DNA of 64,000 nucleotides from Cupriavidus taiwanensis LMG 19424. GTDB taxonomy: Bacteria; Pseudomonadota; Gammaproteobacteria; Burkholderiales; Burkholderiaceae. The notes below the pieces were generated by a model. It was not told the DNA's origin, did not search any database, and saw only the letters and a program-made list of their open reading frames with translations. How positions within the stretch are numbered: position 1 is the first letter of the stretch; each line of letters opens with the position of its first letter. Both the position numbers and the translations under genes were made by a program. Of this stretch, positions 1 to 64,000 are shown in pieces. The DNA lies in NCBI RefSeq assembly GCF_000069785.1, contig NC_010529.1, forward strand, positions 382,894 to 446,893, read 5' to 3'.

Positions 1-65
1 CTCTCTACGCTTTGGTGCTCGCACCTACCATGCGATAGCCCTTCAGAAAATCTCAGCAGCAGCAG

Positions 66-1067
66 CTACCTCGTGTTGACCGGCTTATGAGCCAAGTCAC
101 GCCGTCGACGGACGTGTGACCTTATCGCATGCGACTGCCTTCTCGCGACGAATGCGTTGGATTCGCCGGCGATACCCTTCCGGAATAGGAGCACGCAGAA
201 AATGAACGTCAAGCCGGTGACTATCGTGACGGATTCGCCCAGGGCATCGAACCACTCGATATGAGTAGCTGTTGCCAGCGCTTCACCAATTTCGCCTAGC
301 TCATTCTCAAGCACCATGATGACAACAGCGCCGACAATGGGCCCTATCAGGGTGCCAACTCCGCCAACTAGCGTCATGAGTACGACCATGCCTGACAGGC
401 CCCAATGCACATCGACCAAGGTCTCGAAGCCGAGCACGATCGCTTTGACAGAGCCTGCCAAACCGGTCAGGACGGAAGACAGGACAAAGGCCATCAGCTT
501 GTATCGATCGGCATCGTAGCCAAGGGAGATGGATCGAGGCTCGTTTTCCTTGACCGCCCTGAGGATTTGCCCGAACGGAGATTGGACGATCCGGGTAATC
601 AATGCGAGGGCGGCCACGAATATTGCCAGTACAACGAAGTACATGGTCGTATCGTCCCCAAGATCAAGAACGCCAAGGAGTTTGCCACGCGGGATCCCCT
701 GCATGCCGTCTTCACCCCCAGTAACCGGCGCCTGGAGACAGACGAAATAAACCATCTGAGCCAGCGCAAGCGTGATCATCGTGAAGTAAATCCCTTTCCG
801 CCTGATCGCAAGACTAGCCATCAGGAATCCAAGAATGGCAGAAACCACCATACCGAGTACGATGGCTCCTTCCATTGGGATGCCAAGATCGCGGGCTGCG
901 TATCCGGTCACATACCCGGCCGCACCGAATAGTGCTGCATGGCCGAAAGAAAGAAGACCGGTGAATCCCATTAGAAGATTGAATGCACATGCAAAAAGCG
1001 CGAAGCACATGATCTTCATAAGGAGAACGGGATAAACGAAGTTGGGCAGGAGCAAAGCGATGCCTAG
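66..1067 (-). pseudogene. livM: LivM-type branched-chain amino acid ABC permease, main part (split by IS5)
   Basis: About 330 codons of a LivM-family inner-membrane permease. It has many hydrophobic segments and the family signature around LMGFTGLLSFGHAALFG near the start. LivM pairs with LivH to import branched-chain amino acids or related substrates such as amides or aromatic acids. The frame is open to the edge of the IS at 1068, and the missing first codons lie beyond the IS at 2399-2428. Deleting the IS and one CTAG copy rejoins the frame exactly (MIKKLVLVAALGIALLLPN). The insertion therefore disrupted a gene that was intact. A TTG at 1055-1053 could restart translation, giving a protein short of its first transmembrane segment. 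Positions 1-65 downstream hold only a few codons before a stop; no livG is visible. Confidence 0.88.
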
Positions 1068-2394
1068 CAGGCTGCTGAAGTACTCATCGCGCTAGCGATG
1101 AGTTTTTCCCCGCAAGGCGGGGAGCGCTGTTTTTCACAATCCGGAAGCCGGACGTCACTGCCTCGACTTTTTCCGCGTTTTGGCGCCCATTCCGGCCTCA
1201 TTAGCGCGATTACTGCAACTGCGGACGGATTTGTCCCAGCGAGCGCATGCGCACGAGGTGGTAGGCGGCCATGCTCAGCACAAACATCTGATCGACTTTC
1301 TTCAGACCGCGCACCATCACCTGACGCATGCGCCCCACGGTCTTGACCCACCCGAAGCCCTGTTCGATCAGCTTGCGCTTCTGTTGCGAGACGGCATAAC
1401 CGGCGCTGGAAGCAATGGCATCAGGAACGGCCGAGCGACGACCCGATGTGTTCTGCGCCACGTGGGGCGTCACCTTCATTTCCAGGCAGGCCTCAATGAA
1501 CTCGTGCGCGTCATAGCCCTTGTCCGCGCCCACGGTGACTTCCACATTCAGGTCTTCAATCACCTGCCTGGCATCGTTAAGCATGACCTTTGCGGCCTCC
1601 CGCTCGGCGTGTCCGTCCGCCTTGGTCACCATGGCGCTAACCACCAGGCCATGGCGGTTGTCGCTCAGGGTATGACCCATGTAGCGCAGCTCACTGGATG
1701 TCTTGCCCTTGCGGTAGAGCTTGGCATCGGGATCGGTCTTGGATTCGTGTGTCTCGTTGCTGCGCTTGCGACCTTTGAAGCTGCCGCCGGCGTCATCGTC
1801 TTGGTCGTCGCCATCCTTGCGCACGAAGCTCTTGTGGCCTGCCCACGCCTGTATCAGCGTGCCGTCCACGCTGAAGTGCTCACCCGACAGCCAGTTCTTC
1901 TTCTGCGCGATGGCCAGCACCTCGTTGAAAAACTGGATCACCGCATCATGCTTGATCAGTCGCTCGCGGTTCTTGGTGAAGACCGTGGGCACCCAAACTG
2001 AGTCGTCCATCGACAGCCCGATGAACCAGCGAAACAGCAGGTTGTATTGCGTCTGCTCCATGAGCTGGCGCTCAGAGCGAATGCTGTAGAGCACCTGCAG
2101 CAGCATGGCCCGCAGCAACTTCTCCGGCGCGATACTGGGGCGGCCACCCTTGATATCGGCCTCGTACATCTGCGCGAACAGCCGGTCCATCTTCACCAGC
2201 GCCTGGTTGGCCATAGTCCGGATCGAGCGCAGCGGATGGGACTGCGGCACGAAATCCTCCAGCCTCCGCATAGTGAACAAGCTTTCCGTGAAGGTATCTG
2301 CGCCGCGCATGAATGTGGGATTGGATGGGATCCTCAAAGCAACGCTTCAGCCAGTCGTCGCGCTGACGTCCGCTGGAGGTATTTCAGCGGCCTG
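1068..2394 (-). mobile_element. IS5-family element, 1327 bp, copy 1 (375-aa transposase type)
   Basis: The ends are imperfect inverted repeats: CAGGCTGCTGAAGTAC on one side, CAGGCCGCTGAAATAC read inward from the other. CTAG stands on both sides (1064-1067 and 2395-2398). A 4-bp YTAR duplication is the known target of the IS5 group. The transposase-distal end carries an internal palindrome (ACTCATCGC/GCGATGAGT). This is the complete reference copy; other copies or parts are at 22480, 32881 and 40788. Confidence 0.93.
1210..2337 (-). CDS. IS5-family transposase (375 aa)
   Basis: A DDE transposase catalysing cut-and-paste movement of the element. It has the IS5-type N-terminal domain, the first Asp in FSVDGTLIQAWAGHKS, the second in VGADKGYDAHEF, and a C-terminal Arg/Lys-rich helix with the final Glu (KRKLIEQGFGWVKTVGRM). 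An acidic insert (DGDDQDDDAGG) follows the first Asp. The frame is uninterrupted and its neighbouring ends match, so it is probably active. Length fits larger IS5-group transposases. The product is almost identical to those at 22537 and 40791. Confidence 0.95.
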   Translation of the reverse strand: MRIPSNPTFMRGADTFTESLFTMRRLEDFVPQSHPLRSIRTMANQALVKMDRLFAQMYEADIKGGRPSIAPEKLLRAMLLQVLYSIRSERQLMEQTQYNLLFRWFIGLSMDDSVWVPTVFTKNRERLIKHDAVIQFFNEVLAIAQKKNWLSGEHFSVDGTLIQAWAGHKSFVRKDGDDQDDDAGGSFKGRKRSNETHESKTDPDAKLYRKGKTSSELRYMGHTLSDNRHGLVVSAMVTKADGHAEREAAKVMLNDARQVIEDLNVEVTVGADKGYDAHEFIEACLEMKVTPHVAQNTSGRRSAVPDAIASSAGYAVSQQKRKLIEQGFGWVKTVGRMRQVMVRGLKKVDQMFVLSMAAYHLVRMRSLGQIRPQLQ

Positions 2395-2428
2395 CTAGGG
2401 CCGCCACAAGAACGAGTTTCTTAATCAT
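2395..2428 (-). pseudogene. livM: livM 5' end (first codons)
   Basis: ATG at 2428-2426 with GGAG six bases upstream, followed by codons MIKKLVLVAA, then CTAG and the IS. A second in-frame ATG at 2440-2438 overlaps the livH stop (TAATG) and would add four residues. Joined to 66-1067 it gives a normal LivM N-terminus. Confidence 0.85.
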
Positions 2429-2439
2429 ATGAGGCTCCA

Positions 2440-2535
2440 TTAATTCTCTTTGCCAAACAACCCGGAAGGCCGGACGAGCAGTACCATGGCCATGAGGATG
2501 AAAACCACTGTTGCCAATAGCTCAGGGTAAAAGAC
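2440..2535 (-). pseudogene. livH: LivH permease C-terminal fragment
   Basis: The last ~31 codons of a LivH-type permease (FYPELLATVVFI...VRPSGLFGKEN, stop). The hydrophobic helix followed by VRPSGLFG is the usual LivH C-terminus. The stop overlaps the livM ATG as TAATG, as expected for a liv operon. Everything upstream has been replaced by an IS3-family remnant, so the gene is dead. Confidence 0.85.
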
Positions 2536-2544
2536 ACGGGCAGC

Positions 2545-2802
2545 CTACAGCGCCTCAATGCCCATGCGCTTCATCAGCGTGCGCACGTGCCGGCGGCCGA
2601 CCGGGATGCTCTCCCGTCGCAACAGGCGGGCCAGCATGCGTGCGCCCGCGAAGGGATGCTCCAGATGCAGTTCGTCGATCCGGCGCATCAGCCTCAGATC
2701 CGCGTCGCTGATTGGACGCGGCTGGTAGTAGACGCTCGATCGGGAAATGTCGACCAGCTTGACCTGGCGGCTCACCGGCAGCGGGTGATCGCGGTCAATC
2801 AT
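2545..2802 (-). pseudogene. IS3-family transposase OrfB, N-terminal fragment
   Basis: 85 codons of OrfB (MIDRDHPLPVSRQVKLVDIS, then the HTH_21 region ending MKRMGIEAL), stopping at the junction with livH. The DDE catalytic core is missing. Intact OrfB is about 270-290 aa. Confidence 0.88.
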
Positions 2803-3110
2803 CGCTTTCCGCTCAGCAATCCCGCCTTGCCGAGCGCGTGCTCTAAAAAATCGTTCTCCAGTGTCAATTGGCCTATCTTTGCATGCAGCGCCTTCACGTC
2901 CACCGGCGGCTCGGCCGCAGTCTTGGTTTTGCCGCCGCCGAACACGTCCGCGGCGTGCTCCGCCAACTGTTGCTTCCACTCCGTGATCTGGCTCGGGTGC
3001 ACGTCATACTGCTGGGCCAATTCCGCCAGCGTCTTGTCGCCCTTGAGCGCGGCCATGGCCACCTTGGCCTTGAAGGTTGCCGAGTGGGTCCGTCTGCTTC
3101 GTTTCGTCAT
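2799..3110 (-). CDS. IS3-family transposase OrfA
   Basis: 103-aa helix-turn-helix protein. The N-terminus (MTKRSRRTHSATFKAKVAMAAL) and the HTH region (KTLAELAQQYDVHPSQITEWK) are typical of IS3 OrfA, followed by a leucine-zipper segment (IGQLTLENDFLEHALGKAGL). It ends in an ATGA overlap with orfB, the usual arrangement for frameshift fusion. With orfB truncated it cannot make a working transposase. Confidence 0.9.
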   Translation of the reverse strand: MTKRSRRTHSATFKAKVAMAALKGDKTLAELAQQYDVHPSQITEWKQQLAEHAADVFGGGKTKTAAEPPVDVKALHAKIGQLTLENDFLEHALGKAGLLSGKR

Positions 3111-3302
3111 CTTCTGGATCCTTTATGCCCGCCATTATGGCCGGCTCAGGCCCCAGCTCTTCCACTTAGCCGACTGTCCGAATTTCCGCCGCCACCTCTC
3201 TACGACCTGTTCCACGTTGTTGCCAAAGACGCGAGGTCATCGATCAGGTCCGGGTCGATCAGGCCAATCAACTCAGGCATGACCGACCCACCCGACGTCT
3301 CT

Positions 3303-3720
3303 TGAAGTCCACACGCTTGCTGCTGCCTAATCGCAGCAATCTGAGCGCCGGCCAGGCGGTCCATCTAAATGAGATTTTGGCCGCGACCCGGTCGCTGATG
3401 ACCGTCTACATTCTGCGCGACGACCTCAAGCGCCTGTGGTTTTACCGTCGGCCTGGATGGGCGCAGCGGGCATGGAGCGACTGGTTTGAACAAGCGCAGC
3501 AAAGCGGCGTCGACCCATTACAGCAGTTCGCGCAACGCCTGAGCGTATTGGCACGGCATTGTGGCCCGATGCCGCCATGCGCTGAACATTAGCGTCGTCG
3601 AGGGCATTAACAACACTATCAAAATGATCAAGCGCCGGGCCTACGGATATCGCGACGAGGAATACTTCTTCCTCAAGATCCGGCGCAGCCTTCCTCGCTA
3701 TTCCTCGATGAACCAAAAAA
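3303..3720 (+). pseudogene. ISL3-family transposase C-terminal remnant
   Basis: Two out-of-register pieces of an ISL3 transposase C-terminus. The first (3303-3560) reads LLPNRSNLSAGQAVHLNEIL and continues through RDDLKRLWFYRRP. The second (about 3570-3690) reads SVVEGINNTIKMIKRRAYGYRDEEYFFLKI, including the NNTIK...RRAYGYRD motif of the ISL3 catalytic end. A frameshift near 3560 separates them. The N-terminal zinc-finger half is absent. Confidence 0.8.
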
Positions 3721-3725
3721 TCACT

Positions 3726-5039
3726 CTATCGCATGAAACAGCGCAAAGGAAGATGCTTAGGCCCACCGACGAAGCTGGATGCGACCATCTCGAGCTCCCC
3801 AGCTGACTCCACGCGTTCAAGGCGCGGTATCATTTCCTCAAACAGGATGCGCATTTCCATCTTGGCCAAGTGCTGGCCCAGACAAATATGAGGCCCTGTT
3901 CCAAATGCCAGATGGTGGACTTCCTTTCGATCAATGCTGAACTCGAATGGTTTATCAAAGACATCTTCATCTCGATTCGCCGAGCCGTAGCACAGCATTA
4001 TCCAATCGCCTTTGTGAACTGTGCGTCCTCGGATCTCCGTATCCGCAGACGCGGTACGCATGAAGTGGCTCACCGGTGACGCAAAGCGCACCGCCTCGTC
4101 GACAAATTGCGGAATCAGCGCCGCATCGGCTTGTAGTCGAGGAAGCAGATCAGGGAACTGGCTAAGTGCCCACATTGCGATCGCGGAGGACGATGATGTG
4201 GTATCGTGTCCCGCCGTGGCAATAATAATGTAGTAGCCCAAGCGGTTGGCATCGCTAATCGGTTCACCATTTACGACCGCGTTGGAAAGCAATGTTGCCA
4301 TATCGTTACGTGGACTCGTCCTTTTGTCCGATGTCAGCTTATCGAAATAATGCCGAAAGTCTTCTACTACTGCTAGTAGGTTCTTTGCCAAGACATCTTT
4401 ACCCGAAGCGACCTCTGCCTTCCCTCGATTGAGTTCTGGATCTTCCCCACCAAACAATTCTTGCGTCAGGACCAACATTTTGGCCTCATCTTCAGAGGGA
4501 ATTCCTAGAATGTCCATTATTACATGCAAAGGATAATATAGCGCAATATTTCTAGAAAAATCTATGACCTCCCCTTCGTAATGCGCAAGTTTGTCAACAC
4601 AGCAACGGGCCAGTCGTCGGATACGCTCATCCAGATTGAGCAGGCTGTCAGGCATAAACCATGACTGCGCCAGCGCGCGCATCTTCTTGTGCTCATCACC
4701 ATCGAACTGAACTAGCGCCTTGACAATATGCGGAGACCCAGTGACCGAAATTATATAGTCGATTGCGGCTTTTGGTCGGCAAACAACAGAATAGTCACCG
4801 TTGCGAAATAGGCTGCTGTCACGTGAAATGGCGCTGACATCGGCATACTTCGTTGCAACCCAGAATGGGTCGAAGCCCTCAATAACGGCACGACCGAATG
4901 GATTGTTGGCACGAGCCCACGTATAGACGGAGTGCAATAGCTCACGGTCTGAGTAAGTCTTTGGGTCAACCAAAAGCTTCGCGATGTCATCGGGGAGATC
5001 GAAATTCGAGGTGGTGGTAATTGGGGCCAAGATAAACAT
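3726..5039 (-). CDS. Cytochrome P450
   Basis: A 437-aa soluble bacterial P450 that uses ferredoxin-delivered electrons and O2 to hydroxylate a substrate. Visible motifs are the I-helix oxygen-binding AGHDT (residues 276-280), the K-helix ExxR (Glu315-Arg318), and the heme-binding FGTGPHICLG with Cys386 as axial thiolate. The C-terminus (FVGGPKHLPLR) is typical of bacterial class I P450s acting on terpenes, steroids or acyl chains; the CYP family cannot be assigned by eye. No ferredoxin or reductase gene is adjacent. GC is lower than in the neighbouring IS elements. Start ATG at 5039 has a GGAG very close upstream. Confidence 0.93.
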   Translation of the reverse strand: MFILAPITTTSNFDLPDDIAKLLVDPKTYSDRELLHSVYTWARANNPFGRAVIEGFDPFWVATKYADVSAISRDSSLFRNGDYSVVCRPKAAIDYIISVTGSPHIVKALVQFDGDEHKKMRALAQSWFMPDSLLNLDERIRRLARCCVDKLAHYEGEVIDFSRNIALYYPLHVIMDILGIPSEDEAKMLVLTQELFGGEDPELNRGKAEVASGKDVLAKNLLAVVEDFRHYFDKLTSDKRTSPRNDMATLLSNAVVNGEPISDANRLGYYIIIATAGHDTTSSSSAIAMWALSQFPDLLPRLQADAALIPQFVDEAVRFASPVSHFMRTASADTEIRGRTVHKGDWIMLCYGSANRDEDVFDKPFEFSIDRKEVHHLAFGTGPHICLGQHLAKMEMRILFEEMIPRLERVESAGELEMVASSFVGGPKHLPLRCFMR

Positions 5040-5291
5040 ACTCCAAAGATAGATTCAAGATCGCGCGAAGCCATTCCAATGCTTCCGATAATGATTGGTA
5101 AATTTTCTATATTGAATCGATCATAAACACAATCAAACAAGTAGAGCGGCATCGAGTAATGGCGCTAATGGTCTGTAATTTGACGATGAAAACTGGTGCT
5201 ACGCCTCTACTAACCGGCATCAGATGCTCTTGTTGCTTACCGCGACAGATTACTGAGGGGATACACTAAAGCAAAAGTGGGATAAAGATCG

Positions 5292-5597
5292 TTATGGCCC
5301 AGCCACTTGTGGCGGGCTCTTTACTCGTAACGAAGGTAACCACACTCCCCGGGACGGCGATCTTATTACGACGCCACGTACCGTTACGTGGCGACGACTT
5401 ACCAATCGCGCCTCAGTCAATGGTACACCTTCCAGTTCCCAGCTTTCATGGGTCGCTGTCTCAAGTATGATCTTTGGGAAGGGCTCATTGCCCTTGATGT
5501 AGATCTCACCGACCAACGTCAGATGCTGTCCCTCGGTTGGTCCCACAGCGCATGCAGCAACGCTAAGGGCAACTAGCAAAGCAATCATGTGAGTCAT
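5292..5597 (-). CDS. Putative small lipoprotein
   Basis: 101 aa. The N-terminus MTHMIALLVALSVAACAVG is a lipoprotein signal with lipobox SVAAC (Cys16). The mature part looks like a small beta-rich domain (LTLVGEIYIKGNEPFPKIIL). No family is recognised. It lies 39 bp downstream of, and on the same strand as, the lipoprotein at 5637, so the two may be co-transcribed. Confidence 0.6.
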   Translation of the reverse strand: MTHMIALLVALSVAACAVGPTEGQHLTLVGEIYIKGNEPFPKIILETATHESWELEGVPLTEARLVSRRHVTVRGVVIRSPSRGVWLPSLRVKSPPQVAGP

Positions 5598-5636
5598 AGG
5601 TCCATAGAAGATGTGGTTGACGGCACTCTCTTCGCA

Positions 5637-6761
5637 TCATTGAATCACGACGGACAGTGAGGAGTGGGGCGGAATCTTCACCGTTTCGCTATACATACCT
5701 TTCACATGCTCCCGGACTACTGGCACGTTGGCATAGGGGTGGAGCTCCGCGGGCACCATTGAGAACTGACTACGATCATTTAGAAATGCGCCCGTGTTAA
5801 TTTCAGGCAACACGAATCCGTCTTCCTCCCGCAAAGGAAAGCCAAAGCCGACTGGGGCGGGTTCCTTCATTAGTGCACCTGATGTCGCGGCAAAGTGGCG
5901 AAATTCCTGTTGGAAGCCGGAGGTTGCTGCCGTGTCTCGAACTGAAGATTCGAGAACCGCCATCGAATCAGTGCTGCTAACGTTGGTAAGAAGATGCTTG
6001 TAAAAGCGCAGTCCGAGATGACGGTTGAGAGATCCACCGAGCGATCCCCAGATTGAATATCCGTTGCCAGGGGAGACGAAATCGCCTGCTAGCGTGTCGA
6101 GAACCGCTTGACTCACCTTTGTTGGATCGATTTCAGTTGTCTCTACCCAGAAATTGACAATGGTGCCGTCAGCTGTCATGAGTTTACGAACCAATGTTGT
6201 GGAGCGAGTCGTATCGTCCGCTAGATACCAGATTTTCACACTACCGTTATCCAGTCTACTAGGCGACAAAGAATAGCGTGGAGCATAACTTTGCTCTTTG
6301 GCGTGCACTCTCCATCCGTCTCGATTAAAATTCGATATTCTGCTCTTAAGCGCTTCCGTGCTGTCATCCAATCGTAGTTGCTCGGCCACGAAGGAATAGT
6401 TCCGCGCCGCCACAGCAATTGTCGGCATAACTTGTGGAGTTCCGGTTTGATTAGTGAAAACGAGCGTTACATCCTGCCCGTTCAGCCCTGAGATGCTGAT
6501 GGGAACTTCCACAGCCGAGGATGTGCTATTAACGCTTTCCCAAACACCTATGCCGCTACCAGAATTGGTGTGTGCGTCCAGCGCCCTGCAGTTCGAGCAG
6601 CTCTTCTCGACCGGAGCCGAGGTGGTGGTGGTCATCGTCTGCGGGTCGGGCGAGGCCGTGGGATCATCACCGTCACCACCGCAAGAGGCTAGCATGATAG
6701 ATATCAGCGCTGCCTGAGCTATGCTCCGAAAAAAATGCAACACGCGCTGCTTGTACGTCAT
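5637..6761 (-). CDS. Lipoprotein resembling M30 (hyicolysin-like) peptidases but without HEXXH
   Basis: 374 aa starting at ATG 6761 with AAAGGAG ten bases upstream. The signal peptide ends in lipobox MLASC (Cys27), followed by a Gly/Asp/Thr-rich linker. The middle part (VNFWVETTEI...LAGDF...YSIWGSLGG) and the C-terminal part (GFGFPLREEDGFVLPEIN, ending PPHSSLSVVIQ) resemble the beta and C-terminal regions of M30-family 'hemagglutinin' peptidases from memory. The zinc motif expected between them is absent, and the protein is much shorter than the family's usual 500-700 aa. Best reading: a catalytically dead deletion derivative, or a related non-enzymatic surface protein. Confidence 0.55.
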   Translation of the reverse strand: MTYKQRVLHFFRSIAQAALISIMLASCGGDGDDPTASPDPQTMTTTTSAPVEKSCSNCRALDAHTNSGSGIGVWESVNSTSSAVEVPISISGLNGQDVTLVFTNQTGTPQVMPTIAVAARNYSFVAEQLRLDDSTEALKSRISNFNRDGWRVHAKEQSYAPRYSLSPSRLDNGSVKIWYLADDTTRSTTLVRKLMTADGTIVNFWVETTEIDPTKVSQAVLDTLAGDFVSPGNGYSIWGSLGGSLNRHLGLRFYKHLLTNVSSTDSMAVLESSVRDTAATSGFQQEFRHFAATSGALMKEPAPVGFGFPLREEDGFVLPEINTGAFLNDRSQFSMVPAELHPYANVPVVREHVKGMYSETVKIPPHSSLSVVIQ

Positions 6762-7285
6762 ATATCTTCGCTCCTTTCGCGATGCGTTTTTTGTAGCATT
6801 TGCGGGTAATTCCTAACGCAATGATGCCGACTGTCATTCTATATATTTCTGAATTTAGTATGAGATGTCATTCGACCGTGGTGAGACACGTCATGTTAGC
6901 ATGTAGTAGCATCCAGCGAAATCTATGCCACTCAGTGTAGATTGGCAAATTGTGATTGCCACTCTGCAAGTGGTGTATGAATTTTTTCGCAATGCGGTAG
7001 AATTGGAATTCAAGCCGACAATTCGCGCCATCACTTTGTTCATTTCGTGACGCGCAATTACCGGGGGTCTCGTAGGCATCGATTTGGCCCGTTTCGCACG
7101 AGGAAACTCGATAAATAGGCGCGCATTGACGCTTGTCAAGCTATGTCGCTGCTGTCGATGCCAGCATATTCGTTGTACTAGGTGAGTCGATGTTTGAGTT
7201 CTGCGTTCAACATCCAAGTGGAATCGAAAAAGCGGCTTACGCAATGCAAGATACAAAAATTCCGCACAATCCGAGAAGGTGGAAC
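6762..7285. other. AT-richer intergenic region without a recognised gene
   Basis: About 520 bp of clearly lower GC between two divergent genes. It presumably holds the promoters of both. No RNA gene or recognisable coding fragment was found; short frames here have no family resemblance. Confidence 0.4.
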
Positions 7286-7741
7286 ATGACATACAACATA
7301 TTAGCTTTACTGCCATCACTATTGCCCGCGGCAATAGCATGGGCAAAGAGCATGACCGACCCTGTAATTCGGAACGGGAGCGCTCTAACCGAACAAGGTC
7401 TATCGGTCGCTAGTGCCGTTGGTGTTGCTATGCCGGAACGCATCCATATCGCAATGGTCGATAGTCTCCCGATGCCCCAAGATGAAACACTACGAAACGT
7501 AGTCTGCTCAACAGGATTGTTCGGTCCGGATACGGTTGGATTGACACTGGGATACGCCATATTGATTGCGGAAGGTCATGCTACACGGCGCTTGCTTACA
7601 CATGAGTTCCGGCATGTTCATCAGTATGAAAAGGCTGGTTCAATTGAGAAATTTCTCCTTGCATACCTAGCCGAAATTGCGACCTTTGGCTATTTTGATG
7701 CACCGCTTGAAATTGACGCGCGCGACCACGAACTGCATTGA
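7286..7741 (+). CDS. Hypothetical protein with HEXXH zinc-protease-like motif
   Basis: 151 aa from ATG 7286, chosen because AGAAGGTGG lies just upstream; the frame extends further 5' but without a ribosome site. A hydrophobic N-terminal segment (residues 4-20) could be a signal or membrane anchor. HEFRHVHQYE (His106, Glu107, His110) matches HEXXH, followed by a hydrophobic helix. This fits small gluzincin-like proteins of unknown role. Only one further acidic/His-rich patch (DARDHELH) could provide a third ligand. IS4 copy 1 lies 53 bp downstream. Confidence 0.6.
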   Translation: MTYNILALLPSLLPAAIAWAKSMTDPVIRNGSALTEQGLSVASAVGVAMPERIHIAMVDSLPMPQDETLRNVVCSTGLFGPDTVGLTLGYAILIAEGHATRRLLTHEFRHVHQYEKAGSIEKFLLAYLAEIATFGYFDAPLEIDARDHELH

Positions 7742-7794
7742 GACGGAGATTCGCCCCTGCAGGCATGGCGAAATAATAATGGCCACGTCTACCC

Positions 7795-9268
7795 CATTTC
7801 CTTATACGGAAGTCATGACTCTTCCCTCAGTGTTTGAATAGTGAGCGCGGCGTCCATGGTTCGCTGCATGCCGATCCAGATCGTCTTGGCGCCGGGCTCG
7901 CCATCGTTCTTCCGCCCAAGGAACCCGCCCAGGGAAGCAACCAACCGAATCATCTGATTGAGTGTGACCGGTGTCTTCGGGCGAGCTTTCTTGGAGAGCA
8001 CGTATGCCCCCCGAATCTCGTCGGCATCGAAGAACAGCGACGCATCCAGATCCGGACAGGTTCTGCCCAACCGCATCAGGCGGGCAATGCGCCATGCCAC
8101 CACCATATACAACGCCAAGGCCCGCTCCACACGATCCATGTGCGATAGCTGTAGCGCCTCGACCTTGCAGCCGGTCTTCAGGACATGGAAGAACATCTCG
8201 ATCTCCCACCTTGCCCGATACCATTCAACAAGTTTGTTGACCGCATCAGCGTCCTGCGCTTCTCGGTTCGTCACCAATCGCCAAACCACTGGCTTGACGC
8301 CTGCGGGCGCTTCGATCTCCCTTGCCGCCACACAGGTGAACTCCGCTCCGACCAGACCCGGCAGCTTCATACGCTGGGCGCGTAGTTCCTGTTTGACCTC
8401 GCGCGCCTTCTGGCCTGCTCGCCCTGGCAAGATAAAGGTGATTTCCCCGAGTACCGGGCTGGCGTCGACGCTATCCCACAACTTGCCGCCCTCGGCCAGG
8501 TTGCGGTTGTGTTGGCTGCGGATCAACCAGTCGGCCGGTTGGCCAAGTTCCTGGGCGCGCGCCATCAACTCGGCAATATCACCCTCGCGGTCTGTCACAT
8601 ACACCAGCCGTGTCTGCGGCAATAGCGCGGCTTGCTCCGCAACCCGTTCATATCCTTCAATCCAGCGTACGCTTTCCTTGATCCCGCCCCGGTTGCCATC
8701 GGCGTCCTTGGGCTCCCGAGCCCACATCCAGGCATCGATCACCCCCAGCGGCTCGCGGTCAGGCGTCACCGCGTAGGTCGGATGCAAAAACATGCCCCGC
8801 TGGGCTTCATAGGTCAACGGACCCAGCCCGTCGATCTCCTGGCCATTAAAGTTCAATTCGGTTGTATCAGCGATGCACAGCACCACCGGAAACTGCGCGG
8901 CCCTCGCTGCAGTGCGCTCCCAATGCGGCTGCATTACGTCCCGCCAATCGATCTGCTCATTGCCGAGAAACCGATATGCCGCGATGGTTTGCGACCAGTC
9001 ATCGCATGCGCCGGGGATGCTCGCCGTCGGCAGAGCCGCAAACCGCTTGAGCAGCTCCTTGGCGCGCCGATCCCGCCCCGGATCACCAAGATCCAGACTC
9101 TCGAATTCCTCGTCCACCCATGCCCCCGACTCGTTGCTCATTGCTGCGCGAAAATCCGAGAGTAAACGCGAGTCTGGCGAAGTTAACAACCCCCTTACCT
9201 CGAAATTCCCGGGACTTCAAGCTCCAAGCCTCGCCGCGGAGACGGTCCTACTTCCGTATAAGGGGATG
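7795..9268 (-). mobile_element. IS4-family (IS50 group) element, copy 1
   Basis: 1474 bp bounded by CATTTCCTTATACGGAAGT and CATCCCCTTATACGGAAGT read inward. The left 9-bp flank is CGTCTACCC and the right is CCTCAAAAG, so no duplication survives; the copy has been separated from its original target by rearrangement. Confidence 0.9.
7813..9141 (-). CDS. IS4-family (Tn5/IS50-like) transposase
   Basis: 442 aa from ATG 9141 (MSNESGAW); a TTG at 9189 would add 16 residues. Tn5-type DDE transposase: first Asp in CIADTTELNF, second in YVTDREGDIAEL, and the YREK-type motif YRARWEIEMFFHVLKTG carrying the Glu. Tn5 family members cut by a hairpin mechanism at 9-bp staggered sites. The protein differs from the two other copies in the window by one residue (Lys for Glu in AVNKLVEWY). 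Confidence 0.95.
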   Translation of the reverse strand: MSNESGAWVDEEFESLDLGDPGRDRRAKELLKRFAALPTASIPGACDDWSQTIAAYRFLGNEQIDWRDVMQPHWERTAARAAQFPVVLCIADTTELNFNGQEIDGLGPLTYEAQRGMFLHPTYAVTPDREPLGVIDAWMWAREPKDADGNRGGIKESVRWIEGYERVAEQAALLPQTRLVYVTDREGDIAELMARAQELGQPADWLIRSQHNRNLAEGGKLWDSVDASPVLGEITFILPGRAGQKAREVKQELRAQRMKLPGLVGAEFTCVAAREIEAPAGVKPVVWRLVTNREAQDADAVNKLVEWYRARWEIEMFFHVLKTGCKVEALQLSHMDRVERALALYMVVAWRIARLMRLGRTCPDLDASLFFDADEIRGAYVLSKKARPKTPVTLNQMIRLVASLGGFLGRKNDGEPGAKTIWIGMQRTMDAALTIQTLREES

Positions 9269-9303
9269 CCTCAAAAGACCGCTTTCTCTCTTTGGAGCAC
9301 ACT

Positions 9304-9816
9304 ATGATCGAATCCCTTAAACAAAGCGGTACGAAACGCACATGGCGTCGCATTCGCGTGAGGGGCAGCTGGCTGCCAGACCATGCCTTTGTGTGGGCGT
9401 ATTGGAACGGCACCATGTGGAACGGCTTTACTGTCCCGATGTTTACCAGCCAGGACGCCAGCAATCTCTGTGCGGTGATGCCGAGCCTCGTGTACGTTGA
9501 GGCTCGCCAAGTCTTTGCTTTTCCTTTGCTGTGCCGTCTTCGCTTGCTGCGCCGCCCAGCCGACCTCGCCGAATACCTGTCGGGGTTTCGAAGCGCTGTG
9601 GCTGGATATTGCCGGAACTGTCACGGTCGTCCGGGTCCGCCCAGTCACGATTGCGGAGAGCGGCGGCATGATGTCCGCGAAAGGCCAACACCATTTGTCA
9701 AAGCTAAATTGAAATCTATGGTCAGCCCGATCTTTGCAAGGTTGAGGTCGATGATCTGTGGCTTGCCTAAATCTATCCAGAGTCTGCTTGGAGATTGCTC
9801 TCCCGCTCCACGATGA
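9304..9816 (+). pseudogene. Hypothetical protein, probably truncated
   Basis: ATG 9304 with GGAG eight bases upstream. The first ~70 codons look protein-like (MIESLKQSGTKRTWRRI, then AYWNGTMWNGFTVPMFTS), as in small accessory-region proteins. After about 9520 the composition changes and the frame reads like noise, while another frame (from 9497) shows a hydrophobic, Cys-rich start. Likely the head of a small gene joined to unrelated sequence. No function assigned. The stretch 9700-9960 holds only a short copy of an ISNCY end (near 9693) and nothing else recognised. Confidence 0.3.
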
Positions 9817-9966
9817 AAGTCGCGCCCGGTAGTATTAAAAATGTCCGCACTTTGTGGTAGCTATACAATTTGTCAGGGTGTCCACCGGGCCACTGGGCCG
9901 TTGGGTCATCAATGTCAACGTCGCAAAGCCTGAATTAACAAATAATCCTGCGCGGTCAGCCCACCT

Positions 9967-10405
9967 TCAGCTCGCCGCGGCCACGGGGATTTGGTAATCA
10001 CTGCGGCGGTACAGCAACGCCCACGCTATGCTTGCAAGCTTATTGGCCAAGGCACACGCGACGACGTTTGGATGGCGCCGTACGAGCATCTTCCGAAGCC
10101 AATCCCCAAGCCCATCCGTTCGTCGATGAAGACGTGTCATTACAGAGCATGCGCATTGAATCAGCAGGCAACGTATGCTTTTGTCGCCTCGCTTACTGAT
10201 ACCGAGCAGAGCCGGGCGACCGCCAGTACTGTATTGCCGCGGCACTAGCCTTATCGATGCGGCAATGTCACGCCCGGAGCGAGAATTCTTTGCATCCCCC
10301 AGTTCAGCGGCCAACAAGCTGTCGGTAATGGCTCCAATGCCCGGGATGGCAAGCAGGCGCAGAGCGTTGTCGTCTTCCTTAAGCTGCTGCGACAGTTCCG
10401 CTTGA
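9967..10405 (-). pseudogene. IS110-family transposase C-terminal remnant
   Basis: Reads KEDDNALRLLAIPGIGAITD, then AELGDAKNSRSGRDIAASIR, then VPRQYSTGG.PALLGISKRGDKSIR. This is the transposase_20 helix-hairpin-helix region with the catalytic-serine end of IS110 proteins. The N-terminal DEDD nuclease half is missing; at 10405 the sequence switches to an ISNCY transposase fragment. Confidence 0.85.
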
Positions 10406-10802
10406 CCTGGTCGTCAAGGCACTTGAGCGGGACCCAGAAACCAGCGTCGATCATGATCCGGCGCACCGTCTCGGTGGCCAGGTCGATGCCATGGCGCTCG
10501 CGCAGCTTCTCGGCGGCGAGCGTCGGGCCGAAGTCGGCGTAGCTGCCGCGAATCAGGCCGCGCACGCGGGACTCCAGCCCCGACGGCAGCTGGCGGTTGC
10601 TGTCACGGCCGCGCTTACGCGAGCCCAGGCCACTCGGACCATCCTCGCGGTAGCGCAGCACCAGCCGTTCCACCTGGCGCCGCGACAAGCCGAGCTTCTC
10701 GGCGGCGCGCCAGACCGCCAGGCCATGGTCGACCACGGCCTGAATCACCTTGAGCCGATCGAGTTCGCGCATCGTCGTCGTGATGGTCTCGGGCTTGCGC
10801 AT
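10405..10802 (-). pseudogene. ISNCY (IS1202-group) transposase N-terminal remnant
   Basis: About 130 codons (MRELDRLKVIQAVVDHGLAV, the HTH RQVERLVLRYREDGPSGL, ending AGFWVPLKCL). It is homologous to, but clearly different from, the full-length protein at 11071. The integrase core is lost at the junction with the IS110 remnant. Confidence 0.82.
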
Positions 10803-10917
10803 CGCGGCCTCCAGTCTCGGACAGACGGAAAGCCGCCAGCATGCCAGCCTGGGCAAGGGGGTACGTCATTTCTATTTGGCTCAAATGCGACATTACTATT
10901 TGGGGCCAACACGTGCT

Positions 10918-12460
10918 GTCAAAGCTAAATTGAAATGTCCGGTCTCTGGCTAAGTTGAAATGTCCGGTTGATCGGCTATTGGGGTGAGCGTAGGGCGGTA
11001 GTGCTGTCCTGACGTGACTGAGTCCAAGCCGTGCTGCCTGAGCCCTGTTGAACTGCCAGCGCAAGCTGAATCAGTTTTCCGTTCCGTTAAGCGGCCACGG
11101 CTGCTCCTGCAGCCTTTGCAACGCTTCCAACATATCGTTCTGGCCGAGCGACCGCTGCGATTTCTTGCCGGGCGGCCGTCCACGCTTGCGCGGAACCCCC
11201 TCCGTGCCAGGCACAGAGAGCGAACGCGTGTTATCGCGCTTCTCCTGCACGTATTGCGCCAACTGCAGCACATGTCCCAGGCGCTTGTTGTCCACGATCG
11301 CGCCCTGGTCCACTTCCGACAGCCGGTCATAGGTGGTGTAGGGCAGGGCGGCGCCATTAGCCCGCGGCTCGATCCTGCCATCTGGGTAGTGATAGACGTC
11401 GATGTAGCAGCCAGCCAGCTTGCGATGCTCCGGCGGGTCCGCCAGCAGGTAGAGCATCTTGTCGTACTGGATCGTCAGGCTCTTGGACACGCAGCGTGGC
11501 TCGCGCCACGCGAAGATCAGATCCAGATTCTCGTCCGGTCGCAGCGGTCGATGGGCGTTGTGGTTGTTGCGCGGCACCTTGGCAAAGCGCGCGTTGTAGT
11601 CGGCGATGAACTCCGCCATGAAGCCATTGGCCGCCTCCATGGTGCTGATGCCACGCAGGCGCAGCTCCTTGACCAGCCGGTCCTGCAAGGTCAGGTGTGT
11701 CCGTTCCACGCGGCCTTTTGCCTGGCTGCTGTTGGCGCAGATGCCTTCGATGTTCAGTTCGAACAAGGCCCGCGCAAACTGCGTATGGCCGTCGCCGCTA
11801 GTTGCTCCTTGCTTGTTGACCCGGAAAACGCTGGCCTTGTCACTGTAAAACGCCACCGGCTTGCCGTGGCGCTCCAGGTAGGCGCGGGTCGCCGCGAAGT
11901 ACGTGAACGTGGCCTCCGAATGGGTAAAGCGCAGCTCCATGATCCGGCTGGTGGCGTCGTCGACATAAACGAGCAGCGTGCAGGCAGGCGCGCGTTCCTC
12001 AAACCAGCGGTGATCGCAGCCATCAATCTGAATCAGTTCGCCATAGCAGGCGCGCCGATTACGAGGCTGATAGACCTTGAGCGGGCGCTGTTTGCGCGGT
12101 ACCCACAGGCCGGCAACCATCATCAGCCGCCGGACCGTTTCCTTCGCCAGAGTGAGCCCGTGTGCTTCGCGCAGCTTCTCGGCCGCCAGGGTCGGGCCGA
12201 AGTCGGCATAGTGTTCCCGGATCAGGCCGAGCGCTGCGGCTTCGCGCTCGCCAGACAGACGGTTGTTGCTGGGTCGGCCGCGCTTGCGCGAGACCAGCCC
12301 GGCTGGGCCTTCCAGCCGGTAGCGCTCCAGTAACCGCCGCAGCTGCCGGTCAGTGATCTCCAATCGTTCGGCGGCCACGCCAGGCCGCAACTGACCATCC
12401 ATGACCGCCTGGACGGTCTTGAGCCTGTCAATCTCGCGCATGCTTAGAGACCGTTTCAAA
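10918..12460 (-). mobile_element. ISNCY-type element (5' end truncated by IS427-type element)
   Basis: The downstream terminus carries two copies of an AA(G/A)TTGAAATGTCCGGT motif (about 10923-10970), presumably transposase-binding repeats. The other end is lost at about 12460, where the next IS begins. A short copy of the same terminus at 9693 suggests an earlier related insertion. Confidence 0.75.
11071..12441 (-). CDS. ISNCY (IS1202-group) transposase
   Basis: 456 aa from ATG 12441 (MREIDRLKTVQ). N-terminal HTH (VAAERLEITDRQLRRLLERY), then an rve-type integrase core: Asp in IQIDGCDHRWFEE, Asp in FYSDKASVFRV, Glu in SQAKGRVERTHLTLQ. A C-terminal basic tail contains an AT-hook-like KRGRPPGKK. 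The gene is intact although the element has lost one end. Confidence 0.92.
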   Translation of the reverse strand: MREIDRLKTVQAVMDGQLRPGVAAERLEITDRQLRRLLERYRLEGPAGLVSRKRGRPSNNRLSGEREAAALGLIREHYADFGPTLAAEKLREAHGLTLAKETVRRLMMVAGLWVPRKQRPLKVYQPRNRRACYGELIQIDGCDHRWFEERAPACTLLVYVDDATSRIMELRFTHSEATFTYFAATRAYLERHGKPVAFYSDKASVFRVNKQGATSGDGHTQFARALFELNIEGICANSSQAKGRVERTHLTLQDRLVKELRLRGISTMEAANGFMAEFIADYNARFAKVPRNNHNAHRPLRPDENLDLIFAWREPRCVSKSLTIQYDKMLYLLADPPEHRKLAGCYIDVYHYPDGRIEPRANGAALPYTTYDRLSEVDQGAIVDNKRLGHVLQLAQYVQEKRDNTRSLSVPGTEGVPRKRGRPPGKKSQRSLGQNDMLEALQRLQEQPWPLNGTEN

Positions 12461-12534
12461 AAGACCCCGAGGGGGCTGTTAACCTTTTCGGCAAGCTGTT
12501 AACCTTGGCCATCTGAACGATGGGAACCGAGGGG

Positions 12535-12978
12535 ATGAGCGCGCCGATCATCGATGACGAGCTGTGGGCACTGATCGAACCTTTGCTGCCGCCGCCGAAG
12601 CCGCGACGCAAGAAATATCCAGGCCGCCTTCCGGTTTCGGATCGAGCTGCGCTGAACGGCATCTTGTTCGTGTTCAAGACCAGCATACGCTGGTGCGACC
12701 TGTCGACCAAGTTGGGATTCGGTTCGGGTCCGACCTGCTGGAGGCGCTTGCGCGACTGGCAGAAGGCTGGCGTGTGGAAGCGATTGCACGAACTATTGCT
12801 GGCGAAGCTTCGCGAGGCCCACGAACTCGATTTCTCACGAGTAGCCGTCGATTCATCGTCGGTGCGAGCCGTTGGGGCGGGCGAAAAACTGGCCCGAACC
12901 CCACGGATCGCTCGCGACCAGGTTCCAAGCACCACATCCTCGTCGATGCAAATGGCGTCCCAATCAGCGCAATCCTGA
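12535..12978 (+). CDS. IS427-group transposase, OrfA part
   Basis: 147 aa from ATG 12535 (MSAPIIDDELWALIEPLLPP), the DUF4096 domain found at the N-terminus of IS427-type transposases. It reads on to the first catalytic Asp (VAVDSSSVRAV). The second half is in the -1/+2 frame, so a full enzyme would need frameshifting near GGGCGAAAAACTG (about 12880). Confidence 0.88.
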   Translation: MSAPIIDDELWALIEPLLPPPKPRRKKYPGRLPVSDRAALNGILFVFKTSIRWCDLSTKLGFGSGPTCWRRLRDWQKAGVWKRLHELLLAKLREAHELDFSRVAVDSSSVRAVGAGEKLARTPRIARDQVPSTTSSSMQMASQSAQS

Positions 12979-13304
12979 CCGGGGCGAATCGCAACGACGT
13001 CACCCAATTGCTGCCGCTCGTCGACGCGATCCCGCCCATTCGCGGCGTGCGCGGCCGACCGCTTCAGAAGCCAAAAGTCATCTACGCAGACCGAGGCTAT
13101 GACTCCGAGCCACATCGTCAGCGGCTTCGCGAGCGCGGCATCAAGCCGGTGCTTGCCAAACGCCGGACTGAGCACGGTAGTGGTCTGGGCAAGTTCCGCT
13201 GGGTTGTCGAACGTACCCAAGCGTGGCTTCACAACTTTCGTCGTCTTCGCATTCGCTTCGAACGTCGAGCTGACATTCATGAAGCGCTCCTCAAGTTCGG
13301 CTGA
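12890..13304 (+). pseudogene. IS427-group transposase, OrfB part (C-terminally truncated)
   Basis: Continues OrfA in another frame: GPNPTDRSRPGSKHHILVDA, second Asp in VIYADRGYDS, Glu in KFRWVVERTQAWLHNF. It ends prematurely at IHEALLKFG; family members normally continue with about 15-20 residues. Probably a dead copy. Confidence 0.85.
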
Positions 13305-13309
13305 ATTCG

Positions 13310-13518
13310 ATGCACCTGGTATTTCCAGTAGGCGTCCATGGTTGGGCCGAATGAGTCTTTCCCCTTGTCCCAGTGGTGGATTTTGATGCCTTCGTAGGTG
13401 TCGTAGGGAAATCCACAAGGAACTGGCACCTTGTTGCGACGCCCAGATCCGGGCCTCGAAATCCAATGGAGTACCCGCCATTCCTTACGCTCCCACTGCT
13501 TTGCAGTGCAGCATGACT
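13310..13518 (-). pseudogene. Unidentified coding remnant upstream of tmoA
   Basis: An open frame of about 70 codons on the minus strand reads like real protein: KEWRVLHWISRPGSG, then VPVPCGFPYDTYEGIK, then HHWDKGKDSFGPTMDAYW. It runs divergently from tmoA, has no start of its own, and ends at the truncated IS427 element. I do not recognise the family. It may be what remains of a neighbouring gene destroyed when the IS arrived. Confidence 0.35.
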
Positions 13519-13533
13519 ATATCGCCATGCCCG

Positions 13534-13550
13534 CTGGCATTACATTTGCA
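13534..13550 (+). promoter_or_regulatory. Sigma-54 (-24/-12) promoter of the toluene monooxygenase operon
   Basis: CTGGCATTACATTTGCA has the invariant GG (13536-13537) and GC (13548-13549) separated by exactly ten bases, as RpoN promoters require. It lies about 90 bp upstream of the tmoA ATG. Operons of this family (tbu, tou, tmo) are known to be sigma-54 dependent and activated by XylR/NtrC-type regulators (TbuT, TouR). No such regulator gene is in the window. The IS427 remnant ends about 230 bp upstream, so upstream activator sites may be partly lost. Confidence 0.8.
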
Positions 13551-13636
13551 CAAGGGAATGCGCTCCGGATCTGCGGCCTTTCGCAACCGGGACTGCAAAG
13601 CAAGAAGGACATGACATCCACCAAGGAGAATATCCC

Positions 13637-15142
13637 ATGGCGCTTTTGGAACGCGCAGCGTGGTACGACATTGCCCGCACAACGAACTGGACGCCGACGT
13701 ACGTCGCCGAGTCCGACCTTTTCCCGGAGGTCATGGCAGGGGCACAGGGCGTGCCCATGGAAGTCTGGGAAACCTATGACGAGCCCTACAAGACATCGTA
13801 TCCAGAATATGTCCGCATTCAGCGCGACAAGGACGCTGGCGCCTACTCCGTGAAGGCCGCGCTGGAGCGCAGCCGCATGTTCGAGAACGCCGATCCCGGC
13901 TGGCTGTCTATCCTGAAGGCACATTACGGCGCCATCGCGCTCGGCGAATACGCAGCGATGAGCGCCGAGGCACGAATGGCCCGCTTCGGCCGCGCGCCAG
14001 GGATGCGCAACATGGCGACGTTTGGCATGCTTGACGAGAACCGTCACGGGCAATTGCAACTCTACTTTCCGCACGACTACTGCCCAAAGGATCGTCAGTT
14101 TGACTGGGCGCACAAGGCCTATCACACCAACGAATGGGCCGCGATCGCTGCCCGCAGTACCTTCGACGACCTATTCATGTCGCGCAGCGCGATCGAGATC
14201 GCCGTGATGCTTACGTTTGCCTTCGAAACCGGTTTCACCAACATGCAGTTCCTCGGGCTGGCGGCCGATGCGGCGGAAGCCGGCGACTTTACGTTCGCCA
14301 GCCTCATTTCAAGCATCCAGACGGACGAGTCACGGCACGCGCAGATCGGCGGCCCGGCACTGCAGATCCTGCTGGCCAACGGGCGCAAGGAGCAGGCGCA
14401 GCAGCTCGTGGACGTGGCCATTGCACGCGCATGGCGCCTGTTCTCCCTGCTGACCGGCACGTCGATGGACTACGCTACGCCGCTGCAGCATCGCAAGGAG
14501 TCATTCAAGGCGTTCGTGACGGAATGGATCGTCGGCCAGTTCGAGCGCACCCTGATAGACCTCGGTCTCGACCTGCCCTGGTACTGGGACCAGATGATCA
14601 ATGAGTTCGACTACCAGCACCATGCTTACCAGCTGAGCATCTGGTTCTGGAGGCCAACCATCTGGTGGAATCCGGCCGCCGGCATGACGCCGGACTGCCG
14701 TGATTGGCTCGAAGAAAAGTATTCCGGCTGGAATGACACGTTTGGCAAGGCCTGGGACGTCATCATCGACAACCTGCTCGCGGGCAGGAAGGAGCTCACC
14801 GTCCCCGAGACGTTGCCCATTGTGTGCAACATGAGCCAGTTGCCAATCTGCGCGGTGCCGGGCAGTGGCTGGAACGTCAGGGATTATCCGCTCGAGTACA
14901 ACGGCCGCACGTACCACTTCAATTCCGAGATCGACCGTTGGGTTTTCCAACAGGACCCCGTGCGTTACCGCGACCACCTGACCCTGGTCGACCGTTTCCT
15001 CGCCGGGCACATCCAGCCGCCCGACCTGGGGGGGGCACTCCTGTACATGAACCTCGCCCCCGGCGAGATTGGCGACGACGCACACCATTGCGCATGGGTG
15101 GCGGCATACCGCCGCCAGCGCGAACAGAACAAGACCGCCTGA
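13637..15142 (+). CDS. tmoA: Toluene monooxygenase hydroxylase alpha subunit
   Basis: 501 aa, co-linear with TmoA/TbuA1/TouA from end to end. It is the diiron catalytic subunit that inserts one oxygen atom into toluene, benzene or related aromatics. All six iron ligands are present at the numbering I recall for T4MO: Glu104, Glu134, His137 (DENRH), Glu197, Glu231 and His234 (DESRH). The gate Thr201 and active-site residues Ile100, Gly103 and Ala107 are also kept. Start ATG 13637 has AAGGAG 11 bases upstream. First gene of tmoABCDE. The symbol follows the T4MO nomenclature; tbuA1 is equivalent. Confidence 0.96.
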   Translation: MALLERAAWYDIARTTNWTPTYVAESDLFPEVMAGAQGVPMEVWETYDEPYKTSYPEYVRIQRDKDAGAYSVKAALERSRMFENADPGWLSILKAHYGAIALGEYAAMSAEARMARFGRAPGMRNMATFGMLDENRHGQLQLYFPHDYCPKDRQFDWAHKAYHTNEWAAIAARSTFDDLFMSRSAIEIAVMLTFAFETGFTNMQFLGLAADAAEAGDFTFASLISSIQTDESRHAQIGGPALQILLANGRKEQAQQLVDVAIARAWRLFSLLTGTSMDYATPLQHRKESFKAFVTEWIVGQFERTLIDLGLDLPWYWDQMINEFDYQHHAYQLSIWFWRPTIWWNPAAGMTPDCRDWLEEKYSGWNDTFGKAWDVIIDNLLAGRKELTVPETLPIVCNMSQLPICAVPGSGWNVRDYPLEYNGRTYHFNSEIDRWVFQQDPVRYRDHLTLVDRFLAGHIQPPDLGGALLYMNLAPGEIGDDAHHCAWVAAYRRQREQNKTA

Positions 15143-15166
15143 TGCGGCCATCAGATGGATAATGAC

Positions 15167-15427
15167 ATGGCACTGTTTCCAGTGATTTCGAATTTTCAAT
15201 ACGACTTCGTGCTGCAGCTCGTCGCCGTCGATACGGAGAACTCGATGGACGAGGTAGCGGCGGCCGCCGCGCACCATTCAGTCGGCCGTCGCGTAGCGCC
15301 TCAGCCCGGCAAGGTCTTGCGGGTGCGGCGCCAGGGGAGCGACCATTTCTATCCCCGCGACGCCCGGCTCGGCGACACCGATATCAAGCCGATGGAGTCA
15401 CTCGAATTCATTTTTTGCGATGCATAA
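15167..15427 (+). CDS. tmoB: Toluene monooxygenase hydroxylase gamma subunit
   Basis: 86 aa, similar throughout to TmoB/TbuU (start MALFPVISNFQYDF; core SMDEVAAAAAHHSVGRRVAP). Gamma is a small ubiquitin-fold subunit of the (alpha-beta-gamma)2 hydroxylase. ATG 15167 is preferred over ATG 15155 because homologues begin at this point. It overlaps the next gene by 8 bp, indicating translational coupling. Confidence 0.93.
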   Translation: MALFPVISNFQYDFVLQLVAVDTENSMDEVAAAAAHHSVGRRVAPQPGKVLRVRRQGSDHFYPRDARLGDTDIKPMESLEFIFCDA

Positions 15428-15770
15428 GGACACCAAAAATTTCCAGACAGTCTCCACACTCGACGAGCTGTGGGAAGGCGACATGGCCGAGGTCGTGGTG
15501 GACAGCCACGTCATCGTACTTGTCCGCCCACGAAGCGGCACGCCACGCGCATTCCAAGGCATCTGCCCGCACCAGGACATTCCGCTCGTAGAGGGAAATT
15601 TCGACGGGCGCGTACTGATGTGCCGGGCCCACCAGTGGACATTCGACGCCAACACAGGCAGGGGCATCAACCCCAGTGGATCCCGTCTCGCAGAGTATGC
15701 CATCAGGGTAGATGGTGACGACATACTTATCGCTGTCGAAGGCGTCGAACCACTGTTCGCCAATTGCTGA
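15420..15770 (+). CDS. tmoC: Toluene monooxygenase Rieske ferredoxin
   Basis: 116 aa with a Rieske [2Fe-2S] site: Cys49-x-His51 (CPH) and Cys68-xx-His71 (CRAH). It carries electrons from the reductase TmoF to the diiron hydroxylase. Length and layout match T4moC/TbuB (HGINP-type loop present as GRGINPSG). Its normal electron donor is the broken gene at 17171, so it must be served by another reductase if the enzyme works. Confidence 0.95.
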   Translation: MHKDTKNFQTVSTLDELWEGDMAEVVVDSHVIVLVRPRSGTPRAFQGICPHQDIPLVEGNFDGRVLMCRAHQWTFDANTGRGINPSGSRLAEYAIRVDGDDILIAVEGVEPLFANC

Positions 15771-15789
15771 TATTGCAAAGGAATCGATC

Positions 15790-16107
15790 ATGAGCAGGGA
15801 TCACAACACCGCCGAGGCGTACCGAAATAACCGCGTCGGCCCCGTGCTTCGCGCCAGCAGCATCACGTCCGGCGTCATCGAGGCCGCGCGGGAAGACAAT
15901 CCGGGTAAGGAGATCCGTGTCGACGACAAGCTCGCATACGTGCGCATCGACACCGACGGCGAACTGATCCTGCGCCGAGCTACGCTGGAGGATACGCTGG
16001 GCCGCCCGTTCAGGATGTCCGAGCTGGAGGTCAACCTCAGCTCGTTCGCGGGCCGCATCGAGACCACGGACGACTACGTCCTCTTCTATTACAAAAAGAC
16101 GCTGTAA
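15790..16107 (+). CDS. tmoD: Toluene monooxygenase effector (coupling) protein
   Basis: 105 aa of the MmoB/DmpM effector family. It binds the hydroxylase without a cofactor and speeds coupled turnover. Recognisable segments are NRVGPVLRASSITSGVIEAA near the N-terminus and the acidic-basic core ATLEDTLGRPF. It lies 19 bp after tmoC and 12 bp before tmoE. Confidence 0.94.
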   Translation: MSRDHNTAEAYRNNRVGPVLRASSITSGVIEAAREDNPGKEIRVDDKLAYVRIDTDGELILRRATLEDTLGRPFRMSELEVNLSSFAGRIETTDDYVLFYYKKTL

Positions 16108-16119
16108 CCGGAGACGAGC

Positions 16120-17118
16120 ATGACTACTCAACCGGACGTCCTCAAGCCGCTAAAGACCTGGAGCCACCTGGCCGCGCGGCGGCGCAAACCAAGCGAGTAC
16201 GAGATCGTCTCGACGAATCTGCACTACACGACCGACAACCCCCACGCGCCGTTCGAACTCGATCCGAATTTCGAGATGGCGCAGTGGTTCAAGCGTCACC
16301 GCAACGCCTCGCCGCTGAAACACGCTGACTGGAACGCCTTTCGGGACCCCGACGAGCTCGTCTACCGCACCTACAACATTCTGCAGGACGGTCAGGAAAC
16401 CTATGTGTCCGGTCTGCTGGACCAATTTTCCCAGCGCGGCCACGACTCCATGCTGGAGCACTCCTGGGCCGGCACGCTGGCGCGACTGTACACGCCGGCA
16501 CGTTATCTGTTCCACACACTGCAAATGGGATCGGCCTACGTGACGCAGATGGCCCCCGCCTCCACGATCTCGAACTGCGCCGCCTACCAGACCGCCGACT
16601 CGCTGCGTTGGCTCACCCACACCGCGTATCGAACGCGAGAGCTGTCTCAGATCTTCAGCGACGTGGGCTTTGGCACCGACGAGCGCAGATGCTGGGAGCA
16701 AGATCCGGCCTGGCAGGGTTGGCGCAAGCTGGCCGAACACGCGCTCGTTGCATGGGACTGGGCAGAGTCCTTCGTCGCCTGCAGTCTAGTATTGAAGCCG
16801 GCGATGGAGGAAGTGGTCTTGCGCGGGCTTGGCGAGGCGGCGCGCCACAACGGCGACACCCTGCTCGGCTTGCTGACTGACGCGCAGCTTGCCGACGCCC
16901 AGCGGCACCGGCGCTGGGCCGGCGCGCTCGTCCGCATGGCCCTGGAGACCCCAGGCAATCGTGACGTGCTGGCCGGCTCGATTTCCCGGTGGGCGGGGCT
17001 CGCGGACGATGCGATTGCGGCCTACGGCGCGGCGTTGCCCGACGCGCCGAACACGAAGGCACGTGCCTGCGCGGCCGTGCGCGATTTCTGGGACATCATC
17101 GGCCTGGCGGGCCTGTAA
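16120..17118 (+). CDS. tmoE: Toluene monooxygenase hydroxylase beta subunit
   Basis: 332 aa, matching TmoE/TbuA2 (about 327-330 aa). It is the structural ferritin-fold subunit that pairs with alpha and lacks iron ligands. Characteristic start MTTQPDVLKPLKTWSHLAARRRKPSEYEI (broken here as MTTQPDVLKPLKTWS and RRRKPSEYEI), followed by the QWFKRHRN segment. It is the last intact gene of the operon. Confidence 0.94.
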   Translation: MTTQPDVLKPLKTWSHLAARRRKPSEYEIVSTNLHYTTDNPHAPFELDPNFEMAQWFKRHRNASPLKHADWNAFRDPDELVYRTYNILQDGQETYVSGLLDQFSQRGHDSMLEHSWAGTLARLYTPARYLFHTLQMGSAYVTQMAPASTISNCAAYQTADSLRWLTHTAYRTRELSQIFSDVGFGTDERRCWEQDPAWQGWRKLAEHALVAWDWAESFVACSLVLKPAMEEVVLRGLGEAARHNGDTLLGLLTDAQLADAQRHRRWAGALVRMALETPGNRDVLAGSISRWAGLADDAIAAYGAALPDAPNTKARACAAVRDFWDIIGLAGL

Positions 17119-17170
17119 CGCAAGAAGTGTCGGGAGATGCGACTCGACAGCCAGCATTGGAGCCCTATGA

Positions 17171-17513
17171 AATGCCAGATCGATCCGAAGGCGGCGCGAC
17201 GTTCACCGTAGACGCGGAAGAAGACACTCTGCTGCGCAGCCCCGCGCGCCGGCATGACCTGCCAGCGGCGGTTCGAGGCGCGTCCACTTCTTCTATGGCG
17301 CCCGGCGCTCCTATCGACGTCCTGGAGAAACTCGCCGAAGACGAGCGCCTTGCGCGCTGTCGGTGGTACTGTCCGTACCGCAGAGCGCCTGGAAGAGTCC
17401 AACGGGTTTTCGAGCGTACGCTGACAGCTCGGCTCGGCAGTTACGACTTCTATATTTGCAGGCCTCCTTGAGCGAAACCGCGCAGGTGCTCCCGATGCAC
17501 CAGGTGCGGACCC
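17171..17513 (+). pseudogene. tmoF: Toluene monooxygenase NADH-ferredoxin reductase, decayed remnant
   Basis: In the place where tmoF/tbuC should stand, about 340 bp keep pieces of it in several frames. An N-terminal [2Fe-2S]-domain start (FTVDAEEDTLLRS) is followed directly by nucleotide-domain pieces (RVHFFYGARR; LSVVLSVPQSAWKSPTGF; SYDFYIC.PP). An intact reductase is about 325-355 aa, so more than half, including the ferredoxin Cys cluster and the FAD region, is deleted, and frameshifts separate the rest. An IS4 element follows at 17514 and removes the end. The identification is inferred from motif order and position. Confidence 0.8.
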
Positions 17514-17588
17514 AATCCACCCAAGTTTAGCCGTCAATAGAATCGCGATTTGCCCCCGCGAACGCTTGACATGTGACGAGGTTCGAGC

Positions 17589-17638
17589 GGCCGCCGCCCT
17601 GCTTGCGCTGGCTGTTTAGCGCAAGCAGGGCGGCGGCC
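17589..17638. repeat. Perfect 21-bp inverted repeat upstream of transposase
   Basis: Arms 17589-17609 and 17618-17638 are exact reverse complements (beginning GGCCGCCGCCCTGC) around an 8-base loop GGCTGTTT. The structure lies 36 bases before the transposase ATG inside the element. A GC-rich hairpin here could block read-through transcripts entering from outside or hide the ribosome site, as shown for IS10/IS50; that role is inferred. Confidence 0.85.
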
Positions 17639-17674
17639 AATAGAGGATCGCTTCTCGATCTTCGCTTGGCTCTC

Positions 17675-18913
17675 ATGCCCCTGACCGATTTGTTCGCTTC
17701 GCTTACCGAATATCTGCACACCAAGGTCTTTCACGATCTTGCTCGCCATCCCGAACGACCCTCCGCATTCACCCGTCAGCGCAAGCTCACTCTGCCGACA
17801 CTGATCGCCTTCATGCTTGGCAACTTGCGCATGGGCGTACAAGCCGAACTCGATCAATTCTTCGCCGCGCTCGCGCGCCAGAACATCTTGCGCCGTTGCG
17901 TCAGTGAACAAGCCTTCGCCCAGGCTCGCAGCAAACTCAGCGGCGATGTCTTTGCTCACCTCAATGACTGGCTGCTTCGGCAGGTGTCAGACCATTTGCC
18001 GCGCTGGCATGGCTTTCGGCTAGTCGCCGCGGACGCCTCACACCTGCGTTTCGCCATCCGCCACAGCCATCTGCCTCGAGCCGCCACTCGCGATCAACTC
18101 GCCTTCGGCCTATACCTGCCCGGGGCCGAGATCATGCTCGCCGCCTCACTGCACAGCGTGCACGAGAACGAACGCCAGATCCTGTTCGAGCATCTGGACC
18201 GCCTGCAATCCGACGACTTGCTCTTGCTCGATCGCGGCTACCCCGCCCGCTGGCTGGTGGCCGTGCTCAACCAACGAAAAATCCCTTTCTGCATGCGCGC
18301 CGACGGTAGCGGCTTTGCTGCCGTGCGGCACTTCGTCCGCTCCGGTCGCGACGAGGCCATCGTCACGCTCCCGGCTCCAGCCCGAAATGACGCGCGCGAC
18401 TATGAGTGTGCGGCTACTCCGCAGACCGTCCGGCTGATCCGGCAGATCTCGCCAGCCGGCAAGGTGCGCGTGCTCATCACCAATCTGCTCGACATGCACC
18501 ACTATCCGGCTGCCACCTTCCGCGATCTCTATCACCAGCGCTGGCGCCTCGAGGAGGCGTTCAAACGCCTCAAACACCGCATGGCACTCGAACATCTGTC
18601 CGGCCTCTCGCAGTTGGCCGCCAGGCAGGACTTCGGCGCCAAAATCCTATGTGACAACCTGCACGCCCTATGCTGCCTCACCGCCGCGCAGGAACATGAC
18701 ATTGACTCGGACCATCGGATCAACCGTACCTACGCCATTACCGCGCTCAAACCTGTCCTGCCTGCGGTTCTGCTCGGCCTGCGCTGGGCCAGGGCTGCTC
18801 TGAATGAGACCTTGGCCTTGATCGCAACACGTATCCATCGCGTGCGACCGGATCGCGCCAAGCCCCGTCCGCCTCGCCAGAAGCCTCATCATGCTGCCTA
18901 TAAGGCTTGTTGA
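17675..18913 (+). CDS. IS4-family transposase
   Basis: 412 aa from ATG 17675 (MPLTDLFASLTEYLH). DDE_Tnp_IS4 protein: Asp in VAADASHLRF, Asp in LLLDRGYPARWL, Glu within YHQRWRLEEAFKRLKHRM. The frame also runs upstream through the hairpin, but ATG 17675 gives the normal family length. Intact. Confidence 0.93.
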   Translation: MPLTDLFASLTEYLHTKVFHDLARHPERPSAFTRQRKLTLPTLIAFMLGNLRMGVQAELDQFFAALARQNILRRCVSEQAFAQARSKLSGDVFAHLNDWLLRQVSDHLPRWHGFRLVAADASHLRFAIRHSHLPRAATRDQLAFGLYLPGAEIMLAASLHSVHENERQILFEHLDRLQSDDLLLLDRGYPARWLVAVLNQRKIPFCMRADGSGFAAVRHFVRSGRDEAIVTLPAPARNDARDYECAATPQTVRLIRQISPAGKVRVLITNLLDMHHYPAATFRDLYHQRWRLEEAFKRLKHRMALEHLSGLSQLAARQDFGAKILCDNLHALCCLTAAQEHDIDSDHRINRTYAITALKPVLPAVLLGLRWARAALNETLALIATRIHRVRPDRAKPRPPRQKPHHAAYKAC

Positions 18914-18954
18914 TGCTTACAGTAACTTGGGTGGATTGATTTCTCCCCCCCGGG

Positions 18955-19227
18955 ATGTCGGATGGGATCGTTGAAGAATTGAGTAATCGCTATATTATTG
19001 ACGCGCTCCGGCGACATAAGGTCAACGTCAGGGATATTTCGCTCATTATCGATGCAGCACCCGCCTCACACGAAGCATGTCAAGTATTTTCGATTCCCAC
19101 TGCCTACCCAACATTGCGCCGCCTCTACAGCCTGAAAGCGAATAGTCCTACAACGTCAGTTATTGGCGTGGTCGAATCCCCGTTCGATCGGCTAGCTTGC
19201 TCTGCGAGCTTTGAAGCGACCTACTAA
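18955..19227 (+). pseudogene. Ornithine/DAP/arginine decarboxylase family N-terminal fragment
   Basis: About 90 codons. The segment TLRRLYSLKANSPTTSVIGV resembles the 'YYSLKAN' strand of the alanine-racemase-fold PLP domain, where Lys binds the cofactor, and ACSASFEATY resembles the following '(D)cAS..E' motif. The frame stops at 19227, long before the usual ~400 aa. Family assignment by eye is tentative. Positions 19228-19400 hold nothing recognisable. Confidence 0.45.
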
Positions 19228-19404
19228 ATCATGCCGCGTCGACCCTCGTCGTGATCAGCCTATTGACTCCCACACATGCTCGATATTGAAGTTCAGGAAG
19301 AGCCGCCTCATCACCGCATTGCCCCAACAATTTCCCTTTCGGCTGATGCTGAAAATCTCCTGATGCTACCTGTGCATGGCTTAATATTCATCGCTCACCT
19401 ACCG

Positions 19405-19570
19405 GGCAGCTTAGACCGGTCGTCGCAAGTACAGAAGACTGGGCAGATTGCAGATTTTCATCTACGGCTTTGGCGGGTGTCGCCAACCAAGCGATTTTTC
19501 GAGGTCTGCTATTCAGCTCATTGGCAACGGCCTGAATCTCTCGAGTGCTCCAATGGGCCAGGACAACCGC
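19405..19570 (-). pseudogene. IS30-family transposase C-terminal fragment
   Basis: Reads TREIQAVANELNSRPRK followed by TPAKAVDENL, matching the LNxRPRKxLxxxTPAE end of IS30 transposases. Everything else of the element is gone. Confidence 0.65.
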
Positions 19571-19639
19571 TCGACCCGTTCGTGACAGGAAGGTTACTTT
19601 CAAGCGGCGTCCGAGCGGATCTGTACAACCTTGCCCCAT

Positions 19640-19790
19640 GGCGTTAGTTCGGCGACGCGGGTGAAGTGGGAGGCGAGCAAATACGCCGCAGGTAAGCCTC
19701 CGAATCGAGATCATTCAGGTTGGCTAGAGCCACCGCCGAATAGACGGCGGCGCCGCGTTCGCTGCTACGTCCGTTGTCGACTGACTTAAT
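19640..19790 (-). pseudogene. IS66 TnpC C-terminal fragment
   Basis: Reads SERGAAVYSAVALANLNDLD and SEAYLRRIFARLPLHP, the degraded counterpart of the [26 protein letters not shown] region of TnpC. Positions 19791-20000 show nothing identifiable. Confidence 0.65.
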
Positions 19791-20009
19791 GCGCAGCCCA
19801 TCGGCTTCGTGGTATCGCTTTTGGACGATACCTTGCTCAGCGCCGAGCGTAGCCAGACCTCGAAGGCTTACGCCCGTTCCTGTCGGACACGCTTTCGCTC
19901 GTAGGGCGCTTCTCGCGGATGTCAGCGTCGTTCCTGCGTGCCAGGAGAGATAGTGGATCTTTCGTCTAGCATGGGCAAGACATCCAACCCCTGAACATGG
20001 CGTCTTTAT

Positions 20010-20240
20010 AAATGGAGTTGTAGCTTGCGACCGTGTCGGTGCAGAATTCTTCTGAAGCCTTTCACCAGGGCCGAGTTCTGCGGGAAGAGCGGATCTGAGT
20101 TCCTCCCTGACATACGTTCATCGAGGTGCCAAGCGGAGCCCGGTGCGACGCGTCCGGCGTTCGCCCGACGGGGAAACTGCGCGCCAAACCAGTCACACCA
20201 GTTCCGCACCCACTCGGTGTTGAAGCTCACCCCGCACTGG
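20010..20240 (-). pseudogene. IS6-family transposase remnant
   Basis: Contains EWVRNWCDWFGAQFPRRANA then GSAWHLDERM, corresponding to the HTH and first catalytic region of IS6-type proteins, then RRILHRHGRK. Internal deletions and frameshifts make it non-functional. Confidence 0.65.
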
Positions 20241-20429
20241 ATGTGAAGCTGTAATGCGTTGTATCGTGGCTCATCTGAACTGAGTCTGGAAAACCGGAAG
20301 TCGCCAAACACCCAGACTTCCAAGAGCTCAGCCGGATGAAAACCCATAAGAATGCCAACCTTCGCCCGCCGACCCGAGATCCAAGACATCACCGAACATG
20401 GTCTGAGTGTCCCGAAGCAACCGCTTAGC

Positions 20430-20800
20430 CATTGCGTTACAGCACCGACGGCTCAAGTGGCTGGGCCGTTGTCTGGCCGGTAGCGTGCCGACGCTTCGTC
20501 CCGGCCGGGCCGCTCGCCGTGGAGGACCCGTCCAAGGCCCTGTTGATCGTGGAGTTGAGCCAACGGCGTATGCTCCAGCGGCAAATCGCCCGCAATGTTG
20601 GTGTTTCCGAACCCACTGTAGCCGGTGCTCGCGCGCGCTAGCCTGTCCAGGCTCGCGGGTCTTCAGCCACGCGAGCCCGTCATGCGCTTTGAACAGGCCG
20701 CTCCGGGTGACCTGCTGCACATCAATACCAAGCTCGGTCGCATTTGAGCGGCCCAGCCACCGCGTGACCGGCAACTCCGCGATTCAATTGGCAGCAACAC
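20430..20800 (+). pseudogene. IS481-type transposase N-terminal remnant
   Basis: Frame-shifted pieces: KALLIVELSQRRMLQRQIAR and NVGVSEPTVAGA (HTH), then in another frame MRFEQAAPGDLLHINTK (the start of the integrase core) and RPSHRVTGN. Typical IS481 order but no continuous frame. Confidence 0.65.
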
Positions 20801-20848
20801 AAGTGCGACAAGCCGTCATGAGGTGTGCACCGCACTTAATCGATAACC

Positions 20849-21700
20849 TTAATTCCGTACGCCACTTCCGACCGTCGCTTTGCGCCAGCGGCTTTGGTCA
20901 AAAGGAAACATAAGGTAATCGCGCACCGTGATCGGTTCAGACTGGCTTGCGAGGCCAACTTCCGGCCACTCGTCCTTTGTCGGCCAGTACGCCGTACGGA
21001 AAATCGTGTCCCAGAGCGTCGTAAATGTCCCGAAGTTTCGGCCCCTGTGACGCGCTTCTATTGAATGGTGAATACGATGGAACTTGCCATCCCCGACGAT
21101 GTATCGTAGCAGCCCAAGATGAATTCGCGTGCTCGAGTGAGACAAGTGGACCTGAAAGGCAATCAGCGTCAGGGCAACAGTTGGCACGACGCCAGATTCG
21201 AAGCGGATCAGAGCGAGCGGCATTGCGACGAAAAAAGCATAAATAAGCGGCTCAGATAAGTGATGAGCACAATTCCAAGCCGTCAGTTCGCGGATAGAAT
21301 GATGGGTGGCGTGCATGCGCCACAGGAATGGAATAGCATGCTGTGCACGGTGCATCCAGTAGCGGAAGAAATCAGCGGCAATTGCGACTAGAACGCCTGA
21401 AAGAACGCCGAAGCCCGCGCTAATAATTGCGTTGTCAGAGTGAAACAACGTCCCGAAATTCACCGTCAGGAGCGGCTTGACCCCTAACCATTCAAGAGCC
21501 ACAGCGTAGACGTGCCAGACAACTGCAGCGAACCCAAGGCGAATGATCCAATTTCGTACTCCGCGAACATATGACGCAAAACTGTATCGATAAGCCGGAA
21601 ACATCAGCTCGAGCGCGACACAGACGGTAGCGAATATCGCTACGAACTTGAACGAGTTTACGAAAAACCCGGCCATCTGATTTACATCAAAAAGGTGCAA
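20849..21700 (-). CDS. Fatty acid hydroxylase / sterol desaturase family protein
   Basis: 283 aa integral membrane diiron protein (fatty acid hydroxylase superfamily). Three histidine clusters are present: His117-xxx-His121 (HRAQH), His130-xx-His133-His134 (HATHH) and His208-xx-His211-His212 (HRIHH). Hydrophobic segments lie near residues 12-34, 50-70, 93-112 and 152-182. Enzymes of this fold hydroxylate or desaturate acyl chains, sterols or alkyl glycerols; the substrate cannot be read from the sequence. No operon partner is visible; flanked by IS debris. Confidence 0.88.
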   Translation of the reverse strand: MHLFDVNQMAGFFVNSFKFVAIFATVCVALELMFPAYRYSFASYVRGVRNWIIRLGFAAVVWHVYAVALEWLGVKPLLTVNFGTLFHSDNAIISAGFGVLSGVLVAIAADFFRYWMHRAQHAIPFLWRMHATHHSIRELTAWNCAHHLSEPLIYAFFVAMPLALIRFESGVVPTVALTLIAFQVHLSHSSTRIHLGLLRYIVGDGKFHRIHHSIEARHRGRNFGTFTTLWDTIFRTAYWPTKDEWPEVGLASQSEPITVRDYLMFPFDQSRWRKATVGSGVRN

Positions 21701-22479
21701 TTGTCTACTCCGTCAACGAGGCTGTATGCTTTCTGGTGGAGATTTTAGGCCAATGGAAACGCGATATGTCGCTCAAGCCATTTTCGCTCGGATCGCGCGC
21801 ACAAAAACCAAGCAATCTTGACGTTACATTCCATGGCGTATTCACACAGAGATCTGCCACCGTTGGAATCTATCACGGATAGGTCGACATTTCTCGAAGT
21901 TTGGCAATCGATTGTTTGGATGGGACTCATTCGAATCCCAAATGACTCTCACACCTCCGCAGTTCTGGTCTACGCCGGAATCTCAGAAAATCCCGCCATA
22001 ACGGCAAACGGGTTATGACGCAGGGCCGCTGTTCGATGAGGATTGTCGAAAAGGTGGCGGCGATCCTGACAGTATCGACAGACCCAATGTAGATTGGCTG
22101 GACCGGATCCAGATGTCGCTGAAGGCCGCCAGCGCCACATCGTACTAGCCATCGGTGTTGGTCGAGCGCATGGGCGTTCAAGTTTGGAGACGAGCCCGCC
22201 CAGGCCGCACACGCCGATGCCGGCCTTGAATACCGTTACGCCACCTGACAGATTGACCGCGAAGAAGAACGCCTTGGTCGGGACCATGTGCGACAGGATC
22301 GTTCTCGCGATCGCATTGCTTGCATTGATTCAGCGCGTTGAAGTTCGATATCTTTAAAACTCAAAGCCGAAATGCAAGACCTCGAATTTTCGGCCTCAGT
22401 GTGCGAGAACGGGTAGTTGAGGATATCTCCGACCGGACACGGTTCCAGGCCGGCATGGAGCGTTTAGCTTGGGAACTAA
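21701..22479. other. Intergenic region with degenerate coding traces
   Basis: About 780 bp. Short minus-strand frames around 22000-22290 have a protein-like feel but contain stops and match no family I recognise. No RNA gene, repeat or terminator was identified. The region ends at CTAA just before IS5 copy 2. Confidence 0.35.
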
Positions 22480-23782
22480 CAGGCCGCTGAAATACCTCCA
22501 GCGGACGTCAGCGCGACGATTGGCTGAAGCGTTGCTTTGAGGATCCCATCCAATCCCACATTCATGCGCGGCGCAGATACCTTCACGGAAAGCTTGTTCA
22601 CTATGCGGAGGCTGGAGGATTTCGTGCCGCAGTCCCATCCGCTGCGCTCGATCCGGACTATGGCCAACCAGGCGCTGGTGAAGATGGACCGGCTGTTCGC
22701 GCAGATGTACGAGGCCGATATCAAGGGTGGCCGCCCCAGTATCGCGCCGGAGAAGTTGCTGCGGGCCATGCTGCTGCAGGTGCTCTACAGCATTCGCTCT
22801 GAGCGCCAGCTCATGGAGCAGACGCAATACAGCCTGCTGTTTCGCTGGTTCATCGGGCTGTCGATGGACGACTCAGTTTGGGTGCCCACGGTCTTCACCA
22901 AGAACCGCGAGCGACTGATCAAGCATGATGCGGTGATCCAGTTTTTCAACGAGGTGCTGGCCATCGCGCAGAAGAAGAACTGGCTGTCGGGTGAGCACTT
23001 CAGCGTGGACGGCACGCTGATACAGGCGTGGGCAGGCCACAAGAGCTTCGTGCGCAAGGATGGCGACGACCAAGACGATGACGCCGGCGGCAACTTCAAA
23101 GGTCGCAAGCGCAGCAACGAGACACACGAATCCAAGACCGATCCCGATGCCAAGCTCTACCGCAAGGGCAAGACATCCAGTGAGCTGCGCTACATGGGTC
23201 ATACCCTGAGCGACAACCGCCATGGCCTGGTGGTTAGCGCCATGGTGACCAAGGCGGACGGACACGCCGAGCGGGAGGCCGCAAAGGTCATGCTTAACGA
23301 TGCCAGGCAGGTGATTGAAGACCTGAATGTGGAAGTCACCGTGGGCGCGGACAAGGGCTATGACGCGCACGAGTTCATTGAGGCCTGCCTGGAAATGAAG
23401 GTGACGCCCCACGTGGCGCAGAACACATCGGGTCGTCGCTCGGCCGTTGCTGATGCCATTGCTTCCAGCGCCGGTTATGCCGTCTCGCAACAAAAGCGCA
23501 AGCTGATCGAACAGGGCTTCGGGTGGGTCAAGACCGTGGGGCGCATGCGTCAGGTGATGGTGCGCGGTCTGAAGAAAGTCGATCAGATGTTTGTGCTGAG
23601 CATGGCCGCCTACCACCTCGTGCGCATGCGCTCGCTGGGACAAATCCGTCCGCAGTTGCAGTAATCGCGCTAATGAGGCCGGAATGGGCGCCAAAACGCG
23701 GAAAAAGCCGAGGCAGTGACGTCCGGCTTCCGGATTGTGAAAAACAGCGCTCCCAGCCTTGCGGGGAAAAACTCATCGCTAG
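22480..23782 (+). mobile_element. IS5-family element, copy 2 (375-aa type), right end lost
   Basis: Left end CAGGCCGCTGAAATACC at 22480, preceded by CTAA. It matches copy 1 up to the internal CTAG of its terminal palindrome (23779-23782), where another IS5-family element has inserted. The last ~24 bp expected after that point are not present anywhere to the right. Confidence 0.88.
22537..23664 (+). CDS. IS5-family transposase (375 aa), copy 2
   Basis: Same protein as at 1210 with a handful of substitutions (Ser for Asn after TQY, Asn for Ser in GGNFKGR, Ala for Pro in RSAVADA). The gene is intact, but its element has lost one terminus, so it could only act in trans. Confidence 0.94.
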   Translation: MRIPSNPTFMRGADTFTESLFTMRRLEDFVPQSHPLRSIRTMANQALVKMDRLFAQMYEADIKGGRPSIAPEKLLRAMLLQVLYSIRSERQLMEQTQYSLLFRWFIGLSMDDSVWVPTVFTKNRERLIKHDAVIQFFNEVLAIAQKKNWLSGEHFSVDGTLIQAWAGHKSFVRKDGDDQDDDAGGNFKGRKRSNETHESKTDPDAKLYRKGKTSSELRYMGHTLSDNRHGLVVSAMVTKADGHAEREAAKVMLNDARQVIEDLNVEVTVGADKGYDAHEFIEACLEMKVTPHVAQNTSGRRSAVADAIASSAGYAVSQQKRKLIEQGFGWVKTVGRMRQVMVRGLKKVDQMFVLSMAAYHLVRMRSLGQIRPQLQ

Positions 23783-24973
23783 GGATGCTCTGCACAATTA
23801 GCCGGCGGATGTGCTTGCAATGAATCGTCGAGCCAGCGAGCATGTGGCGCATGAAACAAACTGACCTTGGACTGAACTTGTCGACCAAGCGCACCCGCAA
23901 GCGCGAATTCCTGGACGAGATGAACCGTGTGGTGCCATGGGCCGATCTGGTGATGCTGATCGCTCCGTACGCCCCGGAAGGCAAGCGCGGCCGTCCCCCG
24001 TTCGCGGTCGAGGCAATGCTGCGCATCCACTTCCTTCAGCAATGGTTCGGCCTGTCGGACCCGGCGATGGAAGAAGCGCTGCACGACGTGCCGCTGTATC
24101 GGGAGTTCGCCGGGCTGGACAACTGGACGGTGAGGCTGCCCGACGAGAGCACCATCCTGCGGTTCCGTCACCTGCTGGAGAAGCACAAGCTGGCCGCTCA
24201 GATCCTCGCGCTGGTCAACGACATCCTTCGCGACAAGGGATTGATGCTGCGCGCGGGCACGGTGGTGGACGCGACACTGATCAGCGCACCGAGTTCGACC
24301 AAGAATGGGTCGGGCGAACGCGACCCAGAGATGCACCAGAGCAAGAAAGGAAACCAGTGGTATTTCGGCATGAAAGCGCACATTGGCGTGGACGCCGAAA
24401 GCGGGCTGGTGCACACGGTGCGGGGCACGGCGGGCAAGGTCAACGACGTGGTTGAGGGCAACAGCCTGCTGCATGGAGAGGAAACCGACGCGTTCGGCGA
24501 TGCGGGCTATCAGGGCGTGGAGAAGCGTCCGGACGCGCGGGCGGGCGTGAACTGGCACGTAGCGATGAAGCCAGGCAAACGTCGCGTCCTGGACCAAAGC
24601 AAACCACTTGGCGCGCTCGTCGATCAGGTCGAGCGAATCAAGGCGGGCATCCGGGCCAAGGTCGAGCATCCGTTCCGGGTCATCAAGCGGCAGTTCGGCT
24701 ACACCAAGGTCCGCTATCGAGGGCTGAGGAAGAACACCGCGCAACTCATGACCTTGTTCGCACTGTCCAACTTGTGGATGGCGCGCGGCAAACTGCTGGC
24801 TGCCGGGGCATGAGCGCGTTTCTGGCTCACGCCGATGCCTCGCGCGCAGCCCGCGAATGCTGCTTCGCGCGTGCGAGATAGCTTCGCTCCGAGCTGATAG
24901 GTTGGCGTCGTGGCGCATTCAGCTTCCTGTTAAACGGCCAAGCACACTCGATTCGCGTTTGTGCAGAGTATCC
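23783..24973 (+). mobile_element. IS5-family element, 1191 bp (323-aa type), copy A
   Basis: Ends GGATGCTCTGCACAA and, reversed, GGATACTCTGCACAA. CTAG stands on both sides (23779-23782 and 24974-24977). It sits in the terminal CTAG of the preceding IS5. The right CTAG is shared with a second copy that follows at once. Its transposase is identical to that of copy C at 61981. Confidence 0.92.
23842..24813 (+). CDS. IS5-family transposase (323 aa)
   Basis: Classical IS5-type transposase. DUF772-like N-terminus (RGRPPFAVEAMLRIHFLQQW), Asp in VVDATLISAPSS, HIGVDAESGLVHTVRGTAG, Asp in FGDAGYQGVEKRPD, and Glu in IRAKVEHPFRVIKRQFGY. Length equals IS5 family norms (about 320-330). Intact. Confidence 0.95.
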   Translation: MWRMKQTDLGLNLSTKRTRKREFLDEMNRVVPWADLVMLIAPYAPEGKRGRPPFAVEAMLRIHFLQQWFGLSDPAMEEALHDVPLYREFAGLDNWTVRLPDESTILRFRHLLEKHKLAAQILALVNDILRDKGLMLRAGTVVDATLISAPSSTKNGSGERDPEMHQSKKGNQWYFGMKAHIGVDAESGLVHTVRGTAGKVNDVVEGNSLLHGEETDAFGDAGYQGVEKRPDARAGVNWHVAMKPGKRRVLDQSKPLGALVDQVERIKAGIRAKVEHPFRVIKRQFGYTKVRYRGLRKNTAQLMTLFALSNLWMARGKLLAAGA

Positions 24974-24977
24974 CTAG

Positions 24978-26166
24978 GGATTCTCTGCACAATTAGCCAG
25001 CGGATGTGCTTGCAATGAATCGTCGAGCCAGCGAGCATGTGGCGCATGAAACAAACTGACCTTGCTGAACTTGTCGACCAAGCGCAACCGCAAGCGCGAA
25101 TTCCTGGACGAGATGAACCGGGTGGTGCCGTGGGCTGATCTGGTGATGCTGATCGCTCCGTACGCCCGAGAAGGCAAGCGCGGCCGTCCCCCGTTCGCGG
25201 TCGAGGCGATGCTGCGCATCCACTTCCTTCAGCAATGGTTCGGCCTGTCGGACCCGGCGATGGAAGAAGCGCTGCACGACGTTCCGCTGTATCGGGAGTT
25301 CGCCGGGTTGGATAACTGGACGGTGAGGCTGCCCCGATGAGAGCACCATCCTGGGGTTCCGTCATCTGCGAGAGAAGCACCCGCTCAGATTCTTGCGCTG
25401 GTCAACGACATCCTTCGCGACAAGGGATTGATGCTGCGCGCGGGCACGGTGGTAGACGCGACACTGATCAGCGCACCGGGCTCGACCAAGAATGCGTCGG
25501 TGTCGGGCGAACGCGACCCGGAGATGCACCAGAGCAAGAAAGGAAACCAGTGGTATTTCAGCATGGAAGGGCACATTGGCGTGGACGCCGAAAGCGGGCT
25601 GGCGCACACGGTGCGGGGCACGGCGGGCAACGTCAACGACGTGGTTGAGGCCAACAGTCTGCTGCATGGCGAGGAAACTGACGCGTTTGGCGATGCGGGC
25701 TATCAGGGCGTGGAGAAGCGTCCGGACGCGCGAGCAGGCGTGAACTGGCACGTGGCGAAGAAGCCAGGCAAACGTCGCGTTCTGGACCAAAGCAAACCGC
25801 TTGGCGCGCTCGTCGATCAGGTCGAGCGAATCAAGGCGGGCATCCGGGCAAAGGTCGAGCATCCGTTCCGGGTCACCAAGCGGCAGTTCGGCTACACCAA
25901 GGTCCGCTATCGAGGGCTGAGGAAGAACACCGCGCAACCCATAACCTTGTTCGTGCTGTCAAACCTGTGGATGGCGCACGGCAAACTGCTGGCTGCTTGG
26001 GCATGAGCGCGTTTCTGACTCACGCCGATGCCTCGCGCACAGCCCGCGAATGCTGCTGCGCGCGTGCCAGAAACCTTCGCTCCGGGCTGATAGGTTGGAG
26101 TCGTGGCGCATTCAGCTTCCTGTTAAACGGCCAAGCACACTCGATTCCCGTTTGTGCAGAGCATTC
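24978..26166 (+). mobile_element. IS5-family element (323-aa type), copy B, tandem to A
   Basis: 1189 bp, separated from copy A by one CTAG (24974-24977) and followed by CTAG (26167-26170). It has diverged visibly from A and its transposase is broken. After the last CTAG the sequence GGAGACTCTGC still resembles the start of the same terminal repeat. Confidence 0.9.
25062..26006 (+). pseudogene. IS5-family transposase, frameshifted (copy B)
   Basis: The first 92 codons match copy A up to WTVRLP, where an extra base shifts the frame. A short deletion around the RFRHLLEK segment follows, and the original frame returns at 25428. Extra residues (ASVSGERD) and several substitutions show long decay compared with the identical A and C copies. 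Confidence 0.9.
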
Positions 26167-26392
26167 CTAGGAGACTCTGCGGCTTCTTCAAAGTGTTTCC
26201 GATTTACAACGCTCGGCGCGCTCTCGTTGCAGCTGCCGTGCCGCACTTGCGGGGTAACGACTCTGGGGAGAGGCTTTGGTAACATCGGCGCTCAATCGGC
26301 CAAAAGCGTAGTATTAGTGGCTTATGCGGCGCTTTTTCTGTGACTAACCCAACGAACAGTAGCCATGGATGGCTAGAAATCTCTTGCGGAAC

Positions 26393-26407
26393 TTACCACG
26401 GTGGTAA
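26393..26407 (+). promoter_or_regulatory. Palindromic operator candidate at the TAC operon start
   Basis: TTACCAC-G-GTGGTAA: perfect 7-bp arms around one base, overlapping the GTG start of the first gene. MqsA of E. coli binds a similar TAACCT...AGGTTA palindrome in front of mqsRA, so this is the likely autoregulation site. The role is inferred from symmetry and position. Confidence 0.6.
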
Positions 26408-26850
26408 ATAATCGAAAGAACGTAAGCCAATACGCCGGAGCGAGTCCCTCAGATGTAGGTGGAGGCAGTCGTAAAATTCAGGGGAAGGCAGATGGGCCTC
26501 TTTACGATCCTGCGGCACTCATCGCGCTGCTCGAGGTTGGGGCGGATGGCGAGAACTATGCGCCAGTCATTCCATTCACCGAAAAGTGCGCTAGGGACGT
26601 CCAGAAGTATGAGCTGGACGCAAGAGAGCTAGCCACTCTGGTGAAGGACGCTGTTCGGTCGGGCACTTTCAAGGGCTCTGAATGGTGCGAGAAGCAGCCG
26701 GGCGGCCCTTGGGCGGCATGTGATGTCTATGTACTGATTCGCCAGGAATGGAATGAGTACGCCTACAAAGACATCACTCAGGAGTACTACGTCAAGCTAG
26801 CCATCAATCGTACTGGCAAGCTGATCCTACTCGTATCAATGCATCAGTAA
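26401..26850 (+). CDS. MqsR-like toxin (TAC system)
   Basis: 149 aa from GTG 26401, the only in-frame start between a TAG at 26374 and the conserved part. The C-terminal two thirds resemble MqsR: KYELDARELATLVKDAVRSG, then WAACDVYVL (compare WQDVY of MqsR), then EYYVKLAINRTGKLILLVSMH. MqsR is a RelE-fold mRNA interferase that cuts mainly at GC[U/A]. The family call is by eye and depends partly on the next gene. The ~40-residue N-terminal extension is longer than in E. coli MqsR (98 aa). Weak ribosome site. First of three tightly packed genes; GC lower than neighbouring IS. Confidence 0.7.
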   Translation: MVNNRKNVSQYAGASPSDVGGGSRKIQGKADGPLYDPAALIALLEVGADGENYAPVIPFTEKCARDVQKYELDARELATLVKDAVRSGTFKGSEWCEKQPGGPWAACDVYVLIRQEWNEYAYKDITQEYYVKLAINRTGKLILLVSMHQ

Positions 26851-26862
26851 CGGGAGATCCAA

Positions 26863-27621
26863 ATGACTACGCATGTTCTCTGCGATGTGTGCGGGGAAGG
26901 CCATGTCGCGTCCGTGTATGGACAAAATGAGATCGAGCACAAGGGCGCAACGTTCTCTGTGCCATTTGTCATGTCGCACTGTGAGGAGTGTGGCAGTGAC
27001 TACGCGTCAGCGTCTGACATGCGTCAGAACAAGCGCGCGGTAGTGGAGCTTCGTAAAAAGCTAGAGTGTCTTCTGACCGGGCAAGAGGTTCATGCCATCC
27101 GTGTCGGCGCAGGCCTGAAGAAGGTACAGGCAGTAAAAATATTCGGTGGTGGGCCGGTCGCCTTTTCGAAGTACGAAGCGGATGATGTGACCCAATCCGC
27201 ATCAATGGACAAACTCATCCGCGTAGCTGCACAGGTCCCGACTGCATTGGCATGGCTTGCTCATGCGGCAGGTGAGGAAGAGGTTGCGACGGCGATCTGT
27301 TCCAAGGAAGTGTCCCGAATCTCTACCATCCTGGAAGCGGATGGAGTGTTAAAGGACGCACGATGTGTGGTTCACGCGGTCCTCAAACATACGCTGTTAG
27401 ATTCTCCCATTTCCTGTTACTCGAAGGTCTTTGTATCCGAGAGCAGCGAAGAGGATGAACTTGCAGTTGATGTGCAGACAGGCGGGACAGTGCATAGTAT
27501 GGCCCGCTTTGTTCAGCGCAAGAATGCAGCCTACGAAATGTCGCTCGATTATGACGCTCCAGCTTCGAACTTGCCTGCGGCACTGAAGAGCATGCAGAGC
27601 TATAAGTTAGAAGCAGCCTAA
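26863..27621 (+). CDS. MqsA-like antitoxin with long C-terminal extension (TAC system)
   Basis: 252 aa. Residues 1-50 form a YgiT/MqsA zinc module with Cys7-xx-Cys10 and Cys40-xx-Cys43. Residues 71-112 are the MqsA-type HTH (LTGQEVHAIRVGAGLKKVQA, then IFGGGPVAFSKYEADDVTQS), which should bind the operator and repress the operon. After about 135 comes an unusual ~115-residue extension not found in the 131-aa E. coli MqsA. In known toxin-antitoxin-chaperone systems the antitoxin carries a C-terminal chaperone-addiction segment that needs SecB-like help to fold; this tail is the natural candidate. Ribosome site GGGAG; 12 bp after the toxin, 3 bp before the chaperone. Confidence 0.85.
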   Translation: MTTHVLCDVCGEGHVASVYGQNEIEHKGATFSVPFVMSHCEECGSDYASASDMRQNKRAVVELRKKLECLLTGQEVHAIRVGAGLKKVQAVKIFGGGPVAFSKYEADDVTQSASMDKLIRVAAQVPTALAWLAHAAGEEEVATAICSKEVSRISTILEADGVLKDARCVVHAVLKHTLLDSPISCYSKVFVSESSEEDELAVDVQTGGTVHSMARFVQRKNAAYEMSLDYDAPASNLPAALKSMQSYKLEAA

Positions 27622-27624
27622 GGT

Positions 27625-28149
27625 ATGAGACCGAGTCCATTAAAGCTCAATTCGCTTAGATTCTTGCACGTGAGCGTCTATCCCAGAAATGAGCCTGAGA
27701 CGCTGGATCCAGTAGAGAACCCCGCGCCAATTGATACCTGGGGAGCAAATATTCATTGTTCCCTTACCCATGCCGAAGCTGATAAGCTAGAAGGCGGGGA
27801 GGTCCGCGACTATATGGTTGCGTTAGGGATTCAAGTCAGTGACGGCCCGGAGAAAGAAGTTCCTTACAAGATTGATGTCGAATGTGTGGGATATTTTTCG
27901 ATACCAAATGGGTTCCCTGACGCGGCGGAACGTCTCGAAATCGCTGTTGTGAATGGTGCGTCTTTGCTCTATGGTGCGATCAGAGAGCAAATCGCAACCG
28001 TTACAAGTCGGTGTTGGTACGGTGAGCTACGATTGCCATCGCTGAATTTTCGAGAGGATGGCCCAGCGGCTCGCGCTGCGGCAGAGGCGAAGCGGCGCGC
28101 TGCAGAAGAAAAGAGCGGTGCAACTCAACCATCTGCCGATCCAGAGTGA
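27625..28149 (+). CDS. SecB-like chaperone (TAC system)
   Basis: 174 aa with the SecB fold signature. The strand-rich middle YKIDVECVGYFSI is followed by LLYGAIREQIATVTSRCWYG and ELRLPSLNF, which aligns with ILFPYARE...S...PQLNLAPVNF of E. coli SecB. The tail from residue 146 is charged and Ala-rich. Solitary SecB paralogues next to toxin-antitoxin pairs (e.g. Rv1957 of M. tuberculosis) act as dedicated chaperones for the antitoxin. ATG 27625 comes 3 bp after the antitoxin stop. Housekeeping secB is an alternative but does not fit this context or the divergence. Confidence 0.85.
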   Translation: MRPSPLKLNSLRFLHVSVYPRNEPETLDPVENPAPIDTWGANIHCSLTHAEADKLEGGEVRDYMVALGIQVSDGPEKEVPYKIDVECVGYFSIPNGFPDAAERLEIAVVNGASLLYGAIREQIATVTSRCWYGELRLPSLNFREDGPAARAAAEAKRRAAEEKSGATQPSADPE

Positions 28150-28178
28150 TGTAACTTTGCATCATGTCTTGACAAAGC

Positions 28179-28205
28179 GGCCCGCAATTATGCGGGCCGT
28201 TTGCA
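28179..28205 (+). terminator. Rho-independent terminator of the TAC operon
   Basis: GGCCCGC-AATTAT-GCGGGCC: perfect 7-bp GC-rich stem with a 6-base loop, followed by GTTTGCATTT. It lies 30 bp after the chaperone stop, closing a three-gene unit. Confidence 0.8.
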
Positions 28206-28368
28206 TTTCTGGTGCTAATGCCCGATGGTCTGAGTTGATCCGCGGTTCTCCATGCGCAAGTCTTTCCTCGGTAAATTGCGAGACCACTCAGCTTATGAGT
28301 AAGCGAGTCGCAAGCACCGTCTGTACCGTTCAGTAGAGTGGCGCCAAAGTAGTTCCCACCAAATAGTG

Positions 28369-28779
28369 ATGGGAACTACTTTGTCACAGTTACAGGAAGT
28401 ACCAGTTGCCGGCGGTCGCAAAGGCCGGCCGAACTACAACGAGGAATTCAAGCGGCGATTGGCAGCCGCTGCGTGTGAGCCGGGTGTCTCGGTATCGAAA
28501 TTGGCGCGCGAGCATGGCATCAACGCGAACATGCTGTTCACTTGGCGCCGACGCTATCGAACGGAGCAGTGCCAGGAAGCTGCGGTGTTGTTGCCGGTGA
28601 CGGTTGAACGCCCAAGCTCGCCACCCGGTCCGATGCCAATGAGTCCGGGCGCTGCGGTTTGCGAGCCGACGCCGCCGCACGGCGCCATCGAGATCCGCCT
28701 GGGCCGAGCGGTGATTCGCATCGAAGGGGCAGTCGACGCGAGCACGTTGCGTACGGTACTGGACCGTTTGACGCCATGA
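28369..28779 (+). CDS. tnpA: IS66 TnpA
   Basis: 136 aa HTH protein ([20 protein letters not shown], then [20 protein letters not shown]). ATG 28369 is used; a GTG at 28366 precedes it. Required with TnpB and TnpC for IS66 transposition. Ends in an ATGA overlap with tnpB. Confidence 0.9.
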
Positions 28780-29123
28780 TCGGGTTGCCGGCGGGAACAC
28801 GCATCTGGATCGCTGCAGGCGTGACCGACATGCGCTGTGGATTCAACGGGCTCGCCGCGAAGGTGGAGGCGACTCTGCAAGAGAGCCCATTCTCCGGCCA
28901 TGTCTTCGTCTTCCGCGGCAGGCGCGGCAACGTCATCAAGGTGTTGTGGTCAACGGGCGATGGACTTTGCTTGCTCTCGAAGCGCCTGGAGCGTGGACGT
29001 TTCGTCTGGCCGAAGGCCGACAGCGGCAAGATCCACCTGACGCAAGCGCAGTTGTCGATGCTGCTGGAGGGGATTAACTGGAAGCAGCCCGAGCGCACCT
29101 GGCCGCCACAGTCGGTGTTGTAA
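28776..29123 (+). CDS. tnpB: IS66 TnpB (Orf2)
   Basis: 115 aa, full length: [19 protein letters not shown], then [18 protein letters not shown] and [13 protein letters not shown], the hallmark of IS66 Orf2. Translationally coupled to tnpA. Intact. Confidence 0.93.
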
Positions 29124-29153
29124 ACCTTGCGGCATGTGCGTAAACTGCCGCGC

Positions 29154-29748
29154 ATGCCAATCGACCCCAGCGATCTCCCCGACGACATTGAGGCCCTGAA
29201 GGCCTTGGTGTTGGCACAGCGGGAATCGATCGTACTCATGGAACGGGCCTTGGCGGTCCGCTCCATGGAGATCGAGCAGCTAAATCTGCAGATCTCAAAG
29301 CTGAGGCGGATGCAGTTTGGCCAGAAGTCCGAGAAGCTGGATCGACAGATTGAACAGCTTGAGACCCGACTGGAAGATCTGCTGGCCGAGGAAGGTGCGG
29401 CTGAAACCGAAGTCGATCCGCAGGCAACCCCTTCTGTCCGGAAGAAAGCGGTACGCAAGCCGTTGCCGGAGCACCTGGAGCGGGAGGAGCGCATTCTCGA
29501 GCCCGAGACCGAAGCCTGTCCAGAGTGCGGCGGTAAGCTCAAGCCGCTGGGCGAGGACATCTCGGAGCAACTCGATATCATCAGCAATTCATTCAGGGTG
29601 ATTCGGCAGGTGCGGCGCAAGAAGGCCTGCGCCTGTTGTGATTGCATCGTCCAGGCTGCGGCGCCAAGCCGGCCGATGAGCGCGGCATTGCCACGGCGGG
29701 ACTGCACGCTCACATACTGGTTGCCAAATACGCTGATCATCAACCGCT
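29154..29748 (+). pseudogene. tnpC: IS66 TnpC 5' part, frameshifted and interrupted
   Basis: From ATG 29154: coiled-coil ([20 protein letters not shown]), then the Cys-containing zinc region (ACPECGGKLKPLGEDISEQL). Near 29678 one base is missing compared with homologues, so AHILVAKYADHQPL continues in the next frame. IS21 enters at 29749 after CAACCGCT. The frameshift means this copy was dead, or died, independently of IS21. Confidence 0.88.
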
Positions 29749-29824
29749 TAGATAGCGTCAAGCAGGACGGCCGGTCCAGCGACAATCATTTTGGCCGGTT
29801 GGCCGGGATGATTGTCGGTGAGTG

Positions 29825-30661
29825 TTAGGTCATGGTTGTCGCTCCGTTATCGATGTCGCGGTGATTGTCGTTGTCGCTGGATGATTGTCGTCGGCGAGCA
29901 GACTGCTTGTCGCTTGCGGTGCGCCGACGGTAGCTTTCGACGTTCATTTCAAAGATCGTCGAATGGTGGACGAGTCGGTCAATCGCGGCGATGGTCATGC
30001 CGGGGTCAGGGAACACGTTGTCCCAGCCTGAGAACGGCTGGTTGGCCGTGATCAGCAGACTGCGCCGCTCATAGCGCTCGGCGATCAGTTCGAATAGGAC
30101 ACTGGTTTCGGCCTGGTCCTTGCGGGCGTACGACAGGTCGTCCAGGATGATCAGGTCAAAGCGGTCGAGCTTGGCCAGGGCTGCAGGTAACTGCAGGCTC
30201 TGCCTGGCTGCCTGCAGCTTCTGGACGATCTCGCTGGTACGCGTGAACAGTACCCTGTACCCAGCGTCGATCAGGGCATGCCCGATGGCCGATCCGAGGT
30301 GGCTCTTCCCACCGCCCGGCGGGCCGAAGATCAACACATTGGCACCTTTCTCCAGCCAGGAATCACCGCTCGCCAGTGCCATCACGTGCGCCTTGGAGAC
30401 CATGGGCACAGCACTGAAGTCGAAGGCAGCCAGCGTCTTGGTTGGATCCAGGCGGGATTCGGTTCGGTGTCGTTCGATACGCCGCTTGGCCCGTTCGGCC
30501 AGTTCGTGTTCGAGCAAGGCGCCAAGCAGCCGGGTTGCCTGCCAGCTTTCCTTGTCGGCGCGCTGTGCGAACTCTGGCCAGAGCCGGCCAATGGTGGGCA
30601 GGCGCAGTTCGTTGAGCATCAACGTCAGGCGGGCGGCATCAATTGGGAGCGGCGCGTTCAT
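29825..30661 (-). CDS. istB: IS21 helper ATPase IstB
   Basis: 278 aa from ATG 30661 (MNAPLPIDAARL), which overlaps the istA stop as ATGA. AAA+ ATPase with Walker A GPPGGGKSHLG and Walker B LIILDDLSY. It helps IstA choose and join target DNA. A charged C-terminal tail (SARRRQSSSDNDNHRD) is present. Confidence 0.94.
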   Translation of the reverse strand: MNAPLPIDAARLTLMLNELRLPTIGRLWPEFAQRADKESWQATRLLGALLEHELAERAKRRIERHRTESRLDPTKTLAAFDFSAVPMVSKAHVMALASGDSWLEKGANVLIFGPPGGGKSHLGSAIGHALIDAGYRVLFTRTSEIVQKLQAARQSLQLPAALAKLDRFDLIILDDLSYARKDQAETSVLFELIAERYERRSLLITANQPFSGWDNVFPDPGMTIAAIDRLVHHSTIFEMNVESYRRRTASDKQSARRRQSSSDNDNHRDIDNGATTMT

Positions 30662-32157
30662 GCTGCGACCCCCTGGCCCAGCAGGGCGTCGTAGCAACTG
30701 GTCGCCGGCATCTGGACATGGATGACGGGGTGATCGGCTTGCCGCGGCGAGAACTCCTCGCGCAGCGCTTCCAGATCCGGCAGATCACCATCGCCCAACA
30801 TGGCTTCCAGGCGCACGGCCAGCACGGCTTCGATACCGTCCATGGCCGCCAGCTCAAGCAGGCCAACCATCGTCTTGCACGCGTCGCGTTGCGACAGCCG
30901 GGCATCAAGCTGCTCCCAGGTTCGCCGATAGGCCTCCCGAGGGAACAGATCGTCCCGGAACGCCAGGCCCTTGAAGGCCTGCGGCTTACGTTTGAGCCCC
31001 TCAATGAAGTGCCGATAGTCGATAGCGCGGCGGGTGCTGTGCGCGGCGTGGGAGCCCCGAGGAGTGCTGAACACCATGGCTCCGGACAGGTAGCAGTCCA
31101 GTCGGTCGCCGTACACACGCACCTTCAGACGGTGACCAATCAGGCGGGACGGCGCGCTGTAGAGGATGCCGCGCACGGTGAATGTGCTGCAACGGGTGAC
31201 ACGCGCTTCCTCTTCGGCAAAGTCCGTCGTGCGCCGGGGAGGCAGGTCCGTCAACTGCTCGCGCTCGAGACGGAACGCCGCTGCATGACGCCGGTTACGA
31301 CGCATCACGACCTCGCGCAGGAGCGCCTCATAGGCGGCTCGATCCTCGAAGTCCCGGTGGCCGCGCAGCATCAGTGCCTGGTCGACAGCCTCCTTCAGAT
31401 AGCGGTGGGATGATTCCACACTGCCGTTCTCGTGGCCCAGGCCGCGGTTGTTACGGGTGCCGGTCATCCCATAGTGGTCCAGCAGGGCTTCGTAGCGCGT
31501 TGTGAAGTCCTCCTGCTCCTTCAGGTTCTTGAACGCCGCCGAGAGGCTGTCGGTGCGATGTTCTCGCGGGCAGCCGCCGGCCTGCCAGAGCGCGTTCTGC
31601 AAGCCCGAGGACAGCGCCTCGAAGCTCTCTCCGCCTTCAACCACTTGGGCGTACTCCCAGCGCGAGAACGCGAACACGAAGTGATACAGGCGGTGAGGGA
31701 ATGGAACGCCGGAGATGGTGATGCCCAGCGCCTGCATATCGGTGAAGTCCGACAGTGCCCGGATCCCCGGCGCGTGTTCCTGTGGGAAGAAGACTTCTTT
31801 GGCCGGTCCAGACACAGCCCGCCACTTGCTGATGCGCCGTTCGAGCGTGCGGCGCATGCTGTCAGGGTATTGGTCGGGATGGTCGTCCTGGAGCTTGCGC
31901 AGAATGGTGATGGCTTGCAGGCGCGGCTCGCTAGCAAGCATCGGCACGACCTCGGTGTCCCAGACCTCGACGAATGGATCGGGCCGCGAGCGCCAGTAAC
32001 GGCGGGGCTTCTGCGAAGGCAGTTGGCTATCACGTTCGATACGCCGGGCACTGCGCACACTGATGCCGGCCTTGGCAGCGGCAATCTCCTGGGTATGCTG
32101 TTTGCGTTTGGACATGTAGAGGCTAACCTGTTGGTCGGTAATACGGGTTCCAGACAT
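30658..32157 (-). CDS. istA: IS21 transposase IstA
   Basis: 499 aa. N-terminal HTH (QVSLYMSKRKQHTQEIAAAK), then an rve DDE core: Asp in LSDFTDMQALGITIS, Asp in EHRTDSLSAAF, Glu in GHENGSVESSHRYLKEAVDQ. A C-terminal Mu-type beta-barrel follows. Complete. Confidence 0.94.
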   Translation of the reverse strand: MSGTRITDQQVSLYMSKRKQHTQEIAAAKAGISVRSARRIERDSQLPSQKPRRYWRSRPDPFVEVWDTEVVPMLASEPRLQAITILRKLQDDHPDQYPDSMRRTLERRISKWRAVSGPAKEVFFPQEHAPGIRALSDFTDMQALGITISGVPFPHRLYHFVFAFSRWEYAQVVEGGESFEALSSGLQNALWQAGGCPREHRTDSLSAAFKNLKEQEDFTTRYEALLDHYGMTGTRNNRGLGHENGSVESSHRYLKEAVDQALMLRGHRDFEDRAAYEALLREVVMRRNRRHAAAFRLEREQLTDLPPRRTTDFAEEEARVTRCSTFTVRGILYSAPSRLIGHRLKVRVYGDRLDCYLSGAMVFSTPRGSHAAHSTRRAIDYRHFIEGLKRKPQAFKGLAFRDDLFPREAYRRTWEQLDARLSQRDACKTMVGLLELAAMDGIEAVLAVRLEAMLGDGDLPDLEALREEFSPRQADHPVIHVQMPATSCYDALLGQGVAA

Positions 32158-32311
32158 GGACTGACCGCTTATTGATGCGATCAGCCATCGTAGAACCCGG
32201 CCAACTCGGCGCCGCCGGTGGCGGAAACTCTCCGGCGGCTACGCCGCCTCCGAGTTCCCGCCACCGGCCAAGATGTTTGTCGCTACGCCGGACAAAATGA
32301 TTGTCGCCGCC

Positions 32312-32880
32312 CAACCGCTGTACCGCCAAGCCGCTATCTATGCTCGCCAGGGCGTGGAGCTGGACCGCACGACCATGGCGCGCGGGGTCGGCGCTTGCGG
32401 TGCGCTGGTACGCCCCCTCGTCGAGGCTTTGCACCGATACGTGATGATGCCCGGCAAGGTGCACGCGGACGACACGCCGCTGCCGGTACTTGCGCCAGGT
32501 AAGGGGCAGACCAAGACCGGAAGGCTATGGGCTTACGTGCGAGACGATCGCGCATCGGGTTCGGATGCTGCGCCTGCGGTCTGGTTCGCCTACACACCAA
32601 ACCACCAGGGCCAACATCCCCAAGCGCATCTGGCCGGCTTCCGCGGCATCCTGCAGGCAGACGCGTATGCGGGCTTCAACGCTGTTTTTACCGATGGCAG
32701 TGTGCGCGAAGCAGCTTGTATGGCTCACGCGCGCCGTAAGGTGCACGATCTGCATGTCCGCAAGGCAACGCCGACCACAACGGAGGCGTTACGCCGGATC
32801 GGCGAGCTCTATGCCATCGAAGCGGAGATCCGGGGTAAGCTGCTGGCGCCTTTATGCCGAAGAGCTACCTGCCGTGCGTC
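32312..32880 (+). pseudogene. tnpC: IS66 TnpC 3' part
   Basis: Resumes at PLYRQAAIYARQGVELDRTT and covers the DDE region (HADDTPLPVLAPGKGQTKTG; LQADAYAGFNAVF; ACMAHARRKVHDL) until AEIRGK, then loses frame and stops at the IS5 junction near 32880. The last ~150 codons of TnpC are missing. Confidence 0.88.
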
Positions 32881-33553
32881 AAGACCGATCCCGATGCCAA
32901 GCTCTACCGCAAGGGCAAGACATCCAGTGAGCTGCGCTACATGGGTCATACCCTGAGCGACAACCGCCATGGCCTGGTGGTTAGCGCCATGGTGACCAAG
33001 GCGGACGGACACGCCGAGCGGGAGGCCGCAAAGGTCATGCTTAACGATGCCAGGCAGGTGATTGAAGACCTGAATGTGGAAGTCACCGTGGGCGCGGACA
33101 AGGGCTATGACGCGCACGAGTTCATTGAGGCCTGCCTGGAAATGAAGGTGACGCCCCACGTGGCGCAGAACACATCGGGTCGTCGCTCGGCCGTTGCTGA
33201 TGCCATTGCTTCCAGCGCCGGTTATGCCGTCTCGCAACAAAAGCGCAAGCTGATCGAACAGGGCTTCGGGTGGGTCAAGACCGTGGGGCGCATGCGTCAG
33301 GTGATGGTGCGCGGTCTGAAGAAAGTCGATCAGATGTTTGTGCTGAGCATGGCCGCCTACCACCTCGTGCGCATGCGCTCGCTGGGACAAATCCGTCCGC
33401 AGTTGCAGTAATCGCGCTAATGAGGCCGGAATGGGCGCCAAAACGCGGAAAAAGCCGAGGCAGTGACGTCCGGCTTCCGGATTGTGAAAAACAGCGCTCC
33501 CCGCCTTGCGGGGAAAAACTCATCGCTAGCGCGATGAGTACTTCAGCAGCCTG
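32881..33553 (+). mobile_element. IS5-family element (375-aa type), 3' half only (copy 3)
   Basis: Begins inside the transposase gene at KTDPDAKLYRKGKTSSELRY and runs to the normal right end ...CTTCAGCAGCCTG at 33553. The following ATAG is not a YTAR site, so this side too has been rearranged. The 3' coding part (to 33411) is open but lacks the first catalytic Asp. Confidence 0.88.
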
Positions 33554-33786
33554 ATAGGGGATACGTGATTTGAAAGCAGCCCAGCCCCATGAACTATGTC
33601 AAAGAAAATGTTCGCCACCATACAACGACTCGTGCAGGGCTGGACATTCGGTTAAGAAATTTGCTGAGCCACCCAATGGCTCGGCGTAAGGCTATTCAGC
33701 TTTCATGGCGAATATGCAGACGCTATTCATCACAGTCGCCCCAAGGCGGAATGGTGAAGTGCGCAATCACTACTTGAAGACGGAGT
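33554..33786. other. Short non-coding stretch
   Basis: About 230 bp between the IS5 end and the IS2-type remnant. A 62-codon frame at 33589 has no recognisable features. Nothing further identified. Confidence 0.35.
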
Positions 33787-34131
33787 GTACTCAGTCGCTT
33801 CCTTCAATATCTCTGCTTCCTGTGTCTTTTTTCCCAAGAGCCTTTGCAACTCTCGAATCTCGTTCATCGCGGCGGCTAATTGAGATGCGGGAACCAAAGC
33901 CTCGCCGATATTGTGAGGGGCCAGAGTACCATCTTGGTACTGCTTCCGCCATGCGGACACTTGATTGGGATTGACTTCATGGCGCCTGGCCACCTCTAAG
34001 ACGGTTACACCTGGTTCCAGGGTTTCCTGCACAATAGCAAGCTTTTCATGCACGGACCGCCGCCGCCGCCGCTCTGGCTCGCTCAAGGCCTCGTTTCCTC
34101 CTTCAGAAGGGTTGGACTTCAAACTGGTCAC
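33787..34131 (-). pseudogene. IS3-family (IS2-type) OrfA, orfB missing
   Basis: OrfA with the IS2-like [21 protein letters not shown], then [20 protein letters not shown], and a leucine zipper ([20 protein letters not shown]). The sequence then departs from the family and orfB is absent. From 34132 to 34369 no gene is recognised. Confidence 0.82.
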
Positions 34132-34369
34132 AAAATATCTCCTCTAATTTAAAAACGTCCCTAGGTATCATACGAGGCAGGCATGTCTTGGTGAACACGC
34201 TGACATTAGCTAGCTCACCGTTCCATTAACTCATCAGGCAGCACTACCGCGGACTCTTTAGTTTCCAGCCAATTGCGTAAAGCATGAAAACGAAATATTA
34301 AAACCCATGCGTTACATGGCCCAAGAGACTGAAACTGAAACAAGGAACGCCGCACGTTTTTGATTTGCC

Positions 34370-34732
34370 TTAGCATGCTTCAGCATCTGATACATGACAG
34401 GTGACTAGAATGAGGCGTCTTGTGGCTTGCAAAAACCTGACGCAGCCTGGAGTCGATGACTTCGAAGAAGTACCATCACTACCTTGCAAATAACGCCTCA
34501 GCAATTCTTCGAGCGAGCTTCGCACCAATGTTGGTGGAACCCGGAGTTGTAAGTCATTTGAATGAAAAATCATCAGCCGCCTCCAGGAAGTCGGGATTGT
34601 AGAGGGCGTACCTCCGGACGTAAAATGAACTGTATTCAAATCGTTATGAAGCTCGCTCATGAGGGTATGTGAAGACCGCTGCTGCAATAGAAAATGAGTA
34701 CGGTACAGCACATCCATGACGCGCCCCTTCAT
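34370..34732 (-). CDS. Hypothetical protein downstream of pectate lyase
   Basis: 120 aa, ATG 34732 only 3 bp after the pectate lyase stop, so it may be translated from the same mRNA. No signal peptide, no recognised domain; Ser/Thr/Leu-rich. It could also be a non-coding open frame; spacing is the only support. Confidence 0.3.
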   Translation of the reverse strand: MKGRVMDVLYRTHFLLQQRSSHTLMSELHNDLNTVHFTSGGTPSTIPTSWRRLMIFHSNDLQLRVPPTLVRSSLEELLRRYLQGSDGTSSKSSTPGCVRFLQATRRLILVTCHVSDAEAC

Positions 34733-34735
34733 GTA

Positions 34736-36016
34736 TCAGAGATGCCCTGTGCCGGCATATGCCTTGACTATAGCGGGCACTTTGCTTGCCTCATAAGGCG
34801 TTATCATGCAGGACGAGGCCTTGGACTTTGATGAGTGAATTATATTTTTTCTCAGCGCTTCAAATGCTTCCATTACGGCAGAGTATTGCGTAAAATCGTT
34901 GTTCGAGGGTTCAGGGATAGCGACATTGCCGAGGCAAGGGCGACCGGCTTTTTCTTTGCACTCCCGCTGGGCTACAGCGCCGAGACTACCGAGCGCTCCA
35001 AAGATATAGCCATCGTCAGGCAAAATTGGAAAGATCACATTATCAAAGTAGTTCGCCTCGACAAAAAGATGTGCTTTTTCACTCGAGTCGATCGCATGCC
35101 AAGAACCATTCTGGAAATAGTTATTAACCACATGCACAATGGCATCGCTGCCAGAAACTTTCGGTGCTCGCCCGGAAAAATCATGAATCCAATTATTGGA
35201 TAAAGTAATATTTTGCTTTTTTGCAGTTAGCAAGATATTCCAATAATGTTTCCCGTTGCACTCAGGTGAGTAAGCGCTTGTGCCGTCGAAATTATTCCAC
35301 GAAATAGTGACGTTGATTGCAGGCCTGAAGTGATCGACAATCATTTGTCGGCCAATATTGTGGAAGGTATTATGATCTATCCAAACTCGGTCCACCCCTT
35401 CCAGCGATATTGCGTCGCCACCAAAAACGATGCCGTTATTAATGTCACTTATCGTAAGATTTCTTATTTCGACGTTGCGGGAGTTCACCAGACGCAGTCC
35501 CTTTCCCTTTAGCGCTGCGGACGAGCTGGCGCCAATTAAGGTCTTATTTGAACCGACCGATAGCGGATTTTTCCCGGCCGCATCGTAAGTAATCCCTGTG
35601 ACTTCTTTTCCACTGCAATGCCTATCGTTCGCATCGACAAGGATCAATGCTTCCGGCTCGTACGGCGTCGGACATTCACCTTTTATTTTGCCGGGATAAC
35701 AGCCACGCTCCGAGGAGGTTTTTTCTGTCCCTGTGTAGTCAATCGTTGTTGCGATTCTTATGATGCGTGGAGTTGCATCAGAGCATACTCCTTCCGCATT
35801 AAATGAATTACACAGGGCATTCTTCAGTTGCTCCCGGCCATCAATTGGATCTGTGATATTCACGACTTCCCCGCCCATCCCGCCGATCGTTGCTGCGCCG
35901 AACCCTTTCGGCCGACTAAAATCAAATTCCGTTGCGCACGATCCGGATAAATTAAACAGGAAGGCCGCCGAGCCCAGCACCAGAGTCGCTCGCTTGAATG
36001 CCATATGAAATAACAT
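34736..36016 (-). CDS. Secreted pectate lyase (polysaccharide lyase family 1)
   Basis: 426 aa. ATG 36016 (MLFHMAFKRATLVLGSAAFL) is chosen because AAGGA lies five bases upstream; an ATG at 36031 gives five more residues. A signal peptide ends near SGSCA. The parallel beta-helix signature is clear: TLIGASS, LRLVNSRNVEIRNLTI, AISLEGVDRVWIDHNTF, ITLSNNWIHDFSGRAPKVSG and a run of N/V-rich coils. SGRAPK occupies the catalytic Arg region of Pel enzymes. It would cleave polygalacturonate by beta-elimination outside the cell, with Ca2+. Such enzymes occur in plant-associated Burkholderiales. AT-richer than its surroundings. Confidence 0.88.
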   Translation of the reverse strand: MLFHMAFKRATLVLGSAAFLFNLSGSCATEFDFSRPKGFGAATIGGMGGEVVNITDPIDGREQLKNALCNSFNAEGVCSDATPRIIRIATTIDYTGTEKTSSERGCYPGKIKGECPTPYEPEALILVDANDRHCSGKEVTGITYDAAGKNPLSVGSNKTLIGASSSAALKGKGLRLVNSRNVEIRNLTISDINNGIVFGGDAISLEGVDRVWIDHNTFHNIGRQMIVDHFRPAINVTISWNNFDGTSAYSPECNGKHYWNILLTAKKQNITLSNNWIHDFSGRAPKVSGSDAIVHVVNNYFQNGSWHAIDSSEKAHLFVEANYFDNVIFPILPDDGYIFGALGSLGAVAQRECKEKAGRPCLGNVAIPEPSNNDFTQYSAVMEAFEALRKNIIHSSKSKASSCMITPYEASKVPAIVKAYAGTGHL

Positions 36017-36089
36017 ATAATTCCTTGTCAATATTTAGACATTGCCAATAATTGAGGTTTCCTATTTTCGGCTTCCATAGGTCCGGGGT

Positions 36090-36440
36090 TATGCAGCCCA
36101 ATCTGTCGCCTGCTGAACAGTGAGCCAGTCCTGCAGGAACTGAGTCGGCGATTACGAAGGTGAGGGACGAATGACGACCACTGCGGTTATAGAACACTTC
36201 GATGTATTCGAACAGGTCCGCAGCGGCCTCACGTTGCGTCCGGTACCGCGTGGAAGGAGTTCGTTCGTTCTCCAAACTGTTGAAGAGCTCTTCGTCGGCG
36301 CGTCCCAACAATTTCCCCATGCCGGGCCTGCGGCGGAACCACGCCAACACATCCGCCACAAGGTCCGCCGTCATGCGCGCCTTGATGGACCAGCCCACGA
36401 CTTCCCGATTCAACAGATCCAGCACCAATTCAGTGCCGGC
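36090..36440 (-). pseudogene. IS3-family OrfB C-terminal remnant with internal deletion
   Basis: Reads VLDLLNREVVGWSIKARMTA, then skips the second catalytic Asp region (HSDRGSQY is missing) to ELFNSLENERTPSTRYRTQR, then YIEVFYNRSGRHSSLTF. The in-frame deletion removes the active site. Confidence 0.82.
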
Positions 36441-36514
36441 TAAATCAACCCGTCGCGAGATGCGATGGTGGCAAATTCTGGGAACTTCAGGGTAGAATCT
36501 CGCGCGTCGCTACA

Positions 36515-36602
36515 GGGCCGGACGCTGTGTTGGTTGCAGGCAGCGGACTCATAATCCGCCGGGGATATCCCACCGTGGGTTCGAATCCCACCCGGCCCAC
36601 CA
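36515..36602 (+). tRNA. tRNA-like gene, anticodon CAT, long variable arm
   Basis: 88 nt folding as a tRNA. Acceptor GGGCCGG/CCGGCCC (7 bp), anticodon stem GCGGA/TCCGC with loop CTCATAA (anticodon CAT), T arm GTGGG-TTCGAAT-CCCAC, encoded CCA. D arm GCT/GGC with a GG-containing loop (TTGGTT). The 15-nt variable region CGGGGATATCCCACC is that of class II tRNAs (Leu, Ser, Tyr), whereas Met and Ile2 tRNAs with CAT are class I. Base 8 is A instead of U. So it may be a non-standard decoder, a decayed Leu/Ser tRNA, or an integration-site relic. No other tRNA is near. Confidence 0.75.
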
Positions 36603-36689
36603 AGCGCGATATCTTTCATAGCTCTTCGACTCTTCGCCAGGAACGGCGATATCCAACCAATCTGTAGCTTCACGTTCTCGAAGCTATAA

Positions 36690-36960
36690 AGGCGCACGAC
36701 GGCCGCTGGACAGACAAACCAGGCACTGCGGGTATTGCATCGACCAAGTCTTCGAGGACAACCGAGTCGTGCCGATTGAAACCGATGACAGTCAGTGCCC
36801 GAGGAACGCCTTGCCGGTCTACGATGAGATGGCGTTTGCTGCCTAATCTGCCGCGATCTGTGTGGTTGGGCCCGGTATGCTCGGTGCTCGGGGCTGGCGC
36901 ATTGCTGCGCTGGCAAGCTTCGCCCGACTCCACTCATCCCAGGTTCGGCGCGCTCGCGAG
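36690..36960 (-). pseudogene. IS5-family (IS427 group) transposase remnant
   Basis: Contains HTGPNHTDRGRLGSKRHLIV, then RQGVPRALTVIGFNRHDSV and LVDAIPAVPGLS, the OrfB beginning of IS427-type transposases. Frameshifts on both sides; no catalytic second Asp. The following 36961-37387 shows no recognisable gene. Confidence 0.75.
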
Positions 36961-37387
36961 CAACACGGACGGTCTCTGTGCGCTTCACCTGGGAAAGCGT
37001 CGGCAACAGACAGACGCGCGCCACCCGCAGCAGGGTGCGGCTATAGCAGCGCGTGTCGCAAAAGTCGACTGTGGTCAACCACATCAAGTCACACCGGGGC
37101 AATATGTCCCTGTTCAGGGAGCGTTTGAACTGGCTGGCAATGACGAAGCCCGATCATAGCAGGAAGACCGCGCGCTTCGACGTCGGCTTGGGTCGACCCC
37201 GGAGCAGCTGCAGTAGCGGGCCGGCAGCAGCACTAGGAGTCGATATGTGTCAACAGGCAAGCACCTGCAATGTGCGTTGGTGCCCGTTACGCCGGGGTAC
37301 GGGGTGACAATTTGCATACTGGGCGGTAATCGCGCCTGAACTGCGATTTTCTCCGACGCAATTGAGGCGGCGCGGGCGCCAATCCCA

Positions 37388-37825
37388 TCATGACTTCGAA
37401 CTGTAAATCTTATCTATTAAATTCGCATAAGTGTCAGGGCTCACTCCAGATTTGCTTAGCCTTGCGCGCAAAGTCCTACCTTTGATTTTATTAATGCTAT
37501 TCTTGAGGTCCATTAAGCCTTGTAATTTCGGGGACTCCTTTACGTCCTTTGGCTGTTGCTCGACGAGAACGGCGACGGCATCAATTACTCTGCCTATTTG
37601 GCTTCCATAGCTGTGATCACGCGTGATTTCACGCTCCATATCCGGATCCGAGCTATTCTCCTTGTTGATGGTGATTGAATTGTTGGTAGTGCTATTGGTT
37701 GCGAACCAGCCCGGCAAAATCGGCTGGCAGAAAGTTGCAAATATCTGCGAAAACGCCTTCATGGTTTCCGCCATTGAGTCGATAAATTTGTCAGTATCAT
37801 TGGCATTTTTATCATGTGCACACAT
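37388..37825 (-). CDS. Hypothetical protein (AT-rich)
   Basis: 145 aa from ATG 37825 (MCAHDKNANDTDKF), preferred because GAGGT lies eight bases upstream; ATG 37840 is the alternative. Soluble, mostly helical by composition, with an Asn/Thr-rich middle (TNSTTNNSITINKENSS) and a basic C-terminal part (INKIKGRTLRARLSKSG). Low GC against the IS-rich surroundings suggests a foreign gene. Function unknown. Confidence 0.5.
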   Translation of the reverse strand: MCAHDKNANDTDKFIDSMAETMKAFSQIFATFCQPILPGWFATNSTTNNSITINKENSSDPDMEREITRDHSYGSQIGRVIDAVAVLVEQQPKDVKESPKLQGLMDLKNSINKIKGRTLRARLSKSGVSPDTYANLIDKIYSSKS

Positions 37826-37840
37826 ATTTGCATACCTCAT

Positions 37841-38573
37841 TTTCTATATAGCGGCTTGGACAATGTCTAGTGACTAATAAAGCAGGGATTGAGGTGGATA
37901 ATCCTCGGCTAAAACCGTGACCACCAACCCTGCAATGAAAGGATCGGCGTACCTCATCTGCTTTGCCCCAGTCCGCTCACGCAAACCTTATGCCAAATAG
38001 CGCAGCGTTCCGAGAGACGCTCGTAGGCGGACCCAAAACAAGGGGGGCCGCTGAAGATAGTGACGGTTCAGCGTCGATTTGACTCGCCCACAGACGGCTC
38101 AGCGAAGCAGGTGCCGATCTAGGCGCAGATAGGATTGAGAATGAAGGGAACGGAAATAGTGCGGCTGAGACTACGGAGTCTGCGGCCACAGGTCCCTTAT
38201 TCTCACATCTGCGGCAAGAATCGGCACAGTCATTCGAGCGATGCTATGTGCTGAAAGAATGCCCACATAATTCGTTGGCTTTGTCGAATTTCCGACGTCA
38301 CGATTGCATATTTGGGCACCTCGGTGCCGGCGCGCTTTTTGTTTCTAAGCCGCAGTGCATCGAAATCTTTGATGACAGGTCACCGACTCATCTGCTCATG
38401 TCAGGGCTATGAAGTCGCACAGTAAGCTATATAGGAGGGCAAACTCGTAGAGCGAGCCGACAAGGTTTGTGATTAGCCAGCGCCCAGATGGGGGCAGTGA
38501 TGATTCTACCTCCGGCTTTGGCAGATTCAGAAAGTGGCGGCGCGATTTTGGCAATGCACCGTTGTCTGATCAG
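37841..38573. other. Region without a recognised gene
   Basis: About 730 bp. No continuous frame with codon structure, no RNA gene, no IS terminus seen. It ends where the IS30 remnant begins. Confidence 0.35.
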
Positions 38574-39094
38574 TCAGTCCCGATTCGGCATCTCGCCGTC
38601 ATACTCGAGCAATTGGCCGGTCAGCGCAACAGCTTGATGGAATCGTTCAGCCGGTGTATCGAAGTTTAGTGCCTTGCGCGGGCGTTCGTGGAGCCGCCTG
38701 GCAATGGCATTGAGCTTGGCTTGCGAATAGATCGAGAGATCGGTTCCTTTCGGAAGGTACTGTCTCAAGAGCTCGTTGGTGTTTTCGTTCGTGCCGCGCT
38801 GCCAGGGATTTTGAGGTTCGCAGAAATAGACCCTGATATCGGTCGCGACAGTGAAGCTCTTGTGGCCAGCCATCTCTGTGCCGCGATCCCACGTCAGCGA
38901 TTTTGTAACAATTCCTGCTGTAGTTTGCCAGCGTGCTTGATCAGGGCGTTGACTACAGCCTCAGAGTCCTTGCTGGCAATCTTCACGAGCATCACGAACT
39001 TTGTCTGGCGTTCGACGAGTGTTGCAATCTGGCTGTTGGCGCTGCCGACAGCAGATCGCCTTCCCAGTGTCCAGGCATCGCGCGATCCTCTGCC
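38574..39094 (-). pseudogene. IS30-family transposase remnant
   Basis: Pieces in two frames: SQIATLVERQTKFVMLVKIA, then ALIKHAGKLQQEL (38894-39094), and MAGHKSFTVATDIRVYFCEP, then QRGTNENTNELLRQYLPKGT and LNAIARRLHERPRKALNF (38574-38873). These are the core and C-terminus of an IS30 transposase with a frameshift near 38890. The N-terminal HTH half has been replaced by the sequence of the next entry. Confidence 0.82.
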
Positions 39095-39265
39095 GTATGG
39101 AAGGCCTGATTCAGGGTCGCATGTCATGACAACGCCACTTACCGCGATATCTTTGGCCATCGGTTGGACGAACACCTCGTCGGATGGCAATAGGGTGCCG
39201 TACGAAGAGAACACATCATCTATTGCTTGAATCAGTTGCTCATCGGTACGGACATTTAATACAGC
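39095..39265 (-). pseudogene. Fragment of a PEP/pyruvate-binding enzyme fused to IS30
   Basis: 57 codons: NVRTDEQLIQAIDDVFSSYG, TLLPSDEVFVQPMAKDIAVS, GVVMTCDPESGLPY. This resembles the ATP-grasp (PPDK_N) domain of PEP synthase or pyruvate phosphate dikinase-like enzymes, where 'Q.M...D.SGV..T.DP..G' recurs. It is in frame with IS30 codons on its downstream side. Family by eye, moderately sure. Confidence 0.55.
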
Positions 39266-39573
39266 GGTCTGCCATGCTGACGGGTGACCCGATCGATGAC
39301 CGAAAAGCTGAGCCCGGGTGTGGCAAAAGTACTCAAACGGTTGGCGGAGGAAAGATGCTGCGCGACAAGGATTATCGGCCCACCTTCGATCGTCTTTTCG
39401 TAACCCTTCCCGGCCAGTCGGCTCGGCCAGTTCGAATGGCTGCAATGGCCGATCTTCTTCAGGTTGCGGTCATCAAAGGCGGCGTAATGGTAAGCGACCG
39501 AGAAACGGCGTCCTAGTTTTGTAGGGTGAGTCTTGGCAGGCTTGCGTCCGCAAACACTTTGCGGACGCAAACC

Positions 39574-40032
39574 ATGATCACTGACGATATTGATGTTGAC
39601 TGCTTTCCACTGCGAGTAGTGCGTGTCCGGCGCAATGGGAAACGCGATTACGAGCCGGTGGCCAAGCGGCGTTTGATTGAGCTGTGTCTTCGGCCTGGCG
39701 CATCGGTGGCAGGCATGGCGCTCAAGGCTCAAGTCAATGCCAATCAACTGCGCAAATGGATTCGGCTGCATCGGGAATCGAGGGCAGTGGAACACGGTTC
39801 GCTGGCGGCGTTCGTGCCGGTTGTTCAGGGAATCCGATCCCCTGAAGTCGAAGCTGTGGTCACTGCGCCGCGTCGCACGACGGCCGTGGCAGTTGAACCG
39901 CAACCTCAGCCGTCGCGATCAGTCGCGCTGCTGAGTGCGAAGTTGCCAAACGGCGTAGCGATTGAGCTCGCATGCGGTGAGCGTGACGGTGAACTCGTAA
40001 AGGCGATGATCGAAGCGTTGGGGGCGAGCTGA
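39574..40032 (+). CDS. tnpA: IS66 TnpA (copy 2)
   Basis: 152 aa from ATG 39574 (MITDDIDVDCFPLRVV); the frame is open further upstream to 39526. Contains RRLIELCLRPGASVAGMALK, then VNANQLRKWIRLHRES, a TnpA HTH of a different IS66 lineage from copy 1. Stop overlaps the tnpB start. Confidence 0.88.
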   Translation: MITDDIDVDCFPLRVVRVRRNGKRDYEPVAKRRLIELCLRPGASVAGMALKAQVNANQLRKWIRLHRESRAVEHGSLAAFVPVVQGIRSPEVEAVVTAPRRTTAVAVEPQPQPSRSVALLSAKLPNGVAIELACGERDGELVKAMIEALGAS

Positions 40033-40382
40033 TGTTCCGCTTCGACGAAGGGCTGAAGGTCTACCTGCACCGGGAAGCTGTGGATTTCCGCAAGAGTATC
40101 AATGGTCTGTCGGCGCTGGTCGAGCAGTCGCTGGGGCTCGATCCGTTCGCACAAGCGGTCTACGTGTTTCGCAATCGACGAGCCGATAGGATCAAGCTGC
40201 TTGGCTGGGACCGGAACGGATATTGGCTCTTTTTGAAACGACTTGAGGCAGACCGTTTTGCTTGGCCGCGTGGGGCGGCAGTGGCGACGCTCTCGGTCGA
40301 GCAACTTCACTGGCTGCTGGACGGCATCGACATCAGTGCCGTCCAGCGGCACCCGCCGCGACATTACCAACGGGCCGTGTGA
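40032..40382 (+). CDS. tnpB: IS66 TnpB (copy 2)
   Basis: 116 aa: FDEGLKVYLHREAVDFRKSI, then AVYVFRNRRADRIKLLGWDR and FLKRLEADRFAWPR. Intact IS66 Orf2. Confidence 0.92.
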   Translation: MFRFDEGLKVYLHREAVDFRKSINGLSALVEQSLGLDPFAQAVYVFRNRRADRIKLLGWDRNGYWLFLKRLEADRFAWPRGAAVATLSVEQLHWLLDGIDISAVQRHPPRHYQRAV

Positions 40383-40389
40383 ACGCTGC

Positions 40390-40787
40390 ATGACATCGAC
40401 GGTCAAATCCGCCATGTCGTCAACGCCTGTCACGATTACCGCCGCGGAACTCCAGCTCTTGCGCAATGCCGCCAAGGAGCGCGATGCGCTCAAAGGCAAA
40501 CTGCGCGTGGTGACGGTCGAGCGTGACCTGCTGCTCGAGAGGCTCAAGGCCTTCCAGCGCAAGCTGTTCGGCGCCACGAGCGAGGTTCGGGGATCGCAGC
40601 AGAAGGACCTGTTCCTCAATGAAGCCGAGACGCTGGCGCCAACGGCGGCGACACTTCCGGCACAGGAAGAAGAAGGTACGCCAGAGATTGAGGTGGCCGG
40701 TCACAAGCGCAAGAAGCGCGGCCGCAAGCCGTTGGACCCGGCGCTTCCCCGCGTGCCAATGCGCCACGAACTGCCGGAGTCAGAGCG
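40390..40787 (+). pseudogene. tnpC: IS66 TnpC N-terminal fragment (copy 2)
   Basis: About 132 codons from ATG 40390: coiled coil (ELQLLRNAAKERDALKGKLR), then KLFGATSEVRG and the KKRGRKPLDPALPRV linker, ending at LPESERD where IS5 begins. Confidence 0.88.
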
Positions 40788-41975
40788 GGATTACTGCAAC
40801 TGCGGACGGATTTGTCCCAGCGAGCGCATGCGCACGATGTGGTAGGCGGCCATGCTCAGCACAAACATCTGATCGACTTTCTTCAGACCGCGCACCATCA
40901 CCTGACGCATGCGCCCCACGGTCTTGACCCACCCGAAGCCCTGTTCGATCAGCTTGCGCTTTTGTTGCGAGACGGCATAACCGGCGCTGGAAGCAATGGC
41001 ATCAGGAACGGCCGAGCGACGACCCGATGTGTTCTGCGCCACGTGGGGCGTCACCTTCATTTCCAGGCAGGCCTCAATGAACTCGTGCGCGTCATAGCCC
41101 TTGTCCGCGCCCACGGTGACTTCCACATTCAGGTCTTCAATCACCTGCCTGGCATCGTTAAGCATGACCTTTGCGGCCTCCCGCTCGGCGTGTCCGTCCG
41201 CCTTGGTCACCATGGCGCTAACCACCAGGCCATGGCGGTTGTCGCTCAGGGTATGACCCATGTAGCGCAGCTCACTGGATGTCTTGCCCTTGCGGTAGAG
41301 CTTGGCATCGGGATCGGTCTTGGATTCGTGTGTCTCGTTGCTGCGCTTGCGACCTTTGAAGTTGCCGCCGGCGTCATCGTCTTGGTCGTCGCCATCCTTG
41401 CGCACGAAGCTCTTGTGGCCTGCCCACGCCTGTATCAGCGTGCCGTCCACGCTGAAGTGCTCACCCGACAGCCAGTTCTTCTTCTGCGCGATGGCCAGCA
41501 CCTCGTTGAAAAACTGGATCACCGCATCATGCTTGATCAGTCGCTCGCGGTTCTTGGTGAAGACCGTGGGCACCCAAACTGAGTCGTCCATCGACAGCCC
41601 GATGAACCAGCGAAACAGCAGGTTGTATTGCGTCTGCTCCATGAGCTGGCGCTCAGAGCGAATGCTGTAGAGCACCTGCAGCAGCATGGCCCGCAGCAAC
41701 TTCTCCGGCGCGATACTGGGGCGGCCACCCTTGATATCGGCCTCGTACATCTGCGCGAACAGCCGGTCCATCTTCACCAGCGCCTGGTTGGCCATAGTCC
41801 GGATCGAGCGCAGCGGATGGGACTGCGGCACGAAATCCTCCAGCCTCCGCATAGTGAACAAGCTTTCCGTGAAGGTATCTGCGCCGCGCATGAATGTGGG
41901 ATTGGATGGGATCCTCAAAGCAACGCTTCAGCCAGTCGTCGCGCTGACGTCCGCTGGAGGTATTTCAGCGGCCTG
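40788..41975 (-). mobile_element. IS5-family element (375-aa type), copy 4, one end lost
   Basis: Right end CAGGCCGCTGAAATACC (reversed) at 41975, followed by TTAA. The other side is cut exactly at the transposase stop codon region (40788), so the ~140 bp beyond the gene are missing. Sits at the centre of the inverted IS66 pair. Confidence 0.88.
40791..41918 (-). CDS. IS5-family transposase (375 aa), copy 4
   Basis: Complete frame, nearly identical to the protein at 1210 (Ile for Val in YHIVRMRS). The element lacks one terminus, so only trans action is possible. Confidence 0.93.
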   Translation of the reverse strand: MRIPSNPTFMRGADTFTESLFTMRRLEDFVPQSHPLRSIRTMANQALVKMDRLFAQMYEADIKGGRPSIAPEKLLRAMLLQVLYSIRSERQLMEQTQYNLLFRWFIGLSMDDSVWVPTVFTKNRERLIKHDAVIQFFNEVLAIAQKKNWLSGEHFSVDGTLIQAWAGHKSFVRKDGDDQDDDAGGNFKGRKRSNETHESKTDPDAKLYRKGKTSSELRYMGHTLSDNRHGLVVSAMVTKADGHAEREAAKVMLNDARQVIEDLNVEVTVGADKGYDAHEFIEACLEMKVTPHVAQNTSGRRSAVPDAIASSAGYAVSQQKRKLIEQGFGWVKTVGRMRQVMVRGLKKVDQMFVLSMAAYHIVRMRSLGQIRPQLQ

Positions 41976-42133
41976 TTAAGCCTCTCGAGCAGCAGGTCAC
42001 GCTCGACCGTCACCACGCGCAACTCGCCTTTGAGCGCATCGCGCTCCTTGGCGGCATTGCGCAAGAGCTGGAGTTCCGCAGCGGTAATCGTGACAGGCGT
42101 TGACGACATGACGGATTTGACCGTCGCTGTCAT
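41976..42133 (-). pseudogene. tnpC: IS66 TnpC N-terminal stub (copy 3)
   Basis: From ATG 42133 (MTATVKSVMSSTPVTITAAE) to LLLERL, then IS5. Compared with copy 2 this side would have continued in the same frame, so the IS5 or a rearrangement ended it. Confidence 0.85.
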
Positions 42134-42140
42134 GCAGCGT

Positions 42141-42235
42141 TCACACGGCCCGTTGGTAATGTCGCGGTGGATGCCGCTGGATGGCACTGATGTCAATGCC
42201 GTCCAGCAGCCAGTGAAGTTGCTCGACCGAGAGAG
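42141..42235 (-). pseudogene. tnpB: IS66 TnpB C-terminal part (copy 3)
   Basis: SVEQLHWLLDGIDISAIQRH and the end PPRHYQRAV; the rest of tnpB lies at 45147-45411 on the far side of the IS256. Confidence 0.87.
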
Positions 42236-42287
42236 GACCTGTCAGAAATTTTGTGTTTAGGGCATAACATGTCGCCAAGGAGCATGT

Positions 42288-43339
42288 ATGCCACGCAAAA
42301 CCAAGACCAGCCAGGCCGCCGACCGTGAGCTGCCGAGCATTCCCGAGGACCTGATCGCTCATTTCGTAAAAGGCCCGATGACCGCCGAGGCGGTGCAGGA
42401 CGCCTCGATGGCGTTCAAGAAGGCCCTGATCGAGCGCGCCCTGGGGGCCGAGCTCGGCCATCATCTGGGCTACCCGGCTGGCGCCGAGCGCCCGGCCGGC
42501 ACGGCCAACCAGCGCAATGGCAAGAGCGCCAAGACGGTTCTGACCGACGACGGGCCGCTGCGGTTAGACATCCCTCGCGATCGCGACGGCAGCTTTGATC
42601 CGATCCTGATTCCCAAGCACGAGCGGCGCTTCACCGGGTTCGACGACAAGATCATCGCCATGTATGCGCGCGGCATGACCTTGCGCGAGATCCAGGCGTT
42701 TCTGGCCGAACAGTACAGCACCGAGGTCTCGCCCGAGTTCATCAGTTCGGTGACCGATGCGGTCATGGACGAGGTGACCGCCTGGCAGGCCCGTCCGCTG
42801 GAGGTGATGTACCCGGTGGTGTTCTTCGACGCGCTGCGGGTCAAGATGCGCGAGGACGGCGTGGTGCGCAACAAGGCCGTCTACCTGGCCTTGGGCGTGC
42901 TGCCCGACGGCACGCGCGACATCCTGGGCCTGTGGATCGAGACTACCGAAGGCGCCAAGTTCTGGATGAAGGTGTTCAACGACCTGAAGACCCGGGGTAC
43001 CCAAGACATCCTGATCGCGGTGACCGATGGCCTTAAGGGCATGGAACAGGCCCTGGCCGCGGTGTTCCCGAACACCACCCTGCAGACCTGCATCGTGCAT
43101 CTGATCCGCAACAGCCTGGAGTACGCCAACTGGAAGGAGCGCCGCGCCGTGGCGGCGGCGCTCAAGCCCGTGTACACGGCCCCCACCGTCGAGGCCGCGC
43201 TGGCCGAGTTGGCGGCCTTCGAGAACGGGGAATGGGGTCGGCGGTATGCACCGATCGGCGCATCCTGGCGTCGCGCCTGGGATCAGGTGATCCCGTTCTT
43301 TACGTTCCCGCCGGCGATCCGCAAGATCATTTACACGAC
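42288..43339 (+). pseudogene. IS256-family transposase, N-terminal part
   Basis: About 350 codons: MPRKTKTSQAADRELPSIPE, then LRLDIPRDRDGSFDPILIPK, first Asp in VVFFDALRVKM, second Asp in LIAVTDGLKGMEQAL and the CIVHLIRNS motif. The frame breaks at IRKIIYTT, where the IS110 enters. It lacks the catalytic Glu, which lies in the NAIES...R segment on the other side. Confidence 0.9.
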
Positions 43340-43377
43340 GGATGAAGTTGACAAGCGCGTGGTGTGCTTTCGCTCGT

Positions 43378-44616
43378 TTATGGCGTCCGTATTGGTGGCC
43401 ACGGAGCGCGTACCGCACTTGCCTGCGGTCGCGCTTGCTTCCAGCGCGAGAACAGCCGTTGGTAAGCGTGCTCAGCTTGTTCGCCTGCCGCACGCTCCAG
43501 ATCCCGGACGGACTTCAGATTGTAGGCGGCGGCAGACCCCTTGCGGCTACCGCGACGCGCAGGCATGCCTGCCTGCAGTTCCAGCTCACGGGTCTTGCGC
43601 GCAGTCAGCGCCGGGCGATCCCAGGCGAAGGCTTCGTTACGCGTGAGGACGTGCCACACGATGATCGCCACCTTGCGTGCCGTGGCAACAGCCGCGATCT
43701 GCTGACCGCGACGATCCCGGATACGAAGGAAGAAGGCTCGGACGGGGCCGGCCGTTTGGGCTGCGGCCCAGGCAGCGTCGACCAGCATGGCACGCGCATA
43801 GGAACGTCCGCGCTTGCTGATGTGTCCGTGCTTTGCTGGCTGCAAGCCGGATTGGTAGACCGAAGGATTGAGGCCAAAGTAGCTGACCAGTTTCTGCGGC
43901 GAACGAAAGCGAGCGATATCGCCAATGGCCGAGATCAACCCGATCGCAACGGTGGTGTTGATGCCGGTGATGGTCAGCAGCTTGCGCAGCCTGTCGTCCT
44001 GAATAGCGGATTGGGCCAGGACGCGCTCAACCTGCTGCAGATTCTCTGCCAGCCTGTCGAGCTCATGCAACCGCTGGTCAATCCCGATGCGCTCGTCCAT
44101 GGGTAGCGGCTGAAGGCTCAGCCAGGCCCGCCCTTTCTTGCCAAACAGGTCTGTCGCAGGACACCGTGCGATGAGATGTGCGGCAAGGACAGCGTGAATC
44201 TCATTCTTGAGCCGCGTCCGCTGCCGCACGATCTGGGCGCGGCGCGACACCTGCCGTCGCATCGCTTGCGTGGCCTCGTCTGGAATCCACACCTCGGGCA
44301 GGAAGCCACTCGCATAGAGTTGCGCAAGGATCGCGGCATCGATCTTATCCGTCTTGACGCGCGCTTCTGCGATCAGGCGGACTTGCAACGGGTTGGCGAC
44401 AATCACTTTGCCGACATGACCTGTCAGCACGTTCGCGATGGCGATCGTGTTGCCGGTCGCCTCGAGTACCACGTGGTCGTCGGGCTTTAGCTTGGCAGCA
44501 AAGTGTTCCAGCTCGTCGCGTCGCAGTCCGACGCGCCCGCCGGCGCGTAGCCGGCCATTCTCCAAATAGGCGATCTCGGCCACCGATCGCGATACATCCA
44601 GTCCTATCACTCGCAT
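43378..44616 (-). CDS. IS110-family transposase (DEDD/serine recombinase)
   Basis: 412 aa from ATG 44616 (MRVIGLDVSRSVAEIAYLEN). RuvC-like DEDD domain: Asp in GLDVSRS, Glu in VVLEATGN, KTDKIDAAILAQL. The C-terminal transposase_20 domain contains LLTITGINTTVAIGLISAIG and KLVSYFGLNPSVYQSG...KRGRSYAR. A longer-than-usual basic tail follows (PARRGSRKGSAAAYN). Intact, probably active. Confidence 0.94.
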   Translation of the reverse strand: MRVIGLDVSRSVAEIAYLENGRLRAGGRVGLRRDELEHFAAKLKPDDHVVLEATGNTIAIANVLTGHVGKVIVANPLQVRLIAEARVKTDKIDAAILAQLYASGFLPEVWIPDEATQAMRRQVSRRAQIVRQRTRLKNEIHAVLAAHLIARCPATDLFGKKGRAWLSLQPLPMDERIGIDQRLHELDRLAENLQQVERVLAQSAIQDDRLRKLLTITGINTTVAIGLISAIGDIARFRSPQKLVSYFGLNPSVYQSGLQPAKHGHISKRGRSYARAMLVDAAWAAAQTAGPVRAFFLRIRDRRGQQIAAVATARKVAIIVWHVLTRNEAFAWDRPALTARKTRELELQAGMPARRGSRKGSAAAYNLKSVRDLERAAGEQAEHAYQRLFSRWKQARPQASAVRAPWPPIRTP

Positions 44617-44864
44617 TGGCGTCTCCCATGGGAAACATCGCAAATGGGAGCCGGTGGGACAGCACGACAACTACGGATTCGCGCTCGCAGCGCAACCGGG
44701 CGGGTCGCAGGGGCGGCCAACTACTAACACGAGCTCGCAGCTCAACGTATATGAACGGCCTGCCCACCCGAAGTGCTCCCCGGTGCCCCTGTCCCGGATG
44801 GTCGAACCATACACCAAGTTACACGGTGAGGAGAGGAAGGGCACCGGTTCCTATCATGCCGGTT
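44617..44864 (-). ncRNA. Candidate IS110 bridge RNA region
   Basis: The 248-bp non-coding end upstream of the recombinase has the position and size of the region that encodes the bridge RNA in IS110-group elements (IS621 type). Short repeated and complementary words (e.g. GAGCTCGCAGCTCAACG, GGGCACCGG/CCGGTGCCCC) suggest stem-loops. A target-binding loop should match the IS256 sequence around ATTTACACG-AC-CAACGCG. Inferred from architecture; not folded. Confidence 0.45.
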
Positions 44865-45074
44865 ACCAACGCGATCGAGAGCATCAACGCGCAGCTGCGC
44901 AAGATCATCAAGACGCGCGGTCACTTCCCCAGCGACGAGGCGGCGACCAAGCTGCTGTGGCTGGCGCTGCGAAACATCACGGTGAAGTGGGGCAGTTCAA
45001 CCCATGACTGGAAGGCTGCCATGAACCAGTTTGCGATCCTCTACGAGGAACGCTTCACCCACCCTTATCGTTAA
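44865..45074 (+). pseudogene. IS256-family transposase, C-terminal part
   Basis: Resumes with TNAIESINAQLRKIIKTRGH, then KLLWLALRNITVKW and WKAAMNQFAILYEERF. Joined to 42288-43339 across the IS110 it gives an intact IS256 transposase of ~420 aa. Confidence 0.9.
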
Positions 45075-45146
45075 GATATTGCTGGCTCACCGTTCCATCG
45101 ACGGTGAGCCTTTACCTGCCCTGCACACAAAAAAACTGACAGGCCC

Positions 45147-45411
45147 CCGAGAGAGTCGCCACTGCCGCCCCACGCGGCCAGGCAAAACGGTCTGCCTCAA
45201 GTCGTTTCAAAAAAAGCCAATATCCGTTCCGGCCCCAGCCAAGCAGCTTGATCCGATCGGCTCGCCGATTGCGAAACACGTAGACCGCTTGTGCGAACGA
45301 ATCGAGCCCCAGCGACTGCTCGACCAGCGCCGACAGACCATTGATACTCTTGCGGAAATCCACGGCTTCCCGGTGCAGGTAGACCTTCAGCCCTTCGTCG
45401 AAGCGGAACAT
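45147..45411 (-). pseudogene. tnpB: IS66 TnpB N-terminal part (copy 3)
   Basis: MFRFDEGLKVYLHREAVDFR through AWPRGAAVATLS, then IS256. Same sequence as copy 2 with two substitutions. Confidence 0.88.
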
Positions 45412-45869
45412 CAGCTCGCCCCCAACGCTTCGATCATCGCCTTTACGAGTTCACCGTCACGCCCACCGCATGCGAGCTCAATCGCCACGCCGTTTGGCAA
45501 CTTCGCACTCAGCAGCGCGACTGATCGCGACGGCTGAGGTTGCGGTTCAACTGCCACGGCCGTCGTGCGACTCGGCGCAGTGACCACAGCTTCGACTTCA
45601 GGGGATCGGATTCCCTGAACAACCGGCACGAACGCCGCCAGCGAACCGCGTTCCACTGCCTTCGATTCCCGATGCAGCCGAATCCATTTGCGCAGTTGAT
45701 TGGCATTGACTTGAGCCTTGAGCGCCATGCCTGCCACCGATGCGCCAGGCCGAAGACACAGCTCAATCAAACGCCGTTTGGCCACCGGCTCGTAATCGCG
45801 TTTGCCATTGCGCCGGACACGCACTACTCGCAGTGGAAAGCAGTCAACATCAATATCGTCAGTGTTCAT
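45411..45869 (-). CDS. tnpA: IS66 TnpA (copy 3)
   Basis: 152 aa from ATG 45869 (MNTDDIDVDCFPLRVV), differing from copy 2 at a few residues. Complete. The next 185 bp to 46138 hold no recognised gene. Confidence 0.88.
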   Translation of the reverse strand: MNTDDIDVDCFPLRVVRVRRNGKRDYEPVAKRRLIELCLRPGASVAGMALKAQVNANQLRKWIRLHRESKAVERGSLAAFVPVVQGIRSPEVEAVVTAPSRTTAVAVEPQPQPSRSVALLSAKLPNGVAIELACGGRDGELVKAMIEALGAS

Positions 45870-46138
45870 GGTTTGCGTTCGCAAAGTGTTTGCGGACGCA
45901 AGCCTGCCAAGACTCACCCTATAAAACTAGGACGCCGTTTCTCGGTCGCTTACATTCCATGGCACGGACGTTGCACATAGTCGATCCTGCGATGTACCTG
46001 CTCCCTTGCGAGCGTGAAGCATCCGCCAACGCCTAGGCGGTGTTGTCCGGAAACATACAGCGAATGTCGCGACGAGTAACCATAACTGCGGGCACCTCCG
46101 CTTCTGCCGCAATGCCTTGTGCGGCGAGGGAAAAATAA

Positions 46139-48478
46139 ATGATTGCACGACTACATCACTGGATGATCGCTTTTAGTCTGCTAGCCGGTCTCGGCGGCTG
46201 TGGAGGGGGCGCTTCCGGCACAAATCATGAAACAGGCACTGCCCCAACCGTATCCGGAACCGTAGGAGGAGCTATTACTCCCATTCCACCGGCTACCCCA
46301 CCGGCTACCCCACCGGCCGCACAACCGGGGACAGGAGGGAGGCCACCAGGAAAGGCGGTGCTGACGCCAGCAGTGCTCGTACCAACTGTCCGGTTTATAG
46401 AGCAGATGCCCGCTGAGCAGTTTGTCGGTCCGACCTACTCACCCGAAGGCGGGGAATATGACCTCGGCTCCGTCGTCGTGAGTACCGCTGACGTTTCACC
46501 GGCTGTTTTTCTCACTCGTATTCATGGCTGGATTCGCTATCCGGGTGCACCAGTGAACCCGTCCGGTACCGCGCCGACCTCCTATCCCGTGGTCATATTC
46601 CTCCATGGCATGCATAATCGGTCTGAGCCCAGCTTCGAAGGGTACGACTATCTGGCAAATGACCTTGTTGTGCATGGTTATGTCACGCTGTCAATAGATG
46701 CGAACGACATTAATGCGTTTTGCCCATCGACGGCGATTGGGTGTATTCACGGGGGAGCGGGCGATTATTCATCGCAGTCGCGAGGCCAACTGGTCCTTGC
46801 AACACTCGACCGTCTCAAGAAATTGAGTGATGGGGGTCAAACCACGACCGGTATACAGATCCCGAAGCAGTTGATTGGCAAGATTGATTTTAGCCGGATT
46901 GGCATCATGGGGCACTCCCGAGGTGGCCAGGGTATCAACGACGCCATCCAGCTTAATGATCGGCGCATTGGTGTCAGTCTGCAACAGCTACGCTCGGCCA
47001 CCGCCGAACTGCAAAATGAAAAAGACAATTGGGCAGGTAATACCTGGTTTGCTGCGCCCGGCGCAGCCGTGACCACCGGCACAAAGGCGGCGTTCCTCAC
47101 GACGCTCAACACCCTGATAGCCGAGCTAAGCGTGAACGGTCTATCTGATCAGGATCTGTCAACATTCCTCGACATGAATAACGTCATGCTTTCTCCTGAA
47201 GCGGGCGACTGGTCGAACACTCCACCGAAATATGTTTTCAAGGCCGCGCTCTCACTTGCGCCAACAGACAGCCAGTCCTACCGGAAGATCGCCAGCGTGC
47301 CCTTTGCCGCGATGGTGGGAACATGTGATGGAGACGTGAACAATTTGTCCGGAACACACGTGCTCGACAACAACCGCTTCAGCAGGGATCCTGCCGACTC
47401 GGCTCCGCGGTTCCAGATTGTGGTACGCGGGGCTAATCACAATTACTTCAATAGCCAATGGACAAAGGACGATTACAGCGGATTACAGGGAGATTACTGC
47501 TATGCAGACGCCACGCACGCGACCAGACTGGCTACAGCCGATCAGCAATCCATCGGGCTATTCGTGATCAACAGTTTCATGCGCAATTTCGTTGGGGGAG
47601 AAGCGGTGTTTGCTCCCTACTGGAATGGCACAGCCAGACTGCCAGCGGCGGCCTGTCCGGGGAGTCAGGCACCTTGTGATAACCGGGTGGTGCTGACGAT
47701 TCAGATCAATGGAGTCAACGGACATAAAATGATTGCTCCATTCGACGAATATGGCCTGAACCAGCCCTACGACAGCACAATCTCGACCTTGCAGACGGGC
47801 GGTCCGCTGGACCTGATCGACGCATCCGCCTTTCGAGGTAACGTATACACTTGCGCGACGGATCTCACCCTGGGGGATGGAGCCATACCGACCTGTACAC
47901 AGCCCTCGCCGACGGGGATATTCTTCAGGACAGGTCCTGAAGGCCCGCTTAGTACCTACGTAGGCGGGTTGCTGTCGATCGCCAATCAGGTTCAGTTCAC
48001 ACTGACCGGACCAAACATGACGCTGCCGGTTACGCTTAAGGAACCCGCGTACGGGCCAAGCGGCCAGCCGGTAACGGCAAACGCCCTGTCGACGGTTGGG
48101 TTTGACACATTAAGCTTCCGCATCGCAATGGTCCGACCCCAGCCCTCCGTTGAGGGAATGCTCGCGGCGCAGCAGGTGAGTGTCACACTCACCGATAGCA
48201 AGGGGCGCGACTCACCGGCGATACTGGTCAGTGACTTCTCCGACGCGCTGGACAGCAGCATGGGACTGTCGATTCCCCCCCAAAGCTCAATGCCCGAGTT
48301 GCTGAACATGGTGGCAATCCCACTCGACGCATTCGGGCCTGATCCCGCATCAAAAAGCACGTTCGATATCACTCAACTCAGCAAGCTGACCCTGAAGTTC
48401 GCCAATGCGCCCAATGATGGCACCGCGGTCTCCTTGACCGACCTCGAACTGCAGAATTTCGGACGCAACGTTCACTGA
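46139..48478 (+). CDS. Large lipoprotein with alpha/beta-hydrolase domain
   Basis: 779 aa. Signal peptide with lipobox LGGC (Cys21), then a Thr/Pro-rich linker with repeated PATPPATPPA (residues 50-60). Residues ~90-490 form an alpha/beta-hydrolase: oxyanion-side VVIFLHGMHN (152-160) and nucleophile Ser260 in GHSRGG; a His follows in GANHNYF. Residues ~510-779 look like two beta-rich accessory domains. Likely an outer-membrane or surface esterase/lipase; substrate unknown. The same-strand promoter is not obvious. Bordered by IS66 and IS5 debris; not in an operon. Confidence 0.75.
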   Translation: MIARLHHWMIAFSLLAGLGGCGGGASGTNHETGTAPTVSGTVGGAITPIPPATPPATPPAAQPGTGGRPPGKAVLTPAVLVPTVRFIEQMPAEQFVGPTYSPEGGEYDLGSVVVSTADVSPAVFLTRIHGWIRYPGAPVNPSGTAPTSYPVVIFLHGMHNRSEPSFEGYDYLANDLVVHGYVTLSIDANDINAFCPSTAIGCIHGGAGDYSSQSRGQLVLATLDRLKKLSDGGQTTTGIQIPKQLIGKIDFSRIGIMGHSRGGQGINDAIQLNDRRIGVSLQQLRSATAELQNEKDNWAGNTWFAAPGAAVTTGTKAAFLTTLNTLIAELSVNGLSDQDLSTFLDMNNVMLSPEAGDWSNTPPKYVFKAALSLAPTDSQSYRKIASVPFAAMVGTCDGDVNNLSGTHVLDNNRFSRDPADSAPRFQIVVRGANHNYFNSQWTKDDYSGLQGDYCYADATHATRLATADQQSIGLFVINSFMRNFVGGEAVFAPYWNGTARLPAAACPGSQAPCDNRVVLTIQINGVNGHKMIAPFDEYGLNQPYDSTISTLQTGGPLDLIDASAFRGNVYTCATDLTLGDGAIPTCTQPSPTGIFFRTGPEGPLSTYVGGLLSIANQVQFTLTGPNMTLPVTLKEPAYGPSGQPVTANALSTVGFDTLSFRIAMVRPQPSVEGMLAAQQVSVTLTDSKGRDSPAILVSDFSDALDSSMGLSIPPQSSMPELLNMVAIPLDAFGPDPASKSTFDITQLSKLTLKFANAPNDGTAVSLTDLELQNFGRNVH

Positions 48479-48552
48479 GTGTGTGCCGGCCTGAGCGCCT
48501 GCTCACGACTTTAGTTTCCGTTCGTCCAATTTTCCCAAGGTGGATTTTTATG

Positions 48553-48845
48553 CACCTCTGTCGCTAAGTGCACAAACGCGAATCGAGGGTGCTTGGCCGT
48601 TTAACAGGAAGCTGAATGCGCCACGACGCCAACCTATCAGCCCGGAGCGAAGGTTTCTGGCACGCGCGCAGCAGCATTCGCGGGCTGTGCGCGAGGCATC
48701 GGCGTGAGTCAGAAACGCGCTCATGCCCAAGCAGCCAGCAGTTTGCCGTGCGCCATCCACAGGTTTGACAGCGCGAACAAGGTTATGGGTTGCGCGGTGT
48801 TCTTCCTCAGCCCTCGATAGCGGACCTTGGTGTAGCCGAGCAGGC
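48553..48845 (-). pseudogene. IS5-family (323-aa type) remnant, copy D
   Basis: Right part of the 1191-bp IS5: C-terminal codons [20 protein letters not shown] then [16 protein letters not shown] and the downstream non-coding end. The terminus (TAAGTGCACAAACGCG) is damaged. At 48845 it is joined to an istB fragment. Confidence 0.85.
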
Positions 48846-49230
48846 CTGTCGACAGGGATTCTCTGCTCTCTATCTGCGGGTGCCTCGACTGTTCGAGGAA
48901 CTGCAGATCGCCCACGGCGACGGGAGCTTTACGCGCCGCCTGGCGCAACTCGCACGCATCGATGTTCTGGTGCTGGACGACTGGGGCCTACAGGAGCCTT
49001 CTGAAAGCGCTCGCGGCGATCTGCTGGAAGTTCTGGACGACCGCGTCGGTACCCGCTCGACCATCGTGACAAGCCAGCTCCCGATCGAGCATTGGCACCA
49101 GTGGTTGAATGATCCGACGCTGGCTGACGCCATCCTGGACCGGCTGGTCCACCAGGCGCACAAAGTGGCGCTCAAAGGCGAATCCATGCGCAAGCGCACG
49201 GCAACCGACGCCAAGAAACGGGTATCGTGA
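48846..49230 (+). pseudogene. istB: IS21-family IstB C-terminal fragment
   Basis: [20 protein letters not shown], Walker [11 protein letters not shown], then [18 protein letters not shown] and KGESMRKR. It belongs to a different IS21 lineage from the complete copies here. Walker A is lost. Just after it, two TGATCAC(G/C)TTC(G/A)CCGAAA repeats (49278-49318) are the terminal repeats of this element. Confidence 0.85.
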
Positions 49231-49318
49231 TCACCTACGCTACAATCTCCTGACCGCGCAGTACCACCTTCCTTCCCTGATCACGTTCGCCGAAACCGCT
49301 GATCACCTTCACCGAAAT

Positions 49319-49697
49319 CCGCAGTCCGAGCGGCGCGGATGCTCGGAAATGAGAGTGAACCGATACTGCCGAGCATTGGCTACGAAAAGAAGCAAGGAGA
49401 CTGGATCCAGCGAATTTGTATTTACATTGCTGGAAGCGCTGTTCACCCATATCCGACAATGATGAGAATACTCGGATCGAACGCAGACCGGCGCTTCTCC
49501 GCTCAATCTGATTCTCCTACTCGGTCGGTGCGAGATGGAATCGCTTTAGGTGCGCAATAGTTGCTTGTGGAGCCGGGCTCCGTCCCTTTTGATTGGCTAA
49601 CGCGGGAGCCCATTTCAGCGGATCAGGTAAGCACATGCGCGCGGAAGGAGTACCGTTGACTCCGAGAAGGATGAGAGTCTCCATCGCACCCATACGG
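49319..49697. other. Intergenic region
   Basis: About 380 bp with no recognised gene. It ends with CCCATACGG (49689-49697), the left copy of the IS4 target duplication. Confidence 0.4.
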
Positions 49698-51171
49698 CAT
49701 CCCCTTATACGGAAGTAGGACCGTCTCCGCGGCGAGGCTTGGAGCTTGAAGTCCCGGGAATTTCGAGGTAAGGGGGTTGTTAACTTCGCCAGACTCGCGT
49801 TTACTCTCGGATTTTCGCGCAGCAATGAGCAACGAGTCGGGGGCATGGGTGGACGAGGAATTCGAGAGTCTGGATCTTGGTGATCCGGGGCGGGATCGGC
49901 GCGCCAAGGAGCTGCTCAAGCGGTTTGCGGCTCTGCCGACGGCGAGCATCCCCGGCGCATGCGATGACTGGTCGCAAACCATCGCGGCATATCGGTTTCT
50001 CGGCAATGAGCAGATCGATTGGCGGGACGTAATGCAGCCGCATTGGGAGCGCACTGCAGCGAGGGCCGCGCAGTTTCCGGTGGTGCTGTGCATCGCTGAT
50101 ACAACCGAATTGAACTTTAATGGCCAGGAGATCGACGGGCTGGGTCCGTTGACCTATGAAGCCCAGCGGGGCATGTTTTTGCATCCGACCTACGCGGTGA
50201 CGCCTGACCGCGAGCCGCTGGGGGTGATCGATGCCTGGATGTGGGCTCGGGAGCCCAAGGACGCCGATGGCAACCGGGGCGGGATCAAGGAAAGCGTACG
50301 CTGGATTGAAGGATATGAACGGGTTGCGGAGCAAGCCGCGCTATTGCCGCAGACACGGCTGGTGTATGTGACAGACCGCGAGGGTGATATTGCCGAGTTG
50401 ATGGCGCGCGCCCAGGAACTTGGCCAACCGGCCGACTGGTTGATCCGCAGCCAACACAACCGCAACCTGGCCGAGGGCGGCAAGTTGTGGGATAGCGTCG
50501 ACGCCAGCCCGGTACTCGGGGAAATCACCTTTATCTTGCCAGGGCGAGCAGGCCAGAAGGCGCGCGAGGTCAAACAGGAACTACGCGCCCAGCGTATGAA
50601 GCTGCCGGGTCTGGTCGGAGCGGAGTTCACCTGTGTGGCGGCAAGGGAGATCGAAGCGCCCGCAGGCGTCAAGCCAGTGGTTTGGCGATTGGTGACGAAC
50701 CGAGAAGCGCAGGACGCTGATGCGGTCAACGAACTTGTTGAATGGTATCGGGCAAGGTGGGAGATCGAGATGTTCTTCCATGTCCTGAAGACCGGCTGCA
50801 AGGTCGAGGCGCTACAGCTATCGCACATGGATCGTGTGGAGCGGGCCTTGGCGTTGTATATGGTGGTGGCATGGCGCATTGCCCGCCTGATGCGGTTGGG
50901 CAGAACCTGTCCGGATCTGGATGCGTCGCTGTTCTTCGATGCCGACGAGATTCGGGGGGCATACGTGCTCTCCAAGAAAGCTCGCCCGAAGACACCGGTC
51001 ACACTCAATCAGATGATTCGGTTGGTTGCTTCCCTGGGCGGGTTCCTTGGGCGGAAGAACGATGGCGAGCCCGGCGCCAAGACGATCTGGATCGGCATGC
51101 AGCGAACCATGGACGCCGCGCTCACTATTCAAACACTGAGGGAAGAGTCATGACTTCCGTATAAGGAAATG
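49698..51171 (+). mobile_element. IS4-family (IS50 group) element, copy 2, with 9-bp duplication
   Basis: 1474 bp with perfect flanking repeats CCCATACGG (49689-49697 and 51172-51180), the 9-bp duplication typical of IS50. This copy is therefore in its original place. It landed 145 bp upstream of the hns-type gene, close to that gene's promoter but not in it. Confidence 0.95.
49825..51153 (+). CDS. IS4-family (Tn5/IS50-like) transposase, copy 2
   Basis: 442 aa from ATG 49825 (TTG at 49777 possible). Same catalytic motifs as the protein at 7813, with Glu in AVNELVEWY. Intact. Confidence 0.94.
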   Translation: MSNESGAWVDEEFESLDLGDPGRDRRAKELLKRFAALPTASIPGACDDWSQTIAAYRFLGNEQIDWRDVMQPHWERTAARAAQFPVVLCIADTTELNFNGQEIDGLGPLTYEAQRGMFLHPTYAVTPDREPLGVIDAWMWAREPKDADGNRGGIKESVRWIEGYERVAEQAALLPQTRLVYVTDREGDIAELMARAQELGQPADWLIRSQHNRNLAEGGKLWDSVDASPVLGEITFILPGRAGQKAREVKQELRAQRMKLPGLVGAEFTCVAAREIEAPAGVKPVVWRLVTNREAQDADAVNELVEWYRARWEIEMFFHVLKTGCKVEALQLSHMDRVERALALYMVVAWRIARLMRLGRTCPDLDASLFFDADEIRGAYVLSKKARPKTPVTLNQMIRLVASLGGFLGRKNDGEPGAKTIWIGMQRTMDAALTIQTLREES

Positions 51172-51258
51172 CCCATACGGTTCAAGTGCCAACGGCACGG
51201 CCGCAGCCCCGAGTTTGAGCGCTTTGCGACATTTTGTAGGGTAAGGAACAAAAAGACC

Positions 51259-51287
51259 TTGCGGACTGACTTTAAAGTGCGTATAAG
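51259..51287 (+). promoter_or_regulatory. Sigma-70 promoter of hns-type gene
   Basis: TTGCGG (51259-51264), 17-base spacer, TATAAG (51282-51287). Transcription would start near 51294, leaving a ~20-nt leader with a GGGGG ribosome site before ATG 51317. Confidence 0.6.
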
Positions 51288-51316
51288 TCAAATGTCAGCA
51301 ATAAGCGGGGGCTCAA

Positions 51317-51631
51317 ATGGCAACATATAAAGAACTGATAGCGCAAAAGCAAGCGATCGAGGCTCAGCTTGAAGAGGCACGGGCGAGCGAGGTTGCCAGC
51401 GTCATCGAACAAATTCGTGATTTGATGGCGCAATACGACCTGTTGCCCGAAGATGTTGCGCCGCGGCGTCGTAGGGGACGGCCAGTCGGTGCTGCTTCAG
51501 CGCAGCGCGAAAAGGCGCCGCTGCCACCCAAGTATATGGACCCCAAGACCGCGAAGACTTGGTCCGGCAGAGGTCGAGCACCGGCATGGTTGGGCAAACG
51601 GCCTGAACGTTTTCTAATTCCGCAGGAGTGA
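51317..51631 (+). CDS. H-NS family nucleoid-associated protein
   Basis: 104 aa. The N-terminal half is a coiled-coil oligomerisation region (YKELIAQKQAIEAQLEEARA, SVIEQIRDLMAQY); the linker RRRRGRPVG is AT-hook-like. The C-terminal DNA-binding motif is the Burkholderiales form KYMDPKTAKTWSGRGRAPAW. Such proteins bind AT-rich DNA and silence acquired genes. Its presence on this IS-rich segment, where several cargo genes are AT-rich, fits a xenogeneic silencer. The following 75 bp to the IS21 are empty. Confidence 0.93.
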   Translation: MATYKELIAQKQAIEAQLEEARASEVASVIEQIRDLMAQYDLLPEDVAPRRRRGRPVGAASAQREKAPLPPKYMDPKTAKTWSGRGRAPAWLGKRPERFLIPQE

Positions 51632-51782
51632 CGACACGCACGGGCGCTCAAATGCCCGGTGAAGCTAACGCTAGAAAGAGGGCATTTCGTAAAACCACTA
51701 GCAGGCTAGATAGCGTCAAGCAGGACGGCCGGTCCAGCGACAATCATTTTGGCCGGTTGGCCGGGATGATTGTCGGTGAGTG

Positions 51783-52619
51783 TTAGGTCATGGTTGTCGC
51801 TCCGTTATCGATGTCGCGGTGATTGTCGTTGTCGCTGGATGATTGTCGTCGGCGAGCAGACTGCTTGTCGCTTGCGGTGCGCCGACGGTAGCTTTCGACG
51901 TTCATTTCAAAGATCGTCGAATGGTGGACGAGTCGGTCAATCGCGGCGATGGTCATGCCGGGGTCAGGGAACACGTTGTCCCAGCCTGAGAACGGCTGGT
52001 TGGCCGTGATCAGCAGACTGCGCCGCTCATAGCGCTCGGCGATCAGTTCGAATAGGACACTGGTTTCGGCCTGGTCCTTGCGGGCGTACGACAGGTCGTC
52101 CAGGATGATCAGGTCAAAGCGGTCGAGCTTGGCCAGGGCTGCAGGTAACTGCAGGCTCTGCCTGGCTGCCTGCAGCTTCTGGACGATCTCGCTGGTACGC
52201 GTGAACAGTACCCTGTACCCAGCGTCGATCAGGGCATGCCCGATGGCCGATCCGAGGTGGCTCTTCCCACCGCCCGGCGGGCCGAAGATCAACACATTGG
52301 CACCTTTCTCCAGCCAGGAATCACCGCTCGCCAGTGCCATCACGTGCGCCTTGGAGACCATGGGCACAGCACTGAAGTCGAAGGCAGCCAGCGTCTTGGT
52401 TGGATCCAGGCGGGATTCGGTTCGGTGTCGTTCGATACGCCGCTTGGCCCGTTCGGCCAGTTCGTGTTCGAGCAAGGCGCCAAGCAGCCGGGTTGCCTGC
52501 CAGCTTTCCTTGTCGGCGCGCTGTGCGAACTCTGGCCAGAGCCGGCCAATGGTGGGCAGGCGCAGTTCGTTGAGCATCAACGTCAGGCGGGCGGCATCAA
52601 TTGGGAGCGGCGCGTTCAT
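51783..52619 (-). CDS. istB: IS21 helper ATPase IstB, copy 2
   Basis: 278 aa from ATG 52619, translation identical to the copy at 29825. Overlaps the istA stop by ATGA. Confidence 0.94.
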   Translation of the reverse strand: MNAPLPIDAARLTLMLNELRLPTIGRLWPEFAQRADKESWQATRLLGALLEHELAERAKRRIERHRTESRLDPTKTLAAFDFSAVPMVSKAHVMALASGDSWLEKGANVLIFGPPGGGKSHLGSAIGHALIDAGYRVLFTRTSEIVQKLQAARQSLQLPAALAKLDRFDLIILDDLSYARKDQAETSVLFELIAERYERRSLLITANQPFSGWDNVFPDPGMTIAAIDRLVHHSTIFEMNVESYRRRTASDKQSARRRQSSSDNDNHRDIDNGATTMT

Positions 52620-54115
52620 GCTGCGACCCCCTGGCCCAGCAGGGCGTCGTAGCAACTGGTCGCCGGCATCTGGACATGGATGACGGGGTGATCGGCTTGC
52701 CGCGGCGAGAACTCCTCGCGCAGCGCTTCCAGATCCGGCAGATCACCATCGCCCAACATGGCTTCCAGGCGCACGGCCAGCACGGCTTCGATACCGTCCA
52801 TGGCCGCCAGCTCAAGCAGGCCAACCATCGTCTTGCACGCGTCGCGTTGCGACAGCCGGGCATCAAGCTGCTCCCAGGTTCGCCGATAGGCCTCCCGAGG
52901 GAACAGATCGTCCCGGAACGCCAGGCCCTTGAAGGCCTGCGGCTTACGTTTGAGCCCCTCAATGAAGTGCCGATAGTCGATAGCGCGGCGGGTGCTGTGC
53001 GCGGCGTGGGAGCCCCGAGGAGTGCTGAACACCATGGCTCCGGACAGGTAGCAGTCCAGTCGGTCGCCGTACACACGCACCTTCAGACGGTGACCAATCA
53101 GGCGGGACGGCGCGCTGTAGAGGATGCCGCGCACGGTGAATGTGCTGCAACGGGTGACACGCGCTTCCTCTTCGGCAAAGTCCGTCGTGCGCCGGGGAGG
53201 CAGGTCCGTCAACTGCTCGCGCTCGAGACGGAACGCCGCTGCATGACGCCGGTTACGACGCATCACGACCTCGCGCAGGAGCGCCTCATAGGCGGCTCGA
53301 TCCTCGAAGTCCCGGTGGCCGCGCAGCATCAGTGCCTGGTCGACAGCCTCCTTCAGATAGCGGTGGGATGATTCCACACTGCCGTTCTCGTGGCCCAGGC
53401 CGCGGTTGTTACGGGTGCCGGTCATCCCATAGTGGTCCAGCAGGGCTTCGTAGCGCGTTGTGAAGTCCTCCTGCTCCTTCAGGTTCTTGAACGCCGCCGA
53501 GAGGCTGTCGGTGCGATGTTCTCGCGGGCAGCCGCCGGCCTGCCAGAGCGCGTTCTGCAAGCCCGAGGACAGCGCCTCGAAGCTCTCTCCGCCTTCAACC
53601 ACTTGGGCGTACTCCCAGCGCGAGAACGCGAACACGAAGTGATACAGGCGGTGAGGGAATGGAACGCCGGAGATGGTGATGCCCAGCGCCTGCATATCGG
53701 TGAAGTCCGACAGTGCCCGGATCCCCGGCGCGTGTTCCTGTGGGAAGAAGACTTCTTTGGCCGGTCCAGACACAGCCCGCCACTTGCTGATGCGCCGTTC
53801 GAGCGTGCGGCGCATGCTGTCAGGGTATTGGTCGGGATGGTCGTCCTGGAGCTTGCGCAGAATGGTGATGGCTTGCAGGCGCGGCTCGCTAGCAAGCATC
53901 GGCACGACCTCGGTGTCCCAGACCTCGACGAATGGATCGGGCCGCGAGCGCCAGTAACGGCGGGGCTTCTGCGAAGGCAGTTGGCTATCACGTTCGATAC
54001 GCCGGGCACTGCGCACACTGATGCCGGCCTTGGCAGCGGCAATCTCCTGGGTATGCTGTTTGCGTTTGGACATGTAGAGGCTAACCTGTTGGTCGGTAAT
54101 ACGGGTTCCAGACAT
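52616..54115 (-). CDS. istA: IS21 transposase IstA, copy 2
   Basis: 499 aa, identical in translation to the copy at 30658. Identity of both genes over 22 kb distance points to recent transposition or duplication. Confidence 0.94.
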   Translation of the reverse strand: MSGTRITDQQVSLYMSKRKQHTQEIAAAKAGISVRSARRIERDSQLPSQKPRRYWRSRPDPFVEVWDTEVVPMLASEPRLQAITILRKLQDDHPDQYPDSMRRTLERRISKWRAVSGPAKEVFFPQEHAPGIRALSDFTDMQALGITISGVPFPHRLYHFVFAFSRWEYAQVVEGGESFEALSSGLQNALWQAGGCPREHRTDSLSAAFKNLKEQEDFTTRYEALLDHYGMTGTRNNRGLGHENGSVESSHRYLKEAVDQALMLRGHRDFEDRAAYEALLREVVMRRNRRHAAAFRLEREQLTDLPPRRTTDFAEEEARVTRCSTFTVRGILYSAPSRLIGHRLKVRVYGDRLDCYLSGAMVFSTPRGSHAAHSTRRAIDYRHFIEGLKRKPQAFKGLAFRDDLFPREAYRRTWEQLDARLSQRDACKTMVGLLELAAMDGIEAVLAVRLEAMLGDGDLPDLEALREEFSPRQADHPVIHVQMPATSCYDALLGQGVAA

Positions 54116-54273
54116 GGACTGACCGCTTATTGATGCGATCAGCCATCGTAGAACCCGGCCAACTCGGCGCCGCCGGTGGCGGAAACTCTCCGGCGGCTAC
54201 GCCGCCTCCGAGTTCCCGCCACCGGCCAAGATGTTTGTCGCTACGCCGGACAAAATGATTGTCGCCGCCCAAG

Positions 54274-54323
54274 CAGGCTGCTGAAGTACTCATCGCTAGC
54301 GCGATGAGTACTTCAGCAGCCTG
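54274..54323. mobile_element. 50-bp palindromic miniature IS5-derived element
   Basis: Two 23-bp arms (each the terminal CAGGCTGCTGAAGTACTCAT plus CGC of the 1327-bp IS5) in inverted orientation around TAGC. Removing the IS21 shows CTAG on both sides (51698-51701 and 54324-54327), the target duplication of that IS5. It contains no gene. Confidence 0.8.
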
Positions 54324-54393
54324 CTAGATGCTTTTCACTTCCGGAAGTCTCCCCCAAAGTTTATCTTCGCATACGAAAATGGATCCTTTGACG

Positions 54394-55867
54394 CATTTCC
54401 TTATACGGAAGTCATGACTCTTCCCTCAGTGTTTGAATAGTGAGCGCGGCGTCCATGGTTCGCTGCATGCCGATCCAGATCGTCTTGGCGCCGGGCTCGC
54501 CATCGTTCTTCCGCCCAAGGAACCCGCCCAGGGAAGCAACCAACCGAATCATCTGATTGAGTGTGACCGGTGTCTTCGGGCGAGCTTTCTTGGAGAGCAC
54601 GTATGCCCCCCGAATCTCGTCGGCATCGAAGAACAGCGACGCATCCAGATCCGGACAGGTTCTGCCCAACCGCATCAGGCGGGCAATGCGCCATGCCACC
54701 ACCATATACAACGCCAAGGCCCGCTCCACACGATCCATGTGCGATAGCTGTAGCGCCTCGACCTTGCAGCCGGTCTTCAGGACATGGAAGAACATCTCGA
54801 TCTCCCACCTTGCCCGATACCATTCAACAAGTTCGTTGACCGCATCAGCGTCCTGCGCTTCTCGGTTCGTCACCAATCGCCAAACCACTGGCTTGACGCC
54901 TGCGGGCGCTTCGATCTCCCTTGCCGCCACACAGGTGAACTCCGCTCCGACCAGACCCGGCAGCTTCATACGCTGGGCGCGTAGTTCCTGTTTGACCTCG
55001 CGCGCCTTCTGGCCTGCTCGCCCTGGCAAGATAAAGGTGATTTCCCCGAGTACCGGGCTGGCGTCGACGCTATCCCACAACTTGCCGCCCTCGGCCAGGT
55101 TGCGGTTGTGTTGGCTGCGGATCAACCAGTCGGCCGGTTGGCCAAGTTCCTGGGCGCGCGCCATCAACTCGGCAATATCACCCTCGCGGTCTGTCACATA
55201 CACCAGCCGTGTCTGCGGCAATAGCGCGGCTTGCTCCGCAACCCGTTCATATCCTTCAATCCAGCGTACGCTTTCCTTGATCCCGCCCCGGTTGCCATCG
55301 GCGTCCTTGGGCTCCCGAGCCCACATCCAGGCATCGATCACCCCCAGCGGCTCGCGGTCAGGCGTCACCGCGTAGGTCGGATGCAAAAACATGCCCCGCT
55401 GGGCTTCATAGGTCAACGGACCCAGCCCGTCGATCTCCTGGCCATTAAAGTTCAATTCGGTTGTATCAGCGATGCACAGCACCACCGGAAACTGCGCGGC
55501 CCTCGCTGCAGTGCGCTCCCAATGCGGCTGCATTACGTCCCGCCAATCGATCTGCTCATTGCCGAGAAACCGATATGCCGCGATGGTTTGCGACCAGTCA
55601 TCGCATGCGCCGGGGATGCTCGCCGTCGGCAGAGCCGCAAACCGCTTGAGCAGCTCCTTGGCGCGCCGATCCCGCCCCGGATCACCAAGATCCAGACTCT
55701 CGAATTCCTCGTCCACCCATGCCCCCGACTCGTTGCTCATTGCTGCGCGAAAATCCGAGAGTAAACGCGAGTCTGGCGAAGTTAACAACCCCCTTACCTC
55801 GAAATTCCCGGGACTTCAAGCTCCAAGCCTCGCCGCGGAGACGGTCCTACTTCCGTATAAGGGGATG
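54394..55867 (-). mobile_element. IS4-family (IS50 group) element, copy 3
   Basis: Complete 1474-bp element. Flanks CCTTTGACG and CCCCTAGCC do not match, so one side has been exchanged or deleted since insertion. Confidence 0.9.
54412..55740 (-). CDS. IS4-family (Tn5/IS50-like) transposase, copy 3
   Basis: 442 aa from ATG 55740, identical in translation to copy 2. Intact. Confidence 0.94.
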   Translation of the reverse strand: MSNESGAWVDEEFESLDLGDPGRDRRAKELLKRFAALPTASIPGACDDWSQTIAAYRFLGNEQIDWRDVMQPHWERTAARAAQFPVVLCIADTTELNFNGQEIDGLGPLTYEAQRGMFLHPTYAVTPDREPLGVIDAWMWAREPKDADGNRGGIKESVRWIEGYERVAEQAALLPQTRLVYVTDREGDIAELMARAQELGQPADWLIRSQHNRNLAEGGKLWDSVDASPVLGEITFILPGRAGQKAREVKQELRAQRMKLPGLVGAEFTCVAAREIEAPAGVKPVVWRLVTNREAQDADAVNELVEWYRARWEIEMFFHVLKTGCKVEALQLSHMDRVERALALYMVVAWRIARLMRLGRTCPDLDASLFFDADEIRGAYVLSKKARPKTPVTLNQMIRLVASLGGFLGRKNDGEPGAKTIWIGMQRTMDAALTIQTLREES

Positions 55868-55985
55868 CCCCTAGCCTGCTTACTCCGCCATGGATATCGT
55901 CTGATTCAATGGTGGGTGCGATTCACGCGCTGGTGTCCATGGTCTGTCGGGGCTGCGAACCATTGAACTAAGTGTAAACGAGTGG

Positions 55986-56015
55986 TTGACTTTGCCTCGA
56001 TGCCCTTCCTAGTAT
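55986..56015 (+). promoter_or_regulatory. Sigma-70 promoter of PHB depolymerase gene
   Basis: TTGACT (55986-55991), 18-base spacer, TAGTAT (56010-56015). Predicted start near 56022, giving a ~140-nt leader before ATG 56162. Confidence 0.65.
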
Positions 56016-56017
56016 GA

Positions 56018-56039
56018 AACATGAATCATGTATCATGTT
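56018..56039. promoter_or_regulatory. Operator-like palindrome at the PHB depolymerase start site
   Basis: AACATGAATCATGTATCATGTT: outer arms AACATGA and TCATGTT are exact reverse complements, with an inner repeated ATCATG. It begins 2 bp after the -10 box and covers the predicted start of transcription, a classical repressor position. The regulator is unknown and not encoded next to the gene. Confidence 0.55.
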
Positions 56040-56161
56040 AAAGGCGGAGCGAAAGCCTGTCATAAATTAAGCAGTTGTCCTTAAAGTGCGAACCGGCTTG
56101 TTGCAGACCCCTTGGGTCAGGGCATTGCTGTGACTCGAAGAAATCAAAAAAGGGAGACACT

Positions 56162-57628
56162 ATGCTGAGAAAGCGTTGGCGATACTTCGCGACCGGGTTA
56201 GTCACTCTTGCGACGATGCTGGGAGCGTTTTCGCTGCATGCAGCGACGGCGGGTCCCGGAGCGTGGAGTAGCGAGCAGACGTGGGCATCGGATGCCGTCA
56301 ATGGTGGAAACCTGACCGGCTATTTCTATTGGCCGGCGAGCCAGCCTTCCACGCCCAATGGCAAGCGAGCTCTAGTTCTAGTGCTACACGGATGCTTGCA
56401 GACTGCCTCCGGCGACGTGATCAATAATGCCAGTGGGACCGGGTTCAACTGGAAATCGATTGGCGATCAATACGGTGCTGTCATTCTTGCGCCTAACGCA
56501 AGCGGCAACGTGTACTTCAAGCATTGCTGGGACTATGCGAATGCGTCGCCAAGCCGAACCGCTGGACACGTGGGCGTACTGCTGGATCTAGTCAACCGCT
56601 TTGTTGCCAATGCCCAGTATGCGATCGATCCCAATCAGGTATACGTGGCGGGCCTATCCTCTGGAGGCGGCATGAGCATGGTCCTGGGCTGCATCGCCCC
56701 GGACATTTTTGCCGGCGTTGGCATCAATGCCGGTCCGACGCCGGGAACCACGACGGCCCAGATCGGCTTCGTACCTAGTGGCTATACCGCGACGACGGCA
56801 GGCAATAAATGTAAGCAATGGGCCGGATCCAACGTGGGTAAGTTCACCAGCCAGATTGCCGGCGCCGTATGGGGAACCTCGGACTACACGGTGGCGCCGG
56901 CATATGGCCCGATAGCAGCCTCGGCCTTCCGCCAGCTCTACGGCGGCAGCTTCACCCAGGGATCTAAGGTATCGATAGCAGGGGGCGGCACAAACACCCC
57001 TTATATCGATAGCAATGGCAAAGTGCGCACCCACGAAATATCGGTCGCGGGCATGGCACACGCATGGCCCGCTGGAACTGGCGGCAACAACACCAACTAT
57101 GTCGATGCCACGCATATCAACTACCCTGACTTCGTGATGGACTTCTGGGTTAAGAACAATTTGCGTGCTGGAAGCGGGTCTGGACAGGCGGGTTCGTCGC
57201 CGACTGGGCTGGCGGTCGCCGGGACGACCCTCAACACAATATCGCTGTCGTGGAATGCCGTAACAAACGCCAACAGCTACAACCTTTACCGCAATGGCAC
57301 GAAGGTGGGCTCGAGCACGTCGACGAGCTACACCGATTTGGACTTGATAGCGGGTACTACGTACAGCTACACTGTGACGGCGATCGACGGCACAGCAGGG
57401 GAAAGCCAGCAATCTGCTGCTATCTCGGCAACAACAAAGACGAGTTTTTCTTGTACGGCGACCACCGGCACAAACTATGCGCACGTGCAAGCCGGTCGGG
57501 CACACGATGTCGGGGGGGGGGCTTACGCGAATGGCTCGAACCAAAGCATGGGATTAAATAATCTTTTCTATATCAACACTCTGGCTGAGACAGCCGCCGG
57601 ATACTATGTGATTGGCAATTGCCCATAA
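56162..57628 (+). CDS. phaZ: Extracellular poly(3-hydroxybutyrate) depolymerase
   Basis: 488 aa, same length as R. pickettii T1 depolymerase as I recall it. Signal peptide to about residue 27 (SLHA). Catalytic domain with lipase box GLSSG (Ser166), Asp241 (WGTSDYTV) and His300 (GMAHAWP); the box lies mid-domain, i.e. type 1. A fibronectin-III linker covers ~347-436 and a C-terminal substrate-binding domain ~440-488 (SCTATTGTNYAHV...YVIGNC). It hydrolyses PHB granules released to the environment. ATG 56162 is chosen for the AAAGGGAG just upstream and the signal peptide that follows. A run of nine G at 57512-57520 is a potential slippage site. Confidence 0.93.
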   Translation: MLRKRWRYFATGLVTLATMLGAFSLHAATAGPGAWSSEQTWASDAVNGGNLTGYFYWPASQPSTPNGKRALVLVLHGCLQTASGDVINNASGTGFNWKSIGDQYGAVILAPNASGNVYFKHCWDYANASPSRTAGHVGVLLDLVNRFVANAQYAIDPNQVYVAGLSSGGGMSMVLGCIAPDIFAGVGINAGPTPGTTTAQIGFVPSGYTATTAGNKCKQWAGSNVGKFTSQIAGAVWGTSDYTVAPAYGPIAASAFRQLYGGSFTQGSKVSIAGGGTNTPYIDSNGKVRTHEISVAGMAHAWPAGTGGNNTNYVDATHINYPDFVMDFWVKNNLRAGSGSGQAGSSPTGLAVAGTTLNTISLSWNAVTNANSYNLYRNGTKVGSSTSTSYTDLDLIAGTTYSYTVTAIDGTAGESQQSAAISATTKTSFSCTATTGTNYAHVQAGRAHDVGGGAYANGSNQSMGLNNLFYINTLAETAAGYYVIGNCP

Positions 57629-57689
57629 GCAGCGGCACGATTGGAGTTGGGGGAGGCAATCTGTCAAAACAAACTTCTGAGAGAACTCA

Positions 57690-57960
57690 TTGAAGCTATG
57701 TACGCGCCGTTCGGGAGGCGACCCCAGCTGCATTGGAAGCTTCCCCGATTCGCTACGTCCAATCCGCGCTCTGCACACGCTTCTGCAGGTCGGCCTGAAG
57801 CTTTCGATCAGCTTTGGCGAGGATCCCTTCGGCTCAGCCCAGGGAAATCAGTTTGGTTATAGCGTAGTCCTTCTGTCCAGCTTCGCTAAACGTTGGCACG
57901 TCGGGAGTGTCAGCGTGTATGCCGTATCGGTGACGGCCAGTGCCAGCCTCTGGCTGTGGG
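57690..57960 (-). pseudogene. Bug/TctC-type solute receptor, C-terminal remnant
   Basis: Minus strand reads TPDVPTFSEAGQKDYAITKL, then EGILAKADRKLQADLQKRVQ and IGEASNAAGVAS, the C-terminal lobe of tripartite-tricarboxylate receptor proteins, broken by in-frame stops. From 57961 to about 58300 nothing convincing is seen. Confidence 0.6.
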
Positions 57961-58299
57961 ACTGCGGCCGGCGTTGGCCCTGCAGTCAATAAGGGAATGC
58001 TTGAGGCGGCTCCACGAATGGAGCGACCCCCTGAAAAGCCGGACACAGTCCCCACTTACAATAGCTGGTTGGGTGCGCTTGCGAAGCATGAGGCTCGGTA
58101 TATCGGGCGCAATGCATTCGTTTCATCATTGTCCAACCACGAGTCTTGATTCCACGGTAGCGGACCCGCCGTGCGACCGGCGGTAGGCTGGGAGCGCGCG
58201 TGTTGCTGGCAACGGCGGCGTGCGAAGGTGCTCTGACAATGTAGTCCGACAGTGGGCAATATCGCGAGGTGTTGCGTAGAGGCTCCGAGCAGCGATGTG

Positions 58300-58599
58300 G
58301 CTCAGACGCTAGGCTGGCTGGTAGGAGCAACACATGTGAATCGCAGATAAACGATGCCCCGAGGCGATCTGCGAGGAGGCGTCACAACCCTCTATGCGGT
58401 TTGTCACACAGCGAACGGAGTCGCAACAAGTTCTATTGGCATTGCACCGTGTTAGGGATTCGATTATTCGCGACAGGCTGGGCACTACTAGAACGTGCAT
58501 TTCTTATAGAGTTCGACATAAGCCTGCCGCTGGGCGGCACCGTGATGAAGCGCCTGCCAGCCGTCATTGCAGAACATTTGCTTCCGCCGCAGCTAGTAG
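58300..58599 (+). pseudogene. IS110-family transposase, middle part (before IS66)
   Basis: EAICEEASQPSMRFVTQRTE, SQQVLLALHRVRDSIIRDRL, then in another frame IEFDISLPLGGTVMKRLPAV and IAEHLLPPQL. This is the region of an IS110 protein following the DEDD domain. Frameshifted, so dead before or regardless of the IS66 at 58600. Confidence 0.8.
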
Positions 58600-58638
58600 G
58601 TAAGCGAGTAGCCAGTACCGTCTTGACGGCCGCAGCAG

Positions 58639-60210
58639 TTACGCTGGCGTAACCAGTTGCTCAGTGACGACCCACGGCATGAGTTCGTCGACGCGGTTGA
58701 TCGGGTGATCCGCGATGCGTGCGAGCACGAAGCGTAGGTAAGCCTCGGGATCGACGCCGTTGAGTTTTGCCGTGCCGATCAGGCTGTAAATTGCAGCGGC
58801 GCGTTCCCCACCTGAGTCAGCACCCGCGAACAGGTAATTACGTCTTCCGATGGCCACCCCGCGCAGCGCACGTTCGACCGGCAGGTTGTCGATCTCCAGT
58901 CGTCCGTCGTCGCAATAGCGCGTGAGCGCCTCCCACCGGTTCAGTGCGTACAGGATCGCTCGACTCGTGTCAGATTTGCGCGAGAGCGTCTCCAACGTGG
59001 CTCTCAGCCACGCGTGGAGTTGATCGAGTAGTGGACGCGCTTGCGCCTGTCGATACGCCTGGCGCACATCGGGTGGTTTGCCCCGGATCTGCTCTTCGAT
59101 CTTGTAGAGCGCGCCGATGCGTTCCAGGGCCTCGGTATTCAAGGAATTGGGGCGAGCTGCATACAATTCGTAGAACTGCCGCCGGGCATGGGCCCAGCAC
59201 GCTGCTTCGGCAACCCGTCCCGTTTCGTAGATCGCCTGGTAGCCGCCGTAGGCATCGGCCTGCAACGTCCCGTTGAACGATTCAAGATGCTGCTGCGGGT
59301 GGATGCCCTTGCGGTCCGGCGTATAGGCAAACCAGACGGCCGGCGGAGTAGCATCGCCCGACGTCCGGTCGTCACGCACATACACCCACAAGCGTCCAGT
59401 TTTAGTCTTGCCATTGCCTGGCGCGAGCACCGGCACTGGCGTATCGTCGGCATGGAGCTTCGTCGCCGCCATGACGTGTCGACGCAGTGTGTCGACGAGT
59501 GGTTGCAGCAGCGCCGCACTGTGACCAACCCACTTCGCCAGCAACGAGCGATCCAGCTCGACGCCTTCACGCGCATAGATCACCGACTGTCGGTAGAGCG
59601 GCAGGTGATCCGCGAACTTCGCGACCAGCACGTGGGCCAGCAGTCCCGGGCCAGCCATGCCTCGCTCGATGGGGCGGCTCGGCGCAGCAGCCTGGGCGAT
59701 GTGATCGCAGCATGAACACGCCAGCTTGGGTCGCACATGCCGGATGACCCGGAAGCTCGCTGGCACATATTCGAGCTGTTCGGAGACATCCTCGCCAAGC
59801 TGCTTCATCGGCGCACCGCATGCCGTGCAGGTATCACGTGATTCGGGCCAATGAGTCTGGAACTCGCGCGGCAGGTGTTCTGGCAACGGCTTACGTTGTA
59901 CCTGTTCCGGTGCCGTACGCGGCGTCCTGTGGATCTCGATGGGTGCGGCACCTTCGTCGGCCTCGAGTTCTTCTAGGCGAAGTTCGAGCTGTTCGATCTG
60001 GCGGTCCAGCTTCTCCGAGCGACGGCCGAACTGCATGCGGCGCAGCTTTGCAATCAGCAACTTGAGATGCTCGATCTCCGCCTTGTCCGTTGCCGTCGCT
60101 GCCTTCTGCGATTCGACCACGTCTTGCAGATGCCCGATGCGGGCATCGCGCTCCAGCAAGAGGGCTTTGAGCGCTTCGATGTCGTCCGGGTACGCGTTCG
60201 CCGTCGTCAT
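58639..60210 (-). CDS. tnpC: IS66 TnpC transposase
   Basis: 523 aa. Coiled coil ([20 protein letters not shown]), zinc-binding region ([20 protein letters not shown]), DDE core ([53 protein letters not shown]) and the conserved end [20 protein letters not shown]. Complete. Confidence 0.95.
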
Positions 60211-60239
60211 GCCAGCAGTCTACGCGCCGGCACTCAGGT

Positions 60240-60590
60240 TTACAACGCCGAGATCGGCTCCGCCGTGCGCACCGGCTGTCGCCAGTCGATGCCTTCCAGC
60301 AGCATTGAGAGCTGCGCCTGGCTCAGGCTGACGACACCTCCATCCGCACGAGGCCAGACGAAGCGGCCGCGTTCAAGCCGTTTCATCAGCAGACACATGC
60401 CATCACCGCTCCACCAAAGCACCTTGACCAGATCGCCTCGTCGGCCACGGAACACAAACACGTGGCCGCTGAACGGGTCCCGCTCTAGCACGGTCTGCAC
60501 CTTCGCGGCCAGGCTGTTGAAGCCAGAGCGCATATCGGTCACACCAGCAGCCAGCCACACCCGCGTTCCAGCGGGAAGGCCCGGCATCAC
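60240..60590 (-). CDS. tnpB: IS66 TnpB
   Basis: 116 aa: [20 protein letters not shown], then [20 protein letters not shown]. Overlaps tnpA by ATGA. Confidence 0.94.
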
Positions 60591-60949
60591 GAACCCACTC
60601 CCAGCAAGCTCGCCAGCACGAGCTGCAGGACATCAGGCTCGGGCTTGCCTTCGAAACTCACACGCATGCCACGACATTCGATGACGAGCCCGGTCGATCC
60701 AATCGGCTCCGGCCTCGGCGGCGATGCTATCTGAACGGGCAGGAATAATTCCGAAGGCTCGGATGCTGACGTCGCAGCTCGCTCATAATCCCGCCGCCAC
60801 TTCGACACGAGATTCGCGTTCAGGCCATGCGAGCGCGCAACTTCTGCCAGTGAGCTTGCCGGGTCCAGCGTTTCCGCCACGACCTGCGTGCGGAATTCCT
60901 TCGAGTAGTTCTTGGAGCCTCGCCGGCGACCCCGCGCCTTGATTTCCAT
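60587..60949 (-). CDS. tnpA: IS66 TnpA
   Basis: 120 aa: [20 protein letters not shown], then [20 protein letters not shown]. Preceded by a palindrome GGTTCCCACC...GGTGGGAACC (60956-60985) between the terminus and tnpA; a similar structure precedes tnpA at 28369. Confidence 0.92.
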
Positions 60950-61035
60950 TTCTTCTGGTTCCCACCAAATTCTGGTGGGAACCAGATTGCCGCCTATGGC
61001 TCTTCATGAACAGACGGTGCTGGGGCCACGCTTAC

Positions 61036-61500
61036 GCTAGTAGAGAGCCTCGAGCGCCTCCACACCCACTACAAGTATATCGATGCACAGATTGCGGAGA
61101 TCGACAAAAAACTCGTACGTTAGCTTGCCGCCGACGATTTTGGGCAGCGTCTAATGAGGATCCTGGCATTGGGGTTCATTACTGCGAGCGTGCTATCAGC
61201 AGGAGCGGGTGACGGAAAGCAGTACCGCAACAGCCGAGATTTTGCGGCATCGATTGGCGTTGTGCCACGTCAGTACGTGCAGGCGGGAGAGCCAATCCGC
61301 TGGGGATCAGCAAGCGAAGAGAAAAGAACACCCGACGGCTGCTCTTACAATGTGCGCGGTCGGCGCGTAGACACTAGAGCGTGGTGGCTTGCGCCTTGAC
61401 CAACAAGCTAGCTCGAGGCATGGGCTATCGCTGCGAAGCACACTCCATTCGATGCTTTTAATCGCCGGCCAGCCGCTGCCTGCATGAAACAAGAGAAGTC
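61036..61500 (+). pseudogene. IS110-family transposase, C-terminal part (after IS66)
   Basis: SLERLHTHYKYIDAQIAEID, a stop, then ILALGFITASVLSAGAGDGK and SRDFAASIGVVPRQYVQAGE, ending in degenerate ARTNKLARGMG-like codons. Contains internal stops. Confidence 0.8.
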
Positions 61501-61557
61501 AAGGTCCGGTCGTAACCGTCCGACGGTCAGCGTTCTTGACGAGAGGGTTACCTTTAG

Positions 61558-61820
61558 GTGGCGGTTGAGCGGATCTGCTCTGCGACGCGATTGACGGGGT
61601 GGTCGGCGATGCGCGCAATAACGTGGCTCAGGTAGGCCTCGGGGTCGAGACCGTTCAGCTTGGCTGAGGCCACCAGCGAATAGATAGCGGCGCCGCGTTC
61701 GCCGCCACTGTCGGAGCCGAAGTGCAAGTAGTTCTTTCGACCGAGAGCAACAGCCCGCAACGCCCGCTCCGCGGCGTTATTGTCGATCTCAACGCGACCA
61801 TCGCTGGCATACAGCGTTAG
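61558..61820 (-). pseudogene. tnpC: IS66 TnpC C-terminal fragment (fifth IS66)
   Basis: LTLYASDGRVEIDNNAAERA, ALGRKNYLHFGSDSGGERGA, IYSLVASAKLNGLDPEAYLS, to the stop. An IS5 starts at 61821 directly after TTAG. The upstream part of tnpC is not found beyond the IS5. Confidence 0.87.
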
Positions 61821-63011
61821 GGATACTCTGCACAAACGCGAATCGAGTGTGCTTGGCCGTTTAACAGGAAGCTGAATGCGCCACGACGCCAACCTATCAG
61901 CTCGGAGCGAAGCTATCTCGCACGCGCGAAGCAGCATTCGCGGGCTGCGCGCGAGGCATCGGCGTGAGCCAGAAACGCGCTCATGCCCCGGCAGCCAGCA
62001 GTTTGCCGCGCGCCATCCACAAGTTGGACAGTGCGAACAAGGTCATGAGTTGCGCGGTGTTCTTCCTCAGCCCTCGATAGCGGACCTTGGTGTAGCCGAA
62101 CTGCCGCTTGATGACCCGGAACGGATGCTCGACCTTGGCCCGGATGCCCGCCTTGATTCGCTCGACCTGATCGACGAGCGCGCCAAGTGGTTTGCTTTGG
62201 TCCAGGACGCGACGTTTGCCTGGCTTCATCGCTACGTGCCAGTTCACGCCCGCCCGCGCGTCCGGACGCTTCTCCACGCCCTGATAGCCCGCATCGCCGA
62301 ACGCGTCGGTTTCCTCTCCATGCAGCAGGCTGTTGCCCTCAACCACGTCGTTGACCTTGCCCGCCGTGCCCCGCACCGTGTGCACCAGCCCGCTTTCGGC
62401 GTCCACGCCAATGTGCGCTTTCATGCCGAAATACCACTGGTTTCCTTTCTTGCTCTGGTGCATCTCTGGGTCGCGTTCGCCCGACCCATTCTTGGTCGAA
62501 CTCGGTGCGCTGATCAGTGTCGCGTCCACCACCGTGCCCGCGCGCAGCATCAATCCCTTGTCGCGAAGGATGTCGTTGACCAGCGCGAGGATCTGAGCGG
62601 CCAGCTTGTGCTTCTCCAGCAGGTGACGGAACCGCAGGATGGTGCTCTCGTCGGGCAGCCTCACCGTCCAGTTGTCCAGCCCGGCGAACTCCCGATACAG
62701 CGGCACGTCGTGCAGCGCTTCTTCCATCGCCGGGTCCGACAGGCCGAACCATTGCTGAAGGAAGTGGATGCGCAGCATTGCCTCGACCGCGAACGGGGGA
62801 CGGCCGCGCTTGCCTTCCGGGGCGTACGGAGCGATCAGCATCACCAGATCGGCCCATGGCACCACACGGTTCATCTCGTCCAGGAATTCGCGCTTGCGGG
62901 TGCGCTTGGTCGACAAGTTCAGTCCAAGGTCAGTTTGTTTCATGCGCCACATGCTCGCTGGCTCGACGATTCATTGCAAGCACATCCGCCGGCTAATTGT
63001 GCAGAGCATCC
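61821..63011 (-). mobile_element. IS5-family element (323-aa type), copy C
   Basis: 1191 bp, both terminal repeats intact. Left flank TTAG, right flank TTAA: each fits YTAR but they differ, and the IS66 sequence on the left is not continued on the right. So this copy has taken part in recombination between two sites. Confidence 0.9.
61981..62952 (-). CDS. IS5-family transposase (323 aa), copy C
   Basis: Identical in translation to copy A at 23842. Intact. Confidence 0.95.
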   Translation of the reverse strand: MWRMKQTDLGLNLSTKRTRKREFLDEMNRVVPWADLVMLIAPYAPEGKRGRPPFAVEAMLRIHFLQQWFGLSDPAMEEALHDVPLYREFAGLDNWTVRLPDESTILRFRHLLEKHKLAAQILALVNDILRDKGLMLRAGTVVDATLISAPSSTKNGSGERDPEMHQSKKGNQWYFGMKAHIGVDAESGLVHTVRGTAGKVNDVVEGNSLLHGEETDAFGDAGYQGVEKRPDARAGVNWHVAMKPGKRRVLDQSKPLGALVDQVERIKAGIRAKVEHPFRVIKRQFGYTKVRYRGLRKNTAQLMTLFALSNLWMARGKLLAAGA

Positions 63012-63019
63012 TTAATTGC

Positions 63020-63415
63020 CGACTATATCCCTGAGAACCTGATTTGTCCATCTCGTGAAGGGTCATATGATGGCGGAGGCCGTTCAGGATGCCTCGATGT
63101 CATTCAAGAAGGCCCCTGATCAAACGCGCCCTGGTTACGAGCTGGGTCAACACCTGAGCTACCCGCCGGGCGCGCAGCGCCAGCCGGTCGGCTAATCAGC
63201 GCAGCCCAATGGCAAGCGCGCCAAGACCGTGCTAACCGAAGATGGCCGCTGCGGGTCGACATTCCGCGCGACCGCGACGGCTGCTTCGATCCGATCCTGA
63301 TGCCCAAGCACCAGCGGCGCTTCACCGGGTTAAATAACAAGATCATCGCCATATATGTCCGTGGCATGACCGTGCGCCGAGATCCAAGTCTTCTGGCACA
63401 TACGAACTTCACCGC
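63020..63415 (+). pseudogene. IS256-family transposase N-terminal remnant
   Basis: Frame-shifted counterpart of the IS256 at 42288: PENLICP(S)REGSYDGGGR region, AVQDASMSFKKAPDQTRPGY, then in other frames DIPRDRDGCFDPILMPKHQR and RFTGLNNKIIAIYVRGMTVR. Many indels; dead. From 63416 to 63539 nothing is recognised. Confidence 0.8.
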
Positions 63416-63539
63416 CATCGCGCGAGCGGCGGAGAAGCCGTCAAGGTAAATGATGGAGCCGGAGCGAGCCGCAGGGGCGGCTCGCGGTGATGGCCATCAC
63501 GCCTGTTGATCGCGATGGGGTGGATTGTTGATGGGCCTG

Positions 63540-64000
63540 CTAACGCCGCTGCTCACGCCGAGATTTTCGGGGCGGAGCTTGCTCGGCTAGTTGCAGTTGC
63601 GATTGGGCATGACGCCGGATCTGCACGAGGTAGTGCGATTCGACGAGCATCACAAGTTCATGGAAATAGTCCCGGACCGCTGCGGCGTCTGCGTCGGTTA
63701 GCTTGGGCAGCATTGGTCCGAGCCGGGGAAGAAAGGTCAGGTCTGTCATCGGATTCTCAGCGATTGCCGCGGCGGCTCTGGTATGCGGTATAGGTTTGAG
63801 GTAGAGCTTCTCGTCGATCTGCGACAGTTCGCATTGCGCGGCGGGGGCCAACAGTTCGCTGGCTAGGTTCATCAAGAGGCGATGGTTGCCGGCGGCGTGT
63901 TCGCCCAGGGTCTGGCGCAGCGGTTCGGTCATCAGGCTCGCGCTGCCGGCGCTGTCGAGCAAGTGGCTCCGGCATGTCTGTTCCATCGCCAGACGCGCGC
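63540..64000 (-). CDS. AAA ATPase of mobile element (ExeA/TniB-like), partial
   Basis: C-terminal ~153 codons; the 5' end lies beyond the window. LMTEPLRQTLGEHAAGNHRL then LMNLASELLAPAAQCELSQI and DEKLYL match the lid region of the ATPases that accompany DDE transposases. The tail (PKLTDADAAAVRDYFHELVM, ending PPRKSRREQRR) is basic. Walker motifs would be outside the window. Confidence 0.7.
   Translation of the reverse strand, partial: ARLAMEQTCRSHLLDSAGSASLMTEPLRQTLGEHAAGNHRLLMNLASELLAPAAQCELSQIDEKLYLKPIPHTRAAAAIAENPMTDLTFLPRLGPMLPKLTDADAAAVRDYFHELVMLVESHYLVQIRRHAQSQLQLAEQAPPRKSRREQRR

Follow-up and report, generated by a model that had tools for sequence, protein, structure and literature searches.

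We found that an operon of Cupriavidus taiwanensis LMG 19424, located at positions 26401-28149 of the 64-kb stretch of DNA that we analysed (the window), very probably encodes a toxin-antitoxin-chaperone (TAC) system of the MqsR-MqsA-SecB kind that works through a proposed chaperone-release mechanism, most likely with a phage protein as the competing client. The operon comprises a toxin candidate of 149 amino acids, an MqsA-type antitoxin of 252 amino acids and a SecB-like chaperone of 174 amino acids. The grounds for this reading that we observed here are the gene order, the family memberships of the proteins, the fold of the toxin, a conserved palindrome, a fast-evolving antitoxin tail and the defence-rich neighbourhoods of the relatives; RNase activity, dependence on the chaperone, repression and a phage trigger would apply to this operon by analogy with relatives that have been tested. 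The core of the reading (MqsR-type toxin, MqsA antitoxin, SecB-like chaperone) had been put forward in an original prediction from the DNA letters, and it is supported by the protein families, the toxin fold and synteny in 37 of 40 loci.

The three open reading frames run in the same direction on the + strand: the toxin gene, with a GTG start, at 26401..26850, the antitoxin gene, with an ATG start, at 26863-27621, and the chaperone gene, also with an ATG start, at 27625..28149. The gaps of 12 and 3 bp between them, as first described, agree with our open reading frame calls, and the same three genes are annotated on a matching plasmid. This plasmid, 578 kb in size and from a nodule isolate of C. 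taiwanensis, matches the operon stretch at 100% DNA identity across 1,813 bp; its annotation names a hypothetical protein, an MqsA family antitoxin and SecB. The plasmid record and the window are collinear from 22476 to 49993 (99.98% identical), with a shift of 4462 bp before 22476. The genome, of 6,476,522 bp, comprises three contigs, the second of which contains the window. Downstream of the chaperone gene, a 12-bp hairpin on the + strand (28175..28202; RNA fold -22.9 kcal/mol) is a probable terminator, but the earlier description of it as clean was only partly upheld: its T-tract is short, and the hairpin is absent from the output of a terminator scan. No match to a sigma-70 promoter pattern was found within 26000-28400. 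A leaderless toxin mRNA was also considered and was dropped, as a -10 element could not be placed consistently.

IS5-family copies and remnants lie upstream of the operon, and an IS66 and an IS21 element lie downstream; the annotated neighbours are IS elements and metabolic genes. According to the annotation of the nodule-isolate plasmid record, with coordinates corrected for its shift of 4462 bp, the window also contains a toluene-4-monooxygenase-like cluster with IS elements on either side (13637-17118) and a gene of the sterol desaturase family (20849-21700). For pRALTA_0471, of the sterol desaturase family, a nod box preceding the gene and induction by Mimosa root exudate are described in PMC5789663.

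The first gene had been called MqsR-like by weak resemblance, a view that held for the fold and failed for the Pfam family and for one catalytic residue. As a single sequence, the toxin matched nothing in Pfam, NCBIfam or PADLOC (E up to 1), and thus did not reach the Pfam cut-off of the MqsR family PF15723; nor did it match any PDB sequence (E up to 10), and a 7-row toxin profile found none either. Alignment of toxin profiles with MqsR by hhalign gave a probability of 20% with a shallower alignment and of 93% with a deeper, more carefully aligned one, which places the gene in the MqsR fold. The predicted structure, a model of middling confidence, also points to the MqsR fold, although with Foldseek MqsR was not among the best 50 matches listed and surfaced only in a second look. 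From these predicted structures and profile alignments, we conclude that the toxin family is recognisable as having the MqsR fold, though it was missed by the libraries used. We regard the window toxin as most likely an endoribonuclease with the MqsR fold, its RNase activity being suggested by tested relatives. Its N-terminal extension of ~40 residues, which had been considered unusual, is standard: variants of the motif MVNN..VS...G.PP..R.I..GPLY run across the toxin family, so that the extension is the family rule, and the size and start of the V. cholerae TAC toxin appear to match.

In MqsR, the catalytic residues are Lys56 and Tyr81, of which Lys56 is essential for cleavage (PMC9636575). 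The window toxin does not have this pair: at the position of Tyr81 it has Tyr, as do 39 of the 42 family sequences compared (Phe in the other 3), and at the position of Lys56 it has Gly92, with Lys in just 2 of the 42. Because Lys56 is missing, the toxin may cleave weakly or by a different chemistry. It could even be supposed that this MqsR relative has lost its activity, and that the operon now serves as a repressor regulated by the chaperone or is the remnant of a decaying system. We consider this distinctly improbable, given that eight residues (Trp95, Cys96, Cys107, Asp108, Tyr110, Lys132, Ser146 and His148) are invariant in 42/42 toxins, and that the toxin has a dN/dS of 0.18 against G950, a diverged Cupriavidus copy whose antitoxin is 63% identical. 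In addition, Vcho-MqsRA, with what is probably the same kind of toxin start and probable membership in this family, blocks growth without its chaperone. The set of 42 leaves out fragments (both L011 pieces, L034, L039 and L048), identical sequences and, from the 43 rows that then remained, the wrongly oriented L090 row, which has no toxin in it.

The second gene was read from the outset as an MqsA with both Cys pairs and the HTH, 252 amino acids long with ~115 residues past the HTH, and profile searches bear this out. The protein has the two Cys pairs and the HTH and scores over the cut-offs of Pfam PF15731 MqsA_antitoxin (E 5e-15, 56.2 bits against 30) and TIGR03830 (E 1.4e-28, 99.3 bits against 61.8); it also matches MqsA in the PDB (3gn5, E 1.6e-4). 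Residues 1-133 (26863..27261, + strand), assigned to the MqsA zinc domain and HTH, have pLDDT means of 80-98 in ten-residue blocks of the predicted structure. The model stays confident until ~residue 160, with helices at 139-159 and 165-176 and confidence dropping toward the end; residues 134-176 (27262..27390, +) are accordingly modelled as a helical extension. Over residues 175-252, pLDDT is mostly below 50, and since the tail alignment is shallow, the disorder of the remaining segment (residues 177-252 and stop codon; 27391..27621, +) is only probable.

The antitoxin evolves faster toward its end. Its dN/dS against G950, the three proteins of which are those listed for Cupriavidus sp. D39, goes from 0.12 in the core to 0.28 in the helical extension and 0.69 at the tail end, with dS near saturation. 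Identity to the D39 antitoxin is 78% over residues 1-133, 52% over 134-206 and 24% over 207-252, and identity to that of C. basilensis is 60%, 53% and 33% over the same segments. Together, the model and these comparisons indicate that the tail consists of a short helical extension followed by a probably disordered, fast-changing end. A conserved core with such an end fits a chaperone-addiction (ChAD) region, for which residues 177-252 are the candidate. The extension beyond classical homologues, also a feature of TAC antitoxins, continues here for 118 residues past the MqsA profile, most of them of low confidence in the model. The oversized antitoxin had been regarded as unusual, a view that we do not share: 118 residues is the longest tail in a range of 43-118 among chaperone-bearing loci, but tails of 117 (L048), 113 (L039) and 108 (L028) also occur, the remaining loci having 43-83, and published TAC antitoxin tails are highly variable in length and sequence (PMC5105189). 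The operon type is already known, and the window copy lies at the long end of its range of tails.

The third gene is SecB-like, as had been predicted from its signature. Against Pfam PF02556 SecB, the protein gave E 4.5e-5 and 23.8 bits, just under the curated cut-off of 26, and it matched the CmdTAC (PD-T4-9) chaperone model weakly (E 0.021); a profile of 13 chaperone sequences matched the PDB SecB 1fx3 with E 0.0067. A separate SecB gene of the same strain, on the chromosomal contig C1, scores 184.8 bits. The nodule-isolate plasmid record begins the chaperone at 27670, 45 bp later than 27625; the upstream start is supported by an N-terminus that is conserved among relatives.

Scans with the toxin alignment alone identified 40 loci, 26 in genome contigs and 14 in viral contigs, a count that includes the near-duplicates L009/L010, L012/L013, L035-L037, L040-L042 and L044/L045. 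An MqsA gene is present in 38 of these loci and, by an iterated SecB profile, a SecB-like gene in 37; the organisation that defines a TAC, a type II pair and a SecB-like chaperone in one operon, is found in the window, and all three gene kinds occur in 37/40 loci. By the start codons chosen, the chaperone gene lies within 20 bp of the antitoxin gene or overlaps it in 33 of the 37. L031 and L034, whose toxin frames are incomplete or broken, yielded neither MqsA nor SecB; L033 has a toxin and an MqsA with a 316-residue extension, with no SecB found. This constancy bears on the idea that the third gene is a bystander rather than a working SecB-type partner, which would make the operon an ordinary two-component MqsRA. 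The SecB score under the Pfam cut-off and the few relatives that do without a third gene (L033 and a Mitsuaria plasmid) are what such an idea could draw on; with the gene kept so widely and so close to the antitoxin gene, and with the profile match to 1fx3, we find it hardly credible.

Ten plasmid records also matched. In the nine that were opened (all except H8), MqsA follows the toxin in 9/9, and the third gene is annotated as SecB in five and as a small hypothetical protein in three, with none in Mitsuaria; the toxin is called a hypothetical protein in all eight opened records that annotate it. The toxin is rare, occurring in 5 of 369 sampled genomes of the class (own included), and an E. 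coli collection searched with the DNA of two viral-contig relatives gave no match. Two variants differ in gene content. The MqsA antitoxins of L033 (4849-6198) and P0079 share 91% identity in the first 137 residues and then continue into long extra regions, which in P0079 is DUF429 (PF04250, E 8.2e-53) and in L033 had no Pfam match; these two possibly represent a branch that does without the chaperone and uses another domain as the sensor. The Mitsuaria sp. 7 plasmid (L095, 2492-3470) has toxin and MqsA without an annotated SecB-like gene or a start-codon palindrome, and would be a two-gene or decaying form.

The palindrome that had been noticed over the first start codon was borne out as a perfect 7+1+7 repeat, TTACCAC-G-GTGGTAA (26393..26407, + strand), which contains the GTG start of the toxin and is the sole match to its pattern in the window. 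Among relatives, a family palindrome TTACCAT-n-ATGGTAA (7+1+7) spans the toxin start codon in 31 tabulated loci and is perfect in 29, with one mismatch each in L028 and L033. At loci with a GTG start (the window; L009, of the same lineage; L038), the opposite arm has the matching C, and in L038 another pair is changed as well; the mismatch of L028 is that same C, in the arm opposite an ATG start. Codon 2 of the toxin is GTA in 30/31 loci, compared with 52 of 258 other Val codons of the same genes. The 31 loci are 39 rows minus the near-duplicates L010, L011, L013, L036, L037, L041, L042 and L045; the broken L034 is omitted as well, L033 is added, and L031, L039 and L048 have no placeable start codon. 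Nine further loci were inspected, and eight have a perfect palindrome (the toxins of L087-L089 are identical to ones already counted, and L090 was read on the other strand); in the ninth, Mitsuaria, the palindrome is absent and a chaperone was likewise not found. The diverged copy G950 has the palindrome. The known MqsA motif, given as AACCT-N3-AGGTT in PMC4894380, has the core ACC-N5-GGT in common with the start-codon palindrome. We conclude that the palindrome is probably an MqsA operator, to which the antitoxin would bind.

Classical mqsRA operons, such as that of E. coli, have the toxin fold, the MqsA domain architecture and the operator core ACC-N5-GGT in common with the window operon. 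The same genome carries one on its chromosome (L050; contig C1, 162342-163039), with an AACCT-like palindrome upstream. Its toxin has 98 amino acids and its antitoxin 132, with no tail, and its operator core begins ~20 bp upstream of the start codon, whereas that of the window lies over the start. Across five classical loci inspected, the core is 20-24 bp upstream of the start in three and was not found in two.

A closer counterpart is Vcho-TAC of V. cholerae RC385, in which the genes are ordered toxin, MqsA, SecB, as in the window, and for which chaperone addiction was tested experimentally: Vcho-MqsRA blocks growth when its chaperone is missing (PMC5105189). The forward primer used there, ATGGTAAATAAT (with the ATG in an NdeI site), equals the start-codon half-palindrome of the toxin family. 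Since this primer encodes MVNNAIN, and since, by arithmetic, subtracting the 176-residue antitoxin from the 981-nt toxin-antitoxin region allows for a toxin of ~145 amino acids, we infer that the Vcho toxin probably belongs to this family. Its antitoxin tail has ~40 residues (136-176), against 118 in the window. A search of viral contigs with 22 bases of the RC385 primer gave no match. Three further systems are comparable by description. MqsRAC of E. coli C496_10 likewise consists of MqsR, MqsA and a SecB-type chaperone, a likeness drawn from its description rather than its sequence; as described in PMC9519451 and PMC10783111, only antitoxin and chaperone together relieve toxicity, and phage T2 is blocked. 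CmdTAC and HigBAC are described as having a SecB-like chaperone that protects the antitoxin and a phage structural protein as trigger, but their toxins are an ADP-ribosyltransferase (CmdT) and HigB, and their antitoxins belong to other families. For CmdTAC, the T4 capsid protein is described as drawing the chaperone off the antitoxin, leaving the latter to be degraded (PMC11618068); for HigBAC, PMC11980606 reports the lambda major tail protein as the trigger.

By analogy with these systems, we propose the following mechanism. The N-terminal zinc domain of the antitoxin would bind the toxin, and its HTH would occupy the start-codon palindrome and so repress the operon. The long C-terminal tail would make the antitoxin unstable unless the dedicated SecB-like chaperone binds it. 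The chaperone would be drawn away by a competing client, for which a phage structural protein fresh from synthesis is the likeliest candidate; the antitoxin would then be proteolysed, and the freed toxin would stop translation and abort the infection.

Support for a defence role comes from the neighbourhoods of relatives. Around 15 genome loci, 88 ORFs matched 122 PADLOC families (E 1e-15 or better), a count inflated by many overlapping, redundant type I specificity models, whereas 101 ORFs around 14 PF15723-type mqsR loci matched 5. The first 25 of the 122 matches, those listed, include DarT/DarG, type I specificity subunits, DpdE and a type IIG enzyme. The 15 loci were picked from the 26 genome loci for flank length and an MqsA gene; the control loci were unscreened for a chaperone gene and unmatched for contig type, one ORF of >900 aa was excluded per set, and L105 was dropped from the controls (mqsR unrecovered). 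Examined singly, six of ten large neighbours matched PADLOC (L019, L021, L024, L025, L030 and L032), three of them being GmrSD-type by Pfam, and four had no match. In two of the nine plasmid records (Acinetobacter), BREX brxL immediately precedes the operon; in another (Polaromonas) hsdS does, and in that of V. crassostreae type I RM genes are close by. The flanks seen in 5/9 have no restriction or BREX genes. Phage replication genes are nearby in two of the three viral-contig loci examined. These data indicate that the surroundings of the relatives are richer in defence genes than those of ordinary mqsR loci. The suggestion that the operon defends its host is thus favoured by the relatives, but draws no support from the IS context of the window copy, beside which the nodule-isolate plasmid annotation has no defence gene, an absence that counts against it.

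The replicon itself suggests another role, in which this TAC would serve mainly to stabilise a plasmid by post-segregational killing. The operon resides on the 578-kb nodule-isolate plasmid and on a 599,597-bp contig of another genome, and among 60 Cupriavidus genomes the antitoxin occurs in four at 100% and one at 96% identity (own included) and in one at 63%. We nevertheless judge stabilisation unlikely to be the main role, since relatives are found in viral contigs and next to genes of BREX, type I RM and GmrSD systems, and since a plasmid of C. necator UYPR2.512 has kept a broken copy. On this 516-kb plasmid, pplas1, the toxin is split by an insert of ~3.4 kb with a short repeated target (L011, 4977-10129) and a small indel breaks the chaperone frame, while the antitoxin, at 96% identity, is open at full length. 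Its persistence also weakens the earlier argument from survival of the operon between IS elements. A dead toxin and chaperone beside an open antitoxin is the pattern expected if the chaperone is needed only next to a live toxin, and is only circumstantial as regards a dependence of the antitoxin on its chaperone.

Phage defence by chaperone release thus remains our preferred reading of the window operon. It may be extended, tentatively and as something we think somewhat doubtful, to the idea that such TAC toxins are an MqsR-fold family of their own, dedicated to phage defence. The Lys56/Tyr81 chemistry would have been swapped for a site at the invariant His148 (with Tyr130 and Glu/Gln94), the antitoxins would share the start-codon operator, and their hypervariable tails would be phage-sensing decoys, that of Cupriavidus having an extra helical segment.

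What the present analysis adds to a known operon type is the near-invariant start-codon palindrome, the surroundings of relatives, richer in defence genes than those of ordinary mqsR loci, and the broken UYPR2.512 copy with its intact antitoxin. Testable predictions on repression and triggering follow from this palindrome and from an antitoxin whose core is conserved but whose tail changes fast. As the MqsR-fold toxin family is recognisable, defence catalogues could find such operons. Our reading would extend a class of demonstrated phage-defence switches to a plasmid of nodule-forming Cupriavidus.
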